A stretch of 64,000 nt of DNA from Anaerolineae bacterium. GTDB lineage: Bacteria > Chloroflexota > Anaerolineae > Aggregatilineales > Phototrophicaceae. The position numbers and the translations under genes are program-made. The stretch spans positions 86,008 to 150,007 of the forward strand of contig JALHNB010000008.1 in the NCBI GenBank assembly GCA_022843745.1. Reading direction: 5' to 3'. Shown here piece after piece: positions 1-64,000 of this stretch. Every line of letters begins with the position of its first letter. Within the stretch, counting starts at the first letter, position 1. Under the pieces are notes generated by a model. It was not told the origin of the DNA. It ran no database searches and saw nothing but the letters and a program-made list of their open reading frames with translations.

Positions 1-882
1 GACGATCAGGAACAAAACCCAGGCCATCGCCGAAGCAAGACCCATCTCAAAACCGCGAAACGCCTTTTGATACAGATACAGCACATAGAACAAGGTCGCA
101 TTTTCCGGCCCGCCGTTGGTGAGGATATAAATCTGCGTAAAAATCTGGAACGAGCCGATAATACCGATCACCAGCGTGAAGAAAATGGTTGAACTCATCA
201 TCGGCAGCGTGACAAATCGAAACTTATCGAGGACATTTGCGCCGTCAATTTCCGCCGCTTCATACAGATAATCGGGAATCGCCTGCAAACTCGCCAGATA
301 AATGAGCATCGTTGAGCCGACACCCCACAGACTCATCACGATGACCGCTGGCAGCGCCCAGTATGGACTGCTTAACCAGGGTGGCCCCGTAATGTTGATT
401 TGATCGAGTAAAAAATTAATGAGGCCAAATTCAGGGTTAAACAGCCAGCGCCACAATACGGCGACTGCTACCCCTGCCGTAACTGAAGGCAGAAAAAAGA
501 CCGCCCGAAAAAAAAGTTTGACCGCGCCCTGCCCATTGACCAACACCGCCAGAAGCAGCGCCATCGCAAGCTGCAACGGCACGGCGAACACTGTGTACAG
601 TAGAGTCACACGCAGGCTGTGCCAGAAAAGATTGTCTTGCAGCATTCGCTCAAAATTACGCAGGCCGACATACTTCATCGGCGTGAGCATATCCCACTGT
701 TGAAGGCTGAGAAAAAGTGAGGCAATAAATGGCCCCAGTGTGAACACAAAAAAGCCGATCAGCCAGGGCGCGGCGAACAGATACCCCGGAAGATTTTTAC
801 GAATCGCCTGCTGCCAGCGTGGGACTTGCGCCACTGGCTGAAGCGTTGTCGTCGTGTTGTAAGTTTGAAGACCGCTGCTCAT
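1..882 (-). CDS. Sugar ABC transporter permease, MalF/UgpA type (3' end cut by window edge)
   Basis: Membrane permease of a carbohydrate ABC importer; it forms half of the transmembrane channel and contacts the ATPase. The frame opens with ATG at 882-880 and stays open for 294 codons to base 1, so the C-terminus is missing. The translation has a cytoplasmic start, a first membrane segment near residues 38-60 (FAAPWLIGFFVFTLG), further hydrophobic segments, and the EAA loop typical of binding-protein-dependent permeases at about residues 203-225 (YEAAEIDGAN followed by FRFVTLP). The sugar-binding protein lies just upstream on the same strand, which fits the usual order of binding protein then permeases. 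A second permease (MalG type) would be expected beyond the left edge. The substrate cannot be read from sequence. Confidence 0.9.
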   Translation of the reverse strand, partial: MSSGLQTYNTTTTLQPVAQVPRWQQAIRKNLPGYLFAAPWLIGFFVFTLGPFIASLFLSLQQWDMLTPMKYVGLRNFERMLQDNLFWHSLRVTLLYTVFAVPLQLAMALLLAVLVNGQGAVKLFFRAVFFLPSVTAGVAVAVLWRWLFNPEFGLINFLLDQINITGPPWLSSPYWALPAVIVMSLWGVGSTMLIYLASLQAIPDYLYEAAEIDGANVLDKFRFVTLPMMSSTIFFTLVIGIIGSFQIFTQIYILTNGGPENATLFYVLYLYQKAFRGFEMGLASAMAWVLFLIV

Positions 883-1012
883 AAAGGCTTATATCCTGTC
901 TAGTTTGTTTTCATCCCTGCCCGTGAACGCTGTCGAAGAATCCACAAACGGCGATATTTTTAGGCGCACACGGCAGTGCGCCCGGTGCAGATTGCCATAA
1001 AATTGAGATTTT

Positions 1013-1040
1013 GTAGGGGCGAGGCATGCCTCGCCCCTAC
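1013..1040. repeat. Perfect 28-bp palindrome, GTAGGGGC hairpin family
   Basis: GTAGGGGCGAGGCA is followed directly by its exact reverse complement, so both strands can form a 14-bp hairpin. It sits in the 214-bp spacer between the binding-protein gene and the permease gene. Two related hairpins lie at 41430-41449 and 46212-46235; they share the GTAGGGGC end but have different inner stems. It may act as a transcript-processing or attenuation element between the binding protein and permease, but it looks like a dispersed repeat. Confidence 0.85.
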
Positions 1041-1096
1041 GACAATTACACAAAATCAATCCGCTAGCAGTTCAATCAGGGCTGCGCGAACCGGCT

Positions 1097-2434
1097 CTAG
1101 GTTACGCCGTTGTCAGCGCGCCACTGATCCAGCGCGGCGTTGACATCTGCGGCGGCCTGGGCGAGTGTTCCAGGGATATCGTCAGTGGTATTGTTGAAAA
1201 TGGCATCCAGGTGCGGGTTGAGTACAGAGTCGAAGTTCCCATCCAGAATCGGTTCGGGATGCGCCCACTGTAACGCATCACTATAGACGATATTGTGTTC
1301 CGGCGGCATCGAGTCCAGGAACGCAGGCGAGGCGTTGACCGATTCGAGCGCGGCAACTGCCATACCTGTGGCAACATTCGCTTCCTGTGGGCTTTGGGTG
1401 AGCAGGAATTTCAGGAAGTCCCAGGCAACATCGGCATTCTGTGAGCCTGAGTAAATCGAGTAGTTAAGCATGTACAGCGTGCAGGCCGGGTCACGATCCT
1501 TAACATGCGGGAACGGCACGACATCCCATTCAAAATCGGTGATCGTGCGGAAGGTATTCAGCCAGCGTCCATAGGAGAACATGGCGACTTTACCGGACAT
1601 GAAACGATCAAACCCGCCAAGTTCCTGAACAGCCGACGACGACGGAGCAACTTTATATGTCTCGCGTAAGTCGCGCAGCAGTTGGAAGGCCTGTGCTGCT
1701 TCTGGCGAATCAATGACGCAGCGCGTATCGGCGGTAATTTTCTTGATGTTGCTGTACACCTGTGCGCCATGCTGGTAGAGAAGTGTCGGGTACATCCAGT
1801 TTTCGAAATGGACACCAAATTGGCGTTCTTCTTCGTTGGTGAGCTTGGTCGCGGTTTCGATCAGGTTATCCCACGTCCAATCTTCAGATTCCCAATCCGT
1901 CGGTGGGTACGGCACACCAGCCGCGTCAAACAGATTCTTGTTGAACACAAATCCCGCTGGGGAAACTTCGAATGGCATGGACAGCATTTGCTCGTTGTAG
2001 CGGCAGGCTTCAACGGCAACGGGTGAGATTCCGTCAAAAGTGTAGTTATCGGCTTCGATGTACGCATCAAGCGGCAGCAGCACGCCCTTCTGCGCAAAGA
2101 TATATTGGAACCAGGGGTTTAAGTAAAGAACATCCGGCGGGTTGCCACCAGCGAGCATGACGGTCTGCGACTCATCACGCGAGCCTGTAATCAGCATAAT
2201 TTCGATTTCGACATTCGGGTTCACTTCCTGGTACATCTTGGCGATGGCCTCGCGCACCTCAATCTCCGTGATGTCCTGTCCTGAAACCACACGCAGGGTT
2301 GTCGTCTGCTGCCCCGGCGCTGCCAGAACACGAACTGTCTCGAATGTCAGGCCATGAAGCCCTGCTGCAACGCCCGCCCCTGCTACAGCGGATCGTCGCA
2401 AAAACTCGCGGCGACTTAAAGATTTATTGCCCAT
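1097..2434 (-). CDS. Extracellular sugar-binding protein of an ABC importer, Tat-exported
   Basis: Extracytoplasmic solute-binding protein of the carbohydrate family 1 type, 445 residues, which captures the substrate for the downstream permease. The N-terminus is a twin-arginine signal: SRREFLRRS at about residues 7-15, then an Ala/Gly-rich hydrophobic stretch. This suggests export of the folded protein by the Tat system. No lipobox cysteine is visible. The body has family features such as the NPDVLYLNPW-like segment near residue 100 and repeated aromatic residues for sugar stacking. It is transcribed divergently from the hydrogenase operon. A 214-bp spacer with a perfect palindrome separates it from the permease gene. 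The exact sugar is unknown. Confidence 0.9.
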   Translation of the reverse strand: MGNKSLSRREFLRRSAVAGAGVAAGLHGLTFETVRVLAAPGQQTTTLRVVSGQDITEIEVREAIAKMYQEVNPNVEIEIMLITGSRDESQTVMLAGGNPPDVLYLNPWFQYIFAQKGVLLPLDAYIEADNYTFDGISPVAVEACRYNEQMLSMPFEVSPAGFVFNKNLFDAAGVPYPPTDWESEDWTWDNLIETATKLTNEEERQFGVHFENWMYPTLLYQHGAQVYSNIKKITADTRCVIDSPEAAQAFQLLRDLRETYKVAPSSSAVQELGGFDRFMSGKVAMFSYGRWLNTFRTITDFEWDVVPFPHVKDRDPACTLYMLNYSIYSGSQNADVAWDFLKFLLTQSPQEANVATGMAVAALESVNASPAFLDSMPPEHNIVYSDALQWAHPEPILDGNFDSVLNPHLDAIFNNTTDDIPGTLAQAAADVNAALDQWRADNGVT

Positions 2435-2865
2435 TTAAATGCTCCTTTTTAGTTTTTGATCTAATAAATGAAGTTGATTTATGCATGTTCAACCACTAAA
2501 CGTCTATAAACGTCTATATGAAAGTAACATGCTTTCCAGAGTGTGTCAACTAAAATTCTGAATACAATTTCAGCGTGCATTATTTAAGCCTTAGACCAAA
2601 ATGGGTAATAAAAAATAATGGACTGTCCCTTCTTTATAAAGGCTAAACATACCCTGCCTATATGAACCTATCATGCGGCAATCAACGATCACGCCAGGGG
2701 ATGATCTACTTATTCTTGTGGATCGACACCTCGTATAAACAATTCACGATAAGTGACATTCCTTATGGACAAAAACTGAGCTTCGACAGGCTCAAACTTT
2801 TCCCTAAACAAGTATTCTCAAAGCAGATCAATTCCCATTTATGGTTAACACTTTGGGAGAGAATA
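2435..2865. other. Divergent intergenic region between the sugar-binding gene and hoxE
   Basis: This 431-bp stretch must hold the promoters of both divergent operons. An open frame extends hoxE upstream to 2662, but its residues do not resemble HoxE, and a good ribosome site precedes the ATG at 2866, so I treat it as non-coding. Visible elements are the inverted repeat TCAC-GATAA-GTGA at 2744-2756 (possible operator) and TGAGC-ttcgacag-GCTCA at 2777-2794, which looks like a common dispersed repeat. I see no convincing -35/-10 pair. Confidence 0.5.
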
Positions 2866-3369
2866 ATGAGAGCCAGTTCTGTGAAGACGGTGGCAGTTCC
2901 ATCCGACGACAAACGCTGGCGGTTAGTCAACGCAACAATGCGACGTCACGGCAGTGAGCCAGACGCATTGATCGAGACACTTCACACCGTTCAGGAAGCC
3001 TTTGGCTATCTGGACGACACCGCACTGCGATATGTCGCCTCCAATCTGAAAGCCCCTCTCAGCCGCGTTTATGGCGTGGCAACTTTCTACAACTTTTTTA
3101 CCCTGAAGCCTCAAGGCGAACATAATTGTGTCGTGTGCCTGGGAACCGCCTGCTACATTAAAGGCGCACCGCAGATTCTTGAATCGGTTGAGAACCTGGC
3201 GCATATCATGCCAGGCGAAACGACCCCCGACAAAAAGGTATCGCTGCTGATCGCACGCTGCCTGGGGACATGTGGGCTTGCGCCTGCTGCCGTGTTTGAT
3301 GGGGAAGTCGCTGGCAAGCTGACCGCTGACGATGCAGTGCATAAAGTTCAAGAGTGGATGAAATCATGA
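2866..3369 (+). CDS. hoxE: NAD(P)-linked [NiFe]-hydrogenase diaphorase subunit HoxE (NuoE family)
   Basis: Thioredoxin-like [2Fe-2S] subunit of the diaphorase part of a bidirectional hydrogenase, 167 residues in the cytoplasm. It passes electrons between the HoxFU module and other carriers. The four cluster cysteines appear as CLGTAC and, about 35 residues later, CLGTC. The ATG at 2866 is chosen because GGGAG at 2855-2859 lies six bases upstream and because homology begins here; the longer frame from 2662 is unlike the family. The stop overlaps the hoxF start as ATGA, which indicates translational coupling. NuoE of complex I has the same fold, but the following hoxFUYH genes settle the assignment. 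Confidence 0.93.
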   Translation: MRASSVKTVAVPSDDKRWRLVNATMRRHGSEPDALIETLHTVQEAFGYLDDTALRYVASNLKAPLSRVYGVATFYNFFTLKPQGEHNCVVCLGTACYIKGAPQILESVENLAHIMPGETTPDKKVSLLIARCLGTCGLAPAAVFDGEVAGKLTADDAVHKVQEWMKS

Positions 3370-5015
3370 TTGCCGAAGAACTACCTAAAATCGCAGCTCA
3401 GGAACAGGAAGATCAACTTCAGTTTAAGCACCACATCTTTGTTTGCAGCGGCACCGCCTGTGTGTCCGCACACAGTGACCAGATTCAGGCGGCCCTGGAA
3501 AAAGACATAGAGGAACGCGGCCTTGGTCATGTGTGCAGCATTACCGGTGGTGGTTGTCGCGGGTTATGTGCCAGCGGGCCAATGGTTTCGGTTGAACCGC
3601 AGGGTATCTTGTACCAGGGTGTCAAAGTTGAAGATTCTGCTGAAATCCTGGACAGCCTGAATTCGCAGCCAGTCAAGCGGCTGGAATGCTCAACTGAAGC
3701 ACCATTTTTCAGCCGACAGAAAAAGATCGTGCTGGAATATGCTGGAAAACTCGACCCGGAACGTATCGAAGCCTACATCGCCGCCGGAGGTTATACCGCG
3801 CTGCTCAAGGTGCTGACTGAAATGACACCGCAGCAGGTTATTGAGCAAATTACGCGCAGCGGCTTACGTGGACGCGGCGGTGCGGGCTACCCCACAGGTT
3901 TGAAATGGAGCACTGTTGCTAAAGCACAAGGCGAGCATAAGTATGTGATCTGCAACGGTGATGAAGGCGACCCCGGCGCGTTTATGGATCGCAGCGTCAT
4001 GGAAGATTATCCCTTCAAAATTTTGGAAGGCATGACCATCGCTGCCTATGCTGTGGGTGCAGACCAGGGTTATGTCTATGTTCGTGCTGAATATCCACTG
4101 GCCGTCAAACGCCTCAAAGCAGCCATCCGACAGGCGCAGAAAAATAACCTGCTCGGCAACAATATTGGCGGCACAACCTTCAATTTTCAGATTGATGTGC
4201 GGCTGGGCGCAGGCGCTTTCGTCTGTGGTGAGGAAACCGCTTTGATCGCTTCCATTGAGGGCAAGCGCGGCACACCACGTCCGCGCCCACCCTATCCGGC
4301 GGAACATGGTCTGTGGGGCTGCCCCACGCTCATCAACAACGTGGAAAGCTACGCCAATATCACACCCATTATCCGCAACGGCACAGATTGGTATACCGCA
4401 ATCGGGACGGAAAAGAGCAAAGGCACAAAAGTCTTTTCGCTGACGGGAACGATCAACAATACCGGATTGATTGAAGTGCCAATGGGTATCAGCCTCCGCG
4501 AAATCATTTTTGACATCGGTGGCGGCATTCCCAATGGCAAACATTTCAAGGCCGTCCAAACGGGTGGGCCATCCGGCGGTTGTATACCAGAACAGTATCT
4601 CGACATCTCTGTGGATTATGACTCGCTGCTCCATCTGGGTACTTATATGGGGTCAGGCGGCATGATCGTGATGGATGAAACATCCTGTATGGTCGATGTT
4701 GCCCGCTACTTTATGGAGTTCTGCATGTCAGAATCCTGCGGCAAATGTGTCCCCTGCCGCGTCGGCACTGCGCAGATGTACGATCTGCTCAACAAAATCA
4801 CAAAAGGCGAAGCATCGCTGGATGATCTGGCGATGCTGGAAGAACTGGCGGAAATGGTCAAAAGCACCAGCCTGTGTGGTTTGGGCCAGGGCGCTCCAAC
4901 TCCCGTCCAAAGCACCCTGCGTTATTTCCGCGATGAATATCTGGCCCATATCGTGGATAAAGTCTGTCCTGCCGGGGTGTGCAAGATATATCATCACGCG
5001 GAGGTGTTCTCATGA
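3366..5015 (+). CDS. hoxF: Hydrogenase diaphorase subunit HoxF (NAD(P)H/FMN-binding, NuoF family)
   Basis: Flavoprotein that exchanges electrons with NAD(P)+, 549 residues from the ATG at 3366. It starts with a thioredoxin-like [2Fe-2S] domain (CSGTAC near residue 30 and CRGLC near 65). The NuoF core follows: the glycine-rich nucleotide site [10 protein letters not shown] near residue 170, the FMN segment GDEGDPGAF near 200, and the [4Fe-4S] site [10 protein letters not shown] near 455-465 with a later cysteine in [14 protein letters not shown] at 3354 in the same frame is an alternative start, but the ATG gives the ATGA overlap with hoxE. The stop overlaps hoxU, again by ATGA. The length suits HoxF of group 3d hydrogenases. 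Confidence 0.93.
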
Positions 5016-5722
5016 GCCGTGTCGTCACCTTAAAAATTAACGATCAGGATGTCAGCGGACGCGAGGATGAAACGATCCTGGAACTGGCCCGTGAAAATGG
5101 CATCTTTGTCCCAACCTTGTGCCACCTGGAAGGGCTTTCGGATATCGGCGCTTGCCGCCTGTGTCTGATTGAGATCAAAGGTGTGCCGAAATTGATGCCG
5201 GCCTGTGTGGTTCGCGCCCAGGAAGGCATGGAAGTCTACACAGAATCCGAGCGCCTGAAGAAATATCGCCGCATGGTGATTGAGCTGCTTTTTGTCGAAG
5301 GCAATCATGTCTGCTCAGTCTGTGTTTCCAACGGCCACTGCGAACTCCAATATCTGGCGCAAAAACTGGGTGTCGATCATATCCGGCTAGAATACCGCAG
5401 CCCGAAGCGCGAGGTAGACGCCTCGCACGAACGCTTCGTACTTGACCACAATCGCTGTATTCTCTGCACACGCTGTGTGCGTGTCTGCGGCGAGGTTGAG
5501 GGCGCACACACCTGGGATTTGCTGGGGCGCGGAATCCAATCCCGTGTCATCACGGATTTAAATCAGCCCTGGGGCGATGCCGAAAGCTGCACAAGCTGCG
5601 GCAAATGCGTACAAGTCTGTCCGACAGGTGCTCTGACCGCAAAGGGTAAAGCAGTCGGCGAAATGACCAAACATCAGGGCTTTCTGACAACGCTGGCACT
5701 CATGAGGGAGAATGACCGATGA
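5012..5722 (+). CDS. hoxU: Hydrogenase diaphorase subunit HoxU (ferredoxin-like, NuoG N-terminal family)
   Basis: Iron-sulfur relay subunit linking HoxF to the hydrogenase module, 236 residues. The N-terminal plant-type [2Fe-2S] domain has [15 protein letters not shown] and a later ACVV cysteine. A NuoG-like [4Fe-4S] site follows ([12 protein letters not shown]), then two ferredoxin motifs, [11 protein letters not shown] and [12 protein letters not shown]. The ATG at 5012 has GGAGG at 5000-5004 with a seven-base spacer; an upstream ATG at 4979 lies inside hoxF and lacks a ribosome site. The 3' end overlaps hoxY by ATGA. Lack of the large C-terminal molybdopterin-like domain of NuoG separates it from complex I. 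Confidence 0.93.
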
Positions 5723-6252
5723 CGCGCACACGACTGGCAACCGTCTGGCTGGATGGCTGTTCCGGCTGCCATATGTCTTTTCTGGATATTGATGAGCAGT
5801 TATTGGTACTGGCAGATCAGATCGAACTCGTCTACAGCCCGCTGGTAGATCGCAAAGACTTTCCTGAAGACGTGGATGTCACGCTTATCGAAGGCGCGGT
5901 CAGCAGTGAGGAAGATTTGGAGAAAATCCGGCGTATCCGCGAGCGAACACATATCCTGATTTCACTCGGTGATTGCGCGGTCACGGGCAATGTGCCGTCG
6001 CTGCGCAATTCAATTGGCGCGGAGCCAGTGCTGCGCCGTGCTTACCTTGATCCTACTTTGCTGAATCCGCAAATTCCGAACCAGGTTATACCGCGTCTGC
6101 TGCCCCTCGTCCGCCCGGTACATTCTGTTGTCAAGGTTGATATCTATGTTCCTGGCTGCCCGCCTTCTGCAAACACGATTTTATATGTTCTCACCGAGCT
6201 GCTTGCGGGGCGGACTCCGGACTTAAACGGCAAAACACGCTTTGGCGCTTAG
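5719..6252 (+). CDS. hoxY: [NiFe]-hydrogenase small subunit HoxY
   Basis: Small subunit of the hydrogenase module, 177 residues, carrying the cluster nearest the Ni-Fe site. Cysteines are seen in [10 protein letters not shown] near residue 15, GDCAVTGN near 90 and VPGCPPSA near 143, the pattern of the proximal [4Fe-4S] cluster. There is no Tat signal, so the enzyme is cytoplasmic as in group 3d. GAGGGAG at 5704-5710 serves as the ribosome site. It overlaps hoxU by four bases and is followed nine bases later by hoxH. The short length is normal for HoxY. Confidence 0.93.
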
Positions 6253-6261
6253 GAGGCCAGT

Positions 6262-7674
6262 ATGACACAGCAAATCTTAATCGACCCCGTGACGCGCATT
6301 GAAGGTCACGCCAAAATCACCATTCAACTCAATGATGCGGGCGATGTCGAAGATGCCCATTTCCACGTCACGCAGCTTCGCGGCTTCGAAAAATTTTGCG
6401 AAGGGCGACCTTTCCATGAAATGCCTTCGTTGATGGCGCGTATCTGCGGTATCTGCCCAGTTAGCCATCTGGTTGCTTCCGCCAAAGCCTGTGATGCGCT
6501 GCTGGCGGTGACGATCCCGCCGACGGCTGCCAACCTGCGCCGCGTCCTCAATCTGGCGCAGATCGCTCAATCTCACGCGCTGAGTTTTTTCTATCTCTCA
6601 TCGCCTGATCTGCTGCTGGGCATGGATGCCGACATCGAAAAACGCAATTTGTTCGGGGTGGCCCAGATGCAGCCCCAGCTTGCACGGGACGGTGTGCGCC
6701 TTCGCCAGATGGGTCAGCAAATTATCGAACTGCTGGGCGGCAAGCGAATCCATCCGGCATGGGTCGTACCGGGCGGCGTAAGCGAACCCCTTTCTTCCGA
6801 AAAGCGTGATCGTATCCTTGCCATGCTGCCAGAGGGCATTGAGATCAGTGCGCGAACGCTGGATTGGTTCAAAAGCGTAATGGAAAATTATGCCGATGAA
6901 ATTCTGGCTTTTTCCAGTCTAAAGACCATGTTTCTGGGACTGACCAACGAGCATGATGAGCTTGAGATGTACGACGGTCTACTGCGTATCATGGATGCCG
7001 ATGGTCGAATAGTCGCCGATGGGTTAAACCCGGATGATTATGAACAGTTCATCACCGAAAAAGTCGAACCCTGGACATATCTCAAGTCGCCATTTTATAA
7101 GCCGCTTGGCTATCCTGCGGGTATTTACCGCGTTGGGCCGTTGGCGAGGCTCAACCTCGTAAAAAGCTGCGGCACACCCCGCGCCGACGAAGCACTCGGA
7201 TATTTCCGCACACTCGACTCGCAGAGTTCATTTCACTACCACTATGCGCGTCTGATCGAAATCCTGTACTGCTTCGAGAAAATTGACGAACTGCTGCATA
7301 CGCCTGACATTCTCAGCGATAGAGTTCGCGCTCATGCCGAACCGAACAGCGAACAGGGTGTAGGCACCAGCGAAGCGCCGCGCGGCACACTGCTTCATCA
7401 CTATCAGATTGACCAGAACGGCCTCATCACGCGGGCGAATCTGATTATTGCTACCGGACACAACAATTACGCGATGGACAGAAGCGTGATGCAGGTCGCC
7501 AAACGGTATGTCAAGTCCGCGCATCTGACAGAAGGGATGCTCAACCGTGTCGAAGCGGTGATTCGCACCTTCGATCCGTGCCTGAGCTGCTCGACGCACG
7601 CGGTTGGGCAAATGGCGCTGCAAATCCAGTTGATCGCGCCGGATGGCGGCGTCATTGAGGAGGTCAAGCGGTGA
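6262..7674 (+). CDS. hoxH: [NiFe]-hydrogenase large subunit HoxH
   Basis: Catalytic subunit that binds the Ni-Fe(CN)2CO centre, 470 residues. The two nickel-binding motifs are intact: [10 protein letters not shown] near residue 58 and DPCLSCSTH near residues 439-447. A 24-residue tail follows the last histidine of the second motif, which matches a C-terminal peptide removed by the maturation protease after nickel insertion. That protease gene (hoxW) follows with a GTGA overlap. AGGAGG at 6251-6256 precedes the ATG by five bases. With HoxEFU this gives the NAD(P)-reversible group 3d enzyme, which can produce or consume H2. Confidence 0.94.
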
Positions 7675-8126
7675 TCCTCATTATCGGATATGGAAACCCA
7701 CTTCGGGGTGATGACGCGATTGGACACCAAATCGCTGAAATGATGGAACAGCAGCTACACAGTAAAGATGTAGAGGTAAAGACTGTTTATCAACTGACGC
7801 CGGAATTGGTCGAGATCATCAGCAAAGTTCAGGTCGTCATTTTCATTGACGCCGGAATAGAGGGTATACCGGGTACGATTAAGCAGGAAATCGTGCAAGC
7901 AGAGCCAGGTATAGGTGTATTCACGCACAACGTCAGCCCGAAAACGCTGCTGTGCGCATCGCTGGCCCTCTACGGTGCTGCACCATCCGGGCTTCTGATT
8001 TCGATTGCTGGCGAGTCGTTTGATTACGGGTATAAGCTTTCACCACAGCTTGACCGTATCCTGCCCGACCTAGCTGACCAGGTTGAAGAAATTGTCAATG
8101 ACGTGCTGGATAGGATTATGGCATAA
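7671..8126 (+). CDS. hoxW: Hydrogenase maturation protease HoxW (HyaD/HycI family)
   Basis: Nickel-dependent endopeptidase that trims the C-terminal tail of HoxH, 151 residues. Family marks are IIGYGNPLRGDDAIG at the N-terminus, with the nickel-ligand Asp in RGDD, and VIFIDAGIEG near residue 60. The start is GTG at 7671, overlapping the hoxH stop (GTGA), with GAGGAGG at 7657-7663 and a seven-base spacer. Its place after hoxH and the short length leave little doubt, though the exact substrate is inferred from context. Confidence 0.9.
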   Translation: MILIIGYGNPLRGDDAIGHQIAEMMEQQLHSKDVEVKTVYQLTPELVEIISKVQVVIFIDAGIEGIPGTIKQEIVQAEPGIGVFTHNVSPKTLLCASLALYGAAPSGLLISIAGESFDYGYKLSPQLDRILPDLADQVEEIVNDVLDRIMA

Positions 8127-8137
8127 CGGGATAACCG

Positions 8138-10417
8138 ATGATAGAACGTCGTCATATAACAGTTCAAGGCAGAGTACAAGGGGTGGGTTTCCGCCCCTTT
8201 GTTTATCGTCTGGCTCATGAATTAGGTCTGGTTGGGTGGGTGGTGAACTCGCCGCAGGGAGTCGCAATCGAAGTCGAAGCACTCACGGCTCGACTGGACA
8301 CGTTTATGACTCGCCTGCAAAGTGAACTTCCTCCCCACGCGGCGATCCAATACCTCGATTGGCAAAACACTGCACTAATGGGAGAACAAGGCTTCCAAAT
8401 ACATCATAGTAACCACACGGGGGCAAAAACGGCGATTGTCCTGCCCGATCTGGCAACCTGCCCGGAATGCCTGAAGGAGTTATTTGACCTAGCCAATCGT
8501 CGCTATCGTTATCCCTTCACAAACTGCACCCACTGTGGCCCGCGTTTTAGCATCATCCAGGGGCTGCCTTATGATCGCCCAAATACGACGATGCGCGATT
8601 TTGTGCTGTGCGACGAGTGCAGGGCAGAATATGAAAATCCGCTGGACAGGCGTTTCCACGCGCAGCCTAACGCCTGCCCAAAATGTGGCCCGCAGCTTGC
8701 ACTCTGGGATAAAAACGGCGCTGTCCTTTCTCTGCGCGATGAGGCATTGATTTCGACTGCCGATGCCATCCGCCGGGGCAGTATCGTTGCCGTCAAAGGG
8801 CTAGGTGGCTTTCACCTGATGGTCGATGCCCGCAATACGGAGGCCGTCGCACGGCTTCGGGCGCGCAAGCATCGTGACGAAAAGCCGCTGGCGCTGATGT
8901 ATCCGTCTCTGGAACGCATCAAAGCCGAGTGCGAAGTCTCAGAACTCGAAGAACATCTGCTCACCGCATCAGAAGCGCCGATTGTCCTTCTACGGCGAAC
9001 AGGCGCTGAAATTGCCGCAAATATCGCACCGGGCAATCCCTATCTGGGGGTCATGCTGCCCTATACGCCGCTGCACCATCTGCTGATGCGCGAACTCGAT
9101 TTTCCGGTAGTGGCAACCAGCGGCAATCTATCCGGTGAGCCGATTTGTACGGACGAGTACGAAGCGCTGGAACGATTAGGGGAAATCGCTGATTTTTTCC
9201 TGGTTCACAACCGCCCGATTGCGCGTCATGTGGATGACTCGATTGTCCGTGTAGCAGCCGGGCGCGAATTAGTCCTGCGTCGGGCGCGAGGCTATGCGCC
9301 GCTACCTGTCAAACTGCCGAAATCTGTGCCAACACTGATCGCGACGGGCGCACACCTGAAAAATGCGGCGGCAGTGACAGCGGGCGAGCAGGTATTCATC
9401 AGCCAGCACATCGGCGACATGGATACAATCGAAACTTATAATGCCTACCAGCGCATCATCAACGATTTTCAGCAGCTTTATGAACTGCATCCGTCAGCCA
9501 TAGCCTGCGATTTACACCCTGATTATCGCTCAACTCAGTATGCCGAAGCCGCTGGCTTGCCCATCATCCGCGTGCAGCATCATTACGCCCATGTCCTATC
9601 CTGCATGGCAGAAAATCACCTTGAAGCGCCCGTTCTCGGTGTCTCCTGGGATGGCACGGGTTATGGCACAGACGGCACAATCTGGGGCGGTGAATTTCTG
9701 CTTGTGAACGAGCAGTCATTTGATCGGGCAGCGCATTTCGGAACATTTCGGCTGCCGGGAGGCGATCAGGCTGTGAAAGAGCCGCGACGATCCGCACTCG
9801 GCCTGCTCTACAGCATATTTGGTGACGATATTCCGCTGGATTTACCGCCCGTCCAGAGTTTTTCCGCAACCGAATTGGCGCTGTTGAAAGCCGCCTTGCG
9901 AAAAGGAATCAACGCCCCACTGACCTCCAGCGCTGGACGGTTGTTCGACGCAGTAGCCGCGCTCATTGGACTGCGTCAGCGTGTCAGTTTTGAGGGACAG
10001 GCCGCGATGGAACTGGAATTCGCCCAGGATGGCATAAAAACCGACAAATGCTACCCATTTGCGGTTACGGACATCACTAGTGAGGTGACTGCCTCTAAGC
10101 GCATAATTGACTTGAAGCTGACCGTTCTGGCGATGATTGATGATTTGCGTACTGGTGTATCGATAAGCGAAATTTCGGCAGTGTTCCATAACACGCTGGC
10201 TGAAATAATCGTCACTATCGCGCGATGTTCAGGAGAAAAACAGGTGGTTCTGACAGGTGGCTGTTTTCAGAACAAGACCTTGCTGGAACGGACAATTGAC
10301 CGTCTGGTCGCCGAAGGATTTCACCCTTACTGGCATCGAACCATTCCACCAAATGATGGCGGTATCGCCCTCGGACAGATCATGGCAGTGCTCAGGGAGC
10401 AGAAAATATGTGTTTAG
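8138..10417 (+). CDS. hypF: Carbamoyltransferase HypF, cyanide-ligand synthesis for [NiFe]-hydrogenase
   Basis: HypF makes carbamoyl-AMP from carbamoyl phosphate and moves the carbamoyl group to the C-terminal cysteine of HypE, 759 residues. An acylphosphatase domain comes first (VQGRVQGVGFRPFVYRLA, residues about 8-25). Two zinc-finger pairs follow (CPECLKE and CTHCGPRF, then CDECRAEY and CPKCGP, residues about 107-185), then a YrdC-like domain near 200-385 and a Kae1-like domain with HHYAH near 480. All parts are present and the length is typical. It lies 11 bases after hoxW, and its stop lies inside hypC. Confidence 0.95.
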   Translation: MIERRHITVQGRVQGVGFRPFVYRLAHELGLVGWVVNSPQGVAIEVEALTARLDTFMTRLQSELPPHAAIQYLDWQNTALMGEQGFQIHHSNHTGAKTAIVLPDLATCPECLKELFDLANRRYRYPFTNCTHCGPRFSIIQGLPYDRPNTTMRDFVLCDECRAEYENPLDRRFHAQPNACPKCGPQLALWDKNGAVLSLRDEALISTADAIRRGSIVAVKGLGGFHLMVDARNTEAVARLRARKHRDEKPLALMYPSLERIKAECEVSELEEHLLTASEAPIVLLRRTGAEIAANIAPGNPYLGVMLPYTPLHHLLMRELDFPVVATSGNLSGEPICTDEYEALERLGEIADFFLVHNRPIARHVDDSIVRVAAGRELVLRRARGYAPLPVKLPKSVPTLIATGAHLKNAAAVTAGEQVFISQHIGDMDTIETYNAYQRIINDFQQLYELHPSAIACDLHPDYRSTQYAEAAGLPIIRVQHHYAHVLSCMAENHLEAPVLGVSWDGTGYGTDGTIWGGEFLLVNEQSFDRAAHFGTFRLPGGDQAVKEPRRSALGLLYSIFGDDIPLDLPPVQSFSATELALLKAALRKGINAPLTSSAGRLFDAVAALIGLRQRVSFEGQAAMELEFAQDGIKTDKCYPFAVTDITSEVTASKRIIDLKLTVLAMIDDLRTGVSISEISAVFHNTLAEIIVTIARCSGEKQVVLTGGCFQNKTLLERTIDRLVAEGFHPYWHRTIPPNDGGIALGQIMAVLREQKICV

Positions 10418-10656
10418 CAGTTCCTGGGAAAATCATCAGCACAAGCGGAGAGGACGCATTCGAGCGAACCGGCAGGGTCAATTTTGGCGGTGTCGTCAAG
10501 GAAGTGAGTCTGGCGTATGTTCCCGAAGCGCAGGTTGGTGATTACGTTATCGTGCATGTCGGTTTCGCCCTCAGCATAGTGGACGAAGCTGAAGCATCAA
10601 GGGTCTTTGAATATTTGGAGCAAATGGGCGAATTGGGAGAGCTGCAAAATGAGTGA
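10408..10656 (+). CDS. hypC: Hydrogenase assembly chaperone HypC/HupF
   Basis: Small chaperone, 82 residues, that carries the Fe(CN)2CO unit with HypD and delivers it to HoxH. The start MCLAVPGKI has the essential second-position cysteine, which also supports ATG 10408. It overlaps the end of hypF by ten bases and the start of the PFOR gene by eight. The hypD and hypE genes, normally directly downstream, are about 4.6 kb away, past PFOR and a DHOD-like gene. Confidence 0.94.
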   Translation: MCLAVPGKIISTSGEDAFERTGRVNFGGVVKEVSLAYVPEAQVGDYVIVHVGFALSIVDEAEASRVFEYLEQMGELGELQNE

Positions 10657-13600
10657 ACGAGTCGTAACGACGATAGATGGTAACGAAGCGGTAGCCCGCG
10701 TCGCCTATAAACTGAACGAGGTGATTGCGTTATATCCGATCACACCTTCAACGCCGATGGGCGAATGGTCAGACGAATGGGCAGCCGGTGGGAAACCTAA
10801 TTTATGGGGAACGGTTCCGCAGGTGGTCGAGATGCAGAGCGAAGGCGGTGCTGCCGGGGCAATTCACGGCGCGCTTCAGGCCGGGGCGCTGGCGACCACC
10901 TTTACAGCGTCGCAGGGTTTACTGTTGATGATCCCCAATATGTACAAAATTGCGGGTGAATTAACATCAGCGGTATTCCACATCGCCGCGCGTTCTCTGG
11001 CGGCGCAGGGGCTTTCGATTTTTGGCGATCACAGCGATGTGATGGCTACGCGGGCGACAGGTTGGGCAATGCTGGCCTCAACTTCTGTCCAGGAAGCGCA
11101 TGATTTTGCCCTCATCTCTCAAGTGGCGACGCTTGAATCACGAGTGCCATTTTTGCATTTCTTTGACGGCTTCCGCACCTCGCACGAAGTCGTCAAAATG
11201 GAACTACTGACCGATGACGACTTACGTGCGATGATCCCTTACGACAAAATTCTGGAACACCGCGCTCGTGCACTCTCCCCCGACCACCCGGTCATGCGCG
11301 GTACAGCGCAAAATCCCGATGTCTATTTCCAGGCGCGTGAGACGGTCAATCCGTATTATGCTGTCACCCCTGGTATCGTGCAGAAAGCGATGAACACCTT
11401 TGCCGAACTCACCGGACGCCAGTATCGCCTGTTCGATTATCACGGCGCACCAGATGCCGAGCGCGTCATTGTCATGATGGGTTCGGGCTGCGAGGCGGCT
11501 CATGAAACCGTCGATTTCCTGACCGCGCAGGGCGAAAAAGTCGGCCTGCTCAAAGTGCGACTATACCGTCCCTTCGATATGGTTGGTTTTGCCGAGGCGC
11601 TGCCGCAAACCGTTAAGGCGATTGCCGTACTGGACCGCACCAAAGAGCCGGGAAGCACGGGCGACCCTCTCTATCTCGACTGCGTGACGGCACTCTATGA
11701 AGAATGGCGACACGGGCTGATTCCGGGTGTTGTCGGCGGACGTTACGGCCTCTCCTCAAAGGAGTTTACGCCGTCAATGGTAAAGGCCATTTTCGATAAC
11801 TTGATCGAGCCGAAACCCAGGAATCATTTCACTATCGGCATTCTGGACGATGTAAGCCACAGCAGCCTGGACTATGACCCGGAATTTTCGATTGAGCCGG
11901 ACTCGGTGGTACGCGCGGTATTTTACGGTCTAGGCGCGGACGGCACTGTCGGCGCGAACAAAAACTCGATCAAGATCATTGGCGAGAATACCGACAATTA
12001 CGCACAGGGTTATTTCGTCTACGACTCGAAAAAATCCGGCACGATGACGGTTTCGCATCTGCGTTTCGGCGCGAACCCCATCCGTTCGAATTATCTCATC
12101 ACTAAAGCGAGTTTTGTCGCCTGTCATCAGCCAGGATTTCTGGAACGCCACGATATGCTCAAGGACAGTGTACCGGGTGGCGTTTTCCTGTTGAACTCGC
12201 CCTATGGCCCGGATGAAGTCTGGGATACTCTGCCGCAGCCAATTCAGGAACAGATTATCGCCAAGAAGCTGAAATTCTATGTGATCGACGCGCTGAAAAT
12301 CGCCCAGCAAGCGGGTATGAAGGGGCGCATCAATACGGTTATGCAGGTCTGCTTCTTTGCAATTTCCGGTGTGCTGCCACGCGAGGAAGCGATTACGGCC
12401 ATCAAGCATTCCATCGAGAAGACGTATGGGAAGAAGGGCGAAGAAATCGTCGAGATGAACCTGAACGCGGTTGACCGCACGCTGGACAACCTGTTTGAGG
12501 TCAAAGTGCCTGCGAAAATCAGCAGCCATGTGCAATTCATTTCTCCTGTCGCGGCAGAAGCGCCGGATTTTGTACGCAACGTGCTGGGCGAGATGATCGC
12601 TCGGCGTGGTGATCTGCTCCCTGTCAGCGCCCTTCCGGTAGACGGCACGTATCCAACGGGTTCGGCGCAGTGGGAAAAACGGAATATCGCGACGGAAATC
12701 CCGGTCTGGGACTCCAATATCTGTATCCAATGCGGCAAGTGCGCGATGGTCTGCCCACATGCGGTTATCCGCATCAAAGCCTATGAACCCGCCCTGCTCG
12801 AAGGCGCACCGGAGACTTTTAAAGCGATAGACGCGCGTGACACCGAATGGGATGGCCTGAAGTACACAATTCAGGTGTCGCCGGAAGACTGCACAGGCTG
12901 CGGTATTTGTGTCGATGTCTGCCCAGTCAAGAACAAGTCAGCAGCAAATCTGAAGGCCATCAATATGCAACCGCAGCCGCCGATCCGCGAAGCCGAGCGC
13001 GACAACTGGAATTACTTCGTGAATATTCCAGAGCTTGACCGCCGCAATATCAAAATCAGCAGCATTCGCCAACAGCAGGTGCAGCAGCCGTTGTTCGAAT
13101 TTTCTGGCGCTTGCTCCGGCTGCGGTGAGACTCCCTATCTGAAGCTGGTCTCACAGCTTTTCGGTGATCGCTCGGTAATCGCTAACGCGACGGGCTGCTC
13201 GTCGATTTATGGCGGCAACCTGCCGACGACGCCCTGGGCAAAAAATACTGAGGGACGTGGGCCAGCCTGGTCGAATTCACTGTTTGAAGATAACGCGGAA
13301 TTCGGGTTGGGTATGCGGGTCGCTCTCGATAAGCAGGCTGAGATGGCTTTCGAACTGGTTCAGCAGCTATCCGCCGAAATCGGCAGCGAGCTTGCCACAA
13401 GCCTGCTCAATGCTGACCAATCAGACGAGGCGGGCATTCACGATCAACGTGAACGTGTCGCCGTCCTGAAAGACAAGCTGGCAGGAGCGAAATCGGAAGA
13501 ATCACGGCGTTTGCTGACATTAGCTGATGCGCTGGTCAAGAAAGATGTATGGATTATCGGCGGTGACGGCTGGGCCTATGACATCGGTTTTGGCGGCCTC

Positions 13601-14221
13601 GACCATGTGCTGGCGAGTGGGCGTAATGTCAATATTCTCGTGGTGGATACGGAAGTTTATTCCAATACGGGCGGCCAGATGTCGAAGTCCACACCACGCG
13701 CAGCTGTCGCCAAATTCGCGGCAGGCGGCAAACCATCAGGCAAGAAAGATTTGGGTCTCATCGCCATGAGCTACGGCAATGTCTACGTGGCACGGGTTGC
13801 GATGGGCGCGAAAGATGAACAAACCCTGCGCGCTTTCATCGAAGCGGAAGCTTACGATGGCCCATCGCTGATTATCGCCTATAGCCACTGTGTCATGCAC
13901 GGGATTGATATGAGCAAAGGAATGCGAAACCAGAAGGCCGCCGTTGACTCCGGTCAGTGGCCGCTGTACCGCTATAACCCGGATCGTGCCGAGCAGGGTG
14001 AAAATCCCATGTCCCTGGACTCGCGTGCGCCAAAAATTCCGGTCAAGGACTACCTGCATATGGAAACGCGCTTCAAGATGCTCGAACTCAGTAAACCGGA
14101 AACGGCAAAAATTCTGTTCGCGGCAGCACAAACGGATGTCAATGAACGTTGGGCGCTCTATGAATATCTGGCATCACGTCCACCGCAAATGACGAATGGG
14201 CATAACGGAGGCAAATCGTGA
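10649..14221 (+). CDS. nifJ: Pyruvate:ferredoxin (flavodoxin) oxidoreductase, single-chain
   Basis: Converts pyruvate and CoA to acetyl-CoA and CO2 while reducing ferredoxin or flavodoxin; 1190 residues, the length of fused one-chain enzymes. The N-terminal pyruvate-binding domain has [12 protein letters not shown] near residue 30. Two ferredoxin motifs, [13 protein letters not shown] near 690 and [12 protein letters not shown] near 748, lead to the C-terminal TPP domain ([11 protein letters not shown] near 830, [12 protein letters not shown] near 970, [11 protein letters not shown] near 1003). The start is ATG 10649, with GGGAGAG 11 bases upstream, inside the end of hypC. The stop forms GTGA with a duplicated start region. 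Its place inside the hyp genes suggests coupling of pyruvate oxidation to the hydrogenase. Confidence 0.95.
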
Positions 14222-14262
14222 ATCTCACCACAACCTGCCACGGAGGCAAATCGTGAATCTCA
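14206..14262 (+). repeat. Near-tandem duplication of a ribosome site and GTG start
   Basis: The 22-bp segment at 14206-14227 (CGGAGGCAAATCGTGAATCT plus CA) recurs exactly at 14241-14262, offset 35 bp. Each copy has GGAGG and a GTG. The first GTG (14218) reads 12 codons to a TGA at 14254-14256 that overlaps the second GTG (14253). The second GTG begins the DHOD-like frame. Confidence 0.9.
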
Positions 14263-15251
14263 GTACAAACTATCTTGGAATGACCTTACGTTCGCCGCTG
14301 GTGGCCTCTGCGTCGCCGCTGTCTGAAAGCCTTGACAACATCCGACACATGGAAGATGCCGGGGCGGGAGCAGTGGTTCTGTTCTCATTGTTCGAGGAAC
14401 AAATCCGCCACGAACGCGAGGCACTCTACCATTATATGACGCATGGCAGCGAGACCTTTGCCGAGGCGCTCACCTATTTCCCAGAGCCATCGACCTATCA
14501 CGCTGGCCCTGAGCAATATCTGGAACTGATTCGCAAAGCCAAAGAGTCGGTTCAGATTCCGATCATTGCCAGCCTGAACGGGTCTTCTATCGGCGGCTGG
14601 ACGAAATTTGCCCACAAAATGCAGGAAGCTGGGGCGGATGCGCTGGAATGAAACAACTATTACATCCCCACCGATGTCAACCTGAGTGGTCATGAAGTCG
14701 AGCAGACCTATATTGAAATCGTGAAAGCGGTGAAAAAAGCGATTTCAATCCCGGTTGCCGTCAAACTCAGCCCCTATTTCAGCAATATGGCGAACATGGC
14801 GAAGCAGCTTGATGACGCCGGGGCAAACGCGCTGGTGCTGTTCAACCGCTTCTACCAGCCGGATATTGACCTGGAAACGCTCGACGTGAGGCCGAATGTC
14901 ATTCTCAGTACGCCCCAGGCTTTGCGACTGCCGTTGACGTGGATTGGCATACTCTACAGGCGAATCCAGGCCGATTTGGCGGCGACCAGCGGCATCCATT
15001 CCGGTGAGGATGCCGTCAAAGTGATCCTGGCGGGCGCGAACGTATCCATGATGACATCCGCACTGCTCAAGAATGGTATTGAGCATCTGCGTTTCGTCGA
15101 GAAAGAGTTACGAGCGTGGATGGAAGTGCATGAATACGAATCGGTGTCGCAGATGCGCGGCAGTGTGAGCCAGATTCACGCCGAAGACCCATCGGCCTTC
15201 GAGCGTGCTCAATATATGCGGGCGCTGACAACCTACAGACCGACTCTGTGA
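14253..15251 (+). pseudogene. Dihydroorotate-dehydrogenase-like flavoprotein, interrupted by in-frame TGA
   Basis: The frame from GTG 14253 to 15251 encodes one DHOD-like TIM-barrel protein of 332 codons, except that codon 133 is TGA (14649-14651). Both sides are in the same frame and read as one protein. Before the stop are [21 protein letters not shown] and a [10 protein letters not shown] segment; after it come NNYYIPTDVNLSGHE, VKLSPYFSNM and NALVLFNRF. Around the stop the text ALE-stop-NNYY matches a DHOD-family ELN-type strand, so TGA most simply replaces Leu (one base from TTA). This DHOD-like family often sits beside PFOR; its real substrate is unclear. An ATG at 14721 could restart, but would give only the second half. 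A true nonsense mutation, a sequencing error or readthrough are all possible. Confidence 0.75.
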
Positions 15252-15273
15252 TGCGCCGTCACGAGGCTGCTTC

Positions 15274-16383
15274 ATGAAATATATCGACGAATACCGGGAC
15301 GCCAAAGCCGCGAAAAAATATGCCGCACTGATCGCACACCTCGTCACCCAACCCTGGACTCTGATGGAGGTGTGCGGTGGACAGACCCACGCAATCGTCA
15401 AATACGGCGTGGATGAATTGCTGCCGGAAAGTATTACCCTGCTCCATGGGCCGGGCTGCCCGGTATGTGTGACACCTGTCGAACTCATCGATAAAGCTGT
15501 CGAGATTTCCTCGCGACCCGATGTGATTTTCACGTCCTTTGGGGATATGCTGCGCGTACCGGGTACAAGGGGCGATCTGCTATCCTCAAAGGCGGCTGGC
15601 GGCGATGTGCGTATGGTCTATTCGCCACTGGACGCGCTGAAGATCGCGCAGGAAAATCCGCATAAGCAAGTCGTCTTTTTCGCTGTCGGTTTCGAAACCA
15701 CTGCTCCAGCTAACGCGATGGCTGTACATCAGGCCAGGCAGCGTCAGATCGAAAATTTCTCGATACTCGTATCACACGTCCTTGTTCCGCCCGCCATCGA
15801 AGCCATCCTGTCATCGCCTGGAAATCGGGTACAGGGCTTCCTGGCGGCGGGACATGTGTGTGCGGTAGTCGGTTACACGGAATACGAACCGCTGGCGAAA
15901 AAATATCAAGTGCCCTTCGTAGTCACGGGATTTGAGCCTGTAGATATTTTGCAGGGCATTTACATGGTCGTGAAGCAGCTTGAGGAAGGCCGCGCGGAAG
16001 TCGAGAATCAATATGCCCGCTGCGTTCGGCGCGAAGGCAACCTGCCTGCCCAACAACTCGTGCATGATGTGTTCACGATTGTGCCGCGTAAATGGCGCGG
16101 GATCGGCCAGATTCCACAAAGCGGCCTGGGGCTGCGGGAGGAATATGCGCGATTTGATGCCGAAAAACGCTTCGGCCTCACCGATTACGGCGTGGAGGAA
16201 AGCTCGGCTTGCATCAGCGGTCAGGTTTTGCAGGGCATGAAAAAACCGCATGAGTGTCCCGCTTTTGGGAAACTATGTACGCCTGAGCATCCGCTTGGTG
16301 CGACAATGGTTTCCACAGAGGGAGCGTGCGCTGCCTACTATCGCTACCGTCGCCCGGTTGAACAGCCACTTATCACCTTATAG
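15274..16383 (+). CDS. hypD: Hydrogenase formation protein HypD
   Basis: Iron-sulfur protein that, with HypC, builds the Fe(CN)2CO unit; 369 residues. Family motifs are intact: [10 protein letters not shown] near residue 30, [13 protein letters not shown] near 55-67, GFETTAP near 145 and a C-terminal set with [19 protein letters not shown] and [12 protein letters not shown] that supplies the [4Fe-4S] cysteines. The ATG at 15274 starts MKYIDEYRD. It follows the DHOD-like frame by 22 bases and precedes hypE. The end of the gene lies in a short duplicated segment. Confidence 0.95.
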
Positions 16384-16424
16384 GAAGTCACTTAACTTAT
16401 AGGAAGTCGCTTATCACCTTATAG
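16369..16424 (+). repeat. Short duplications at the hypD stop and hypD-hypE spacer
   Basis: CTTATAGGAAGTCACTTA at 16377-16394 recurs at 16396-16413 with one mismatch, and CTTATCACCTTATAG at 16369-16383 (including the hypD stop) recurs exactly at 16410-16424. The spacer is therefore built from copies of the last codons of hypD. It looks like slippage-type local duplication. Confidence 0.85.
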
Positions 16425-16432
16425 CCGGAGAT

Positions 16433-17524
16433 ATGGATATGAGCAGCATGAACGGTTCAAATATCTCACTCAGCACCCAGCAATCAACGTCCGATACAGA
16501 CTTTACACTCGCCTGCCCTATACCGATTTCCGACTATCCTATTGTCCTGATGGCACACGGCAGCGGCGGCAAGTTGATGCACGGCCTGCTGGAAAAATTG
16601 GTACTGCCCACGTTTAGCAATCCACTTCTGGAAACTCGTCATGACGGCGCGGTTTTTTCAGCCGGAAACGCGAAGCTGGCGTTCAGCACCGATTCGTATG
16701 TGGTGCATCCCCTGTTTTTTCCAGGTGGCGACATCGGCACATTAGCCGTCAACGGTACGGTGAACGATCTGGCGATGTGCGGCGCGAAGCCGCTGTATTT
16801 GAGCGCCGGATTCATCCTCGAAGAAGGCTTGCCGATGGATACGCTCTGGCGTGTGATTCAATCCATGCAGCGCGCGGCGGAAGCAGCAGGTGTCCAGATC
16901 GTCACGGGCGACACCAAAGTCGTTGACAGAGGCAAAGGCGATGGCATTTTCATTAACACTGCTGGCGTTGGGGTGATCGAACATAACCTGACGATTGCGC
17001 CTTCCAGTGTGCGCCCCGGCGATGCGGTTTTGCTCAACGGTGACATCGGACGGCATGGCATGGCAATTATGGCGGTGCGTGAAGGGTTGGCATTTGAAAG
17101 CGAGATTGAAAGCGACTGCGCCCCTCTCGCCTCCAGTGTTTTAAGACTTCTCGACGCGGGAATCGAAATCCACTGTCTGCGCGACCTGACTCGTGGCGGC
17201 CTTGCAAGCGGCCTCGTCGAGATCGCAGAAAGCGCCGGTCTGCATATCCAGATTGATGAAACCGCGATTCCGATTATTGAAGATGTGCGCGGTGCATGTG
17301 AAATTCTCGGCCTCGACCCGCTGTATGTCGCCAACGAGGGGCGTTTTGTCGCCTTTGTCCCGGCTGACCAGGCCGATCACGCAAGAGTAATCATGGGCGA
17401 TGATGCTCGATTGATTGGCACTGTTCAGGACAATTCTTCGAATCTCGTCACCATGCGAAGTGCTATCGGTGCCAACCGCATTGTCGATATGCTCAGCGGC
17501 GACCAGCTTCCGCGTATCTGCTGA
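16433..17524 (+). CDS. hypE: Hydrogenase maturation factor HypE
   Basis: HypE dehydrates the carbamoyl group on its C-terminal cysteine to a thiocyanate, using ATP, and supplies the cyanide ligands; 363 residues. Marks are [13 protein letters not shown] near residue 37, the AIR-synthase-like fold ([42 protein letters not shown]) and the essential C-terminus PRIC. The ATG at 16433 or 16439 could be used; GGAG at 16427-16430 precedes both. It is the last gene of the hox-hyp run. HypA and HypB, which insert nickel, are not in the window. Confidence 0.95.
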
Positions 17525-17784
17525 TCGCGGATATTTTTGCTCTCGAATCTGCTAAACACAAATACGCTTGACCTCTATCCATTAAATGCAGAGGTGCTTG
17601 CCTTCTGTTCGGTTTCGAGCCATTGGTTTGCCTGTTTATTCCCACGAATTATTGTCTCTGTCCCCACGAATTGTTATCCCTGTCATCTCAGAACAGGCCT
17701 AATGTCATACAAATCTTCGCTGCGTTCGCAGGACAATAAGGATAACGTTTTTCAACCAAAGCACATTTTATGGAGTGTAAAACA
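17525..17784. other. Spacer upstream of ppdK with a 22-bp tandem repeat
   Basis: This 260-bp stretch separates hypE from ppdK. Two direct 22-bp units lie at 17641-17662 and 17663-17684 (each starting CCCACGAATT, three mismatches). No clear terminator for the hox-hyp run is visible. A promoter for ppdK is expected here but I cannot place -35/-10 boxes with confidence. Confidence 0.6.
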
Positions 17785-20571
17785 ATGGTCACTACTACAA
17801 AACCAGCTCCAGTCAAAAAGCAAACTGACGGACGCAAAACCACCTTGTCTCAAAAGCGATGGGTCTATTTATTTGACCAGATCGAACAGGCCGAACAAGA
17901 GGTTGGCGGCTCATGGGATAAAGTGCGAGCGCTCCTGGGCGGTAAAGGCTCTGGGCTGGGCGATATGACCCGCGCGGGTGTTCCTGTTCCTCCTGGTTTC
18001 ACCATTACCACCCAGGCATGTAATGCCTACCTTGCCGAAGGCGGTCAATTCCCGGCAGGTTTGTGGGATGAAGTTCTGGATGCAATCCAGGCGACAGAGG
18101 CGAAAACTGGCAAGAAATTTGGGGATGCAACGAATCCGCTTCTGGTATCCGTGCGCTCTGGCGCAAAATTCTCGATGCCTGGCATGATGGACACCGTGCT
18201 CAACCTGGGTATGAGCGATGCTGTCGCGGAAAGCATGGTTTCGCTCACAGGTGATGCGCGCTTTGTCTATGATGCTTATCGCCGCCTGGTACAGATGTTT
18301 GGCTCGGTGGTCATGAATATGCCAGATGAGGTTTTTGAAGATTACCTCACCGAGGTGAAGAAAAATCGCGGCGTGAAATCCGATGTTGATCTGAACGCCG
18401 AAGACTGGATGAAGATTACCAAGGAATTCAAGCGCTTCTATCGTGAGCATGTGGGCGAGGACTTCCCTCACGACCCGCTCAAACAACTCGAACGTGCGAT
18501 CCAGGCCGTTTTCAAATCATGGAACGGCAAACGTGCATTTGACTACCGCAACGCGGCAGGTATCGCGCACGACCTTGGAACGGCTGTAAATATTCAGACG
18601 ATGGTTTTCGGCAACATGGGAGCCAATTCCGGCACAGGTGTCGCCTTTACACGTAACCCATCAACCGGCGAAAAGAAATTGTTCGGCGATTATCTGATGA
18701 ACGCGCAGGGCGAAGATGTGGTTGCTGGCATCCGCACCCCCATTCCGATTGCTGAGTTGGAACGCGAGAACACGAAAGTTTTCGCCCAATTTGTAGAAGT
18801 GAACCGCAAGCTGGAAAAACACTACCGCGAAATGCAGGATGTTGAATTCACGATTGAAAACGGCAAGCTGTGGATGCTGCAAACCCGTGACGGCAAACGT
18901 ACTGCCCGCGCAGCCGTCCGTATCGCCGTCGAGATGGTTGAAGAAGGGGTCATCACCAAACAGGAAGCTGTACTTCGCATTTCGCCATCACAGGTACTAC
19001 AACTCCTCCATCCTCAGTTTGACCAGGATGAAAAGTTACGCGCCGAAAAAGCAGATCGCCTGATCGCCAAAGGTGTTAATGCCTCCCCTGGCGCAGCCGT
19101 CGGCACAGTGGCATTTGATGCGGATGTCGCCGAAAAGTGGGGCAAGGCTGGCAAATCCGTCATTATGGTGCGGCCTGAAACCAAGCCGGACGACGTACAC
19201 GGCATGTTGGCCTCGAAAGGTATTCTCACCAGTCGGGGCGGCGCGACCAGCCATGCGGCAGTTGTGGCGCGTCAGTTTGGTGTCCCATGCGTTTGCGGTG
19301 CAGAATCGCTCGATATTGATGTCCGCGCCCGTGTGTTAAAAGTTGGAAAGTTCGAAGTGCACGAAGGTGAAACCCTTTCCATAGATGGTGGCACAGGCGA
19401 AGTGTTTATCGGCGAGATTAAGCGCATTGATCCGGATTTCGGACGTGAAAATTATTTGCGCAAACTTCTCGGCTGGGCAGACAGCTTCCGCCGTCTGGGT
19501 ATCTACGCCAATGCCGATTACCCTAATGATGCCCGTCGCGCCCGTGATTATGGTGCGGAGGGTGTCGGTCTTTGTCGCACGGAGCATATGTTCTTCCAGG
19601 AAGAACGCTTGCCCATCGTTCAGGCCATGATTCTTTCCGAGCCAAACAGTGACGAAGAAAAACGGAATCTCCATAAGCTTCAGCAGTTCCAGCACGACGA
19701 TTTTTATGGCATCTTCAAGGCAATGGATGGGCAGCCCGTCATTATCCGCTTGCTCGACCCCCCACTGCACGAATTCATGCCTGCGCATGAACAATTGGCA
19801 CTGCGGGCCGCTGGCCTCCGCCTGATGGGTGATCGTCCCAATGAGCTTCAGCGTGTTGAAGAACTGATGACGGCAGTCGAAGGATTGCAGGAATTCAACC
19901 CGATGCTCGGTCTGCGTGGCAGCCGACTTGGGATTATGCGCCCCGGCATCAGCGAGATGCAGGTGCGGGCGCTGTTTGAGGCCGCCTGTCAGTTAACGCA
20001 AGAGGGAGTCAAAGTAAATCCTGAAATCATGGTCGCGGTGACCAACCACGCCAATGAAGTGAAATTCCTGCGTGAACTGATTGATCGCGTTGGGAAAGAA
20101 GTCATGGAGCAAGCGCACGTTGTAATCGACTACAAAGTCGGGACGATGATCGAACTGCCCCGCGCTGCCATTATCGCCGATCAGATGGCGGAATACTCGG
20201 AATTTTTCTCGTTCGGCACGAATGACCTTACCCAGACGACGTTCGGGATCAGCCGAGACGACGCCGAAGGCAAATTCCTGCTGTACTACGTCGAAAACGG
20301 CTTGCTGCCGGAGAACCCATTCCAGGTACTGGATGAAGACGGGGTAGGCTTCCTGATTAAAATGGCAGTCGAGAAAGGACGCAAAGCCCGTCCCGAACTG
20401 GAAGTTGGTATCTGCGGTGAACACGGTGGTGACCCCAAGAGCATCGCGTTCTGCCATAATGCAGGTCTGGATTATGTAAGCTGCTCACCATTCCGCGTCC
20501 CCGTCGCTCGTTTGGCCGCGGCACACGCCGCACTGAAGGAGCAAGGAGTAAAAGTCAAAGAAGATAAATAA
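17785..20571 (+). CDS. ppdK: Pyruvate, phosphate dikinase
   Basis: Interconverts pyruvate, ATP and Pi with PEP, AMP and PPi; 928 residues. The N-terminal ATP-binding domain has GGKGSGLGDMTRAG and RSGAKFSMPGMMDTVLNLG, the swivelling domain has the phosphohistidine motif GGATSHAAVVAR near residue 490, and the C-terminal PEP/pyruvate barrel has GTNDLTQTTFG near 810 and GICGEHGGDP near 870. ATG 17785 is preferred because GGAGTG at 17772-17777 precedes it; the in-frame ATG at 17770 has no ribosome site. A hairpin terminator follows about 90 bases after the stop. With the adjacent PFOR it could direct pyruvate to PEP or the reverse. Confidence 0.94.
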   Translation: MVTTTKPAPVKKQTDGRKTTLSQKRWVYLFDQIEQAEQEVGGSWDKVRALLGGKGSGLGDMTRAGVPVPPGFTITTQACNAYLAEGGQFPAGLWDEVLDAIQATEAKTGKKFGDATNPLLVSVRSGAKFSMPGMMDTVLNLGMSDAVAESMVSLTGDARFVYDAYRRLVQMFGSVVMNMPDEVFEDYLTEVKKNRGVKSDVDLNAEDWMKITKEFKRFYREHVGEDFPHDPLKQLERAIQAVFKSWNGKRAFDYRNAAGIAHDLGTAVNIQTMVFGNMGANSGTGVAFTRNPSTGEKKLFGDYLMNAQGEDVVAGIRTPIPIAELERENTKVFAQFVEVNRKLEKHYREMQDVEFTIENGKLWMLQTRDGKRTARAAVRIAVEMVEEGVITKQEAVLRISPSQVLQLLHPQFDQDEKLRAEKADRLIAKGVNASPGAAVGTVAFDADVAEKWGKAGKSVIMVRPETKPDDVHGMLASKGILTSRGGATSHAAVVARQFGVPCVCGAESLDIDVRARVLKVGKFEVHEGETLSIDGGTGEVFIGEIKRIDPDFGRENYLRKLLGWADSFRRLGIYANADYPNDARRARDYGAEGVGLCRTEHMFFQEERLPIVQAMILSEPNSDEEKRNLHKLQQFQHDDFYGIFKAMDGQPVIIRLLDPPLHEFMPAHEQLALRAAGLRLMGDRPNELQRVEELMTAVEGLQEFNPMLGLRGSRLGIMRPGISEMQVRALFEAACQLTQEGVKVNPEIMVAVTNHANEVKFLRELIDRVGKEVMEQAHVVIDYKVGTMIELPRAAIIADQMAEYSEFFSFGTNDLTQTTFGISRDDAEGKFLLYYVENGLLPENPFQVLDEDGVGFLIKMAVEKGRKARPELEVGICGEHGGDPKSIAFCHNAGLDYVSCSPFRVPVARLAAAHAALKEQGVKVKEDK

Positions 20572-20663
20572 CCCATCACAAATAATTCGCTAAAACGTGA
20601 GATCACGACGTGATGGATTTTCACGACGTGGGATGACACTATCAGAATCAGATTTTATCGAAT

Positions 20664-20690
20664 AAGGGCGTTCAGGCGAGCGCCCTTTTC
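20664..20690 (+). terminator. Rho-independent terminator after ppdK
   Basis: AAGGGCG (20664-20670), a ten-base loop, then CGCCCTT (20681-20687) followed by TT. The 7-bp stem is GC-rich but the T-run is short, so efficiency is uncertain. Confidence 0.6.
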
Positions 20691-20837
20691 GAATCCACTG
20701 TTCAGAAGCCTTATACCGGCTCGTTCGCACAGATAGTGCTGATTACGCAAACGAACCTCACTTTAGGCTTTCGAGAAGGCTTCATCGAGGCAAAATCACT
20801 ATCTGGCTTGTGAGCGAATTCTTTACGCCTGTTTAAT

Positions 20838-21149
20838 TTGAACTTAATAGGAAGGCAGTATGGTCAGTGGATTAATAATCGGGATGAAAGTCAGAGAACA
20901 ATTATTAAACGCAAGATCACTACACTCTCTATCATTTCAATTGCCAGCGTAGTATCGCTCATGAGTGCAGCACTGATTTATCTATCGCTGGATCAGCCCC
21001 AACCCGATAGTGCGTATTCTTCTTTTGTGAATGTACTTCACCGCGAAGCCAGCACGCTAACGATAGCTGGCTTGTATTTTCTCATTCTGGCTGTAATTAT
21101 CTACCTCGTATTACAACTGCGAAAATACTTCTTCCACCAATCCAAATGA
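20838..21149 (+). CDS. Small membrane protein of unknown function, start uncertain
   Basis: A 103-codon frame starting at TTG 20838 encodes two hydrophobic segments, residues about 28-50 (ITTLSIISIASVVSLMSAAL) and 72-95 (LTIAGLYFLILAVIIYLVL), with a charged start (RDESQRTIIKRK). I do not recognise a family. A strong ribosome site, GGAAGG, precedes ATG 20860, but that ATG is in another frame and gives only 30 codons, so either the TTG start is real or a frameshift has separated the start from the body. The 3' end overlaps the convergent FAD oxidoreductase gene by 39 bp. Confidence 0.4.
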   Translation: MNLIGRQYGQWINNRDESQRTIIKRKITTLSIISIASVVSLMSAALIYLSLDQPQPDSAYSSFVNVLHREASTLTIAGLYFLILAVIIYLVLQLRKYFFHQSK

Positions 21150-22238
21150 GCGCGTCATACCAGAACCACCTAGACCATTGACAATCGTGACATTCGATTC
21201 CGGGTGCAAAACAACCTCAGTTTTCCCCTTAACCAATGGGTAAATGCCGTGCCAGCGTTCGGCGATTTCAAAGGTTGGTGCCTGCGCGAAGGTGTATAAA
21301 TAATCCATCATTGCCTTATTAATATCTTCGCGTTCAAATGGGTCAAACGTGTGGCCGTATTCGTGGTGATCGCCAATCGTCAATTCACCAAGCGATGTTT
21401 GAGACAGCAAAAGATGGATGTGGTGCTGGCGATGAAACGGAAATTCACGCTCCATACGCTCTGCCAACGCGGGAAATGAAGGACAGTGAGAAAAGTAATT
21501 GTAATGCGCCATAGTCAAGCCAGCGCATAAATTCGGGCCGAGTTTCCAGCCACCGGGTTGCGCCACCGTGCGCAGCATCTGCAACTTGCAGCGCGTAATG
21601 CCCGTTTCGGCATATTCCTGTGGATACAGGGTTTCAAAATCCGCGCCGCTGCACACAAATACCTGATCGGCCTGCCATACTCCAGCCGTCGTTTCAATAT
21701 TGGGCATGGAAATGTCTGTCACCAGAGTGCCAAAATGAAGTTCGACTCCATATTCCTGATGCAGCCATTTCGGGATCACACCGATCGCCTGACGCGGATC
21801 GAGATTCAATTCGGTGGTACTCCAAAGTGACCCTTTTAGGCCCTCTGCTTTTACAGCGTGACTCTTTTCAAGTGTCTGTTCGGACGTGAGAATCTGACAA
21901 TATTCCTGCGCTTCAGGAATTGATCGGAAAAATTCTTCCAGCACTATCATTTCGTCATCGTGGTATGCCAGATGCAGCGAACCATTTTCCAGGCAGTAAA
22001 AATCGGCGCGACGGCTGAGATCGAGCCAAATTTCGCGACTTTTCATCGCTAGTTGAAAAGCGCTTCCTGTTTTGCCGACGGGCCACACCTGCCCAAAATT
22101 GCGAATCGATGCACCTACCGCCGGATTGGTGCGCTCAAACAGCGCAACTTTGAATCCGCGCCGAGCAGCCGACAGCGCACAAGCCAGCCCGACAATCCCC
22201 GCGCCAACAACAGCGACATCTACTTTTGGCGGCGTCAT
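21111..22238 (-). CDS. FAD-dependent oxidoreductase of phosphonate catabolism (DAO family)
   Basis: A D-amino-acid-oxidase-type flavoprotein, 375 residues, with the FAD-binding VAVVGAGIVGLACALSAA at residues 8-25 and GGSGMTRSFG near the C-terminus. Members of this clade (the TIGR03364 group) recur next to phnX, and published work reports that such enzymes oxidise 2-aminoethylphosphonate or its N-methyl form to phosphonoacetaldehyde; I infer this role here from context. The phnX gene lies 18 bases upstream in the same operon and would use that product. No PhnW transaminase is seen in the window, which fits an oxidase replacing it. AGGAG sits just before the ATG. It is the last gene of the phn operon. 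Confidence 0.82.
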   Translation of the reverse strand: MTPPKVDVAVVGAGIVGLACALSAARRGFKVALFERTNPAVGASIRNFGQVWPVGKTGSAFQLAMKSREIWLDLSRRADFYCLENGSLHLAYHDDEMIVLEEFFRSIPEAQEYCQILTSEQTLEKSHAVKAEGLKGSLWSTTELNLDPRQAIGVIPKWLHQEYGVELHFGTLVTDISMPNIETTAGVWQADQVFVCSGADFETLYPQEYAETGITRCKLQMLRTVAQPGGWKLGPNLCAGLTMAHYNYFSHCPSFPALAERMEREFPFHRQHHIHLLLSQTSLGELTIGDHHEYGHTFDPFEREDINKAMMDYLYTFAQAPTFEIAERWHGIYPLVKGKTEVVLHPESNVTIVNGLGGSGMTRSFGLVEEVFSQL

Positions 22239-22256
22239 AACATGCTCCTGAAGTCA

Positions 22257-23081
22257 TTAGGGCTGTTCGCCCATTTGAAGGCGAGTTTCAATATCAGCCA
22301 GAATCGCAGGCACATCGGCAATGCTGCGAACAATGTAATGCGCGCCTGCTTCGCGCATCCGTCCCTCTATTGGGACGAGACGTGCGGCGAGTTCCGTGAG
22401 GGGCAGCGTGTATATTTCGGATTGGCTCAGACCGAGTTCGTTGCCCGTTTGCGTCACGCCAATCGTCCAGGTGCCCGAGTTCAGCCCTTCCTCGATATCT
22501 GGCAGCGTGTCGCCCACCTTGACCATCGCGACCATTGGATAAACGCCTAATTGCATCGCATTCTGGTAAATCATCCAGGGAGCAGGTCGTCCGGCTGGCA
22601 CATCACCAGGTGTAATTGCGGCATCCGGGACATAGCCACGGCTGGCTGCCAATGACAGAACTCTATTCATGATTGTTCGACTGTAACCCGTGGACGTGCC
22701 AATTTTCAGCCGGTGTTCACGGCAGTATTGAATCGTTTCCAGAGTACCGGGTATAAGCTCAGTGTAATTCAAGACAGATGCCAATTGAGCTTCCAACGAG
22801 TCGAGATACATGGCTTCAATATCTGCTTCATTCCAGGCGCGGCCTTTTACCAAGCGCCAGCGTTCGGCGATCTCAGGTTGTTGAGCAATCGCGCGGATAT
22901 GATCTTTTTTCTCCAAACCCATTGAGGCGCGGGCATGTCGAATACCGATTTTTACCCCTTGCTGCTTAAAAACCTTGATAAAAACCGCGACGGGCGCGAA
23001 ACAACCATAATCAATCGTGGTCCCCGCCCAATCAAAAATAACAGCCTTCAGAGGCCCGGTATATGGTTTGTGTTGAGTCAT
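22257..23081 (-). CDS. phnX: Phosphonoacetaldehyde hydrolase (phosphonatase)
   Basis: HAD-superfamily enzyme that splits phosphonoacetaldehyde into acetaldehyde and phosphate; 274 residues. The nucleophile motif is AVIFDWAGTTIDYG at about residues 13-26. The cap domain carries ARASMGLEKKDHIRAI, with the Lys that forms the Schiff base to the substrate in MGLxK. HAD motif 2 is seen near TSTGYS and the late acidic residues in KVGDTLPDIEEG. All key residues are present, so a working enzyme is expected. It sits between the hexapeptide transferase gene, which it abuts, and the FAD oxidoreductase. Confidence 0.94.
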   Translation of the reverse strand: MTQHKPYTGPLKAVIFDWAGTTIDYGCFAPVAVFIKVFKQQGVKIGIRHARASMGLEKKDHIRAIAQQPEIAERWRLVKGRAWNEADIEAMYLDSLEAQLASVLNYTELIPGTLETIQYCREHRLKIGTSTGYSRTIMNRVLSLAASRGYVPDAAITPGDVPAGRPAPWMIYQNAMQLGVYPMVAMVKVGDTLPDIEEGLNSGTWTIGVTQTGNELGLSQSEIYTLPLTELAARLVPIEGRMREAGAHYIVRSIADVPAILADIETRLQMGEQP

Positions 23082-23740
23082 CAGCTATATTTTTCTATAA
23101 ATTGTTCGATATTATATAAATCATCAAAACGTGCTTCGAGCGTGACGCGATCCCAATCCCACCATGCGATTTCAAGCAGTTTTTCAATAATAGAGTCTGA
23201 AAATCGTTTGCGAATCGGCTTCGCAGGAACGCCGACAGCCAGGGTGTAAGGGTCAACATCCTTGGTCACGACTGCGCCGGAGCCAACCACCGCGCCCGTA
23301 CCCACTTTGACACCCGGCATAACAATGACGTTATGGCCCAGCCAGGTGTCATGACCGATCTCGCATTGATGCGAACGACGCCACTCGAAGAAATCAGGAT
23401 CATCTTCGCCGAGGCCGTACATTTTGCGGCGGTAGGTTATGTGATGCATCGTGACACGCTCCATTGGGTGATTACCCGGATTGATGCGCACATGAGAGGC
23501 GATATTGCTGAATTTGCCGATTTTGGTGTAGATGATCTGGTTATCGCCTGCTGTATAGCTGTAATCGTCCATCGTGGTTTCGATCAGCCAGCTATTTGCG
23601 CCAACCTCTGTCCATTCGCCGATATAGCAATCTCGGATGAAAACACCATCATGAAAAACAGGCTTTTCCCCCAATTTCTTCGTCGTGAGTGTTGCCCGAT
23701 GGTGTTCTGTGAGATATTGGTCGATGTAGTGCAGAGTCAT
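23081..23740 (-). CDS. Phosphonate-operon hexapeptide-repeat acetyltransferase
   Basis: Left-handed beta-helix transferase, 219 residues, of the group common in C-P lyase operons (TIGR03308 type). Hexapeptide repeats are clear in the C-terminal half, such as IGHDTWLGHNVIVMPGVKVG followed by TGAVVGSGAVVTKDV and the closing GVPAKPIRKRF. Xenobiotic-type acyltransferases of this fold acetylate small amines or hydroxyls; the substrate here is unknown. ATG 23740 is chosen since AGGTG precedes it and its ATGA overlaps the phnM stop; a frame from 23791 is longer but starts inside phnM. Confidence 0.87.
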   Translation of the reverse strand: MTLHYIDQYLTEHHRATLTTKKLGEKPVFHDGVFIRDCYIGEWTEVGANSWLIETTMDDYSYTAGDNQIIYTKIGKFSNIASHVRINPGNHPMERVTMHHITYRRKMYGLGEDDPDFFEWRRSHQCEIGHDTWLGHNVIVMPGVKVGTGAVVGSGAVVTKDVDPYTLAVGVPAKPIRKRFSDSIIEKLLEIAWWDWDRVTLEARFDDLYNIEQFIEKYS

Positions 23741-24936
23741 GCTTGCACCTGCGTTGTCAGCTGTGACAACCGCGCCATATGAGCGTCCCAATAAACTGGA
23801 TGTCCATTGCGCAGCACTGCGCGAATACGTGGATGGTCGGGCGCTTCTTCGACCAGCACCAGATCGGCGTTAAGACCTACCGCAATCCGCCCTCGATCAT
23901 CCAGGCCAACCGCCGCTGCTGGATTTTCAGCAACCAGCTTCATGCTCTTGTAGAGCGGCATGATGCCATCGCGTGCTAGTTTAAACGCGGTTTGCAACAT
24001 GGACGCGGGATAATAATCCGTCGCCAGAATATCGACTACCCCGGCACGAATCGCCTCCATCGCGCTCAGATTGCCCGTATTCGATTCGCCGCGATAGGCA
24101 TTCGGCGCGCCCATGATAATGTGCATCCCCTGCTGACGGGCATAATTCGCGGCCTCCAGCGTCACCGGAAATTCGCTGATGGTCACGCCGAGGGAGTGCA
24201 TTTGATCGACCTTACCCGGCTTATCATCGTCATGAGAGGCAAGCGGAATCTGATACTCCCGCGCGATCCGGCAGACTTCCGCAGCAATCTCCCAATTGCG
24301 CGGCGTTTCAGCGACTTCCTGCATCCGTTCGGCCATCTGCTCTTTCGCGTTGTTTTCGAGCAGATCACGTGGAATACCGAGCCACTTCACCATAAACTCA
24401 ATATAGCGTTCGACATTCGAATACTGCCCCTGCCCCGGCGTATGATCCATGAGCGATACCAGATCAACCAGCTTTTCCACCAGCAAGCCTTCGAGAATCG
24501 AGGCTGTTTCGGGGTTCACAATTTCGAAACGGGCATGAACGCGAAAATCGACCATCAATTGGTCGCGTTTTTGGTTAATCACGCGGATAATTTCAGTCGC
24601 CTTTTTCTGGGTGCGCAGGTCTTTCTGATGCCACGCGAAAGCAACCGCCGCAAAAGCAGTGGTTATACCCGCACCTGCCAGCCGTTTATCCAATTCGTAC
24701 AGCGACATATCGACTGGAAAAAGTGCATTCGGGCGCGGCTCGATGTCGCGTTCCAGCATATCGCCGTGCAGGTCGATCACGCCGGGGACGAGTGTCAGGC
24801 CAATGGCACTCAGGCCGCGACCACGCATATCACCTTCGACGATCTCCGCAATCCGGCCATCTTCAATATTCACAGCGCCGCGTTCCATCACGCGATCCGG
24901 CAGCACGATTTTCAGATCAGTCAACCACATGTTCAA
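23737..24936 (-). CDS. phnM: Alpha-D-ribose 1-methylphosphonate 5-triphosphate diphosphatase PhnM
   Basis: Amidohydrolase-fold enzyme that removes pyrophosphate from ribose-1-alkylphosphonate 5-triphosphate in the C-P lyase pathway; 399 residues. The metal-site segments are VIDLHGDMLERD near residue 54, LMDHTPGQGQY near 160 and ASHDDDKPGKV near 225, with ATDYYPASML near 305 giving the last Asp. Its start overlaps the end of phnL by 20 bases. An in-frame second ATG two codons later is an alternative. It is followed by the hexapeptide transferase gene. Confidence 0.94.
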   Translation of the reverse strand: MNMWLTDLKIVLPDRVMERGAVNIEDGRIAEIVEGDMRGRGLSAIGLTLVPGVIDLHGDMLERDIEPRPNALFPVDMSLYELDKRLAGAGITTAFAAVAFAWHQKDLRTQKKATEIIRVINQKRDQLMVDFRVHARFEIVNPETASILEGLLVEKLVDLVSLMDHTPGQGQYSNVERYIEFMVKWLGIPRDLLENNAKEQMAERMQEVAETPRNWEIAAEVCRIAREYQIPLASHDDDKPGKVDQMHSLGVTISEFPVTLEAANYARQQGMHIIMGAPNAYRGESNTGNLSAMEAIRAGVVDILATDYYPASMLQTAFKLARDGIMPLYKSMKLVAENPAAAVGLDDRGRIAVGLNADLVLVEEAPDHPRIRAVLRNGHPVYWDAHMARLSQLTTQVQA

Positions 24937-25624
24937 TTACCTCGGATGTTGTCGTCAGGCGGATTTCAGAGTCAACCAGATGCAGAATGTCTTCAGGATG
25001 ATGGAAGACGCCAATCATCGCAACACCCTGGGCTTTCAATTCGGCCAGACGTGCTTGCAGCGATTGGCGTGTGGCGGAGTCGAGCGAAGCTGTCGGCTCA
25101 TCGAGCAGCAGCAGACGGCGCGGAGCGATCAAGGCCCGTGCAAGATTCACTTTTTGTTGTTCACCGCCGGAAAAGGTTGTGGGGTAAGCCGACCACAATG
25201 GCTGCTTGAGGCCAAATGAGTCTAATGTTTCTCTGGCTTGTTCGATGGCTTCTTCCCACGCCATACCGCCATCGACCAGCGGTTCGGCAACGAGTTCCAG
25301 CGCACTCACACGCGGGCGCGGGCGCAAAAATTGGGTAACAAAGCCCAATTCTTCACGGCGGAGCAGCGCAATATCCACATCAGCCGCATGAGCGAGGTCG
25401 ATATTTCCCTGTCGAGCAGCGAATAACGCCGTGCCGGATGTGGGAATATAGGTGCGAAAAAGACAGCGCAGGAGCGACGATTTGCCGACACCATTCGCGC
25501 CGCCGATAAGCATGAATTGACCGGCTTCCAGCGTAAATGTGAGATCGGCAAAAACATCGATCTCACGCTGGAGATGGTCGATATAAAAACGTTTGGTCAG
25601 AGATTCAACTTGCAATAGAGGCAT
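24917..25624 (-). CDS. phnL: C-P lyase ABC-type ATPase subunit PhnL
   Basis: ABC-ATPase-like protein associated with the C-P lyase core rather than with transport. From ATG 25624 it has 235 residues: Walker A GGANGVGKSS near residue 40, signature FSGGEQQKVNLARAL, Walker B LLLLDEPTASLD, and the switch histidine in GVFHHPEDI. A longer frame from 25657 would overlap phnK by 20 bases; the shorter start gives the family-like MPLLQVESLTKRF but has only a weak ribosome site. Confidence 0.88.
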   Translation of the reverse strand: MPLLQVESLTKRFYIDHLQREIDVFADLTFTLEAGQFMLIGGANGVGKSSLLRCLFRTYIPTSGTALFAARQGNIDLAHAADVDIALLRREELGFVTQFLRPRPRVSALELVAEPLVDGGMAWEEAIEQARETLDSFGLKQPLWSAYPTTFSGGEQQKVNLARALIAPRRLLLLDEPTASLDSATRQSLQARLAELKAQGVAMIGVFHHPEDILHLVDSEIRLTTTSEVIEHVVD

Positions 25625-25637
25625 CAAATTTGCTTTC

Positions 25638-26462
25638 TCACAATTTCGCGTGAACAAGCTGCTGCGTATAAGCGTCCTGCGGGTCTTCTAAAATCTGGTC
25701 AGTCAAACCCTGCTCAACCACTCGACCATGCCGCATCACCATCACGCGGTCAGCCAACGTGCGGATCACACCGAGGTCGTGCGAGACCAGAATAATCGTC
25801 ATACGGCGTTCGCGCTGCAAACGTTTGAGCGTATCCAGCACCAGCGCCTGCACCGACACGTCCAATCCTGTCGTTGGCTCGTCCAGAAGGAGCAGCGCTG
25901 GTTTCAACGCCAGCGCTTTCGCCAGTTGGACGCGCTGCTGCATCCCACCGGAAAGCACACGCGGCGGGTCATCCATCCGATTGAGGGGAAACTCAGAAAT
26001 AGCCAGCGAGTCACGCGCGGCCTGTCGCAGCGTCGCAAATGTGCGTTCCCCTGTAATCAACAGCCTTTCGGCGACATTGCCGCTGCTGGTGAAGCGCATT
26101 CGCAGGCCGAGATGGGGATTCTGATAGACCACACCAATATTTAAAATCTGGACTTCGCGGCGGGCAAAGCGATCCAGTTGATATAAATCTTCCCCGAGCA
26201 CGCTTGGAATATCGAGCGTATAAGTGCCGCTGTCAGGCATTTCTTCCAGATTCAATAGGCGCAGCACTGTCGATTTACCAGAGCCGGATTCGCCGACGAT
26301 GCCCAAAACTTCGCCGGGATAGGCTTCCACATTCACGCCAGTAACTGCTTCAATTGCGCCATAGCGCTTGCTCAGGCCAACGGCCTGCACCAATGGCGAC
26401 GCGTTGACCAGGCGTGGCGCATCAAAGCGATGGTTGGACTGGTGGTTTGAGATAGCCATCAT
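25638..26462 (-). CDS. phnK: C-P lyase ABC-type ATPase subunit PhnK
   Basis: ABC ATPase that binds the PhnGHIJ core complex, known in E. coli to contact PhnJ; 274 residues. Walker A is GIVGESGSGKST, the signature is LSGGMQQRVQLAKAL, Walker B is LLLLDEPTTGLD and the switch His is in LVSHDLGVI. The start overlaps phnJ by 41 bases; the N-terminal 25 residues before QAVGLSKRYG vary in the family, so a later start is possible. The ATPase residues are complete, unlike the metal-site residues of the PhnJ partner. Confidence 0.92.
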   Translation of the reverse strand: MMAISNHQSNHRFDAPRLVNASPLVQAVGLSKRYGAIEAVTGVNVEAYPGEVLGIVGESGSGKSTVLRLLNLEEMPDSGTYTLDIPSVLGEDLYQLDRFARREVQILNIGVVYQNPHLGLRMRFTSSGNVAERLLITGERTFATLRQAARDSLAISEFPLNRMDDPPRVLSGGMQQRVQLAKALALKPALLLLDEPTTGLDVSVQALVLDTLKRLQRERRMTIILVSHDLGVIRTLADRVMVMRHGRVVEQGLTDQILEDPQDAYTQQLVHAKL

Positions 26463-27363
26463 AGTAGAAATCCCCTTGATCGTCGTAATAAGTCGCGCCC
26501 ACCGCTTCGTTCTTCACCAGTTTTTCGGCATAGCCGCTGTCGGATAGCTCGTACTGCGATGTGCCATCTTCCTGCGGCAGTTCGTTCATAAATTTGTTTT
26601 GCACGCCCGTCGTTTTGCACACCCATCCCTGCTGATCCTCGACCTGGAATGGCACATCACTAAATTCCAGCGGATAGACATCGGTGTATGGCGGCACCGC
26701 ATAGAGTCGTTTTTCGCGTCCAGCGGAAAGCAGAGTCAAATGCGCCGCCTGATGCAATTTCGGCGTATCCCAACGAGGAATTGGGCTTGGGCTGATGATG
26801 TAAAGCCCATTGACCAGCGACGGGTAACTCGCGCCCTGGATATATTGGCGATAGCGCACAAGTTGCTCGTACAGCAGCAGCCACATTTGCCCATAATCGG
26901 AATCGGCGTGTAACTGGTGAGCTTTTGACATATCCGCCGTGACACCGCGCAGGGGTTCGGGGTCAGGCACTTGCAGCACAAGCGCCTGCCCTTCCTGCAT
27001 CACTTCTTCGGGGATACGGTGACGGCTTTGCAGAATCGTCGCCTTCAGTGTGTCGGTTGTCGTCTCCGCGCCACTCATGCGCGTGATAAATCGCCGCAGA
27101 TTCGCCGCATTCACCGAGTCATCTGCGCCCTGGTCGATGACCTTGACAACACTTTCCGGCCCGACCAGACTGAGTGTGACCTGCAAGCCACCCGTTCCCC
27201 AACCACGCGCAATCGGCAGTTCGCGGCTGGCATAAGGCACCTGATAGCCAGGGATAGCGATGGCCTTCAAAATACGGCGACGCAGTTCGCGTTTGGCATA
27301 GGCATCCATAAACCCGTAGCTATAATCCTGTCGCGGCTGTGCGAGATCGCTGAGTGTCGTCAT
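26422..27363 (-). CDS. phnJ: PhnJ-family C-P lyase core protein lacking the Fe-S cysteines
   Basis: Clear PhnJ homologue, 313 residues from ATG 27363 (ATGA overlap with phnI); a longer frame to 27624 is unlike PhnJ. The body matches well: AIPGYQVPYASRELP keeps the glycine (G39) equivalent to E. coli glycyl-radical Gly32, and GWGTGGLQ, VIDQGADD and AGREKRLYAVPP are conserved. E. coli PhnJ uses Cys241, Cys244 and Cys266 for the radical-SAM cluster and Cys272 for the thiyl step. Here only one cysteine exists in the whole protein, C249 in GWVC. Its neighbours by alignment are G246 (for C241), L273 (for C266) and A279 in SDSGYA (for C272). The other frames on this strand do not restore a CxxC. The C-terminus also has about 30 extra residues. 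Canonical C-P cleavage should be impossible for this protein alone. Confidence 0.88.
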   Translation of the reverse strand: MTTLSDLAQPRQDYSYGFMDAYAKRELRRRILKAIAIPGYQVPYASRELPIARGWGTGGLQVTLSLVGPESVVKVIDQGADDSVNAANLRRFITRMSGAETTTDTLKATILQSRHRIPEEVMQEGQALVLQVPDPEPLRGVTADMSKAHQLHADSDYGQMWLLLYEQLVRYRQYIQGASYPSLVNGLYIISPSPIPRWDTPKLHQAAHLTLLSAGREKRLYAVPPYTDVYPLEFSDVPFQVEDQQGWVCKTTGVQNKFMNELPQEDGTSQYELSDSGYAEKLVKNEAVGATYYDDQGDFYYDGYLKPPVQPSL

Positions 27364-28463
27364 GGCTGCACCTCTGTGGCGGTTTCTGGCTGCTGGTTTG
27401 GCTTTTCGTCTTTGCTGTAGAAAGTAGCGATCACTTTGCGCACGGAGTCCATACTGCTGGCGAATGTGACATAGTGCGGCAGCTTGAAGTGAATACAAAA
27501 GCCGGACGCTTCGACGGGTTCGGTGTGGTACATCACGAATTCTTCGCTGTGAGCTGGATGCGGTTCCTGGCTGTTCATCTCCATATCGAGTGTCGAGGCG
27601 GCGATCAGCTTCACCTCGTTCCAACCCATCGTGGCTGCGAAGCCGAGTTGGTAGCCCGCTTTCCCATTCTCGCCACCGCTGGTGATGACCTCAGCCTGGC
27701 TAACCCGCACCCGTCCGGCGCTGAATGCTGCGCCTGTCACTGGATGTTTGAGTTCAACTTCGGCATAACCCAAGCGCAGTTCGTTCACTGTCGGGTGAAT
27801 CAGACCATAGCCGCGCATACTGGCGTAACCGAGCGCCAGCACACCACCCGTATCTGCCCGTGCCAACGCCTGCAAACGATGTGCGCGTGGCGCGGGAAAC
27901 AGCACCGCATCTGTCGTCACGTCAGGAATTGACACAGGCTCAATTGGGTCTGGCTCAATCGTTGGCAACAATCCCTGCGAACGCTGCCAATCGGCAACAG
28001 CGGGATAAGTTGGCGGCGCAGGGTTTTCCGCTTCCGGTGCGACAGGTACTTCATCTTCGGCAATGCCATCCAAAATATCCAGGCGCAGCAGTCGATGACT
28101 GTAATCGAGCGTCGGGCCAAGCACCTGACCACCCGGAATATCCTTAAAAGCCGCAGAAATGCGCCGCACCGTCAACACTTCGTTAGCAGAAACAGGTTCG
28201 GCGTAGGCTATACGCGGCTGTGTCGAGCGATAAGCCCGAAGCAGCAAAACAGCCTCGTATAAATCACCGCCGGTTTGCGCCAGCGCCAGTGCCGCCAGGT
28301 CCGGCGCGTAGAGTGAGCCTTCGCCCATCACTTTGTCCAGCAAAAACGGCAACTGCTGCTGGATGAGTTTGACGGCTTCTGGTGTCAGTTTCCCAAGCAT
28401 GGCCTGATAAAAAAGTTCGGCGTGCTGGATCGCGTCTTCGCCACCACGTGCTGCTACATACAT
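27360..28463 (-). CDS. phnI: C-P lyase core subunit PhnI
   Basis: PhnI displaces adenine from ATP to make ribose-1-phosphonate triphosphate, helped by PhnG, H and L; 367 residues. It begins MYVAARGGEDAIQHA as in the family and has GYASMRGYGLIHPTVNELR near residue 225. The C-terminal IHFKLPHYVTF keeps both histidines (H325, H330) that in E. coli bind a zinc together with Cys241 of PhnJ, although the PhnJ cysteine is lost here. It overlaps phnJ by ATGA and lies 13 bases after phnH. Confidence 0.93.
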   Translation of the reverse strand: MYVAARGGEDAIQHAELFYQAMLGKLTPEAVKLIQQQLPFLLDKVMGEGSLYAPDLAALALAQTGGDLYEAVLLLRAYRSTQPRIAYAEPVSANEVLTVRRISAAFKDIPGGQVLGPTLDYSHRLLRLDILDGIAEDEVPVAPEAENPAPPTYPAVADWQRSQGLLPTIEPDPIEPVSIPDVTTDAVLFPAPRAHRLQALARADTGGVLALGYASMRGYGLIHPTVNELRLGYAEVELKHPVTGAAFSAGRVRVSQAEVITSGGENGKAGYQLGFAATMGWNEVKLIAASTLDMEMNSQEPHPAHSEEFVMYHTEPVEASGFCIHFKLPHYVTFASSMDSVRKVIATFYSKDEKPNQQPETATEVQP

Positions 28464-28476
28464 CTCTGTTTATCCT

Positions 28477-29022
28477 TTAGCGCCGTTCGACCCGCACGCC
28501 GCGCGGTAATCCGACGACGTTTTCACCATCCACGAAATAGACATCCCAGCCTAGCGGAAAACGACAGACCGTTTCGCGAATCTCCCAGAAAATTTCGGGA
28601 ATATTGTCGATTTGCAACGCTTGCTGACCATTGATGCCTGGGCCTAGTAAAGCCATCTGCATTCCACTACCCAACTTGCAGCCGATAAGGAGTGTTGCAC
28701 CATCGTCCGGGTAGAGCATCGTGCCAATACTGGCTTCGCGAATATCACCTAATTCCGACTCGCCCAGTGACGTATAAAAATGATAAGCCGCACGCCCAGT
28801 CGACAAGGCTTTCGCGCCAGTCTGCGCAAGAGCAGACTCCAAGTGAGAATCTGGCGTGTAATAGCTGGTTTCCAGATCAAGCAGCGTTTCGGCGATCAAC
28901 GCGAAATTCGTTTCGGCATCGGGCAGTTGATAAATACGTCCCGGATAACTGAGCGCCCACATGAGCGCCAAAAATGTGTCACGGGTGCGGGATTCTGCGG
29001 GTGTATAAGGCGGCACAGTCAT
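28477..29022 (-). CDS. phnH: C-P lyase core subunit PhnH
   Basis: PhnH is a non-catalytic or accessory subunit of the PhnGHIJ core, with a PLP-transferase-like fold without cofactor; 181 residues. Family features are the start TRDTFLALMWALSYPGR, a GTMLYPDDGATLLIG segment near the middle and LLGPGINGQQAL followed by FPLGWDVYFVDG near the end. The start codon shares one base with the phnG stop (TGATG). Length matches the family. Confidence 0.92.
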   Translation of the reverse strand: MTVPPYTPAESRTRDTFLALMWALSYPGRIYQLPDAETNFALIAETLLDLETSYYTPDSHLESALAQTGAKALSTGRAAYHFYTSLGESELGDIREASIGTMLYPDDGATLLIGCKLGSGMQMALLGPGINGQQALQIDNIPEIFWEIRETVCRFPLGWDVYFVDGENVVGLPRGVRVERR

Positions 29023-29450
29023 CAGAATGTCTCCATTTCAATGCGAGTAGCCTCAACCTGCCGCAGCAGTTCGTCATCAGCTTGCAGTTGAGCCATTTGC
29101 TGTGCGTCGATAAAAGCATTGATGCTGTCTCGTTGAATGTCGGCCTGAATCGCGGCATCCAGCAAAGCGACAGCCAGCGCTTGCAATAAATCGCGCCCGA
29201 CACAAACAGCATAGCCTTCGACACCGTTTTCAAGACGGACATGCGCTTCTGCTACCAGCACTTCGCCCAGATGAAAGCGTGTCCCCTTTGCGGTGTCTGT
29301 ATAGGGCAGCATGACCAGCCCGGTACGATTCTGTAAAACCATAACTGTGCCGAGGTGGGCGATAATCTCATCGGCAAATAGCTTAACCGCCTCAGCAGGC
29401 GCATGGGTCAAAATCGTTAGATATTGGGTTTGAGTGAAAGCAGATTGCAC
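29022..29450 (-). CDS. phnG: C-P lyase core subunit PhnG
   Basis: Small subunit of the PhnGHIJ complex, 142 residues. The family segment GTRFHLGEVLVAEAHVRL is found near residue 56 and RDLLQALAVALLDAA near 86. It opens the core-gene set, directly after phnD, and phnH follows with a one-base overlap. The gene is intact and of normal length. Confidence 0.92.
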   Translation of the reverse strand: MQSAFTQTQYLTILTHAPAEAVKLFADEIIAHLGTVMVLQNRTGLVMLPYTDTAKGTRFHLGEVLVAEAHVRLENGVEGYAVCVGRDLLQALAVALLDAAIQADIQRDSINAFIDAQQMAQLQADDELLRQVEATRIEMETF

Positions 29451-29532
29451 GTAACCATTTCCTTAAAGACACTGTGAAAATACAGGGACACGCAATAACT
29501 GTGTCCCTGTATCCATTCAAATCGAGATAAAA

Positions 29533-30576
29533 CTAGCGAGCTTGCAGATCAATGTTCAGCAGTGTTGCGATGTCACGGAGTGAGTTGTACAGAGCATCAA
29601 TGCTCTCAACACCTGCTTCTTCGGTTGGATCGACATAATAGCGTTCCAGTTCGTTCACCAAATCCTGGTTATCGGCAATTGCCAACAGCGCATCCTTGAC
29701 GGCAGTCTTGAATGACTCTGGCAGGCTTGCCTTAATCGCAAATGGTGTCTCAGGAATCAGAGGTGACTGGTGGAAGACAACCAGGCTGCCTTCGGGGCAG
29801 GCTTCATAAATCGCAGTGATTTCTTCCTGGGTCATCGCGTCCAGATAGGGGAATTCTTCGGCAGTCGCGGGGCCATCAATACCTTTATCCTCGAAACCGC
29901 ACAGGGAAACCCCTGCTTCTTCGACCTGGACAGCCAGGTTGCCATCAAATGTTGCGGCGGCTTCAACGCTATCATTCCAAACCGATAGAACGGCGGTTGG
30001 GTGGTTGCCAGCGAACGAAACATTGGCAAATTCTTCAATCTGACCGGGATCCGTGAATTCCTGATTGAGCAGGATGTCCGTTGCCGGAACGAGATAACCA
30101 CTGGTGGATGCCGGGTCGGTAAAGGCAAAGCTGCGGCCTGCGAGATCGGCAATGCTGGTAATACCCGACCCCTTCTTGGTGAACATTAAGCTGTAGTAAC
30201 CGGGTACTTCTGCCGGATTAACTTCAGTTGCATAGTTGGCGACAGCAATCGCTTCGGCATCAGCAACATCAGCAGCCAGCACATAAGAGAATGGGCCAAC
30301 TTCCATCGCGTCCGCGCGGTTGGCAGCCATCGCTTCGATGACCGCATTATAGCTTGTACCTGTGATGAGAACGGTGCGAACGCCCAGCGTTTCTTCCAGG
30401 TAGACACGCATCGGTTCGACGGCAGCCAGCGCCTCTTCAACATTATCGCCAGGATAAACGCCAATAATGAAGGTTTCCGGCCAGCCAGTGCGGTCAACTT
30501 CCTGTGCAGATACCAGCGTCAAACTCATCAAAGCAGCAGCAGTAATCAGAATAAGGACGAGAACGAGCTTTTTCAT
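29533..30576 (-). CDS. phnD: Phosphonate ABC transporter substrate-binding protein PhnD
   Basis: Extracytoplasmic binding protein for phosphonates or phosphite-like anions, 347 residues. ATG 30576 is chosen because GGAG precedes it by six bases and because it starts a Sec signal peptide, KKLVLVLILITAAALMSL ending in VSAQ. The mature part has GVYPGDNVEEALAAVEP, the anion-binding ITGTSYNAVIEAM and FTDPASTSGYLVPA, all typical for PhnD. There is no lipobox cysteine. It sits between phnE and phnG; ligand preference cannot be read. Confidence 0.92.
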   Translation of the reverse strand: MKKLVLVLILITAAALMSLTLVSAQEVDRTGWPETFIIGVYPGDNVEEALAAVEPMRVYLEETLGVRTVLITGTSYNAVIEAMAANRADAMEVGPFSYVLAADVADAEAIAVANYATEVNPAEVPGYYSLMFTKKGSGITSIADLAGRSFAFTDPASTSGYLVPATDILLNQEFTDPGQIEEFANVSFAGNHPTAVLSVWNDSVEAAATFDGNLAVQVEEAGVSLCGFEDKGIDGPATAEEFPYLDAMTQEEITAIYEACPEGSLVVFHQSPLIPETPFAIKASLPESFKTAVKDALLAIADNQDLVNELERYYVDPTEEAGVESIDALYNSLRDIATLLNIDLQAR

Positions 30577-30626
30577 GTGATCTCCATTTCTTAAATAGGC
30601 TTTGCTCATAAAAGGCGTTGATTGCG

Positions 30627-31589
30627 CTAGATGAAGCGCAAACGTACCCAATTACTGAAACGATCAATGATCGTGACGGCAATTACCAGAATTAGCGCCG
30701 ATCCCAGCACTTTGGCGTAATCACTTGTCCCGGTGTACTTAAACAGCAGAAAACCGACACCGCCCGCACCGACATAACCGAGGATCGTGGCGTGACGCAC
30801 GTTGCTTTCAAAGTAGATGATCGAGTACGAGATAAATAACGGGACAGCTTGTGGGATAACGGCATAGACAAACGTTTGAAGACCACTCGCACCAGTCGCG
30901 CGCACCGCATTGACCTGTGCCGGGTCAATTTGTTCAATCGCTTCGGAAAAAACGCGCGCTAACGAACCGACAGATCCAAATGCCAGCGCCATCACGCCCG
31001 TAAATGGGCCTAAGCCAACAGCGGCGACAAAAAGGAGCGCGTAGACCAGTTCCGGGATCGAACGCATAAAATTCAGAAACAGGCGTACAACCTGGTAGAT
31101 CACCGGGTGCGGTGACACATTACGAGCCGCGAGGAGCGACAGTGGCAGCGCCATAATGACTGCCAACAGCGTACCGACAATTGCCATCTGGATCGTTTCA
31201 AAGATGGCAGTGATGATCGGCAGCCAACCAATTTCCCATTCATTACCGAAAATATTGATTGTCGAGCGCTCAATTGTGGTGTTGACGATGGGCTGACCGA
31301 ACAGATTGATCGTTACTTGCTGCGTGCGGGCGACCTCAAATTCGGGCGGGAGCATTCGCACGATCAGATTACCCATCGCGATAAAGGGATCAAAAATGGA
31401 TGTCACGCGATTGGTCGCGCTCGGCCCCACCCCAGCCAGACTCCATGACAGAATGGCTACTGCGATGAGGATGAATACCAAACTGCGAAAAGTCAGGTTG
31501 GGCAGTGGTCGCAGAAGCTGCGCTCTCAGAATTTCGGGCGATAGAGGCGGCTGTGAACTGCTATGCGTTGAAGCTGCTGTATCGGTCAC
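30627..31589 (-). CDS. phnE: Phosphonate ABC transporter permease PhnE
   Basis: Inner-membrane permease of the phosphonate importer, 320 residues, starting with GTG at 31589. A first membrane segment lies near residues 35-53 (LVFILIAVAILSWSLAGVG), followed by a long loop and then four to five more segments. The EAA motif region reads ARVFSEAIEQIDPAQVNAV near residue 205. It follows phnC by 14 bases. The protein is longer than many PhnE proteins because of the N-terminal tail and the loop near residues 80-110. Confidence 0.92.
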   Translation of the reverse strand: MTDTAASTHSSSQPPLSPEILRAQLLRPLPNLTFRSLVFILIAVAILSWSLAGVGPSATNRVTSIFDPFIAMGNLIVRMLPPEFEVARTQQVTINLFGQPIVNTTIERSTINIFGNEWEIGWLPIITAIFETIQMAIVGTLLAVIMALPLSLLAARNVSPHPVIYQVVRLFLNFMRSIPELVYALLFVAAVGLGPFTGVMALAFGSVGSLARVFSEAIEQIDPAQVNAVRATGASGLQTFVYAVIPQAVPLFISYSIIYFESNVRHATILGYVGAGGVGFLLFKYTGTSDYAKVLGSALILVIAVTIIDRFSNWVRLRFI

Positions 31590-31603
31590 GATAACCCTTT
31601 CAT

Positions 31604-32413
31604 TTATGCGACGACTGCCGGGCTACCGAGAAGTGCATTATTTTCAGGAGACATGGAACTGCCAGCGTTCTGATCTTTGTCAAAGCGATAAATGCGGTTC
31701 ATGGTATGGCTGTCAAGCGTTTCCGGCTTGCCGTCGTAGACAATCACACCCTGAGCAATCCCTATAAGGCGATCTGCATATTTTTTCGCAAGTTCGACAT
31801 CATGAATATTGATGAGTGTCAGCACCTCGACTTCACGCGCCACCCGCGCCAGATCGGCCATCACCTGCACCGACAATTCAGGATCGAGGCTGGCAACAGG
31901 TTCATCCGCCAGGAGAATTTTGGGGTTCTGTGAAATAGCGCGAGCAATCGACACACGCTGTTTTTCGCCACCAGAGAGCCGATCCGCTCGGAAATTTGCA
32001 CGGTGCAGCATGTGAACACGTTCCAAACTCTGGAGCGCAATTTCCCGATGACTGCGGTCAAAATACCCAAGTAAACTGCCGAAGCCTGGGTTGTAGCCCA
32101 ACCGTCCTATCAGCACATTGGTCATGGCCGGCAGGCGCTCAATCAGGTTGTACTCCTGCCATATAAACCCGATATGCCGACGAGTTAACCGAAGCTGCTG
32201 TTGGCTCATATGGGTGATGTTTTCGTTATCGAGAATGATTTCACCGCTGGTCGCAGTCTGTAAGCCGTTGATACAGCGCAGTAAAGTTGATTTCCCAGCA
32301 CCAGAGCGGCCAATGACGGCGATAATTTCCCCGCGTTTGGCGCTTAGTGAAATAGATTTCAATGCTTCATTGCCATTTGAATAAACGACCTGCAAATTCT
32401 TGACTTCAAGCAT
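31604..32413 (-). CDS. phnC: Phosphonate ABC transporter ATP-binding protein PhnC
   Basis: ATPase of the phosphonate importer and first gene of the phn operon; 269 residues from ATG 32413, or 276 from ATG 32434. Walker A is GRSGAGKSTLLRCINGL, the signature LSGGEKQRVSIARAI, Walker B ILLADEPVASLD and the switch His is in LINIHDVEL. The start MLEVKNLQVVYS fits the family better, but neither start has a strong ribosome site. The upstream region is shared with the divergent propeller gene; I saw no recognisable Pho box in it. Confidence 0.92.
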   Translation of the reverse strand: MLEVKNLQVVYSNGNEALKSISLSAKRGEIIAVIGRSGAGKSTLLRCINGLQTATSGEIILDNENITHMSQQQLRLTRRHIGFIWQEYNLIERLPAMTNVLIGRLGYNPGFGSLLGYFDRSHREIALQSLERVHMLHRANFRADRLSGGEKQRVSIARAISQNPKILLADEPVASLDPELSVQVMADLARVAREVEVLTLINIHDVELAKKYADRLIGIAQGVIVYDGKPETLDSHTMNRIYRFDKDQNAGSSMSPENNALLGSPAVVA

Positions 32414-32637
32414 ATTTAGTTGATCCCAATTCATTCATCAATTGACGGGAATGCCATTCCGAATTGGAGCGACTGCGGAAATATAGCGAGGGTCTATCAA
32501 GTTGCAATGAAGTATTGATTAAGGGTGACGTGTATTTTGTGAAATACCATTTAAGCAGATTACCCCTAATTTTTAATAATATTCCGGCACAATCGCATTT
32601 CCATGATTTTATAATTTTCGCCCGTGTTGGAGGACAA

Positions 32638-34167
32638 ATGAAAAGGTTGATTCTGCTGCTGGTTTTACTATCACTTATTGCCGCACCGGTAGTCGCGCAA
32701 GATGGCTTGACGCTGACCGTCTTAGGGACATATACACATGGCAGTTTTGCGGAAGGTGCTTCTGAGATAGCTGCTTACGATCCAACCACCAAGACTGTAT
32801 ATGTGGTCAACGGTGACAGCGAAACCATTGATATGCTTGACATTACTGACCCCGCTACGCCTACGCTTAAGGGTCAGATTGACGTAACCGAAGTTGGTGC
32901 ATCGCCCAACAGCGTCGCCGTTTTCAATGGCATTGTCGCGGTGGCGATTGAAGCTGACCCTGCACAATATGCAGGCATGGTGGGATTCTATAAAACGGAT
33001 GGCACATTGATTGTGAGTGTGTCAGTTGGCGCACTACCGGACATGGTGACATTTACGCCCGATGGCACAAAAGTTTTGACCGCTGACGAAGGCGAACCGA
33101 GCAGTGATTATACTGTTGACCCGGTGGGCAGCATCAGTATCATCGACATCAGCGGCGGTGTAGAAGCCGCCACCGTCACGAGTGTGAATTTTGAAGGTGT
33201 CGAAATGGATGCAGCGGTGCGCATTTATGGCCCCAACGCGACCCCGGCACAGGACGTAGAACCGGAGTATATCACTGTCTCGCCAGACAGCACCACTGCT
33301 TATGTCACGCTTCAGGAAGCGAATGCCTTGGGTGTGATTGATCTGACAGCGAGTACAGTGACTGCCGTAATTCCCTTCGGCTTCAAAGATCACAGTTTAC
33401 CGGGCAATGAACTGGACGCGGGCAAAGATGATGGCAAAATCAACATCGCCAACTGGCCGATTTTTGGCATGTATCAGCCCGATACTATCGCAAGCTACAG
33501 CGTTGGCGATCAGCTTTACCTCGTCACCGCCAACGAGGGCGATACCCGCGATTATGATGGTTTCAGCGAAGAAGGTGAGCTGGGCGAGGCAGCCGTAGAT
33601 GAGGCTTTTGCAGCTCTGGCAGACCTCTTGACCGAAGACGCTATTCTTGGCCTCGAAATCGTCACTTCAATTGGTGACACCGATGGCGATGGCGATTTGG
33701 ATCAGCTCTATATCCCTGGCGCACGCTCATTCTCAATCTGGACACCAGACGGCACACAGGTCTATGACAGCGGTGCTGATATTGAGCGAATCACGGGTGA
33801 AACATACCCTGAAGATTTCAACAGTACCAACGACGAAAATGGCGACTTTGATGGCCGCAGCGACAACAAAGGCCCCGAACCGGAAGGTTTGACCCTGGGC
33901 GTGATCGGTGATCGCACCTATGCCTTCGTTGGCTTGGAACGTATCGGCGGCGTGATGGTTTATAATATTACCGATCCCATGGCTGTCAGCTTCGTGACTT
34001 ATGCCAACAACCGTGACTTCAGTGGTGATGCCGAAGCAGGCACAGCGGGCGATCTCGGCCCAGAAGGTGTACTCTTCATCTCGGCTGAAAACAGCCCAAC
34101 CAACGCGAACTTGCTGGTCGTCACCAATGAGATCAGCGGCACAACCACGATCTACGAAATTCAGTAA
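32638..34167 (+). CDS. Secreted beta-propeller protein, choice-of-anchor I type
   Basis: Exported protein of 509 residues with a Sec signal peptide (RLILLLVLLSLIAAPVVAQ), starting at ATG 32638 with GGAGG at 32629-32633. The repeats are those of choice-of-anchor I or mesenchyme-like proteins: TVYVVNGDSETIDMLDI, PDMVTFTPDGTKVLTADEGE and SFSIWTPDGTQVYDSG, with many Asp/Gly-rich turns such as DTDGDGDLD that may bind calcium. No anchor domain is seen at the C-terminus. Function is not established; such proteins are often labelled alkaline-phosphatase-like. Its place between the phn operon and phytase points to phosphorus supply, but that is inference. Confidence 0.8.
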   Translation: MKRLILLLVLLSLIAAPVVAQDGLTLTVLGTYTHGSFAEGASEIAAYDPTTKTVYVVNGDSETIDMLDITDPATPTLKGQIDVTEVGASPNSVAVFNGIVAVAIEADPAQYAGMVGFYKTDGTLIVSVSVGALPDMVTFTPDGTKVLTADEGEPSSDYTVDPVGSISIIDISGGVEAATVTSVNFEGVEMDAAVRIYGPNATPAQDVEPEYITVSPDSTTAYVTLQEANALGVIDLTASTVTAVIPFGFKDHSLPGNELDAGKDDGKINIANWPIFGMYQPDTIASYSVGDQLYLVTANEGDTRDYDGFSEEGELGEAAVDEAFAALADLLTEDAILGLEIVTSIGDTDGDGDLDQLYIPGARSFSIWTPDGTQVYDSGADIERITGETYPEDFNSTNDENGDFDGRSDNKGPEPEGLTLGVIGDRTYAFVGLERIGGVMVYNITDPMAVSFVTYANNRDFSGDAEAGTAGDLGPEGVLFISAENSPTNANLLVVTNEISGTTTIYEIQ

Positions 34168-34181
34168 CACACCGCACACTT

Positions 34182-34213
34182 ACGAGGTGGCGTATTTGCC
34201 ACCTCGTTTTATT
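34182..34213 (+). terminator. Strong rho-independent terminator
   Basis: ACGAGGTGGC (34182-34191), loop GTATTT, then GCCACCTCGT (34198-34207) and TTTATTTT. A perfect 10-bp GC-rich stem with a T-rich tail between the propeller gene and the phytase gene suggests the two are not simply one transcript. Confidence 0.92.
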
Positions 34214-34229
34214 TTGGGAGAATCTCAAG

Positions 34230-36305
34230 ATGCACAAAAAACTGTGCTTACTGGTCATTATCATGTTGCTGATTAGTTTCAGCGCCTCTGCGCAGGACAC
34301 GGAGGTGGAAGCTTTTGAAGTGACTGCTGTTGGCGAAACCGCCCCCTCCCCAGGCGATGGTGTATCTTCACCTTTGATCTGGCTGCACCCGAATGAACTG
34401 GCTTCAAGCCTCATCATCGGTATGGATGACAACGAGGGGGTTGGACTGTATGACCTGGATGGCAATCTGCTGGCCTTTGACGACACCTATGGTGCTTTAG
34501 GCGGTTCGGACCTGCGCTACGGTTTCGGCGGCAGCGATACCGCGTTGATTGCGGCAGCATCCAAAGACGAAACACATATCTATTTTTTTACCATTGAACC
34601 GGATACACGTACTCTGGTCTACGTTGGTGTAGCTGAAACGGGCATTCGTCTCGAAGGTGTTTGCCTGTATCGCAGCCCCCTTACTCAGACATTTTATGCG
34701 ATTGCCTTCACCGAATTTGGTCAGGTCGAGCAATATGTTGTGACTGAAGATGATGGCGAAATCAGCATCAGCCTCGCACGTGCCATCGATGTGGGTGGCG
34801 AACTTGAAGGCTGCACCGTCGATGATGCGCTACGCCGCTTGTATTTCTCCGAAGGTGAAAATCTGGTGTGGCGTTATGGCGCAGAGCCGGAAGACGGAAC
34901 GCAGCGTCGGATCGTCGATTTTACGGGCGGTTATATTGATGGGGAAATTGAAGGGTTAACGGTTTATACAACTGCGGGCAGCGATGGCTATTTGATTGTC
35001 AGTAATGAAAGTGCAGATTCACTCCTGCTCTACGAACGTACTGGCAATAATGCTCTTGTTGGCGAGTTCAAGATCGTCGCAGGTGAAACAATCGATTCTG
35101 TTAGTGAACCATCTGGATTGGCTATAAGCAATCTCCCACTGGATGATCGTTTCCCTGAAGGGTTATTTGTCACAACGGATGATGTCAACAGCAATCCTAA
35201 TGCGGACAGCAACTGGAAGCTGGTATCGTGGGGTGATGTTGCAGCAGGGTTGGAACTTACTATTGATACTGCTTACGATCCACGCACCGTCCAAACCACA
35301 ATCGTTGCCGATGCCGCTTCCGTAACCGCGCAATTGGAAACCCTGCCCGTCCCCGCCGCTACCGATGCTGCTGACGACCCTGCCATTTGGATTCACCCTG
35401 AGAATCGTGACCTGAGCCTCATTATCGGCACCGATAAGGTCAATGGACTAGTGACTTATAACCTTGATGGCAGCGTTCAGCAAACAATCAATATTGGTCG
35501 CTTGAATAACGTCGATTTGCGCGATGGTTTTATACTGGATGGTCAGCCAACCAGCCTGGTCATTGCGACCAATCGGACTCTGGGTGGTATCGAGATTTAC
35601 GCAGTAGATGTCGAGTCACGCATGTTAATAGATGTGGCTGCTGCCCCTGTCCTCTCGAATGTCGAAGAGGTTTACGGGGTGTGCATGTACATTAGCCCTG
35701 TAAATAACAAATACCATGTTTTCGTCAACAGCGCCGATACGGGTGAGGTCGAGCAGCATGAACTCATTGAGCAAGACGGCAAAGTTGTCACCGAAGTCGT
35801 GCGCTCTTTCGTTGTTGGCAGCCAGACTGAAGGCTGTGTTGTGGATGATGAGAACAGCGTGGTCTATATCGGCGAGGAAGCGGTTGGCCTGTGGAAATTT
35901 AATGCCGAACCGGATGCTGGTAACGAACTCACGCAAGTCGATAACACCGGAGAAGGCGGACATCTCACGGCTGATGTGGAAGGCGTGACTCTATACCCGA
36001 CCAGCGATGGCGGCGGTTATTTGATCGTTTCCAGCCAGGGCAGCAGTACGTTCGTAATCTACGAGCGCGGTGGCGATAATGCCTATACTGGCACTTTCCG
36101 TATCATCGAAACAGGGGATGTGGATGCCGTCAGCGGCACAGACGGCCTGGATGTTTCGCCTTTCGCGCTGGGTGATGCGTTTCCTGAAGGGGTTTTGGTC
36201 GTTCAGGATGATTTGAACATCAATCCTCAGTCTACCCAAAATTTTAAGTTGGTTTCGTGGCGAATTATCGCTGATGCACTGGATCTGGTCGTTGATGTTA
36301 GGTGA
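34230..36305 (+). CDS. Secreted tandem-domain beta-propeller phytase
   Basis: Calcium-dependent 3-phytase type enzyme that would release phosphate from inositol phosphates outside the cell; 691 residues with a Sec signal peptide (LCLLVIIMLLISFSASAQ). Two beta-propeller phytase domains lie in tandem: residues about 25-345 and 355-690. The second has the canonical DAADDPAIWIHPE motif, while the first has a diverged GVSSPLIWLHPNE. Both repeat the pattern IEGLTVY or VEGVTLYP, then GYLIVSS/N, and NFKLVSWRI or NWKLVSWGD at the domain ends. Dual-domain phytases with one weaker domain are known. GGGAG precedes the ATG. It follows the propeller gene past a terminator. Confidence 0.9.
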   Translation: MHKKLCLLVIIMLLISFSASAQDTEVEAFEVTAVGETAPSPGDGVSSPLIWLHPNELASSLIIGMDDNEGVGLYDLDGNLLAFDDTYGALGGSDLRYGFGGSDTALIAAASKDETHIYFFTIEPDTRTLVYVGVAETGIRLEGVCLYRSPLTQTFYAIAFTEFGQVEQYVVTEDDGEISISLARAIDVGGELEGCTVDDALRRLYFSEGENLVWRYGAEPEDGTQRRIVDFTGGYIDGEIEGLTVYTTAGSDGYLIVSNESADSLLLYERTGNNALVGEFKIVAGETIDSVSEPSGLAISNLPLDDRFPEGLFVTTDDVNSNPNADSNWKLVSWGDVAAGLELTIDTAYDPRTVQTTIVADAASVTAQLETLPVPAATDAADDPAIWIHPENRDLSLIIGTDKVNGLVTYNLDGSVQQTINIGRLNNVDLRDGFILDGQPTSLVIATNRTLGGIEIYAVDVESRMLIDVAAAPVLSNVEEVYGVCMYISPVNNKYHVFVNSADTGEVEQHELIEQDGKVVTEVVRSFVVGSQTEGCVVDDENSVVYIGEEAVGLWKFNAEPDAGNELTQVDNTGEGGHLTADVEGVTLYPTSDGGGYLIVSSQGSSTFVIYERGGDNAYTGTFRIIETGDVDAVSGTDGLDVSPFALGDAFPEGVLVVQDDLNINPQSTQNFKLVSWRIIADALDLVVDVR

Positions 36306-36458
36306 GTTATCGGATGACAATCAGGTATAAATGTGCCTGATATCAATCAGAATGACCGAGCGTTATTTATATACGACGTAGTTCCGGACTCCCATTGTTT
36401 TGAGCCACATATTTATGTTCATATAGCGACTTCATATTTGCATAATATGTGGCAAAAA

Positions 36459-36540
36459 TGGGGAAGAAGGGACTCGAACCCTTACCTCGTGAGAGACATG
36501 ATCCTAAGTCATGCGCGTCTGCCAATTCCGCCACTCCCCC
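36459..36540 (-). tRNA. tRNA-Leu, anticodon UAG
   Basis: On the minus strand, GGGGGAG pairs with CTTCCCC to form the acceptor stem, followed by the discriminator A and no encoded CCA. The anticodon arm is CATGA-CTTAGGA-TCATG, giving anticodon TAG, which reads CUA. A long variable arm (GTCTCTCACGAGGT) and GGTTCGAGTCC in the T arm fit a class II leucine tRNA of 82 nt. Confidence 0.95.
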
Positions 36541-36589
36541 ATAAGTCTGATTATAGTCAAGACAAAAACCTGCTTCAAGGGCGAATGGC

Positions 36590-37168
36590 TCAATCGACTC
36601 GAATCTCGATGCCGGAAATATCCTCAAAATCCATTTCATTAACCTGCGCCAGGATAGTCGTGATAATCAACTGCGCGAACTTAAAGAGCGCCTGCATCTG
36701 CACGATACGTTCCAGATACAACTGTGCCTGTTCACGATCTTCAGCATTCATGGTAGCGATAGATGCAGACAGGCGTTCAGCGTTTTTGGTCATCACCATC
36801 AACGCGCGATCCACATCTCGCATTTCGCGTCCATTGAGAATATTGGAAATGATTTGCCAGAACGCCGTTTCAGCCTCATAAAACTTCCGGCGATCCCCGC
36901 GCCCGCGTACCCACACCTGTCGCACCATACCCATGTGTTCCAGTGTACGCATATTCATACTGACGCTGGCTTTCGATATATCCAGTCGATCCATCAGATC
37001 GTCCAGGCACAATGGTTTGGGACTCATCAACAGCGCACCATAAAGCTGTCCCATCACCTTGCTAAAACCAAAGTATTCAGAAAGCTGCCCCAGGCCATCG
37101 ACCATACTATCATGAACTATTGTTAGCGTTGGATCAATTGACTTTTCGCTGAACTTTTCGTTCGCCAT
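36590..37168 (-). CDS. GbsR/MarR-family transcriptional regulator
   Basis: Winged-helix DNA-binding protein of 192 residues. The helix-turn-helix is seen at about residues 54-80 (LCLDDLMDRLDISKASVSMN), followed by the wing VRQVWVRGRGDRRKF. The C-terminal half is predicted to be helical and to form a dimer. The family includes GbsR, a choline-sensing repressor, but no choline genes are nearby, so the effector is unknown. GAGGT precedes the ATG. The divergent neighbour is rex, with a 423-bp spacer. Confidence 0.87.
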   Translation of the reverse strand: MANEKFSEKSIDPTLTIVHDSMVDGLGQLSEYFGFSKVMGQLYGALLMSPKPLCLDDLMDRLDISKASVSMNMRTLEHMGMVRQVWVRGRGDRRKFYEAETAFWQIISNILNGREMRDVDRALMVMTKNAERLSASIATMNAEDREQAQLYLERIVQMQALFKFAQLIITTILAQVNEMDFEDISGIEIRVD

Positions 37169-37591
37169 CTGTGATTACCTCTTTGTTTCAATGATCCCTG
37201 ACGCTGTTACAGAAAATTCTTAACAGTCCTTGAAAATTATTTTAAATCCTAACACCATTACGGTTCGCTGGCAACGTCTATTCATAATGTGGCGCTAGCG
37301 TTTAACACGGAATGACTGGCAAAATAACATGCGATAGATGTGTTGCATCGTGCAAAATTGTCTGACCTGCTGGTGGGTAGATGCGTTTACGCCAAAATCA
37401 TCTTGTACAATTTGACCCAATACTGCGCTATTTATCGTAACCAATACTCACAATAACTTGTGAAATCTCCAGCAGTATAGTCATATAAAAAGCCCGTCTA
37501 GCACGAAAAAGCAAAAAGATGGTAATATTAAATTGCATTAACTTTCACAAATAACAGGTTAACGGCCTTTTGAAGGAGTTTTTACGTTACT
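37169..37591. other. Divergent regulatory spacer between the GbsR-like gene and rex
   Basis: The 423-bp stretch has no convincing gene. Two half-sites that resemble the Rex operator core lie at 37458-37466 (TTGTGAAAT) and, inverted, 37543-37550 (TTTCACAA), but they are about 77 bp apart, so a single classical Rex site is not formed. A ribosome site GAAGGAG at 37572-37578 lies 13 bases before the rex ATG. Confidence 0.4.
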
Positions 37592-38221
37592 ATGCCTTCA
37601 CATATTCTATCGTCAAACATCCCAGACATTGTTATTGGCCGTCTGCCGGTCTACTTACGCGCCCTCACCCGGCTAGCGCAAGAAGGTCGTGAAGTTACCT
37701 CATCACATGAACTCGGCCAACGCCTGGGGATCAGCTCGGCACAGATTCGCAAAGACCTATCGCACTTTGGCGGCTTTGGCAAGCAGGGAACTGGCTATCA
37801 GATAGCTTATCTGGTCGAACAGCTTAAGCAAGTTCTGAAAGTTGATCAGGAATGGGATGTCGCGCTGGTTGGCGCGGGTGATCTGGGTCGCGCACTGGCG
37901 CATTACAGGGGATTTGGTGACAGAGGGTTTCGGATTGTCTCTATGTTTGATAATTCACCAGATAAAATCGGGACTGAACTCGAAAACTTCGTTATTCAAC
38001 CCCTTGATGATCTGGCAAAAGTTATCCGCGAACGCAATATTAAAATCGCAATGATTGCTGTTCCGGCTGAATCAGCACAAGAAGTCGCAGATCGGCTGAT
38101 TGAAGTTGGTGTGAAAGCCATCCTCAACTATGCTCCGATCAATCTGAATGTTCCCGCTGATGTCCATGTTCAATACATAGACCCAGTTGTCCACTTGCAG
38201 CGCATGACCTATTACCTCTAA
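37592..38221 (+). CDS. rex: Redox-sensing transcriptional repressor Rex
   Basis: NADH/NAD+-sensing repressor, 209 residues, that usually controls fermentation, hydrogenase and respiration genes. The N-terminal winged helix holds [20 protein letters not shown] near residues 36-55 and [11 protein letters not shown]. The Rossmann domain has [16 protein letters not shown] near residue 88. The C-terminus ends in a domain-swap helix with HLQRMTYYL. Family residues are complete. Given the Hox hydrogenase and PFOR genes in the same window, these are plausible targets, but no clear Rex box is found upstream of hoxE. Confidence 0.94.
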
Positions 38222-38242
38222 GTGAAGTGAAAAGCCCTGAGT

Positions 38243-38290
38243 AAAAGTTGAAGTAAATCCTGTTGATAATTGCTTGGCGCTTCAACTTTT
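38243..38290. terminator. Hairpin between convergent rex and mreB
   Basis: AAAAGTTGAAG at 38243-38253 pairs perfectly with CTTCAACTTTT at 38280-38290. With A-run and T-run at the two ends, it can act as a terminator in both directions. The 26-base loop is longer than usual. Confidence 0.7.
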
Positions 38291-38321
38291 AATGATGGCT
38301 AGACTTTTAATGACGGATTAG
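38285..38321. repeat. Tandem 18/19-bp duplication near the mreB stop
   Basis: ACTTTTAATGATGGCTAG (38285-38302) is followed directly by ACTTTTAATGACGGATTAG (38303-38321). The second copy includes the mreB stop codon. It belongs to the set of short spacer duplications seen across the window. Confidence 0.8.
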
Positions 38322-39328
38322 ACTATGCTGGCAATTCTGCGTAGAATAGCCGGATCTTCCAGCGCCCGACCTGCGCCTACAGCCACTGCAATGAGCGCAT
38401 TATCAGCGCGATAAACCGGTACACCCGTTTCGCGCGTAAGGTACTGGTCAATGCCGCGCAAAAGCGCACCGCCACCTGTCAGAATGATACCTCTGTCAAT
38501 GATGTCCGATGCCAATTCGGGCGGGGTTGTACCCAATACGGCTTTCGCTACCGCCGCGATCATGGCTAATGGTTCAGCCAAGGCTTCGACGACTTCACCA
38601 GTCGTGATGCTGACCGTCCTGGGAAGGCCGCTGACATTATCACGACCCTGGATTTCCATGCTCATTTCCTGACCAATATCGACTGCCGCGCCGACCTGAA
38701 TTTTCACCGATTCGGCTGTTGGTTGGCCGATACTCAGGTTATATTTACGTCGCACGTAGCTGATAATCGCATCGTCCTGGCGCAATCCTCCAACACGTCC
38801 GCTCTCCGCTCGCACAATATTGTTCATCGTCAGCACTGCGGCTTCGGTGATGCCACCACCAATATTGATAATCATATCACCAGCGGGAGTGCCAACGGGA
38901 AGCCCCGCGCCAATTGCTGCTGCCAACGGCTCCCAGATCAGAAACGCCTCACGCGCACCTGCCGCAATCGCCGCCTCATGAACCGCCCGTTTTTCGACAC
39001 TGGTCACACCATAGGGGACAGAAATCATGACAGTGGGCTTAAAAAGGCGAAAACGTCCGGCGACTTTGCCAAAGAAATGGCGCAGCATCGCCTCCGTCAC
39101 TTCATAGTCAGCAATCACGCCATCGCGTAGAGGACGTACAACTTGAATATCTTCTTCATCCACACGCCCCAACATCTCGCGCGCAGACTGGCCGATCTCG
39201 ACAATACGTTCGTCATTCACCGTTAAGGCAACCAACGATGGCTCTTGCAGAACGATTTGCTCGTTCTCATAGATCAGGCAATTAACGGTACCCAGGTCTA
39301 CACCCAGCCTTTTATCGAATAACCCCAT
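38318..39328 (-). CDS. mreB: Rod-shape-determining protein MreB
   Basis: Actin-like ATPase that guides lateral cell-wall growth, 336 residues from ATG 39328 (GGAG lies eight bases upstream; a longer frame from 39364 is less likely). Nucleotide-binding motifs are GVDLGTVNCLIY at the start, MIINIGGGITEAAVL near residue 155 and ILTGGGALLRGID near 280. VPYGVTSVEKRAVHEAA is also typical. mreC and mreD do not follow, so this is a stand-alone gene. Confidence 0.93.
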   Translation of the reverse strand: MGLFDKRLGVDLGTVNCLIYENEQIVLQEPSLVALTVNDERIVEIGQSAREMLGRVDEEDIQVVRPLRDGVIADYEVTEAMLRHFFGKVAGRFRLFKPTVMISVPYGVTSVEKRAVHEAAIAAGAREAFLIWEPLAAAIGAGLPVGTPAGDMIINIGGGITEAAVLTMNNIVRAESGRVGGLRQDDAIISYVRRKYNLSIGQPTAESVKIQVGAAVDIGQEMSMEIQGRDNVSGLPRTVSITTGEVVEALAEPLAMIAAVAKAVLGTTPPELASDIIDRGIILTGGGALLRGIDQYLTRETGVPVYRADNALIAVAVGAGRALEDPAILRRIASIV

Positions 39329-39392
39329 ATGCACGACTCCAAGCGCAACCGAATCACTGTACACTTATAGCCGATGTGCCTTCTAAAAGCAA

Positions 39393-39414
39393 CGCCCGGA
39401 CAAATCCGGGCGTC
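39393..39414 (-). terminator. Terminator of the atp operon
   Basis: ACGCCCGG (39393-39400), a six-base loop, and CCGGGCGT (39407-39414). On the minus strand the hairpin is followed by TGCTTTTAG. It lies 28 bases after the atpC stop, so it probably ends atpAGDC transcription. Confidence 0.75.
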
Positions 39415-39441
39415 ATTGCAACGACAAGCATAGCATTAAGG

Positions 39442-39891
39442 TTAATTGCTGTTTTCGTCTTCGATAATTCGCATTATAGGCCCGGAGGTCTGAATCTTAC
39501 GATGAATCCGCAAACTGAGTTCAGCACGACGGAGTTCTAATACTGCCTGGCGATTTACTTCAGGCGGCACACCCTTTTCAAGCATCTCAGCAGCGCTTTC
39601 ACGAGCTTTTTCTGCCGCTTCCAGGTCAAGATCGAAAGATGATGCAGCAAGATCAGCCAAAATCACGACTTTATCCGGGCGAACATCGACTACGCCACCA
39701 TAGATGGCAAAACGTTCTTCGGCCTTTCCTTTGCGGATAATCAATTCGCCAAAGCCAAGTGTTGTCAGCACAGGCGCATGATGCGGCAGAACGCCCATCT
39801 CGCCTTCCGCTGCCGGGATCAACACCATATCCGCTTCGGGTTCGTCGAATATCTTTTTCTCTTGAGTCACAAGTTCAACATGTATGGGCAT
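39442..39891 (-). CDS. atpC: F1-ATPase epsilon subunit
   Basis: Epsilon subunit of the F-type ATP synthase, 149 residues, a regulator within the central stalk. The N-terminal beta-sandwich has VTQEKKIFDEPEADMVLIPA and GEMGVLPHHAPVLT; the C-terminal helical hairpin follows. GAGAGG precedes the ATG. It lies 39 bases after atpD and is the last gene of the cluster. Confidence 0.94.
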   Translation of the reverse strand: MPIHVELVTQEKKIFDEPEADMVLIPAAEGEMGVLPHHAPVLTTLGFGELIIRKGKAEERFAIYGGVVDVRPDKVVILADLAASSFDLDLEAAEKARESAAEMLEKGVPPEVNRQAVLELRRAELSLRIHRKIQTSGPIMRIIEDENSN

Positions 39892-39930
39892 AATTTACCT
39901 CTCCGGTAGGGTATCCCCTACGCTGTCGCC

Positions 39931-41376
<1,446 letters not shown>

Positions 41377-41382
41377 CTACCA

Positions 41383-41425
41383 TTTTCGTTGTAGATAGCA
41401 TCTGTTTTCGTTGTAAATAGCATCT
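41383..41425 (-). repeat. Tandem 21-bp duplication between atpG and atpD
   Basis: TTTTCGTTGTAGATAGCATCT (41383-41403) recurs as TTTTCGTTGTAAATAGCATCT at 41405-41425, one mismatch, with an offset of 22 bp. It lies in the transcribed spacer upstream of atpD. Confidence 0.85.
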
Positions 41426-41429
41426 ATAA

Positions 41430-41449
41430 GGGCATCCCGAAGGACGCCC
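41430..41449 (-). repeat. Hairpin with a TTCG loop, GTAGGGGC family
   Basis: On the minus strand, GGGCGTCC-TTCG-GGATGCCC forms an 8-bp stem with one G-T pair and a stable TTCG tetraloop; the preceding bases give the GTAGGGGC end shared with 1013-1040 and 46212-46235. It lies in the transcribed spacer between atpG and atpD. Confidence 0.75.
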
Positions 41450-41462
41450 CTACACTGTCAAA

Positions 41463-42476
41463 TCAATTCGACCTGCTTGAGCGATGGCTCAATGTGGATT
41501 GCGGTAATCCTGGTTTTGCATAGGCGTCATGCTCGTTTTGAGTGAGGATGTCATCAGCCAGTTTATCAATCGAGCTTTGCAGCGCTTCGGCACCACCGAC
41601 AATATCCAGAATTTCACTCGTGATAGCGGCTTGACGCGCCTTGTTGTAATCAAGCGTCAAATCACTGGCGAGTGTAGAAGCGTTATCAGATGCGTTACGC
41701 ATGGCGACCATACGCGCCGAATGTTCACTCGCCTGGCTTTCCAGAACCGCCTGATACAACTGAAGTTCGGTAAAACGCGGAACAATCTCCTGAAGGATTG
41801 CTTCCGGGCTGGGTTCATATTCGTAGTTCGCCACGGTATTGCTGACTTGCGGTACATCTTTAATCAATTCCGCTGCAATCGTATCCTCGACTTTATGAGG
41901 AATGAGTGGCAACCAGCCCTGCACCACCGGGCGCTGAGTCAGCGTATTGATGAAATCGGTATAAGCAATATACACATCATCGACTTCACCACTCAGGAAA
42001 GAGTCAATCGCCAACCGCGCAATCGGCGAAATATCAGCAATTGTGGGCGCAGTTGGCAAATCACTAAACTGAGCCACAACATTTTCACGGGTTCGAATCA
42101 GCGAATCGCGTCCTTTGCGACCAACGGTTACAAAGCGCACAGGTTTGCCCATCCGTTCGGCAAAACGCAAACCGACGCGAACAATGTTGGTGTTATATGC
42201 TCCCGCCAGACCACGATCAGACGTGACGAGCACGATCATAATGTTCTTAACATCTGCCCGCGCGGCCAGTAGAGGGTGCAGCGGTGTACCTTTTGTACCC
42301 GCGCTCTGAACATTAAGCAGAATTTCCCAGGCTTTTTCGGCAAACGCGCGGCTGGCAAGCACACGCGCCTGCGCCTGACGCACCTTCGAAGCCGAAACCG
42401 ACTCCTGGGCACGGGTAATCTGGCCGATATTTTTCACACTGCGGATACGTTTTTTAATCTCACGCGCACTTGGCAT
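41463..42476 (-). CDS. atpG: F1-ATPase gamma subunit
   Basis: Central stalk rotor subunit, 337 residues. The N-terminal helix has REIKKRIRSVKNIGQITRAQ, the Rossmann-like core has IVLVTSDRGLAGAYNTN near residue 80, and the C-terminal helix has DLTLDYNKARQAAITSEILD followed by IVGGAEAL. About 38 residues follow the point where most gamma subunits end, ending in a Ser/Arg-rich tail (LSHRSSRSN). GAGAGG precedes the ATG. Confidence 0.94.
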   Translation of the reverse strand: MPSAREIKKRIRSVKNIGQITRAQESVSASKVRQAQARVLASRAFAEKAWEILLNVQSAGTKGTPLHPLLAARADVKNIMIVLVTSDRGLAGAYNTNIVRVGLRFAERMGKPVRFVTVGRKGRDSLIRTRENVVAQFSDLPTAPTIADISPIARLAIDSFLSGEVDDVYIAYTDFINTLTQRPVVQGWLPLIPHKVEDTIAAELIKDVPQVSNTVANYEYEPSPEAILQEIVPRFTELQLYQAVLESQASEHSARMVAMRNASDNASTLASDLTLDYNKARQAAITSEILDIVGGAEALQSSIDKLADDILTQNEHDAYAKPGLPQSTLSHRSSRSN

Positions 42477-42507
42477 GATGACCTCTCTTTCTGATTAGAC
42501 GCTCGCT

Positions 42508-44010
42508 TTAGGTCCAGCTTGCGTTAAAGGTCTTGATCGCATCCGTCAACTTGGCAATGATGTCGTCATCCCACGCGCCAGTGCTAAGTTTCGCGGCCAA
42601 TTCGGAATATTGCGTATTAAATGCACGCAGGAATGCTGCCTGCCATTCTTTGACGCGATCCACTGATACCTGATCCAGCAGCGAACGTGTTCCGGCGAAA
42701 ATCAGTGCGACCTGATCTGCCAACGGGATGGGCTGATATTGGGGCTGCTTGAGGAGTTCGGTCAGGCGTAAACCACGATCAAGCTGTGCCTGTGTGGATT
42801 TGTCGAGGCTCGAACCGAATTGGGCGAATGCTGCCAGCGAACGGAACTGCGCGAGATCGAGGCGCAAACCGCCAGCGACTTTGCTCATCGCGCGCGTCTG
42901 GGCATCACCACCTACGCGGCTGACGCTGATACCAGCGTTCATCGCGGGGCGCTGACCAGCATAGAACAACTCAGCTTCCAGATAAATCTGACCATCGGTG
43001 ATCGAGATTACGTTTGTCGGTACATATGCGGACACATCGCCGAGCAGCGTTTCAATAATCGGTAGCGCTGTCAGGCTGCCGTTACCTTCGGCTTCGCTCA
43101 ACTGGGCGGCACGCTCCAGGAGGCGGCTGTGCAGATAGAATACGTCACCGGGGTACGCTTCACGTCCCGGCGGACGGCGCATCAGCAGCGATACCTGACG
43201 ATAGGCCCAGGCATGTTTGGAAAGATCGTCGTACACGACCAGCGCATCTTTACCATTTTCCATGAACCATTCGCCAATCGCGCAGCCCGAATACGGCGAA
43301 ATATACTGCATAGCTGCCGGGTCGGAGGCCGACGCGACGACGACGGTGGTGTAATCCATCGCACCATTTTCTTCGAGCAGCGCCACTAAACGCGCCACCT
43401 CACCACGTCGTTTACCAATCGCGACGTAGATGCAGAACAGGTCTTTGCCCTTCTGGTTGATAATCGTATCAATGCCAATCGCTGTTTTGCCGATTTGACG
43501 ATCACCAATAATCAACTGTCGCTGACCACGACCTACGGGGGTCATCGCGTCGATGGCGAGAATACCCGTTTGTACCGGGCGGAACACGTTACGACGCGCC
43601 ATAACGCCAGGGGCGATACGCTCGATATTGAAATATTCCGTCGCTGCAATCGGCCCTTTGCCGTCCACAGGCTCACCCAGCGCGTTCACGACACGCCCGA
43701 CCATGCCCATACCAACTGGCACGGACGCGATACGACCCAACGGGCGTACTTCATCACCTTCGTTGATCGTGTCGTAATCACCCATGATGATGATACCGAC
43801 ATTATCTTTTTCCAGGTTGAACGCGATCCCTGCCACGCCATTGCTGAACCGAACCAGTTCGCTGAAGCGGATGTTATCCAGACCCTTGACGCGGGCGATA
43901 CCATCACCAATTTCGTCTACATAACCAACTTCAACCGATTCAAGTTTCGGCTCATATCCCTCTATCTGCTTGAGCAGGGATTCATAAATATCTCTGGAGA
44001 TGTCTGCCAT
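42508..44010 (-). CDS. atpA: F1-ATPase alpha subunit
   Basis: Non-catalytic nucleotide-binding subunit, 500 residues. Walker A is [11 protein letters not shown] near residue 169, and other family marks are [13 protein letters not shown] near 102, [20 protein letters not shown] and [15 protein letters not shown] near 370. GGGAGG precedes the ATG. It is the first gene here; the gene upstream (beyond a 162-bp gap) is proC, so atpH (delta) and the F0 genes atpB, E and F are not adjacent. Confidence 0.96.
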
Positions 44011-44172
44011 TCAGGCCTCCCATAATCTATTCACCAGATATTCGTACCTAAATTTGTTTAAACCACTCAAAATGAGTGAGGTTTGCCACATGAAATGTTT
44101 GAAAAATAGGATGCTTGTGTCCCAGTATTGTAACTTATCTTAAATCATATGTCCACTTTTTCACAAACGCGA

Positions 44173-45018
44173 TTACTGCTCTCCATTCGGATCGCGAGGC
44201 TTGCCGCCACCAAGCACGATAGAGCGCTGATAAGCTGCCCATACCGCCCGTGCCAACACCGTCCGCAAACCGCCTTTCTCCATATGATAGATGGCCTCGG
44301 CTGAGGTACCGCCAGGGCTTGTCACCTGGTTGCGTAGCTGCGCGGGATGCAAGCCGGAAGCGGCAGCATATTCCACAGAGCCGCGCATCGTCTGTAACAC
44401 CAGACGCTCGGAATCATGCCGCGAAAAGCCCATGTGAACACCCGCGTCGATCAACGCTTCCATAAACATGAAAACGTAGGCTGGCCCTGTTCCACTCAAG
44501 GCCGTCGCCATATCCAGATAACGCTCATCGTCCATAAAGATTTCTTCGCCGAGCGCACCCAAAAGTATTCGCGCCTGTTCGCGCTGGGTTTCAGACACTT
44601 CTGGTGTCGCTGTCCAAACGGTGATCCCCTGCCCAATCTGAGCAGGGGTGTTTGGCATCGCGCGAACCACGTTGGCATTTGCGAGTCCATTGGCAATCGT
44701 CTGGATTTTCGCGCCAGCGATGATACTTAATACCAGCGAAGCCGAATGCGCACCGCGCCGCGCCACAGGCAAGACATAATCCAGCACCTGTGGCTTGACC
44801 GACAGCACCAATACATCGGCTTTCTCGGCAGCTTCAGCATTATCGGTTGTAAAACGCACACCATAATTTTTGACCAGTTCCGCGCCCCGGTCTTCGCGTG
44901 TGTCAGCCGCGATAATCTGATTCGGTTCGAGAATTTTTTTATTGAGCAAGCCCTTCATCATGGCCTCGCCCATAATGCCACTGCCGATGAAGGCTACCGT
45001 TTTCTCACGAAATGGCAT
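44173..45018 (-). CDS. proC: Pyrroline-5-carboxylate reductase
   Basis: Last step of proline synthesis, reducing pyrroline-5-carboxylate with NAD(P)H; 281 residues. The Rossmann motif is VAFIGSGIMGEAMMKGL at residues 8-24; VRAMPNTPAQIGQGIT is near residue 118, and the C-terminal ALSGTGPAYVFMFMEAL and QVTSPGGTSAEAI are typical. TAGGAGA precedes the ATG. The start overlaps the racemase gene by 14 bases, so the two are likely cotranscribed. Confidence 0.94.
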   Translation of the reverse strand: MPFREKTVAFIGSGIMGEAMMKGLLNKKILEPNQIIAADTREDRGAELVKNYGVRFTTDNAEAAEKADVLVLSVKPQVLDYVLPVARRGAHSASLVLSIIAGAKIQTIANGLANANVVRAMPNTPAQIGQGITVWTATPEVSETQREQARILLGALGEEIFMDDERYLDMATALSGTGPAYVFMFMEALIDAGVHMGFSRHDSERLVLQTMRGSVEYAAASGLHPAQLRNQVTSPGGTSAEAIYHMEKGGLRTVLARAVWAAYQRSIVLGGGKPRDPNGEQ

Positions 45019-46186
45019 GAAGGTCTCCTACGGATGGGAACTTGTAAGGATAATTTTCGCGGAAGCGTGCTTCGGCCTGTGCGACACGATCCATTTGCAC
45101 ATCCACACCGATCCCTGGCACAGTCGGCACGGCGATACGGCTTTTCTCGCCCAGAACAAACGGCGGTTCGGTAATGTCCGGGTTGTAGTAACGATCTGTC
45201 GCGGAAATATCGGAAGGCAGGTTCACGCCGGGGAGTGATGCAAATGCCAGATTCGCCGAACGTCCGACTCCCGTTTCCAGCAAACCGCCAATCCACAATG
45301 GCAGATTATTTTCAACGCACACCTTGTAGGTTTCCAGACTTTGGGTATAGCCGCTGACACGCGCAGGCTTCAGATTCAGAATCTTGCACGAGCCTAATTC
45401 CAACGCCAGACGCAGATCATTGGCATCCTTGACGCTCTCGTCCAGGCAAATCCGCGATTCAAGCTGTGGCTGTAATTTACTGTGTTCCCAAATGTCATCG
45501 TGTCCCAGAGGCTGCTCAATCATCAACAGGTTAAACTCATCAAGCTGTTTCAAAAGTTCAGCATCTTCCAGCGTATAGGCGCTGTTGGCATCGAGCATCA
45601 TTACAATATCTGGCAAGGCTTTGCGGACACCACGCGCCAGTTCAACATCCCAACCGGGCTGAATTTTGAGCTTGATACGCTCATAACCCTGATTCAGACG
45701 CATCTTGATGATGTCCAGCGTTTCCTCAACCGTCGGCTGAATACCAATACTCACCCCGACTGTCGCGTAACCTGTTGGCGTGTTTCCAGGCGGCAAATGT
45801 GCGGCAAAAAGATCAGCCAATGACAGATTGTTGGTTTTTGCGACAGCATCCCATACGGCTGCTTCAAGCGCGTGTTTTGCCATCGGATGTCCACGCGAAC
45901 CCTTGAGCATCGGGGGGATTTCAGTGGGGCTGTTCACTGTTTTGCCAAGCACTTTGGGGATCAGAAATTCGCTCAGGACGTGCAGCGCCGTCCCAATCGT
46001 CTCGGTGCTATAACCAGGGTTAATCTCGGCGGAGACCTCTCCCCAGCCGACTACACCTTCTGTCGTGTGCAGTTCAACCAGAACAGCGACTTTAAAGGGT
46101 TCCTGACCAAAACTGGTGCGCAGCTTCTCGACCAGCGGCATGGCAATAGGGTGTAAACGAATGGATTCAATGGTTATGGATTGCAA
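45005..46186 (-). CDS. Enolase-superfamily N-acylamino acid racemase / o-succinylbenzoate synthase
   Basis: Muconate-lactonizing-subgroup enzyme, 393 residues. The base pair of the family is visible as the KLK in ERIKLKIQPGW near residue 171, with metal ligands in MMLDANSAY, LLMIEQPLGHDD and RICLDESVKD, and the second lysine in LNLKPARVSGY near 274. This close group includes o-succinylbenzoate synthase and N-succinylamino acid racemase. No other menaquinone genes are nearby, while a COG3375-type GNAT gene lies directly upstream. That pairing is known for the D-amino acid conversion pathway, so racemase is the better call. Confidence 0.85.
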   Translation of the reverse strand: MQSITIESIRLHPIAMPLVEKLRTSFGQEPFKVAVLVELHTTEGVVGWGEVSAEINPGYSTETIGTALHVLSEFLIPKVLGKTVNSPTEIPPMLKGSRGHPMAKHALEAAVWDAVAKTNNLSLADLFAAHLPPGNTPTGYATVGVSIGIQPTVEETLDIIKMRLNQGYERIKLKIQPGWDVELARGVRKALPDIVMMLDANSAYTLEDAELLKQLDEFNLLMIEQPLGHDDIWEHSKLQPQLESRICLDESVKDANDLRLALELGSCKILNLKPARVSGYTQSLETYKVCVENNLPLWIGGLLETGVGRSANLAFASLPGVNLPSDISATDRYYNPDITEPPFVLGEKSRIAVPTVPGIGVDVQMDRVAQAEARFRENYPYKFPSVGDLHAIS

Positions 46187-46211
46187 GATTTCCCACCTTT
46201 TAGATTAAGGC

Positions 46212-46235
46212 AGGGGCGCAGGGCGCTGCGCCCCT
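46212..46235 (-). repeat. 10-bp-stem hairpin, GTAGGGGC family
   Basis: AGGGGCGCAG-GGCG-CTGCGCCCCT lies in the spacer between the GNAT gene and the racemase gene. On the minus strand it begins GTAGGGGCGCAG, sharing its first nine bases with the 1013-1040 palindrome but with another inner stem. Confidence 0.85.
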
Positions 46236-46248
46236 ACAATATAAACGA

Positions 46249-47145
46249 TTAATTGAGACTAAAATCAAACTGCGGGCTGCTGTGACTGAGTAAATAAAAG
46301 GCGCGATCTCGTTCTTCATAAGCTTCATGGACAAAATCCGTGACCAGATATCCCCGGCTGGTAAGCATCTTGAACATCGCGCGGGCATGTTCACGCCAGG
46401 CTCTCGCCAAACCTTCGTCATGCTGTGCCATAGCCGGGAAATTCACCGGAATTTCGACCAATGCCATTGACGTTGACGGGTAAATAGGATTATCACACGG
46501 CATGGCAGAACCATTATTATCCACTCGTGTTGGATTTAAAATGGGCGTATCGGCTTCAAGGTACTGCCGGAGTCCCAGGCTGCTGCGTTCACCCTCGACC
46601 CGTTCCTTGACGCGGCGATGTGTCACCCACCATTCCACGAATAGACGATCCGAATACCCAAACGATGTGAGGCCGCTGTCCGCTTCTGTACCGTAATAAT
46701 TTTCCTTAAACTCATGACTGACCGCGCCCAATTTGCGGATATTCAGGTGTGCGTTGGTCGAAAGCAGGGGGTCAAAAGTCCAGGTTACTAATCGAACACC
46801 CTGTTTGATAGCCATATCACGCTGTGCCAATTTGAGTTGATACGCCAGGCCGCGATTACGATAGGACGGCAATACGACCATACGCTTGGAAACAATTTGT
46901 AGATTCGCCATCGCAGGGCGATCAACTTCTTCAATATTTGTCCCCAGGAAACCGACTAATACACCAGCCATCTGATCGCCATCCAGCGCTGCCAGCACGT
47001 GACCGCCACCATTTGCCAGCGAAAACAGCATGTGGGCAGGGATCACCGATTCAATATCGTTCCCCCAGTAAATTTTTTGCAGTTCTACCGCTGCACGCAT
47101 CTCCGAGAGCTTATGCAGCGCTTGTATTTTGATCGCTGTTTCCAT
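46249..47145 (-). CDS. GNAT acyltransferase of the COG3375 group, probable amino-acid N-succinyltransferase
   Basis: GNAT-fold protein of 298 residues. ATG 47145 is chosen because GGAG lies five bases upstream; the frame extends to 47187 without a ribosome site. The acetyl-CoA-binding region is RMVVLPSYRNRGLAYQLKLA near residues 97-116 and is followed by VTWTFDPLLSTNAHLNIRKL, characteristic of this group. Similar genes sit next to N-succinylamino acid racemases, where the enzyme succinylates D-amino acids before racemisation. A desuccinylase would complete the route, and none is seen here. Assignment depends largely on context. Confidence 0.8.
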   Translation of the reverse strand: METAIKIQALHKLSEMRAAVELQKIYWGNDIESVIPAHMLFSLANGGGHVLAALDGDQMAGVLVGFLGTNIEEVDRPAMANLQIVSKRMVVLPSYRNRGLAYQLKLAQRDMAIKQGVRLVTWTFDPLLSTNAHLNIRKLGAVSHEFKENYYGTEADSGLTSFGYSDRLFVEWWVTHRRVKERVEGERSSLGLRQYLEADTPILNPTRVDNNGSAMPCDNPIYPSTSMALVEIPVNFPAMAQHDEGLARAWREHARAMFKMLTSRGYLVTDFVHEAYEERDRAFYLLSHSSPQFDFSLN

Positions 47146-47155
47146 CAAATCTCCA

Positions 47156-48103
47156 TCAGATACTACGAGGCTTACGGCGAAACGCATTACGCATCAACGG
47201 CAGCCAGTAGCCTTTTCCGCGCATATACTTGAGCAGCGTATCCTCAAAACGACGCGGGCGGATACCAAAATAATTAAACATATTCGCCAACTGGGCGGTA
47301 CGGTTCGTGGCTAAAATATCGAGCCACTGCGATGTCATCAGCGAACGTGGCAGCACACGACCATAGATGGCTGTAATCCAGCGCAGCATATAGGGCGGCA
47401 CCGGGATAATAAAACGCTGCATATCCGAAACACGCATGATCGTGCGAATAAAATCTTCGAGCGTAATGTATTCTGGCCCGCCAATTTCCATCAGTGTATC
47501 GACGGTATCGGGTCGTTCGAGGCTGCGCATAATCGCCTCAACCAGGTCGTCGATATAAATTGGATGGAGTACCACTTCACCGCGTCCGGGCATCAGAAAA
47601 AAGAGCGGATTTGCCCGCAGCGACATGGCAATATGATTGGCAAAAGCATCTTCTTCGCCAAAGACAATCCCGCTGCGAATGATCGTATACGCAAGGCCGC
47701 TGCCGCGAATGATTTCTTCGACCATACCCTTAATTCGCAGTAATGGGTAAGCAGACGAGGGTGCAGCACCCAGATGGCTGACAGTGATGATCCGCCCGAC
47801 ACGCGCCGCCCGCGCCGCCGCGATCAGGTTACGTGTCCCCACAAGCTCAATACGCTCCAGATCACGCTCCCTGCCCCACCACTGCGCATTCTCAAGGTGA
47901 ATGACAACATGAGCGCCCGTGACAGCTTTAAAGAACATCTCCTCGTCAAGCACATTTCCCTGTATAATCTCAGGAGCTTGTTCCCAGGGCAAATTGGTAA
48001 GCTTGTTTTCGGGAATCAGGCAGCGCACCTGGCGACCTTCCGCCATCAAGCGGCTTACCAGGTGTCGGCCAATTAAGCCTGTCGCGCCGGTTACTAAAAT
48101 CAT
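47156..48103 (-). CDS. NAD(P)-binding SDR-type epimerase/NmrA-like protein
   Basis: Extended short-chain dehydrogenase relative, 315 residues. The nucleotide site is MILVTGATGLIGRHLVSRL at the N-terminus, and the HVVIHLENAQWWGRERDLE segment and YTIIRSGIVFGEED near residue 138 match atypical SDRs such as NDUFA9-like or NmrA-like proteins. A Tyr-x3-Lys catalytic pair is not evident, so it may be a binding or sugar-nucleotide-related protein rather than a dehydrogenase. GGGAGG precedes the ATG. The divergent neighbour is fabF. Confidence 0.82.
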   Translation of the reverse strand: MILVTGATGLIGRHLVSRLMAEGRQVRCLIPENKLTNLPWEQAPEIIQGNVLDEEMFFKAVTGAHVVIHLENAQWWGRERDLERIELVGTRNLIAAARAARVGRIITVSHLGAAPSSAYPLLRIKGMVEEIIRGSGLAYTIIRSGIVFGEEDAFANHIAMSLRANPLFFLMPGRGEVVLHPIYIDDLVEAIMRSLERPDTVDTLMEIGGPEYITLEDFIRTIMRVSDMQRFIIPVPPYMLRWITAIYGRVLPRSLMTSQWLDILATNRTAQLANMFNYFGIRPRRFEDTLLKYMRGKGYWLPLMRNAFRRKPRSI

Positions 48104-48120
48104 TCAGCCTCCCCAGAAGT

Positions 48121-48137
48121 CATGTTATTATAACATG
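48121..48137. promoter_or_regulatory. Palindrome CATGTTAT-T-ATAACATG, possible operator
   Basis: A perfect 8-bp inverted repeat with one central base, 18 bases upstream of the SDR gene start and in the divergent spacer before fabF. Its size and place fit a dimeric repressor site for the SDR gene or for fabFH, but no regulator can be named. Confidence 0.5.
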
Positions 48138-48151
48138 CGTCCCAGAGGATG

Positions 48152-48204
48152 AAACAGGCATAGACTGTAACCACAACGACAAAACAGGCATAAACTGTAA
48201 CCAC
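48152..48204. repeat. Duplicated 23-bp segment upstream of fabF
   Basis: AAACAGGCATAGACTGTAAC plus CAC at 48152-48174 recurs with one mismatch at 48182-48204, an offset of 30 bp. It lies in the fabF upstream region. Confidence 0.85.
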
Positions 48205-48317
48205 CTGCCCTTTTGGGGGTTATTTTCAAGTATAGAGATTTTGGAACGCATGAAGCGTTTATAACTACAGCATAAAGCGTCCTTGCGAATGGCAGGGATG
48301 AGGCGGAGGATCATACT

Positions 48318-49574
48318 GTGGAACGACGACGTGTAGTCGTAACTGGAATGGGCATTATTTGTCCGACGGGTAATTCCGTCGAAGAAGCATGGGCCAATAC
48401 CGCAGCGGGTAAAACGGGTATCCATACCATAACCCGTTTTGACACGTCCCATCTTGAGAATCATTTTGGCGGCGAAGTCAAAAATTTTGACCCTGAACAA
48501 TTTCTGGGTAAGCGTGAAGCGCGGCGAACAGATCGCGTCACGCAGCTTGCCCTGGTTGCAGCACAACAGGCGATAGCGGATTCGGGACTGGAAATCACGC
48601 CCGAAAATCGCTACGAAATCGGCTGCGTGATGGGATCGGGCATCGGCGGTATCGGCTCTCTGTTCGAAAGTATAAAAGGTTTCCTTGAGCGCGGTGCAAA
48701 GGCCGTCAGCCCATTGATGGTACCCATGATGCTGCCGGACAGCGCTTCCGGCAAAATATCCATGCTTTATGGATTGCGCGGCCCCAACTTTGCGATCTCA
48801 ACAGCCTGTGCTACGGGCAATAACTCCATTGGTGAAGCCACCGAAATTATCCGGCGTGGCGCGGCGAAAGCTATTCTCGCAGGTAGTTCCGAGGCTGGAC
48901 TGGTCGAAGTCGCCATTGCCAGCTTCAATAATATGACCGCGATTTCACGCCGTAACGACGAGCCGGAAAGAGCATCACGTCCCTTTGACCGTGATCGCGA
49001 TGGTTTCGTGATCGCCGAGGGTGCGGCACTCATCATGCTGGAAGACCTGGAACACGCCAAAGCACGTGGCGCGAAAATCTACGCCGAAATTCTGGGCTAT
49101 GGTCATACATCCGATGCCTATCACGTCACCGCGCCGTTAGAAACAGGCGAGGGCGCAGCAAAAGCGATTGAGTTTGCCATGGAAAACGCGGGTGTGACTG
49201 CGCAGGATATCGATTACATCAACGCACATGGCACCAGCACACCGCTGAACGATAAGAGCGAAACACTTGCGCTTAAACAGGCGTTGGGTGAACAGGCTTA
49301 TGAAATCCCACTGAGTTCTACCAAATCGGTCACAGGACATTTGATGGGCGCAGCGGGCGCAGTGGAAGCCGTATTCTCGATTATGGCGATCCGCAACAGT
49401 TTTGTGCCACCAACCGTCAACCTGGAGAACCCAGACCCGGAATGTGACCTCAACTACACACCAAATGTTGGTGTCGCCCGTGAAATCAATATCGCCATGA
49501 GCAATTCGTTCGGGTTTGGGGGACATAACGCCGTTTTGTTATTCGGCAAATATCATCAAAATGGTCACTCGTAA
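48318..49574 (+). CDS. fabF: Beta-ketoacyl-ACP synthase II
   Basis: Chain-elongating condensing enzyme of fatty-acid synthesis, 418 residues. Catalytic residues are the Cys in ISTACATGNNSIGEA near residue 167, His in INAHGTSTPLND near 306 and His in TKSVTGHLMGAAGA near 342. The start is GTG 48318 with GGAGG at 48305-48309 and an eight-base spacer. The fabH gene follows with a 14-bp overlap. No fabD, fabG or acpP is next to it. Confidence 0.95.
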   Translation: MERRRVVVTGMGIICPTGNSVEEAWANTAAGKTGIHTITRFDTSHLENHFGGEVKNFDPEQFLGKREARRTDRVTQLALVAAQQAIADSGLEITPENRYEIGCVMGSGIGGIGSLFESIKGFLERGAKAVSPLMVPMMLPDSASGKISMLYGLRGPNFAISTACATGNNSIGEATEIIRRGAAKAILAGSSEAGLVEVAIASFNNMTAISRRNDEPERASRPFDRDRDGFVIAEGAALIMLEDLEHAKARGAKIYAEILGYGHTSDAYHVTAPLETGEGAAKAIEFAMENAGVTAQDIDYINAHGTSTPLNDKSETLALKQALGEQAYEIPLSSTKSVTGHLMGAAGAVEAVFSIMAIRNSFVPPTVNLENPDPECDLNYTPNVGVAREINIAMSNSFGFGGHNAVLLFGKYHQNGHS

Positions 49575-50778
49575 AAACGACATTCCACCGTTTCAGGAGA
49601 ATGCAATTTACGCGCACATTGTCGGGTGGGGCATGTCCGTACCTGAACAGGTGCTTACCAATCATGACTTAGCAGCCATTGTCGAAACCAGCGACGAATG
49701 GATTCAAGCCCGGACGGGCATCAAAGAACGGCGAATCGCGGGAGAAAACGAGTCTACGGCTACGCTCGGACTGAAGGCTGCCCAAAAAGCGCTCGAAGTG
49801 GCTGAACTTCTGCCTATTGAGCTTGATCTGATTATCGTAGCGACTTCTACGCCGGAAAATATTTTCCCCAGTACAGCCAGCCTGATTCAGGATTGGTTGG
49901 GCGCGGTACGTGCTGGCGCATTTGACCTGAGTGCCGCATGCTCCGGATTTGTCTATGCTGTCAACATGGCTGCGCAGTCCATTCGCTCCGGCAGCATTCA
50001 AAGTGCGCTGGTCATCGGTTCGGAAACCATGAGCCGCGTCATGGACTGGCAGGATCGCGGCACGTGTATCCTCTTTGGCGATGGCGCGGGCGCGGTAGTT
50101 TTACGGGCCAGCGACGTTGAAGGGGGTGTTCTCTCCAGCGTCTTACGTTCCGATGGTTCAGGCTGGGATTTACTTGGCATCCCAACCGTCGGAAGCATGG
50201 ATGTCCACATACCAGAAGCCAGCCCCAACGGTCATAAAATGCATAAAATGCACATGAACGGCGGCGAAGTTTTTAAGTTCGCCACGCGGGTCATCACCGA
50301 AAGCGTTACCCAGGCGCTCGATCTGGCTGGCCTCGAAATGAGCGATGTCGCTTTGATCGTGCCGCATCAGGCAAATGCTCGAATCCTGCACTCAGCAGCC
50401 CGAAGCCTGAAAGTCGAAGCCGACATTTTCATGAGCAACGTAGACCGTTACGGCAACACCTCTGCCGCCTCGATTCCCATCGCCTTGTGCGAAGCCATTC
50501 AACAAGGTCGAATCCAGCAGGATGATAATATCGTTTTTGTCGGTTTCGGCGGTGGTCTGACCTGGGCATCAATGGTGGTGAAATGGGGAACGCCGGAATA
50601 TGCCGCACGACGTGCGCTTTATCAGCAGCGTCGGGAATTCAGCTACTTCCTGGCACGCTGGCGACGGCGGGCGCTGCAATGGAGCCGCCGCATCACTGAA
50701 ACTGTCAGCCGCATTCGCCCTGAACGAGGCCGTATGCGCCGCCTGCGCCGCAAAATCGACCAGTCAAATCTCCGCTAA
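49561..50778 (+). CDS. fabH: Beta-ketoacyl-ACP synthase III-like protein with Arg-rich tail
   Basis: FabH-type initiating condensing enzyme, 405 residues from ATG 49561; a TTG at 49516 is an unlikely longer start. Catalytic Cys lies in AFDLSAACSGFVYA near residue 125, His in ALIVPHQANARI near 280 and Asn in VDRYGNTSAASI near 310. The segment NGHKMHKMHMNGGEVFKFA is seen near residue 230. The core ends near VVKWG, and about 65 residues follow, with many Arg (ARWRRRALQWSRR, RIRPERGRMRRLRRK). A perfect hairpin terminator follows. Confidence 0.9.
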   Translation: MVTRKNDIPPFQENAIYAHIVGWGMSVPEQVLTNHDLAAIVETSDEWIQARTGIKERRIAGENESTATLGLKAAQKALEVAELLPIELDLIIVATSTPENIFPSTASLIQDWLGAVRAGAFDLSAACSGFVYAVNMAAQSIRSGSIQSALVIGSETMSRVMDWQDRGTCILFGDGAGAVVLRASDVEGGVLSSVLRSDGSGWDLLGIPTVGSMDVHIPEASPNGHKMHKMHMNGGEVFKFATRVITESVTQALDLAGLEMSDVALIVPHQANARILHSAARSLKVEADIFMSNVDRYGNTSAASIPIALCEAIQQGRIQQDDNIVFVGFGGGLTWASMVVKWGTPEYAARRALYQQRREFSYFLARWRRRALQWSRRITETVSRIRPERGRMRRLRRKIDQSNLR

Positions 50779-50784
50779 ATTTGG

Positions 50785-50821
50785 AAAACGCGCAAACTGA
50801 CCGAAACTTTTTGCGCGTTTT
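50785..50821 (+). terminator. Rho-independent terminator after fabFH
   Basis: AAAACGCGCAAA at 50785-50796 and TTTGCGCGTTTT at 50810-50821 form a perfect 12-bp stem with a 13-base loop, seven bases after the fabH stop. Confidence 0.88.
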
Positions 50822-50945
50822 CGACTCGTTATATTTCAGAACAAACTGAACATTATCCACGATCAAGCGGACATTTGTCACATTTGTCGCGCTGATAATG
50901 TTGCTATGGTTGATATATCCACAGATTTATAAAAGATAATGTCTT

Positions 50946-51527
50946 ATGATCGTCATCATATTACCCGATATTCCGGCAGAAGATCGACTCCTGGCACAGG
51001 CACGTCAAGGCGATCAGACAGCCATCATGGAGATTTATGAGAGCTACTTTCCGCCGATTTATCAATTTTTGCGCCTCCGCGTCGGAAACAAGGATGAGGC
51101 CGAAGACCTGGCGAGTGAAGTCTTTCTAAAATTTGTCAGCACTGTCCGGGGACGCAGTGCGCCGAATGTGAGTTTGCGAGGATGGTTGTTTCAGGTAGCC
51201 CGCAATGAACTGCACGCGCATTACGGTAAAAATCTTCGTTTTCCAACAACGACGCTGGAAGAATGGATGCCTGCTGCGTCTGAAACTGAACCTGAAAGTC
51301 AATTTATCCACAATTTGAGCGTCGAGCGCAGCCGCTATGCCCTGCGGATGCTTGTACCCGACCAGCAGGAAGTGTTGATTCTTCGCTTTGGGCAGGCACT
51401 CAGTCTGCAAGAGACCGCCGATATTATGGGCAAAAGTGTCAGCGCCGTGAAATCACTACAGTTTCGCGCTGTCGATACACTGCGTCAAATCGTTGGGCAG
51501 ATAAAAATGGAAACCGATCATGGCTGA
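50946..51527 (+). CDS. ECF-type RNA polymerase sigma factor
   Basis: Sigma-70 region 2 and region 4 protein of 193 residues. Region 2 reads YESYFPPIYQFLRLRVGN and AEDLASEVFLKF near residues 35-66; region 4 reads LSLQETADIMGKSVSAVKSL near 153-172. The next gene overlaps its stop by eight bases and encodes a membrane protein with a cytosolic start and one transmembrane segment, the form of an anti-sigma factor. The signal sensed is unknown. The ATG at 50946 has only a weak ribosome site. Confidence 0.92.
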   Translation: MIVIILPDIPAEDRLLAQARQGDQTAIMEIYESYFPPIYQFLRLRVGNKDEAEDLASEVFLKFVSTVRGRSAPNVSLRGWLFQVARNELHAHYGKNLRFPTTTLEEWMPAASETEPESQFIHNLSVERSRYALRMLVPDQQEVLILRFGQALSLQETADIMGKSVSAVKSLQFRAVDTLRQIVGQIKMETDHG

Positions 51528-52779
51528 ACGAAATCTCCTTGACGCATTTGACGACTGTATCGATCGGCTCGCCGCTGGTCAAAGTATTGATGATTGCTTA
51601 CGCGCGTATCCACAATATGCCGCGCGGCTTCAACCTATGCTGGAAACGGGAGCGCTTGTAAGACGTGCCCAGGCCAGCCAAAGGGAGGTGACGGCAGCGC
51701 AAGACCGTGTGCGATTTCAAATTTCACAGGCGGTAACACAGCAACCCTCTCGCCGCGAACAGCCTTTCCGCAGACTCAGTGTGTTAGTAGCAGGTCTGGC
51801 ATTGGTGCTTATCGTCGGCTTGGGCAGCGGCGCATTGGCGCAGAACAGCCTGCCCGGTGATATGCTCTATGGCTTTAAATTAACGAGCGAAACGGTCATT
51901 TTGAGCTTGTCGGGTAACGATTCAATCATTGCAGAGCGCTTTGAGCAGCGGCGTATCGAAGAAGCAGCGCGTTTGCTCGAACTGATGCGTACCGAGAATG
52001 TGAGATTTGCAGGCCAGGTGCAAGCGATAGGGGGCAGCATATGGCGCGTTGCAAACCTCGTGGTCAATGTCGAAAGTGAGACACCCGGCAGCAGCGAGGT
52101 CAACATAGGCGATCAGATTCGCGTCGATGGATTCACAACACCACAAGGCGAATTATTTGCCTCACAAATCACGCTGATCGAGCGAAATACAGATGAAGCA
52201 GACCCAACAAGCACTTCTGTGCCGACGATTGCGCCGAGTTTTACGCCCACGAATGAGCCATCATTAACATCCACACCGACTGCAACGCCAACAAATACGC
52301 TTACGCCAACGCATACACTGACTGCAACCTTAACCAATACTCCCACGCCGTCACCAACACTCAGTGTTCCGCCAACCGCGACAATTTGCAGCCCCAATAA
52401 GCCATCCAATTGGGTCAGCTATCAAATTCAGACGGGCGATACTCTCTCTGGGCTGGCAGCACGTACAGATGCTTCTCTCGCAGAAATCCTCGCCGTGAAC
52501 TGCCTCAGCGATGCTCGATTGATTATCGTCGGTCAGGAGATTTTCCTGCCGCGTACACCAACCACTATCGCTTCGCCCACGCCACCCCCAGTTGGTAACG
52601 ACAACGGAAGCAATAATCCTCCTCCGAGCAATGGCGGGCAAGGAGACAACGTTAATAATGACGACAATGGTGGCGATAACTCAAATAGCAACGACAACAG
52701 CGATGACAACTCAAATGACAACGAAGATAACAGTGGTCATGGGGGAGGAAGTGACGATAATGACAACGATGACGATTGA
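51520..52779 (+). CDS. Membrane anti-sigma-like protein with LysM domain and acidic Asn/Asp tail
   Basis: Single-pass protein of 419 residues. The cytosolic start (about 1-85) resembles DUF5667-type domains linked to sigma factors (LLDAFDDCIDRLAAGQSIDD). A transmembrane segment follows at about 88-110 (LSVLVAGLALVLIVGLGSGA), then LPGDMLYGFKLTSETV. A small DUF5666-like beta domain (VQAIGGSIWRVANLVVNV), a Thr/Pro linker, a LysM domain (YQIQTGDTLSGLAARTD to VGQEIFLPR, about 300-345) and an Asn/Asp-rich tail close the protein. The LysM domain should bind peptidoglycan or glycan. It overlaps the sigma gene by eight bases. An envelope stress role is inferred. Confidence 0.82.
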   Translation: MAERNLLDAFDDCIDRLAAGQSIDDCLRAYPQYAARLQPMLETGALVRRAQASQREVTAAQDRVRFQISQAVTQQPSRREQPFRRLSVLVAGLALVLIVGLGSGALAQNSLPGDMLYGFKLTSETVILSLSGNDSIIAERFEQRRIEEAARLLELMRTENVRFAGQVQAIGGSIWRVANLVVNVESETPGSSEVNIGDQIRVDGFTTPQGELFASQITLIERNTDEADPTSTSVPTIAPSFTPTNEPSLTSTPTATPTNTLTPTHTLTATLTNTPTPSPTLSVPPTATICSPNKPSNWVSYQIQTGDTLSGLAARTDASLAEILAVNCLSDARLIIVGQEIFLPRTPTTIASPTPPPVGNDNGSNNPPPSNGGQGDNVNNDDNGGDNSNSNDNSDDNSNDNEDNSGHGGGSDDNDNDDD

Positions 52780-52799
52780 TACCTGTTGAGAATCAAAAA

Positions 52800-52818
52800 G
52801 CCCGGCTTGTGACCGGGC
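52800..52818. terminator. Hairpin between convergent genes
   Basis: GCCCGG (52800-52805), loop CTTGTGA, CCGGGC (52813-52818). On the plus strand it is preceded by AAAAA and followed by ATTCGTTTTC. It probably ends both convergent transcripts. Confidence 0.7.
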
Positions 52819-52841
52819 ATTCGTTTTCAATTTGCTTCGAT

Positions 52842-53585
52842 TTAGCGTCGCCGCTGGGCGATACTGATGTAGTAAATCAGTTGCAGTACCGCCGTCACCG
52901 CAGCGGCAACGTAGGTCATAGCCGCAGCCGTCAATACAGCGCGCGATCCCGTTGCATCCTCTTCACTGTTCATCAAGCCCGCTTCGCGCAGAAGAATTAA
53001 TCCCCGGCGGCTGGCATCAATTTCAACAGGCAGAGTCAGAATGGTGAACACCACCATCACGGCGAAGAACGCGATCCCTAACCACAGTAAAGCAGTAATC
53101 TGGAAGAGCAACCCGGCAAAAATCATCGCGAAGGCGACCTGCGGACTGAAGCGCACTGCCGGGATCAGGAAATTGCGCATCTGGATAAAAATCGAGTTTT
53201 CCTCATGCTGCTGGGCATGACCGAGTTCATGCGCGACAATCGCCATCGAAGCCACCGTCGGCTGAGTAGCAACCGAGTCCGACATGCGGACGGTGTGGCT
53301 GGACGGGTCGTAATGATCGGTTAACTCTCCAGGAACACGCTCCAGGCCAATACCTTCAACACGCGCCCCACGCGCCTCGCTCCACCCCGAAGCATTTTCA
53401 AAATTCACATCACCCAGGCGTGTTTGCGTGATAATTCGCTGCGCTACCTGCGCACCTGTCAAACCAGACGCATTGCGAACCTGGCTCCATTTGCTATAAG
53501 CAGAACGCACGTAGGCTTGTGCAGCTAGCGAGATGAGCAACGTTGGGAGAAACACGAATAGCAGATAATTTGTATCGAAAAACAT
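52842..53585 (-). CDS. Membrane zinc metallopeptidase, YugP family
   Basis: Integral membrane protease-like protein of 247 residues. The zinc motif is HELGH in AIVAHELGHAQQHEENS near residue 125. Hydrophobic segments are at the N-terminus (LLFVFLPTLLISLAAQAYV) and near residues 150-190 and 215-240. The mid part has DHYDPSSHTVRMSDSV, typical for this family. Substrate is unknown. It converges with the anti-sigma-like gene, and being next to an envelope-type sigma pair may reflect a shared envelope role, but that is a guess. Confidence 0.9.
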   Translation of the reverse strand: MFFDTNYLLFVFLPTLLISLAAQAYVRSAYSKWSQVRNASGLTGAQVAQRIITQTRLGDVNFENASGWSEARGARVEGIGLERVPGELTDHYDPSSHTVRMSDSVATQPTVASMAIVAHELGHAQQHEENSIFIQMRNFLIPAVRFSPQVAFAMIFAGLLFQITALLWLGIAFFAVMVVFTILTLPVEIDASRRGLILLREAGLMNSEEDATGSRAVLTAAAMTYVAAAVTAVLQLIYYISIAQRRR

Positions 53586-53696
53586 GCGACTCCTCCGATT
53601 CTGTACACAACCATTCTATACGAGGTTGCATCTGAGAAGTCTCAGAAATGCGTCAGTAAGAGGTTAGAACCTCCACTACTTTTTTATCAACAATGT

Positions 53697-55724
53697 TTAC
53701 TCAATCGAGCGAGCGCAGCGAAAACCTAAAAACGCAATAGAAGTGTTTGGTGCATATTGAAAGCGATAGGTTGTACGGAGGTGTGCCTGATCCTGAGTGT
53801 ATGAACCACCACGCACCACACGAGATGAAGTATTATCGTTATTATTCTCACGTCCATCATAGAATTTGTAAGGATATGGGAAACGAACTTGATCACCAAT
53901 TGTACTTACCCACTCCAAAATATTGCCACTCATGTCTAATGCTCCTACCCATGATACGCCACTTGGCTTACTGCCTACATCCCATGATACACCTTCTGAA
54001 TTGTGAAAATATACAGGATTATCTCCCAAATCGCTGCCCTTCCAAGGATAGGTTAGCGCTTCTGGTCCACGCGCCGCATATTCCCATTCCCGCTCAGTTG
54101 GTAAACGTGCGCCGCGCCACTCACAGTAAGCTTTTGCCTGAAACCATGTAACATTATTAATAGGTTGACTATCTGAAATCGAAAAATTATTAGGCTCAGT
54201 TCTCGTACATTTATCTGGAGCCATCGCCATACATTCAGTGTACATGGCGCGTGTGACCTCAGTACGATCTATCCAGAACGCTACATCAAAACATTGTGGA
54301 TGAACTGGTTGTTCTTCAGGGCCGCCTTCATTGCTACCCATATTGAAGCAACCAATCGGGACAAGTACCATATCTACACCATAGATATCGATTCGTCTGT
54401 AAGGCTCCCAATCATTGTTAACCACACCCATACAAGCAAGGTTTAGAGGTATAGGGTTAATAGTTGGCAAGGGTGTGGGAGTATCTACTTCTACTACAAA
54501 TTCAGTTGATACCCACCCTTCTATTTTGTTCGGCAACTGAACCTTCCACCACGAAGAATCACTTTGATCGATAATTATTAAAATATCAGCTTGAGTTATA
54601 TTGCCAATAACATCATAATTTGTACCCTTTCCTTCCCGCAAATTGATATTCCAGCTAACTCCCGGTTTCAATCGAGCTATTAAATCTGGTTTTACTTCAC
54701 TTTCTAAAGCTTGGATATTAGAGACCCATTCAGTACAAGCAATTGCTGTAGCAGTCGCTGCTAAACGGTTCATTTCATTTACAGTTAACGTCAAATTTGG
54801 GGTGGGAGTCGGCATATCTGTCGAAGTAAATGTCGGTGAAGGTGTAGATGTTGCTGTGTTTGTTGGTGTATTTGTGGATGTTAGTGTAGGAAGAGGTGTA
54901 TTGGTCGGGGTTGGCGTTGGGGTCGGAGGAGGTGTATTTGTTGGGATATTGGCTGCTAACTGCGCACTTTGAGTTGCTAACAGTGCCGTAACCGTTAGAA
55001 ATATAAAAGTCGCTTGGGCATCTTGTGTTGCTTGAGCATAAGCAGTTACTGTTAAATCATCTGTAGGCGTTAGCGTAACTGTTGAGGTTGGTGTTACTGT
55101 TGGCTCATTTGTTAGCATAGGAGTATCAGATAATACAATAGTTGTTGGCGTATCAGCTATATTACCTAGGTTTATATTAAATATCCCGCTAATAATCGGG
55201 ACTGATATAGTACCTATAAGACCGATAATTGCAACGATAATGCCTGCTGTAGTCGATTTTAGCCTTTCTACTTTTTTCCTTTTAGTGTCTGTAGTCAGAT
55301 GTGGATTGGATGGATGAGCGCTCAAGTAAACATTTATTGTCTGGTAAAGCTTAATATAGTTCTGATTTTGGCCATGAATTTCTATTTTTTCACTACTCCG
55401 TATTTTTTCTTCAAGGTCTGATGGAGCATTTTTATAATCAATACCAGGTCGAATAATAATAGGTATGCATTCGATATTTAAATTTAAGGCTTGACGGAAT
55501 TCATGTTGAAAGCTCTCTGATTTAAGATAATTATTTGATATAAGGTAAACAAATATCTTGGCTTCCGAAATATATTTTTATATAATACCTTTCGTCTCTT
55601 TACCTCCTAAAACGTCATGTTTAGATAAAATCGTATGATCCTTAAACACTTCTTCTAGCTTAGCGAAAAGCTTTTCAAACGCTTCTTTATCACTATTATG
55701 ATAAGAAACAAAGATTTTAGACAT
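53697..55724 (-). pseudogene. TIR - transmembrane - SH3b - FGE-like fusion, broken by an in-frame TAA
   Basis: One reading frame runs from ATG 55724 to 53697 (676 codons) with a single stop inside, TAA at 55580-55578 (codon 49). Before and after it the translation forms a TIR domain: SKIFVSYHNSDKEAFEKLF, then AKIFVYLISNNYLKSESFQ with the candidate catalytic Glu in QHEF (codon 75). Next come a transmembrane segment (GIIVAIIGLIGTISVPIISG), a long Thr/Pro linker, an SH3b domain (WNINLREGKGTNYDVIGNI to GWVSTEFVVEV), and a C-terminal FGE-sulfatase-like domain (NMGSNEGGPEEQPVHP, LPTEREWEYAARGP, RVVRGGSY). The FGE copper-binding cysteine pair is absent. Downstream of the TAA the frame is open from codon 50; the first usable start may be TTG 55325. 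The DNA is AT-rich compared with its neighbours, which suggests transfer. Confidence 0.8.
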
Positions 55725-55966
55725 TTACTGTCCTGATAAGGTTTAATGAATAGTATTGATAAGCATAACAATCTCAAATATAAAATGCAAAAACTTTAAA
55801 AACTCAAATTCTACTTAAATAAAGATAATTTAAAAGTTTGTTATATAACCAATGGTGCGAGCCGTAGTTTATTCAATAATTCGGGGTAAGCATTTGGCAG
55901 CTTCAAGATTGCTGCAAAACTTGCGGAACACCTTTATAATAGGCATAGGTGAAGAGGAAATTATCA

Positions 55967-56521
55967 ATGGTTATTCAGGATAAGCTTTACACAGTCGAAG
56001 AATTTGAGTCGTTTCTCACGCAACCTAAAAACAGGGATAGGAACTTTGAGCTTATTCATGGGGAGATCGTTGAAAAAACCATGCCAACTGAAGAACATGG
56101 AATTATCACTGTGAATATCAGTTCACCGATCAAAATTTATCTCAAGACACACCCCATTGGGCGTATCGGCGTAGAAGTGCGGAATCGGATGCCGAATGAC
56201 CCTCACAATTCGCGGCAGCCCGATATTTCTTTTCGCGCAGACATCAACAAACCTGTTGTAAAGCGCGGCGCGGTACAGCAGATGCCCGATTTAGCCGTCG
56301 AAATCCAATCACCAGACGACAGCCTCAAATCAATGCGCGAAAAGGCTGAATATTATCTGGAAAATGGTGCGCGGTTGGTATGGCTCGTTCTACCCGCGAA
56401 AAAGTTAATTGAAGTTTATACGCCGGATGGCGTAGAGATTCTCACACAAGACGACACCCTCAGCGGTGAGGATATATTACCAGATTTCACGTTGCCTGTT
56501 CGCGAAGTTTTTGAGCTTTAG
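55967..56521 (+). CDS. Uma2-family (DUF820) restriction-endonuclease-like protein
   Basis: PD-(D/E)xK-fold protein of 184 residues, starting at ATG 55967 with AGAGGA upstream (a GTG at 55949 is less likely). Family marks are FELIHGEIVEKTMPT near residue 30, DPHNSRQPDISFRAD near 83 with the catalytic Asp, and MPDLAVEIQSPDDS then EKAEYYLENGARLVWLV near 105-140, with the Glu-x-x pattern. DUF820 genes are common and mobile in Chloroflexi and cyanobacteria, and their function is unsettled. The 3' end overlaps panC by four bases. It is next to the broken TIR gene. Confidence 0.88.
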   Translation: MVIQDKLYTVEEFESFLTQPKNRDRNFELIHGEIVEKTMPTEEHGIITVNISSPIKIYLKTHPIGRIGVEVRNRMPNDPHNSRQPDISFRADINKPVVKRGAVQQMPDLAVEIQSPDDSLKSMREKAEYYLENGARLVWLVLPAKKLIEVYTPDGVEILTQDDTLSGEDILPDFTLPVREVFEL

Positions 56522-57420
56522 CCGCCCAACACCCGCGACAGCCCCACACGATCATTCAATTCAGCAGGCAAAATGAAATTGTCGAGCAGATGCGTTTTGC
56601 CGATTCCCACTGTCAGCGATACCAGCATCGGCGCATCGGACGGCTGCGTCAATTCCTGCAATGTCCGCGCATCGGCAATCGAAACATAATCCGGCGCAGC
56701 TAACGGCTCGGTGCGCAGCGTGTCAAAAATCGCGCGGCGCAGCACTTCAGGATCACGCTCTCCGGCGGCATAAATATCGCCAGCATTTTGCAAGGCGCGA
56801 TAAAGCACACTCGCTGCCCGCCTTTGTTCGGCGTTCAAATACACATTACGTGAACTCATTGCCAATCCATCCGGTTCACGCATGGTCGGGCAAACCGCGA
56901 TTTCCAGCGGAAAGTTCAGATCGCGTACCATTTGGCGAATCACAGCGACCTGTTGGGCATCTTTTTGACCGAAATAGGCCACCGTCGGCTGTGTGAGATT
57001 AAATAATTTCGCCACGACTGTCGCCACGCCGCGAAAATGACCGGGACGGCGTGCGCCTTCCAACCCCTGCGACACCTGCTCGACATCAATATAGGTCTGA
57101 TAGCCGGGGGGATACATCAAATCGGGCGTGGGCGTAAATACGATGTCCACGCCCACCTCGCGCAGCAAATCCAGATCGCGCGGCAGATCACGCGGATAAG
57201 CCGCCAAATCCTCGTTCGCGGCAAACTGAGTCGGGTTGACAAAAATTGTCACCAGAACAGCATCATTTTCAGCACGTGCGGCCTCGACCAGCGAGAGATG
57301 TCCGGCGTGGAGCGCACCCATCGTCGGCACAACGCCCAAACGTCCATTTATTTGCGCCCGCATCTGCCGCAGAGCGGGAATATTATCAATGACTTGCACC
57401 GTTAGCTGTCTCCGCTTCAC
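56518..57420 (-). CDS. panC: Pantothenate synthetase
   Basis: Joins pantoate and beta-alanine with ATP to give pantothenate; 300 residues from GTG 57420, or 293 from GTG 57399 (GGAG lies ten bases before it). Family motifs are VVPTMGALHAGHLSLV near residue 30, FVNPTQFAANEDLAAYPR near 60, FRGVATVVAKLFN near 128, YFGQKDAQQVAVIRQMV and the KMSKS-like MSSRNVYLN near 185. The start lies inside panB, so translation is coupled. Confidence 0.94.
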   Translation of the reverse strand: MKRRQLTVQVIDNIPALRQMRAQINGRLGVVPTMGALHAGHLSLVEAARAENDAVLVTIFVNPTQFAANEDLAAYPRDLPRDLDLLREVGVDIVFTPTPDLMYPPGYQTYIDVEQVSQGLEGARRPGHFRGVATVVAKLFNLTQPTVAYFGQKDAQQVAVIRQMVRDLNFPLEIAVCPTMREPDGLAMSSRNVYLNAEQRRAASVLYRALQNAGDIYAAGERDPEVLRRAIFDTLRTEPLAAPDYVSIADARTLQELTQPSDAPMLVSLTVGIGKTHLLDNFILPAELNDRVGLSRVLGG

Positions 57421-58243
57421 GCAGCGCCGTTAAAACGTCATCACTCATCGGAAAGCTGTTCAATTCTGTCGGAAACTCGCGGTTGGTGACTTCCAGCACA
57501 TATTGGCCTATCGCCTCGCGAATCATGTCGCCAACTTTAGCGTACTGTTTGGCGTGGCGCGGTGTCAGCGCGTCGAACATTCCCAAAATATCGTGGAAGA
57601 CCTGCACCTGACCGTCACAACCTGCGCCTGCTCCAATGCCAATCGTCGGGATTTGCAATTTTTCCGTAATCATCTGTGACAGCGGCGCGGTGACGAGTTC
57701 CAGCACGACGGCAAATGCACCTGCATCCTGGACAGCCTGCGCGTCGCGGAGTAAATGCTGCGCCGAGGCCATCTCTTTGCCCTGTACGCGAAAGCCGCCG
57801 AATCGATTCACGCTTTGGGGAGTCAGCCCAATATGTGCCATGACCGGGATTCCAGACTGAACAATACGCGCAATCGTCGGCGCGATGGTTTCCCCACCTT
57901 CCAGTTTGATCGCGCTCACGCCAGATTCCTGCATTAGCCGCGCGGCATTAGTCAGAGCCTGTTCCTCGCTCACGTTATAACTCATAAATGGCATATCGCC
58001 GACGATCAATGGGCGCTGCGTCACGCGCGTGACGATCTGTGCATGATAAATCATATGATCGAGCGTCACAGGAATGGTCGATTGATGCCCTTGAATCACC
58101 ATCCCCAGCGAATCGCCGACCAACAGCATGGGCACACCCGCCGTTTCGCTTAAACTCGCGCTGGTAGCGTCATAGGCGGTGAGCATGGCAATCGGTTCGC
58201 CCTTGTCTTTCATTTTTTGAATATCACGAATCGTGAGTCGCAT
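57386..58243 (-). CDS. panB: 3-methyl-2-oxobutanoate hydroxymethyltransferase
   Basis: Makes ketopantoate from 2-oxoisovalerate and methylene-THF; 285 residues from ATG 58243. The frame extends to 58273, but AGGAAG six bases upstream marks 58243 (MRLTIRDIQKM). Family motifs are MLTAYDATSASLSE near residue 25, LLVGDSLGMVIQGH near 40, IKLEGGETIAPTI near 105, MAHIGLTPQSVN near 130 and IGIGAGAGCDGQVQVFHD near 195. It overlaps the DUF2520 gene by 20 bases and panC by up to 35. Confidence 0.95.
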   Translation of the reverse strand: MRLTIRDIQKMKDKGEPIAMLTAYDATSASLSETAGVPMLLVGDSLGMVIQGHQSTIPVTLDHMIYHAQIVTRVTQRPLIVGDMPFMSYNVSEEQALTNAARLMQESGVSAIKLEGGETIAPTIARIVQSGIPVMAHIGLTPQSVNRFGGFRVQGKEMASAQHLLRDAQAVQDAGAFAVVLELVTAPLSQMITEKLQIPTIGIGAGAGCDGQVQVFHDILGMFDALTPRHAKQYAKVGDMIREAIGQYVLEVTNREFPTELNSFPMSDDVLTALREAETANGASH

Positions 58244-59099
58244 CATTATCTTCCTGTTCGAGCAGATGCTCAATCGCCTCAGTAGAAACGCCTCTTGCGG
58301 ATAAAATCGGAAATGTTAACCGCGCGAGTTGTTTATAAGTATCCAGTAATGGGGCATTTATTCGGCCTAATGCTTCCAGATGCGCTGCGATTGTACCCGT
58401 GTCGCCACGAACCAATGGCCCGGTCAGCGCGTCGGGGATACCCTTACGATGCAAATTTTCAACAGTCGCGCCGACCAAGGCGTTCAGGGCAGCATCGACT
58501 GCACCATGTTCCGCCCCCATATCCGTCAATAATCTCTCGGCAGCGGCGTAAAGTGTCACGGTGTAATTGCTGACCAATACGAGTGCTGCATGGTAAGTTG
58601 CCTTCTGTCCCGGCGGTATATTCAGTATATGACCGTTGAGAGAACCAATCATGACTTCCAACCACGTCCGCAAATCCGGCGACTCTGTCTCAACTGCGAA
58701 AGCCGCGCCGGAAAGATTCACGACTGCCGTGTCCGCAAACGGAAACGCTGGGTGCAGGCTGCCTATCATCGCGCCGCGTTCAGCCAGTGCGGACAAAATA
58801 TTCGCGCCATACACACCAGATGTGTGAATCACACCCTTATCAACCCAATTAATGTCCAGGAGTTGCCCTGTGACGCTTGCAATCGCATTATCCGGCACGG
58901 TTATCAGCGACAAATCCGCGCTTTCGGTCACGGCTTGCGGCGATAAAAACGCCTGCGAATTCACCGCCGCCGCCAAAGATTCGGCATGAGATTGCGTTCG
59001 GCTGTAGACACCAGCAATCGTGTAACCTGCTTGATAGAATAGACGTGCCAGTGCGCCGCCAACCTTACCTGCGCCGATGATGCCCAAGGATGGCTGCAT
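58224..59099 (-). CDS. Rossmann-fold DUF2520 protein, candidate ketopantoate reductase
   Basis: Protein of 291 residues with an N-terminal NAD(P)-binding motif (LGIIGAGKVGGALARLFY, residues 4-21), DLSLITVPDNAIASV near 65, and a C-terminal helical DUF2520 domain (ATYHAALVLVSNYTVTLY near 175). It resembles ketopantoate and hydroxy-acid reductases in plan. Being first in an overlapping run with panB and panC suggests it supplies the missing reduction of ketopantoate to pantoate, as panE or the panE replacement does elsewhere. That function is inference. It follows the upstream gene by two bases with GGTGG as ribosome site. Confidence 0.82.
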   Translation of the reverse strand: MQPSLGIIGAGKVGGALARLFYQAGYTIAGVYSRTQSHAESLAAAVNSQAFLSPQAVTESADLSLITVPDNAIASVTGQLLDINWVDKGVIHTSGVYGANILSALAERGAMIGSLHPAFPFADTAVVNLSGAAFAVETESPDLRTWLEVMIGSLNGHILNIPPGQKATYHAALVLVSNYTVTLYAAAERLLTDMGAEHGAVDAALNALVGATVENLHRKGIPDALTGPLVRGDTGTIAAHLEALGRINAPLLDTYKQLARLTFPILSARGVSTEAIEHLLEQEDNDATHDS

Positions 59100-59101
59100 G
59101 T

Positions 59102-59890
59102 TTATCCACCAATCGGTGTGGGTGTCGGAATCGGTGCGCTAATGTAGATATTCACCGTACACGATGATCCCATCGAATTGGTGCTATCAAACACGGTCAC
59201 GCGGAACTGATATTCACCTGGCTCATAAAATGAGGGGACAAATTGCCCTAACTCCCCTAATTCCGCTACCGGCTGTGTATATTCCGCCAGCGTTGCGAAT
59301 GATCCCTGTGTTTGCGGTCCGCTGATCTCGAAACGATAGAAGGCAAAGTCACCGATGTTCGCCGTACCCACAACCGTGATCGGCTCGAACACGCGCATCC
59401 CATTAGCGGGGATTTGCAGCATCGCATTCGGGGTATCACAGCCAATTGCGGGTGGTGAATTGGGTACAATCGTGCCAACAGGCGTTGGCGTGAGCGTGGG
59501 AGTCGCCAGTACGCGCTGCGAGGGATCATCGGGAGTCAAATTTACGCCGCTGGGGTCGATAGCGGTGTTATCCGAACGCGATGGTATAGGCGTGTTGAAT
59601 TCACCGTCATCCAGTAAAACAACTCGCTCGATACCCGCGTCAGCACGGATCGTTGGCGCGACGACCTGCTGAATTCCCACAATGACCAGGCCAAGCTCGA
59701 TGAGCAAAATTAAAACGGTGACCGCGTTCGAACGCTCGTACCGCGCGATGTCTCGTTCCAGCTCAAAATGCGTCGAGCGAAAAGAAGAACGCGCATACAT
59801 CACCCGCCGCCAGGCCCAAAAAATCCCAACGCCAATGAGAATATAAAGGCCTGTCGAAATTTGCTCGATCAAAAAAACCAGCGATGTCAT
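59102..59890 (-). CDS. Membrane protein with extracytoplasmic Ig-like domain
   Basis: Protein of 262 residues not assigned to a known function. Two hydrophobic segments lie near residues 10-27 (LIEQISTGLYILIGVGIFWA) and 56-77 (AVTVLILLIELGLVIVGIQQ), with a basic, charged loop between them (RSSFRSTHFELERDIARYER). A Thr/Pro linker (ATPTLTPTPVGTIVP) leads to a C-terminal beta-rich domain (ANGMRVFEPITVVGTANIGD, then EPGEYQFRVTVFDSTNS) like Ig or fibronectin-type folds. It overlaps the PNP gene by ATGA, and lies before the DUF2520 gene. Confidence 0.75.
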   Translation of the reverse strand: MTSLVFLIEQISTGLYILIGVGIFWAWRRVMYARSSFRSTHFELERDIARYERSNAVTVLILLIELGLVIVGIQQVVAPTIRADAGIERVVLLDDGEFNTPIPSRSDNTAIDPSGVNLTPDDPSQRVLATPTLTPTPVGTIVPNSPPAIGCDTPNAMLQIPANGMRVFEPITVVGTANIGDFAFYRFEISGPQTQGSFATLAEYTQPVAELGELGQFVPSFYEPGEYQFRVTVFDSTNSMGSSCTVNIYISAPIPTPTPIGG

Positions 59891-60723
59891 AATGTGCGCA
59901 GCACACCTCTCAAAATTGCTGTCAAGCGTGGTACCAGGACTTTACCAGCCTCCAAAACTTCCTCGTGATTGGCTTCCAGTTCCGAATCTACCTGGTCAAT
60001 ACACTCGTTAGTAATACCAGAGCAAGCCATGACGCGCATTCCCGCATGACGCGCAACAATGACCTCATGCGCCGTAGACATGCCAACCGCGTCCGCGCCC
60101 ATCCCGCGCAGCATTCGAATTTCTGCCGGAGTCTCAAAATTTGGCCCCGCCAGACAGACATAAACACCCTCATGCAGCGTAATGCCAACTTGATCGGCAG
60201 CCTGATGCGCCAATTGCCGCAAATCCCGATCATAGGTCTGTGCCATACCCAGGAAGCGCGGGCCAACCGAGTCGTCATTGGGGCCAACCAGCGGATTACT
60301 GCCCGCCATGCCGACAAAATTGATGTGATCGTTGAGCAGCATCAAATCGCCAACATGATAATTTTTGTTCAGGCCGCCCGCCGCGTTGGTGAGAATCACA
60401 GTATTCACGCCCAGCGCGTGCATGACGCGAATCGGGAATGTCACCTGCTGCATGGTGTAGCCTTCGTAAAAATGCGCCCGCCCCTGCTGTGCCGCGACCA
60501 CCTGGCCTTCGAGATAACCGATTACCAGTTGACCGCTGTGTCCATGAACTGTCGAAAGCGGCCAGCCCGGAATCTCGGCATAGGGAATAGCAACACGATT
60601 CTCCAGTGTATCGGCGAGGCTGCCCAGTCCCGACCCCAACACCAAACCCACTGTCGGTTGCAAATCTGTTTTAAGGCGAATCTGCTCAACCGCCTGGTTG
60701 TAATCCTGCCGTGAATAGGTCAT
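59887..60723 (-). CDS. punA: Purine nucleoside phosphorylase, inosine/guanosine type
   Basis: Trimeric-type PNP, 278 residues, which splits purine nucleosides with phosphate. Motifs are VGLVLGSGLGSLADTLE near residue 27, PGWPLSTVHGHSGQLVIG near 52, RAHFYEGYTMQQVTFPIR near 80 (phosphate site) and VILTNAAGGLN near 108, with MRGMGADAVGMSTAHE near 205. AGGACTT precedes the ATG. It heads the run toward the pan genes but has no functional link to them. Confidence 0.94.
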   Translation of the reverse strand: MTYSRQDYNQAVEQIRLKTDLQPTVGLVLGSGLGSLADTLENRVAIPYAEIPGWPLSTVHGHSGQLVIGYLEGQVVAAQQGRAHFYEGYTMQQVTFPIRVMHALGVNTVILTNAAGGLNKNYHVGDLMLLNDHINFVGMAGSNPLVGPNDDSVGPRFLGMAQTYDRDLRQLAHQAADQVGITLHEGVYVCLAGPNFETPAEIRMLRGMGADAVGMSTAHEVIVARHAGMRVMACSGITNECIDQVDSELEANHEEVLEAGKVLVPRLTAILRGVLRTL

Positions 60724-60869
60724 AAGTCCTGTGCCACCCTTGTTGATATAATGGTATTAATTATATCCATTCCACTCATCGATTCTAAAATTTTCACGAA
60801 ATTCATGCAAAACATTAGAAAACTTCGTTAAAATATGAAGTGGTACTAAACTGTCTACAAGGATAAGTC

Positions 60870-61112
60870 ATGGACGCTCAATCTGAGAAGATTATTTCAC
60901 ATTACGCAGCGGCTTATCAGCAGCTTTATAAGCGCAACCCCAAAGATGTTCGGATTCTCGGCAACGGTTGGGTCAGTGTCAATGGTGCCAAAATGCGCGT
61001 TTCTGAGTTAGAATATCTCACGGTACAACTCCAGCAGGAATATAACCAGGGGCGAACGCTCGAACAGCGGCGAAACATCGTCAACCGCCTGCTCAAATGG
61101 TTCAAACAGTGA
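60870..61112 (+). CDS. Small conserved-looking protein of unknown function
   Basis: 80 residues, soluble and charged, mostly predicted helical. It has a short beta-like middle (ILGNGWVSVNGAKMRVSEL) and a basic end (RRNIVNRLLKWFKQ). I recognise no family. It starts at ATG 60870 with AAGGAT upstream. The next gene starts four bases after its stop, so the two are likely a pair. Confidence 0.6.
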   Translation: MDAQSEKIISHYAAAYQQLYKRNPKDVRILGNGWVSVNGAKMRVSELEYLTVQLQQEYNQGRTLEQRRNIVNRLLKWFKQ

Positions 61113-61116
61113 CCAC

Positions 61117-61485
61117 ATGACTGATTTCCAAGAGGCTCTTCAACTGGCTCTAGCCGAAGATAAAAACTTTGAGGCTGTCGGGCTGGTTGAGATCGCCAGC
61201 AGCGAACCCACATTTGCCTTTCAAACCATCCAGGACGTGCCTTATGGACTGCGCATTGGGATGGAGCGTTTTCTGCAACGCATCGCTAATGACACCGAAA
61301 GCAGCGACCAGTTGGCAGAGGTCAATAATGCCATTTTTTATGACATCGACCAGCGCCAACTTGTCTGCAATCTGGTGCAGACCAAAACGCGACGCTATAT
61401 TCTGGTAATCGTTATCCCGCATCAGAAAAGCTATAAACAATCTTCGAAACGAATCGTCAAAAAATTGCAGCAGATGTTGGATTAA
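61117..61485 (+). CDS. Unknown 122-residue protein paired with the preceding gene
   Basis: Soluble protein with alternating helices and a beta-strand pair (RQLVCNLVQTKTRRYILVIV near residues 80-100) and a lysine-rich tail (QKSYKQSSKRIVKKLQQ). No recognisable domain. It begins four bases after the 80-residue gene and ends just before the convergent YqeC-MocA gene. Confidence 0.6.
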   Translation: MTDFQEALQLALAEDKNFEAVGLVEIASSEPTFAFQTIQDVPYGLRIGMERFLQRIANDTESSDQLAEVNNAIFYDIDQRQLVCNLVQTKTRRYILVIVIPHQKSYKQSSKRIVKKLQQMLD

Positions 61486-61502
61486 TCCCCAAAAATGTTG
61501 GG

Positions 61503-62855
61503 TTAATCGCCCAGGCCAGCACGCCATCGTTCCTGATTGTAATCCTCCGGTGTATCAACATCGTGCAGCACGCTATCGGTATCGACATTGATGTAAGCGA
61601 TCTGATCGCTATGTTTATTGATGACATCGCGCGGCGCACCATCATCCGGCAGTGAGAGAATTTCAGACCAAAAGCGCCGATCAATCAAAATCGGATGTCC
61701 ACGTCGCATCTGGAAGCTGGGTGCGACAATTTTGCCTTTCCCCTCGGCGTAGGCCATCATGACCTGGTTGATGACACGCGGTTGGATACGGGGTTGGTCG
61801 CCCAGCACAACCATCGCTGCGGAAATATGCGCAGGCATCGCTTCCAGACCCGCTTTCAGCGACGAGAGCATTTCACCTGTCTGGTAGTTGGCGTTGTGAA
61901 CAACATCCACACCCATCCGGGTTGCCAATTTTCGCACTTCCCCAGCACGATGCCCGGTCACAACCGTGATGTTATCGACATGCGCCAGAACCAACTGCTC
62001 GATGATCTGCTCGATGATCGTCTTGTGGCTCGTCCAGGGCATCAGGATTTTATGCTGTCCCATACGCTTGGACATACCCGCCGCCAACACTATCGCCCCA
62101 ATAGAACGCTGAACTTCGGAAATTGGGTTGGCGCTGCGAACAGAGCCAATCGCGACCCCTTGCACACGCTGCGAACGCAAAACCAACCGCGCGATCAAAC
62201 GCGCCCGCCCACGCAAGTAGCCCTGCGCCGGAGCCTGATTCAGCAAAGCGATGACTCGTGCTTTATCCGGCACGCCGCGCAGCCCCAATTCCTCGTCACG
62301 TAGAACTTGAGCGACCCAGGGTGATTTAACGCGCGCACCTACTCCAAAACCATAACGCTCCACAATAGCCTGCGCATTGTAAACATGATCTTCGTCGAGC
62401 ACCTGCCCCAGCACTGAGAGCGATGCGATAGGAACAACCAACGATGTCTCTGGCGGGATGACCGGTTCATGGTCATAGGGTGCTTTTAATGGCAGCCCAC
62501 GAGCGTTATCCGCTTCAATCAGCAGCACGTCCGAATCGACGGAATCGAGTAACCGCGAAATGTAATCCGTCGGTGGCCCATAAACATGATTATCGCGAAT
62601 CTCATCATGGAGAAAAACGAACCGATGTTGATTCAATGCCGACGAAATGGCGACTGCGCCTTTTGCCAGCGTAATAGCGTGTGGAAAAAGCTGTAATTGA
62701 TCGGCTTCAATCTGGGTGGTTGTCGTCGCCGTGACGCGCCAACCCGCCTCCGCCAATTCATGACCGAGGTTCAAAAGCGTCGAGGTTTTCCCACCCCCGC
62801 CAATAAACGCGACCACATCGCCGCGCACGATATCAAACGCCTGTTGAAGGTTCAT
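61503..62855 (-). CDS. YqeC-MocA fusion (Mo hydroxylase cofactor maturation)
   Basis: 450 residues with two domains. The first (about 1-235) is YqeC-like: P-loop VVAFIGGGGKTSTLLNLGHE and TATTTTQIEAD, with LLIEADNARGLPLKAP near residue 112. The second (about 255-450) is a MobA-like nucleotidyltransferase of the MocA type: IGAIVLAAGMSKRMGQHKIL, MVVLGDQPRIQPRVI and GAPRDVINKH. MocA attaches CMP to molybdopterin to give the cytosine dinucleotide; YqeC is linked with selenium-dependent molybdenum hydroxylases. It lies just downstream of a molybdenum hydroxylase large subunit gene, which it probably serves. Confidence 0.9.
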   Translation of the reverse strand: MNLQQAFDIVRGDVVAFIGGGGKTSTLLNLGHELAEAGWRVTATTTTQIEADQLQLFPHAITLAKGAVAISSALNQHRFVFLHDEIRDNHVYGPPTDYISRLLDSVDSDVLLIEADNARGLPLKAPYDHEPVIPPETSLVVPIASLSVLGQVLDEDHVYNAQAIVERYGFGVGARVKSPWVAQVLRDEELGLRGVPDKARVIALLNQAPAQGYLRGRARLIARLVLRSQRVQGVAIGSVRSANPISEVQRSIGAIVLAAGMSKRMGQHKILMPWTSHKTIIEQIIEQLVLAHVDNITVVTGHRAGEVRKLATRMGVDVVHNANYQTGEMLSSLKAGLEAMPAHISAAMVVLGDQPRIQPRVINQVMMAYAEGKGKIVAPSFQMRRGHPILIDRRFWSEILSLPDDGAPRDVINKHSDQIAYINVDTDSVLHDVDTPEDYNQERWRAGLGD

Positions 62856-62927
62856 CTCAAACCCGTCTCTAACCGTTTAGTGGACGAGAGGATAACCTAA
62901 CCTCGATTCATTTGCCATAAACGAACA

Positions 62928-64000
62928 TTAAAAAACGCCAATACCCTTCGCTCTCAGCGCCGCGACCACCCGATCTGGTGTCAGCGGGATCGCATCAATC
63001 CACACACCCGTCGCATCATGCACTGCCGCCGCAATCGCCGGGGCTAAGGGTAAAAATGGCATTTCCGCCATCCCTCGCGCACCCCAGGGGCCAATTGGGT
63101 CGGGGTATTCCAGAATCACCGATTTGACTTCCGGCGGAATATCCAGAATCGTCGGGATCAGATATGTTGATAAGAACGGGTTGCGAATTTTTCCATTGAC
63201 GGAGACGAGATTTTCCATCAGTGCATAACCCTGCGCCTGGACGACAGCGCCTTCAATCTGCCCCTGAACCAGTTCAGGGTTTACGGCGCGACCTACATCG
63301 TTTGTGGACACGACCCGTAAAACACGAATATGCCCGGTTTCTGTATCGACCTCGACTTCAACGGCCTGCGCCACATAGCCATAAGCGAAATTCGGTTCGG
63401 CCTTGCCTGTTTCCGGGTCATACATGGTCGTTTTCGGCGGGCGATACTGGTAAGTCGCTTTGGCTGGACGCTCCTCATTTTTCCAGTTTTCGAGCGCCTG
63501 CGCCGCCGCACCGCGAATCGCATTCCCGGCCATAAACGTCAGCCGCGAGGCCGATGCGCTGCCGGATGTATGCGTTTCAGCCGTGTCATGACCGATCAGC
63601 CTGACTTTTTCAACGGGAACACCGATAGCCTCGGCTGCCATCTGCACAAAAACCGTATGTGCGCCCTGCCCAACCTCAGCACCTGCCTGCCGGACGATAA
63701 CCTGCTCGATTTCCATCTTGCCATGCAGTTCAATCGTCGCCCAATTCTGCTCCGGGAAGCCAAAACTGAAGCCGATATTCTTAAAGCCACCCGCGATACC
63801 CACACCCCGCCGCAGAGCCGGATTATTCGGTTGTTTGAGTGAATTGCGCTGCCATCTCCCATCCTCTGTTTGATGCCAATAACTTTCGCGTCCGCAGGCT
63901 TCAAATACTTCCGGCATACTCACACCTGCTGGAAGCGGCGTACTGACCGAGAGAATACTGCCTTCGCGGATGGTGTTGCGCATCCGCAGTTCCAGCGGGT
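62928..64000 (-). CDS. Molybdenum hydroxylase large subunit (xanthine dehydrogenase/aldehyde oxidase), 5' end cut
   Basis: C-terminal part of the molybdopterin-binding subunit, open to the right edge. The text PLELR-MRNTIREGS at 63998-63957 shows the frame continues beyond an in-frame ATG at 63983, so that ATG is not the start. Key segments are QAGAEVGQGAHTVFVQMAAE with the pterin-site residues, SGSASASRLTFMAG, and near the end VGRAVNPELVQGQIEGAVVQ and GPWGARGMAEMPFLPLAPAI, which has the active-site Glu in the family's GxGEx region as GMAEM. The GARGMAE motif is unusual against GVGE in many XdhA. Substrate cannot be named. Confidence 0.88.
   Translation of the reverse strand, partial: PLELRMRNTIREGSILSVSTPLPAGVSMPEVFEACGRESYWHQTEDGRWQRNSLKQPNNPALRRGVGIAGGFKNIGFSFGFPEQNWATIELHGKMEIEQVIVRQAGAEVGQGAHTVFVQMAAEAIGVPVEKVRLIGHDTAETHTSGSASASRLTFMAGNAIRGAAAQALENWKNEERPAKATYQYRPPKTTMYDPETGKAEPNFAYGYVAQAVEVEVDTETGHIRVLRVVSTNDVGRAVNPELVQGQIEGAVVQAQGYALMENLVSVNGKIRNPFLSTYLIPTILDIPPEVKSVILEYPDPIGPWGARGMAEMPFLPLAPAIAAAVHDATGVWIDAIPLTPDRVVAALRAKGIGVF

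Follow-up and report, generated by a model that had tools for sequence, protein, structure and literature searches.

Complete C-P lyase operons with a PhnJ that lacks the radical-SAM and thiyl cysteines in Chloroflexota and other phyla

C-P lyase serves bacterial phosphonate nutrition and sets methane free in oxygenated water. The cleavage step in Escherichia coli is assigned to PhnJ, with SAM, a cluster, Gly32 and Cys272 (partly after passages of PMC9947105 and PMC11978286). The four cysteines of PhnJ have been taken, in a passage of PMC11978286, as the sign of a functional protein, and the domain that carries them serves as a primer target (PMC12413358). What, then, does a C-P lyase operon do when its phnJ encodes a single cysteine? 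Such an operon lies in the window, by which we mean the whole stretch of 64,000 nucleotides analysed here (Anaerolineae bacterium, Chloroflexota; assembly GCA_022843745.1, contig JALHNB010000008.1, positions 86,008 to 150,007). Its features are collected in Table 1.

Table 1. Features of the phn region, in window coordinates
Feature	Position	Strand	Basis or equivalence
FAD-dependent oxidoreductase (neighbour)	21111..22238	-	TIGR03364, 430.3 bits (cut-off 285.1)
phnX, phosphonoacetaldehyde hydrolase	22257..23081	-	TIGR01422, 331.9 bits (cut-off 220); neighbour outside the conserved set
Hexapeptide-repeat transferase of phn operons	23081..23791	-	TIGR03308, 269.2 bits (cut-off 201.65)
phnM, RPnTP diphosphatase	23737..24936	-	TIGR02318, 422.4 bits (cut-off 390.55)
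phnL	24917..25657	-	Best match TIGR02324, 225.4 bits, below cut-off 256.3
phnK, without the N-terminal four-Cys insert	25638..26462	-	Best NCBIfam match TIGR02323, 227.5 bits, below cut-off 302.85
phnJ, C-minus form	26422..27363	-	313 aa + stop; PF06007, 4xb6_D alignment, AlphaFold2 and Foldseek
C-terminal extension, residues 285-313 (GATYYDDQGDFYYDGYLKPP...)	26425..26511	-	
A279 codon	26527..26529	-	Replaces thiyl Cys272
L273 codon	26545..26547	-	Replaces Cys266
T252 codon	26608..26610	-	Replaces Cys244
C249 codon	26617..26619	-	Sole Cys; E. coli Cys241 position
Q131 codon	26971..26973	-	PRcP-site Gln124
R114 and H115 codons	27019..27024	-	PRcP-site Arg107 and His108
G39 codon	27247..27249	-	Glycyl-radical site Gly32 of E. 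coli
phnI	27360..28463	-	PF05861, 384.9 bits
phnH	28477..29022	-	TIGR03292, 108.4 bits (cut-off 91.5)
phnG	29022..29450	-	TIGR03293, 96 bits (cut-off 89)
phnD-like binding protein (presumed name)	29533..30651	-	ORF, position, similarity across operons
phnE-like permease (presumed name)	30627..31589	-	ORF, position, similarity across operons
phnC-like ATPase (presumed name)	31604..32434	-	ORF, position, similarity across operons

The identity of the protein is clear. It matches the Pfam PhnJ family PF06007 with 398.7 bits (curated cut-off 25) over positions 2-272 of 275, and its residues 13-281 align with E. coli PhnJ (PDB 4xb6_D; HMMER, E 1.5e-77), which bears out a preliminary description of the locus as encoding a 313-residue PhnJ homologue, aligned over its length, with one cysteine, C249. 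An AlphaFold2 model has a mean pLDDT of 89.6, with 91-97 over residues 241-310 (the metal-free domain) and likewise over residues 281-310 for the C-terminal extension, and the top PDB matches of this predicted model in Foldseek are the E. coli PhnJ chains of 7z19, 7z18, 7z17 and 4xb6 (target TM 0.90-0.92, rmsd 2.1-2.5, 44-45% identity). The cysteine equivalences were taken from the HMMER alignment with E. coli and from a 129-row PhnJ alignment, and the two agree. They uphold the earlier equation of L273 with Cys266 and of A279 with Cys272, but not the placing of the surviving cysteine at Cys244 with G246 in place of Cys241, as C249 falls on Cys241 and T252 on Cys244. The protein thus retains one of the three radical-SAM cluster cysteines of the E. 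coli type (241, 244, 266) and lacks the thiyl cysteine, while G39, correctly matched to Gly32 in the preliminary description and again in the 129-row alignment, is present.

The genes phnG to phnM lie together in one operon, and their family matches support the earlier view that the operon is otherwise complete. Compared with the E. coli C-P lyase, the window system has the fold, the subunits, the zinc/PRcP residues and Gly32 in common; it differs by the absence of Cys244, Cys266 and Cys272 (some members lack Cys241 as well) and by an additional C-terminal extension of PhnJ. All residues of the PhnI-PhnJ zinc/PRcP site (PhnI His219, His328 and His333; PhnJ Arg107, His108 and Gln124; roles as given in passages of PMC9947105) are present, the PhnI histidines as H223, H325 and H330, with C323 adjoining them. 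H325 and H330 had been described as zinc partners of Cys241: the histidines are indeed kept, but the closed-state zinc ligands in the cryo-EM passages of PMC9947105 are two PhnI histidines, three waters and the PRcP ligand, and Cys241 is not named there, although a passing statement in PMC11978286 has the four PhnJ cysteines join zinc coordination. A family search of the same genome for PhnP gave nothing above the cut-off, and one for DUF1045 gave no match, in a search whose positive control also gave no match anywhere.

The preliminary description proposed aligning PhnJ from Chloroflexota and other phyla, and this alignment reveals a loss that is all or none in a large, multi-phylum group; it is more widespread than had been reported. 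Among 129 distinct PhnJ sequences (identical copies collapsed on a 215-residue key before counting), 56 have all four cysteines, 73 have none of 244, 266 and 272, and none is partial; the 73:56 ratio is not a prevalence, because Cys-poor PhnJ supplied the patterns used to retrieve 80 loci. Loci numbered after L187 fall outside the 129 and comprise 31 canonical and three Cys-poor ORFs, two of these being the same gene. A broken copy from a Verrucomicrobia MAG, L134, is counted among the 73 and among the PhnK loci below, and was dropped from the AU trees and from the counts for PhnI, PhnG, PhnH, PhnM and PhnL. Of the Cys-poor rows, 62 keep a cysteine at position 241, while 11 have Asp there and retain none of the three cluster cysteines; position 244 is T or S in all 73, position 266 is hydrophobic (L, I, V, A or M), and position 272 shows ten different residues, never Cys. 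The turn is thereby remodelled to [C/D]xx[T/S]G. Gly32 is retained in 72 of the 73, L134 being the exception, and the equivalents of Arg107, His108 and Gln124 are invariant (129/129). A loose pattern finds a C-terminal tail like that of the window protein in 63 of the 73 rows; the tail is absent from the Thermus, Dehalococcoidia and Bacteroidota ones. In the open-access literature searched, which was covered in part, no account of this Cys-poor group was found.

PhnJ was found in 10 of 61 searched genomes, that of the window included, and all 10 show the same losses; the full-length hits in the class are likewise Cys-poor (12/12, five from the same genomes as in the 61-genome search; a further hit, the fragment L018, is excluded from the counts). 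Sequencing or assembly error is excluded because these independent assemblies carry the same losses. A frameshift is excluded as well, since none of the three frames of the phnJ strand encodes a CxxC over 26425-26720, in agreement with the preliminary description. In comparisons with four relatives, the window phnJ as a whole gives a dN/dS of about 0.03-0.08. Residues 241-284, the former knuckle, give about 0.03-0.12, and the less constrained C-terminal tail 0.06-0.57; all are rough values, as dS is near or above saturation. Judged by these rates, the window PhnJ is under strongly purifying selection, and the earlier argument for selection on an intact operon holds, with dN/dS at or below 0.12 outside the tail. 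The suggestion that another PhnJ might be encoded elsewhere fails for this genome, where a second canonical copy is ruled out by a single PF06007 match. Of the 17 other Cys-poor genomes examined for a canonical copy, 16 lack one; both types occur together in the exception, a Rhodobacterales MAG, and in another alphaproteobacterial genome.

The loss appears, from the trees, to have arisen about three times: in a large clade of Chloroflexota, Deinococcota (including Thermus thermophilus HB8) and some Alphaproteobacteria, once in Dehalococcoidia and once in Bacteroidota. AU tests on PhnJ alone left monophyly undecided (single origin, p-AU 0.063; large clade joined with Dehalococcoidia, 0.309; joined with Bacteroidota, 0.652 and a slightly higher likelihood), and PhnI, PhnJ and PhnG were therefore concatenated. 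The concatenated tree has three origins, and a single origin is rejected with a p-AU of 7e-60, a rejection that depends on this single analysis of the joined proteins, run under a simpler model. The Cys-poor PhnJ of L124 and the canonical one of L136 are 78% identical without gaps; therefore, the loss occurred in place. Canonical PhnJ from Chloroflexota and Dehalococcoidia (L019-L034, L129, L136, L171) shares phylum and operon type with the window protein and, unlike it, has all four cysteines. On plasmid pVV8 of T. thermophilus HB8 (NC_017767), a Cys-poor PhnJ of the same clade as the window protein (WP_014677597.1), which its public entry lists just as C-P lyase PhnJ, lies in a complete operon; this system differs from that of the window in lacking the YYD extension and in having Ala in place of PhnI C323. 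A Cys-poor phn operon also occurs in a mesophile, Mesorhizobium sp. AR07.

Gene content is conserved around the altered phnJ. Where phnJ is flanked by at least 3.5 kb on each side (38 Cys-poor loci), BLAST found phnH, phnI, phnJ, phnK and phnL in all, phnM in 37 and phnG in 36; synthesis of PRPn is therefore expected to continue. PhnK carries a four-Cys insert in 50 of 54 canonical operons but in none of the 69 readable Cys-poor ones, the window's among them; in four Cys-poor loci and one canonical locus, PhnK could not be read or was not located. The link between the PhnJ and PhnK losses is not significant, with two to three independent pairs, and the insert is also missing from the PhnK of L149, a near relative of E. 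coli, and presumably from that of E. coli itself. PhnI H325 and H330 occur in 72 of 72 Cys-poor rows and H223 in 71; of the same 72 loci, 63 yielded a PhnH and 55 a PhnM. Among the other subunits, no cysteine that might compensate for the loss is universal in the Cys-poor rows.

Cysteines 244, 266 and 272 have thus been lost together, with the PRcP and zinc residues, Gly32 and the operon retained. The loss of the cluster and radical cysteines means that the textbook mechanism cannot operate as written in these bacteria. The reading that we place just on the probable side is that PhnJ has become a metal-free, 'C-minus' protein and that the C-P lyase complex around it still works, cleaving with neither a radical-SAM cluster nor a thiyl at these positions. 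The C-terminal PhnJ domain would fold without metal, by analogy with zinc ribbons after zinc loss; PhnI with PhnG, PhnH and PhnL would load phosphonate onto ATP, and PhnM would then trim the product to PRPn. Cleavage of the C-P bond would take place where PhnI and PhnJ form their conserved site (zinc held by two PhnI histidines; PhnJ Arg107, His108 and Gln124), under control of the PhnK/PhnL ATPases. Zinc-ribbon proteins, such as bacterial ribosomal proteins, occur in C+ and C- forms, the latter having lost the whole cysteine set with the fold apparently kept; unlike there, the set lost from PhnJ has an assigned catalytic role. That assignment in E. coli counts against metal-free cleavage, as does the retention of Gly32, since a non-radical enzyme needs no radical site there. 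In favour of the metal-free reading, a DUF1045/TIGR03223-type gene and PhnN adjoin the Cys-poor operons L181 and L187; we infer that DUF1045 acts on PRcP. The rarity of this arrangement (2 of 58 Cys-poor loci) speaks against the reading, as do the searches of the window genome described above, which gave no DUF1045 match and no PhnP above the cut-off. A fuller version, which we advance tentatively as possible rather than probable, is that C-P lyase complexes cut the bond at the zinc/His site of PhnI and PhnJ, with no need of the PhnJ cluster or the Cys272 thiyl, the PhnJ knuckle and the PhnK insert being accessory metal modules, jointly dispensable and discarded by at least three lineages, the PhnK insert first where the order is visible.

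A complex that activates phosphonates for a different final reaction, by another cleavage route or by hand-over to another enzyme, and is not strictly a C-P lyase, seems unlikely to us. It would suit the disappearance of all radical-chemistry residues except Gly32 and usually Cys241, the PhnX and TIGR03364 oxidoreductase genes that adjoin the window operon, and the two genomes that hold both phnJ types, as if for two jobs. However, only five of the 58 Cys-poor loci have PhnX nearby, so that it is no general partner of these operons, and four have the oxidoreductase. The commonest unassigned neighbour cluster within 9 kb reaches only 8 of 58; therefore, no new gene accompanies the group. Moreover, phnG to phnM are retained together and the PRcP-binding residues are unchanged, which indicates the same intermediates.

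That radical chemistry persists, with a separate activase placing the radical on Gly32 and a thiyl supplied by another subunit, for instance by PhnI C323, we regard as improbable. Gly32 is almost always kept, and 65 of the 72 Cys-poor rows have C323, as do 10 of the 54 canonical ones, but the position is A in Thermus-type, V in Dehalococcoidia and T in Bacteroidota Cys-poor systems, which eliminates C323 as the substitute thiol. A linked activase is likewise discarded, as an ORF with a radical-SAM-like motif lies near only 5 of 58 loci, with no shared gene by eye. Still harder to sustain, and very improbable, is a cluster bound by Cys241 with other ligands or by another protein. Cys and Asp at position 241 are both possible metal ligands, and cysteines at PhnI 323, PhnG 83 (46/71) and PhnH 115 (36/63) are commoner in Cys-poor rows; against this, position 244 is always T or S, 266 hydrophobic and 272 free, the candidate cysteines are not universal, PhnK lacks the insert cysteines, and PhnL has none peculiar to Cys-poor rows (C65 occurs in 48 of 62, yet also in 45 of 49 canonical ones). 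Finally, the view of phnJ as a decaying relic under relaxed selection, or as a sequencing error, might draw on the missing catalytic residues, the broken L134 and the faster-evolving tail, but it is scarcely tenable and already contradicted by a form conserved over several phyla, low dN/dS outside the tail, intact operons, independent assemblies and its presence on complete plasmids, pVV8 among them.

Natural, selected and repeatedly evolved Cys-poor complexes, of which the laboratory strain T. thermophilus HB8 has one, make the need for the cluster and the thiyl a question open to experiment through growth and methane release. If they are active, the C-P lyase mechanism needs revision, and cleavage at the zinc/His site, if true, would dispose of the 30-angstrom puzzle in the E. 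coli structures. If they are inactive in C-P cleavage, many genomes hold a different phosphonate reaction that awaits discovery, and counts of methane producers based on phnJ may be too high.

The window PhnJ contains a single cysteine (C249). In the HMMER alignment against E. coli PhnJ, the cysteine of CKTTG falls on the first cysteine of CAICG, and SDSGYA falls on SDTDYC; an alignment of 129 rows, each one protein, gave the same residue pairing. Therefore, C249 corresponds to Cys241, and the equivalents of Cys244, Cys266 and Cys272 are T252, L273 and A279. The cysteine loss reported in the preliminary description is correct, with the amendment that the surviving residue, taken there for Cys244, aligns with Cys241 in both analyses. 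Its further option, another PhnJ encoded elsewhere, did not hold, as a PF06007 search detected only the window copy in the source genome (98.6% complete, 117 contigs).

Phosphonate genes on the minus strand of the window form a complete operon in the order phnC, phnE, phnD, phnG, phnH, phnI, phnJ, phnK, phnL and phnM, where phnC, phnE and phnD are the names we take these genes to bear. Downstream of phnM lie genes for a TIGR03308 transferase, PhnX and a TIGR03364 FAD oxidoreductase. PhnX and the oxidoreductase would represent a second, separate phosphonate route; their genes were found near 5 and 4 of 58 Cys-poor loci, respectively, among them those of the nearest relatives of the window PhnJ. 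The window PhnK and PhnL score under the NCBIfam cut-offs for these families, and the matching proteins of Thermus thermophilus HB8 are annotated merely as ATP-binding cassette proteins.

Features of the window phosphonate locus
Feature	Position	Strand	Remarks
PhnX and TIGR03364 oxidoreductase	21111-23081		behind the operon
PhnK and PhnL	24917-26462	-	
PhnJ, 313 aa	26422-27363	-	PF06007 member, strong and full-length, 398.7 bits
PhnI C323	27495-27497	-	codon

The cysteine loss in PhnJ is all or none. Among the 129 distinct PhnJ proteins, including that of E. coli, all four cysteines are present in 56 (canonical) and none of those at 244, 266 and 272 in 73 (Cys-poor), with no partial cases. In the Cys-poor rows, position 241 is C (62) or D (11), position 244 is T (58) or S (15) and position 266 is L, I, V, A or M, while position 272, which accommodates ten residue types, is therefore without a conserved role in this group. 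Gly32 and the 47-50 loop are conserved in 72 of the 73 rows, the exception being the broken row of a Verrucomicrobia MAG (L134), where the frame is in two pieces and may reflect gene decay or an assembly fault. Against four relatives, with dS near or over saturation, dN/dS of the window phnJ is about 0.03-0.08 for the whole gene and 0.03-0.12 for the former knuckle, and the C-terminal tail is looser (0.06-0.57). A YYD-type tail, as a loose pattern, occurs in 63 of the 73 rows and has a high-confidence structure prediction.

The window PhnJ belongs to a clade of Cys-poor proteins and is no accident. Counting the source genome wherever a group includes it, PhnJ was detected in 10 of 61 genomes comprising the source genome and its relatives, all 10 lacking the three cysteines, and in 12 of 396 genomes of the class, where the 12 full-length copies are all Cys-poor. 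A 13th match (L018, genome G258) is an N-terminal fragment continuing into other protein sequence, and may be a chimera or contamination. Across the phylum, 37 of 400 genomes gave 38 matches, 12 Cys-poor and 26 canonical; one genome, G680, carries two canonical phn sets on opposite strands, separated by about 12 kb (L049). Both types were also found in Deinococcota (14/111 genomes; 11 Cys-poor, 3 canonical), in the class to which the Dehalococcoidia locus L124 belongs (5/245; 1 Cys-poor, 4 canonical) and in the class of one alphaproteobacterial MAG (48/289, with 49 matches; of 33 read, 31 canonical and 2 Cys-poor, one being L118). In the class of Fibrisoma, only Fibrisoma itself has PhnJ (1/345), and in its family both copies are Cys-poor (2/111). 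Carriers include Oscillochloris sp. ZM17-4, Candidatus Chloroploca, Meiothermus MAGs and Fibrisoma montanum, and the gene is plasmid-borne in T. thermophilus HB8 (pVV8), Mesorhizobium sp. AR07, Haematobacter massiliensis, Sinorhizobium sp. B11 and Nitratireductor sp. OM-1. In the six annotated plasmid records examined, these proteins carry the label C-P lyase PhnJ, with no comment. We found no description of Cys-poor PhnJ in the accessible part of the open-access literature; subscription journals may contain one.

In a tree of the N-terminal part of PhnJ, which excludes the cysteine region, the Cys-poor/canonical label changes three times, two of these changes being forced by starred branches. 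AU tests restricted to PhnJ leave the number of origins undecided: p is 0.063 for all Cys-poor rows as one clade, 0.309 for the large clade with Dehalococcoidia and 0.652 for the large clade with Bacteroidota, the last with a likelihood slightly above the free tree. The concatenation of PhnJ, PhnI and PhnG (64 rows, LG+G4) yields three origins forced by starred branches, and the data reject a single Cys-poor clade (lnL 299 lower, p-AU 7e-60). Dehalococcoidia is the clearest case: L124, with three cysteines gone, and L136, with all four, share 78% identity without gaps.

PhnK differs as well. Ahead of the Walker A motif, PhnK carries a CxxC...CxxC insert in 50 of 54 readable canonical operons vs none of 69 readable Cys-poor ones, and column counts agree. 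Bacteroidota loci L138 and L146 keep the insert in the PhnK encoded after phnJ, with three of the four CxxC cysteines replaced in place. Insert-free PhnK accompanies a PhnJ with its cysteines at four loci (L136, L171, L122 and L149) and presumably in E. coli, which suggests that PhnK changes first. As independent pairs number only two to three, the PhnJ-PhnK link is a pattern, not a statistic.

In Cys-poor complexes, the metal ligands are gone from the PhnJ C-terminal domain, and the site holding zinc and PRcP, the C-P cleavage product, is unchanged. In the cryo-EM report (PMC9947105), PRcP is modelled at the PhnI-PhnJ zinc site and held by Arg107, His108 and Gln124 of PhnJ. These three residues are invariant in all 129 rows, and the PhnI zinc histidines are retained in 71-72 of 72 Cys-poor rows. 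AlphaFold2, with canonical PhnJ as control, predicts the metal-free domain of the window PhnJ at pLDDT 91-97, and the best PDB matches of the model are E. coli PhnJ chains.

The main rival reading is that Cys-poor complexes perform a different last step. Both PhnJ types occur in one alphaproteobacterial genome (G1613) and one Rhodobacterales MAG, and may have different jobs; in G1613, two operons (L221 and L222), one Cys-poor and the other canonical, lie on separate contigs (2.38 Mb and 0.60 Mb). The biochemistry of E. coli PhnJ favours a radical route, which counts against cluster-free cleavage. Also against it, PRcP-processing enzymes (PhnP and the candidate DUF1045) were not evident in the source genome, where the DUF1045 search is to be read with a control that matched nowhere, and DUF1045 and PhnN adjoin just 2 of 58 Cys-poor loci. 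Some PhnI, PhnG and PhnH cysteines are commoner in Cys-poor rows, a further point against it, but none is universal. PhnI C323, two residues ahead of a zinc histidine, is found in 65/72 Cys-poor vs 10/54 canonical rows and is absent from the Thermus-type, Dehalococcoidia and Bacteroidota Cys-poor cases. A recurring small gene, by reading a putative 2H-type phosphoesterase, lies near 7/58 Cys-poor vs 0/21 canonical operons (at L108, around 15938-16741, and at six further Cys-poor loci).

On the simplest interpretation, Cys-poor complexes probably still load, trim and cleave phosphonates. Loading and trimming would persist, and the C-P bond would be cut at the zinc/His site, requiring neither cluster nor thiyl at the positions of the lost cysteines.
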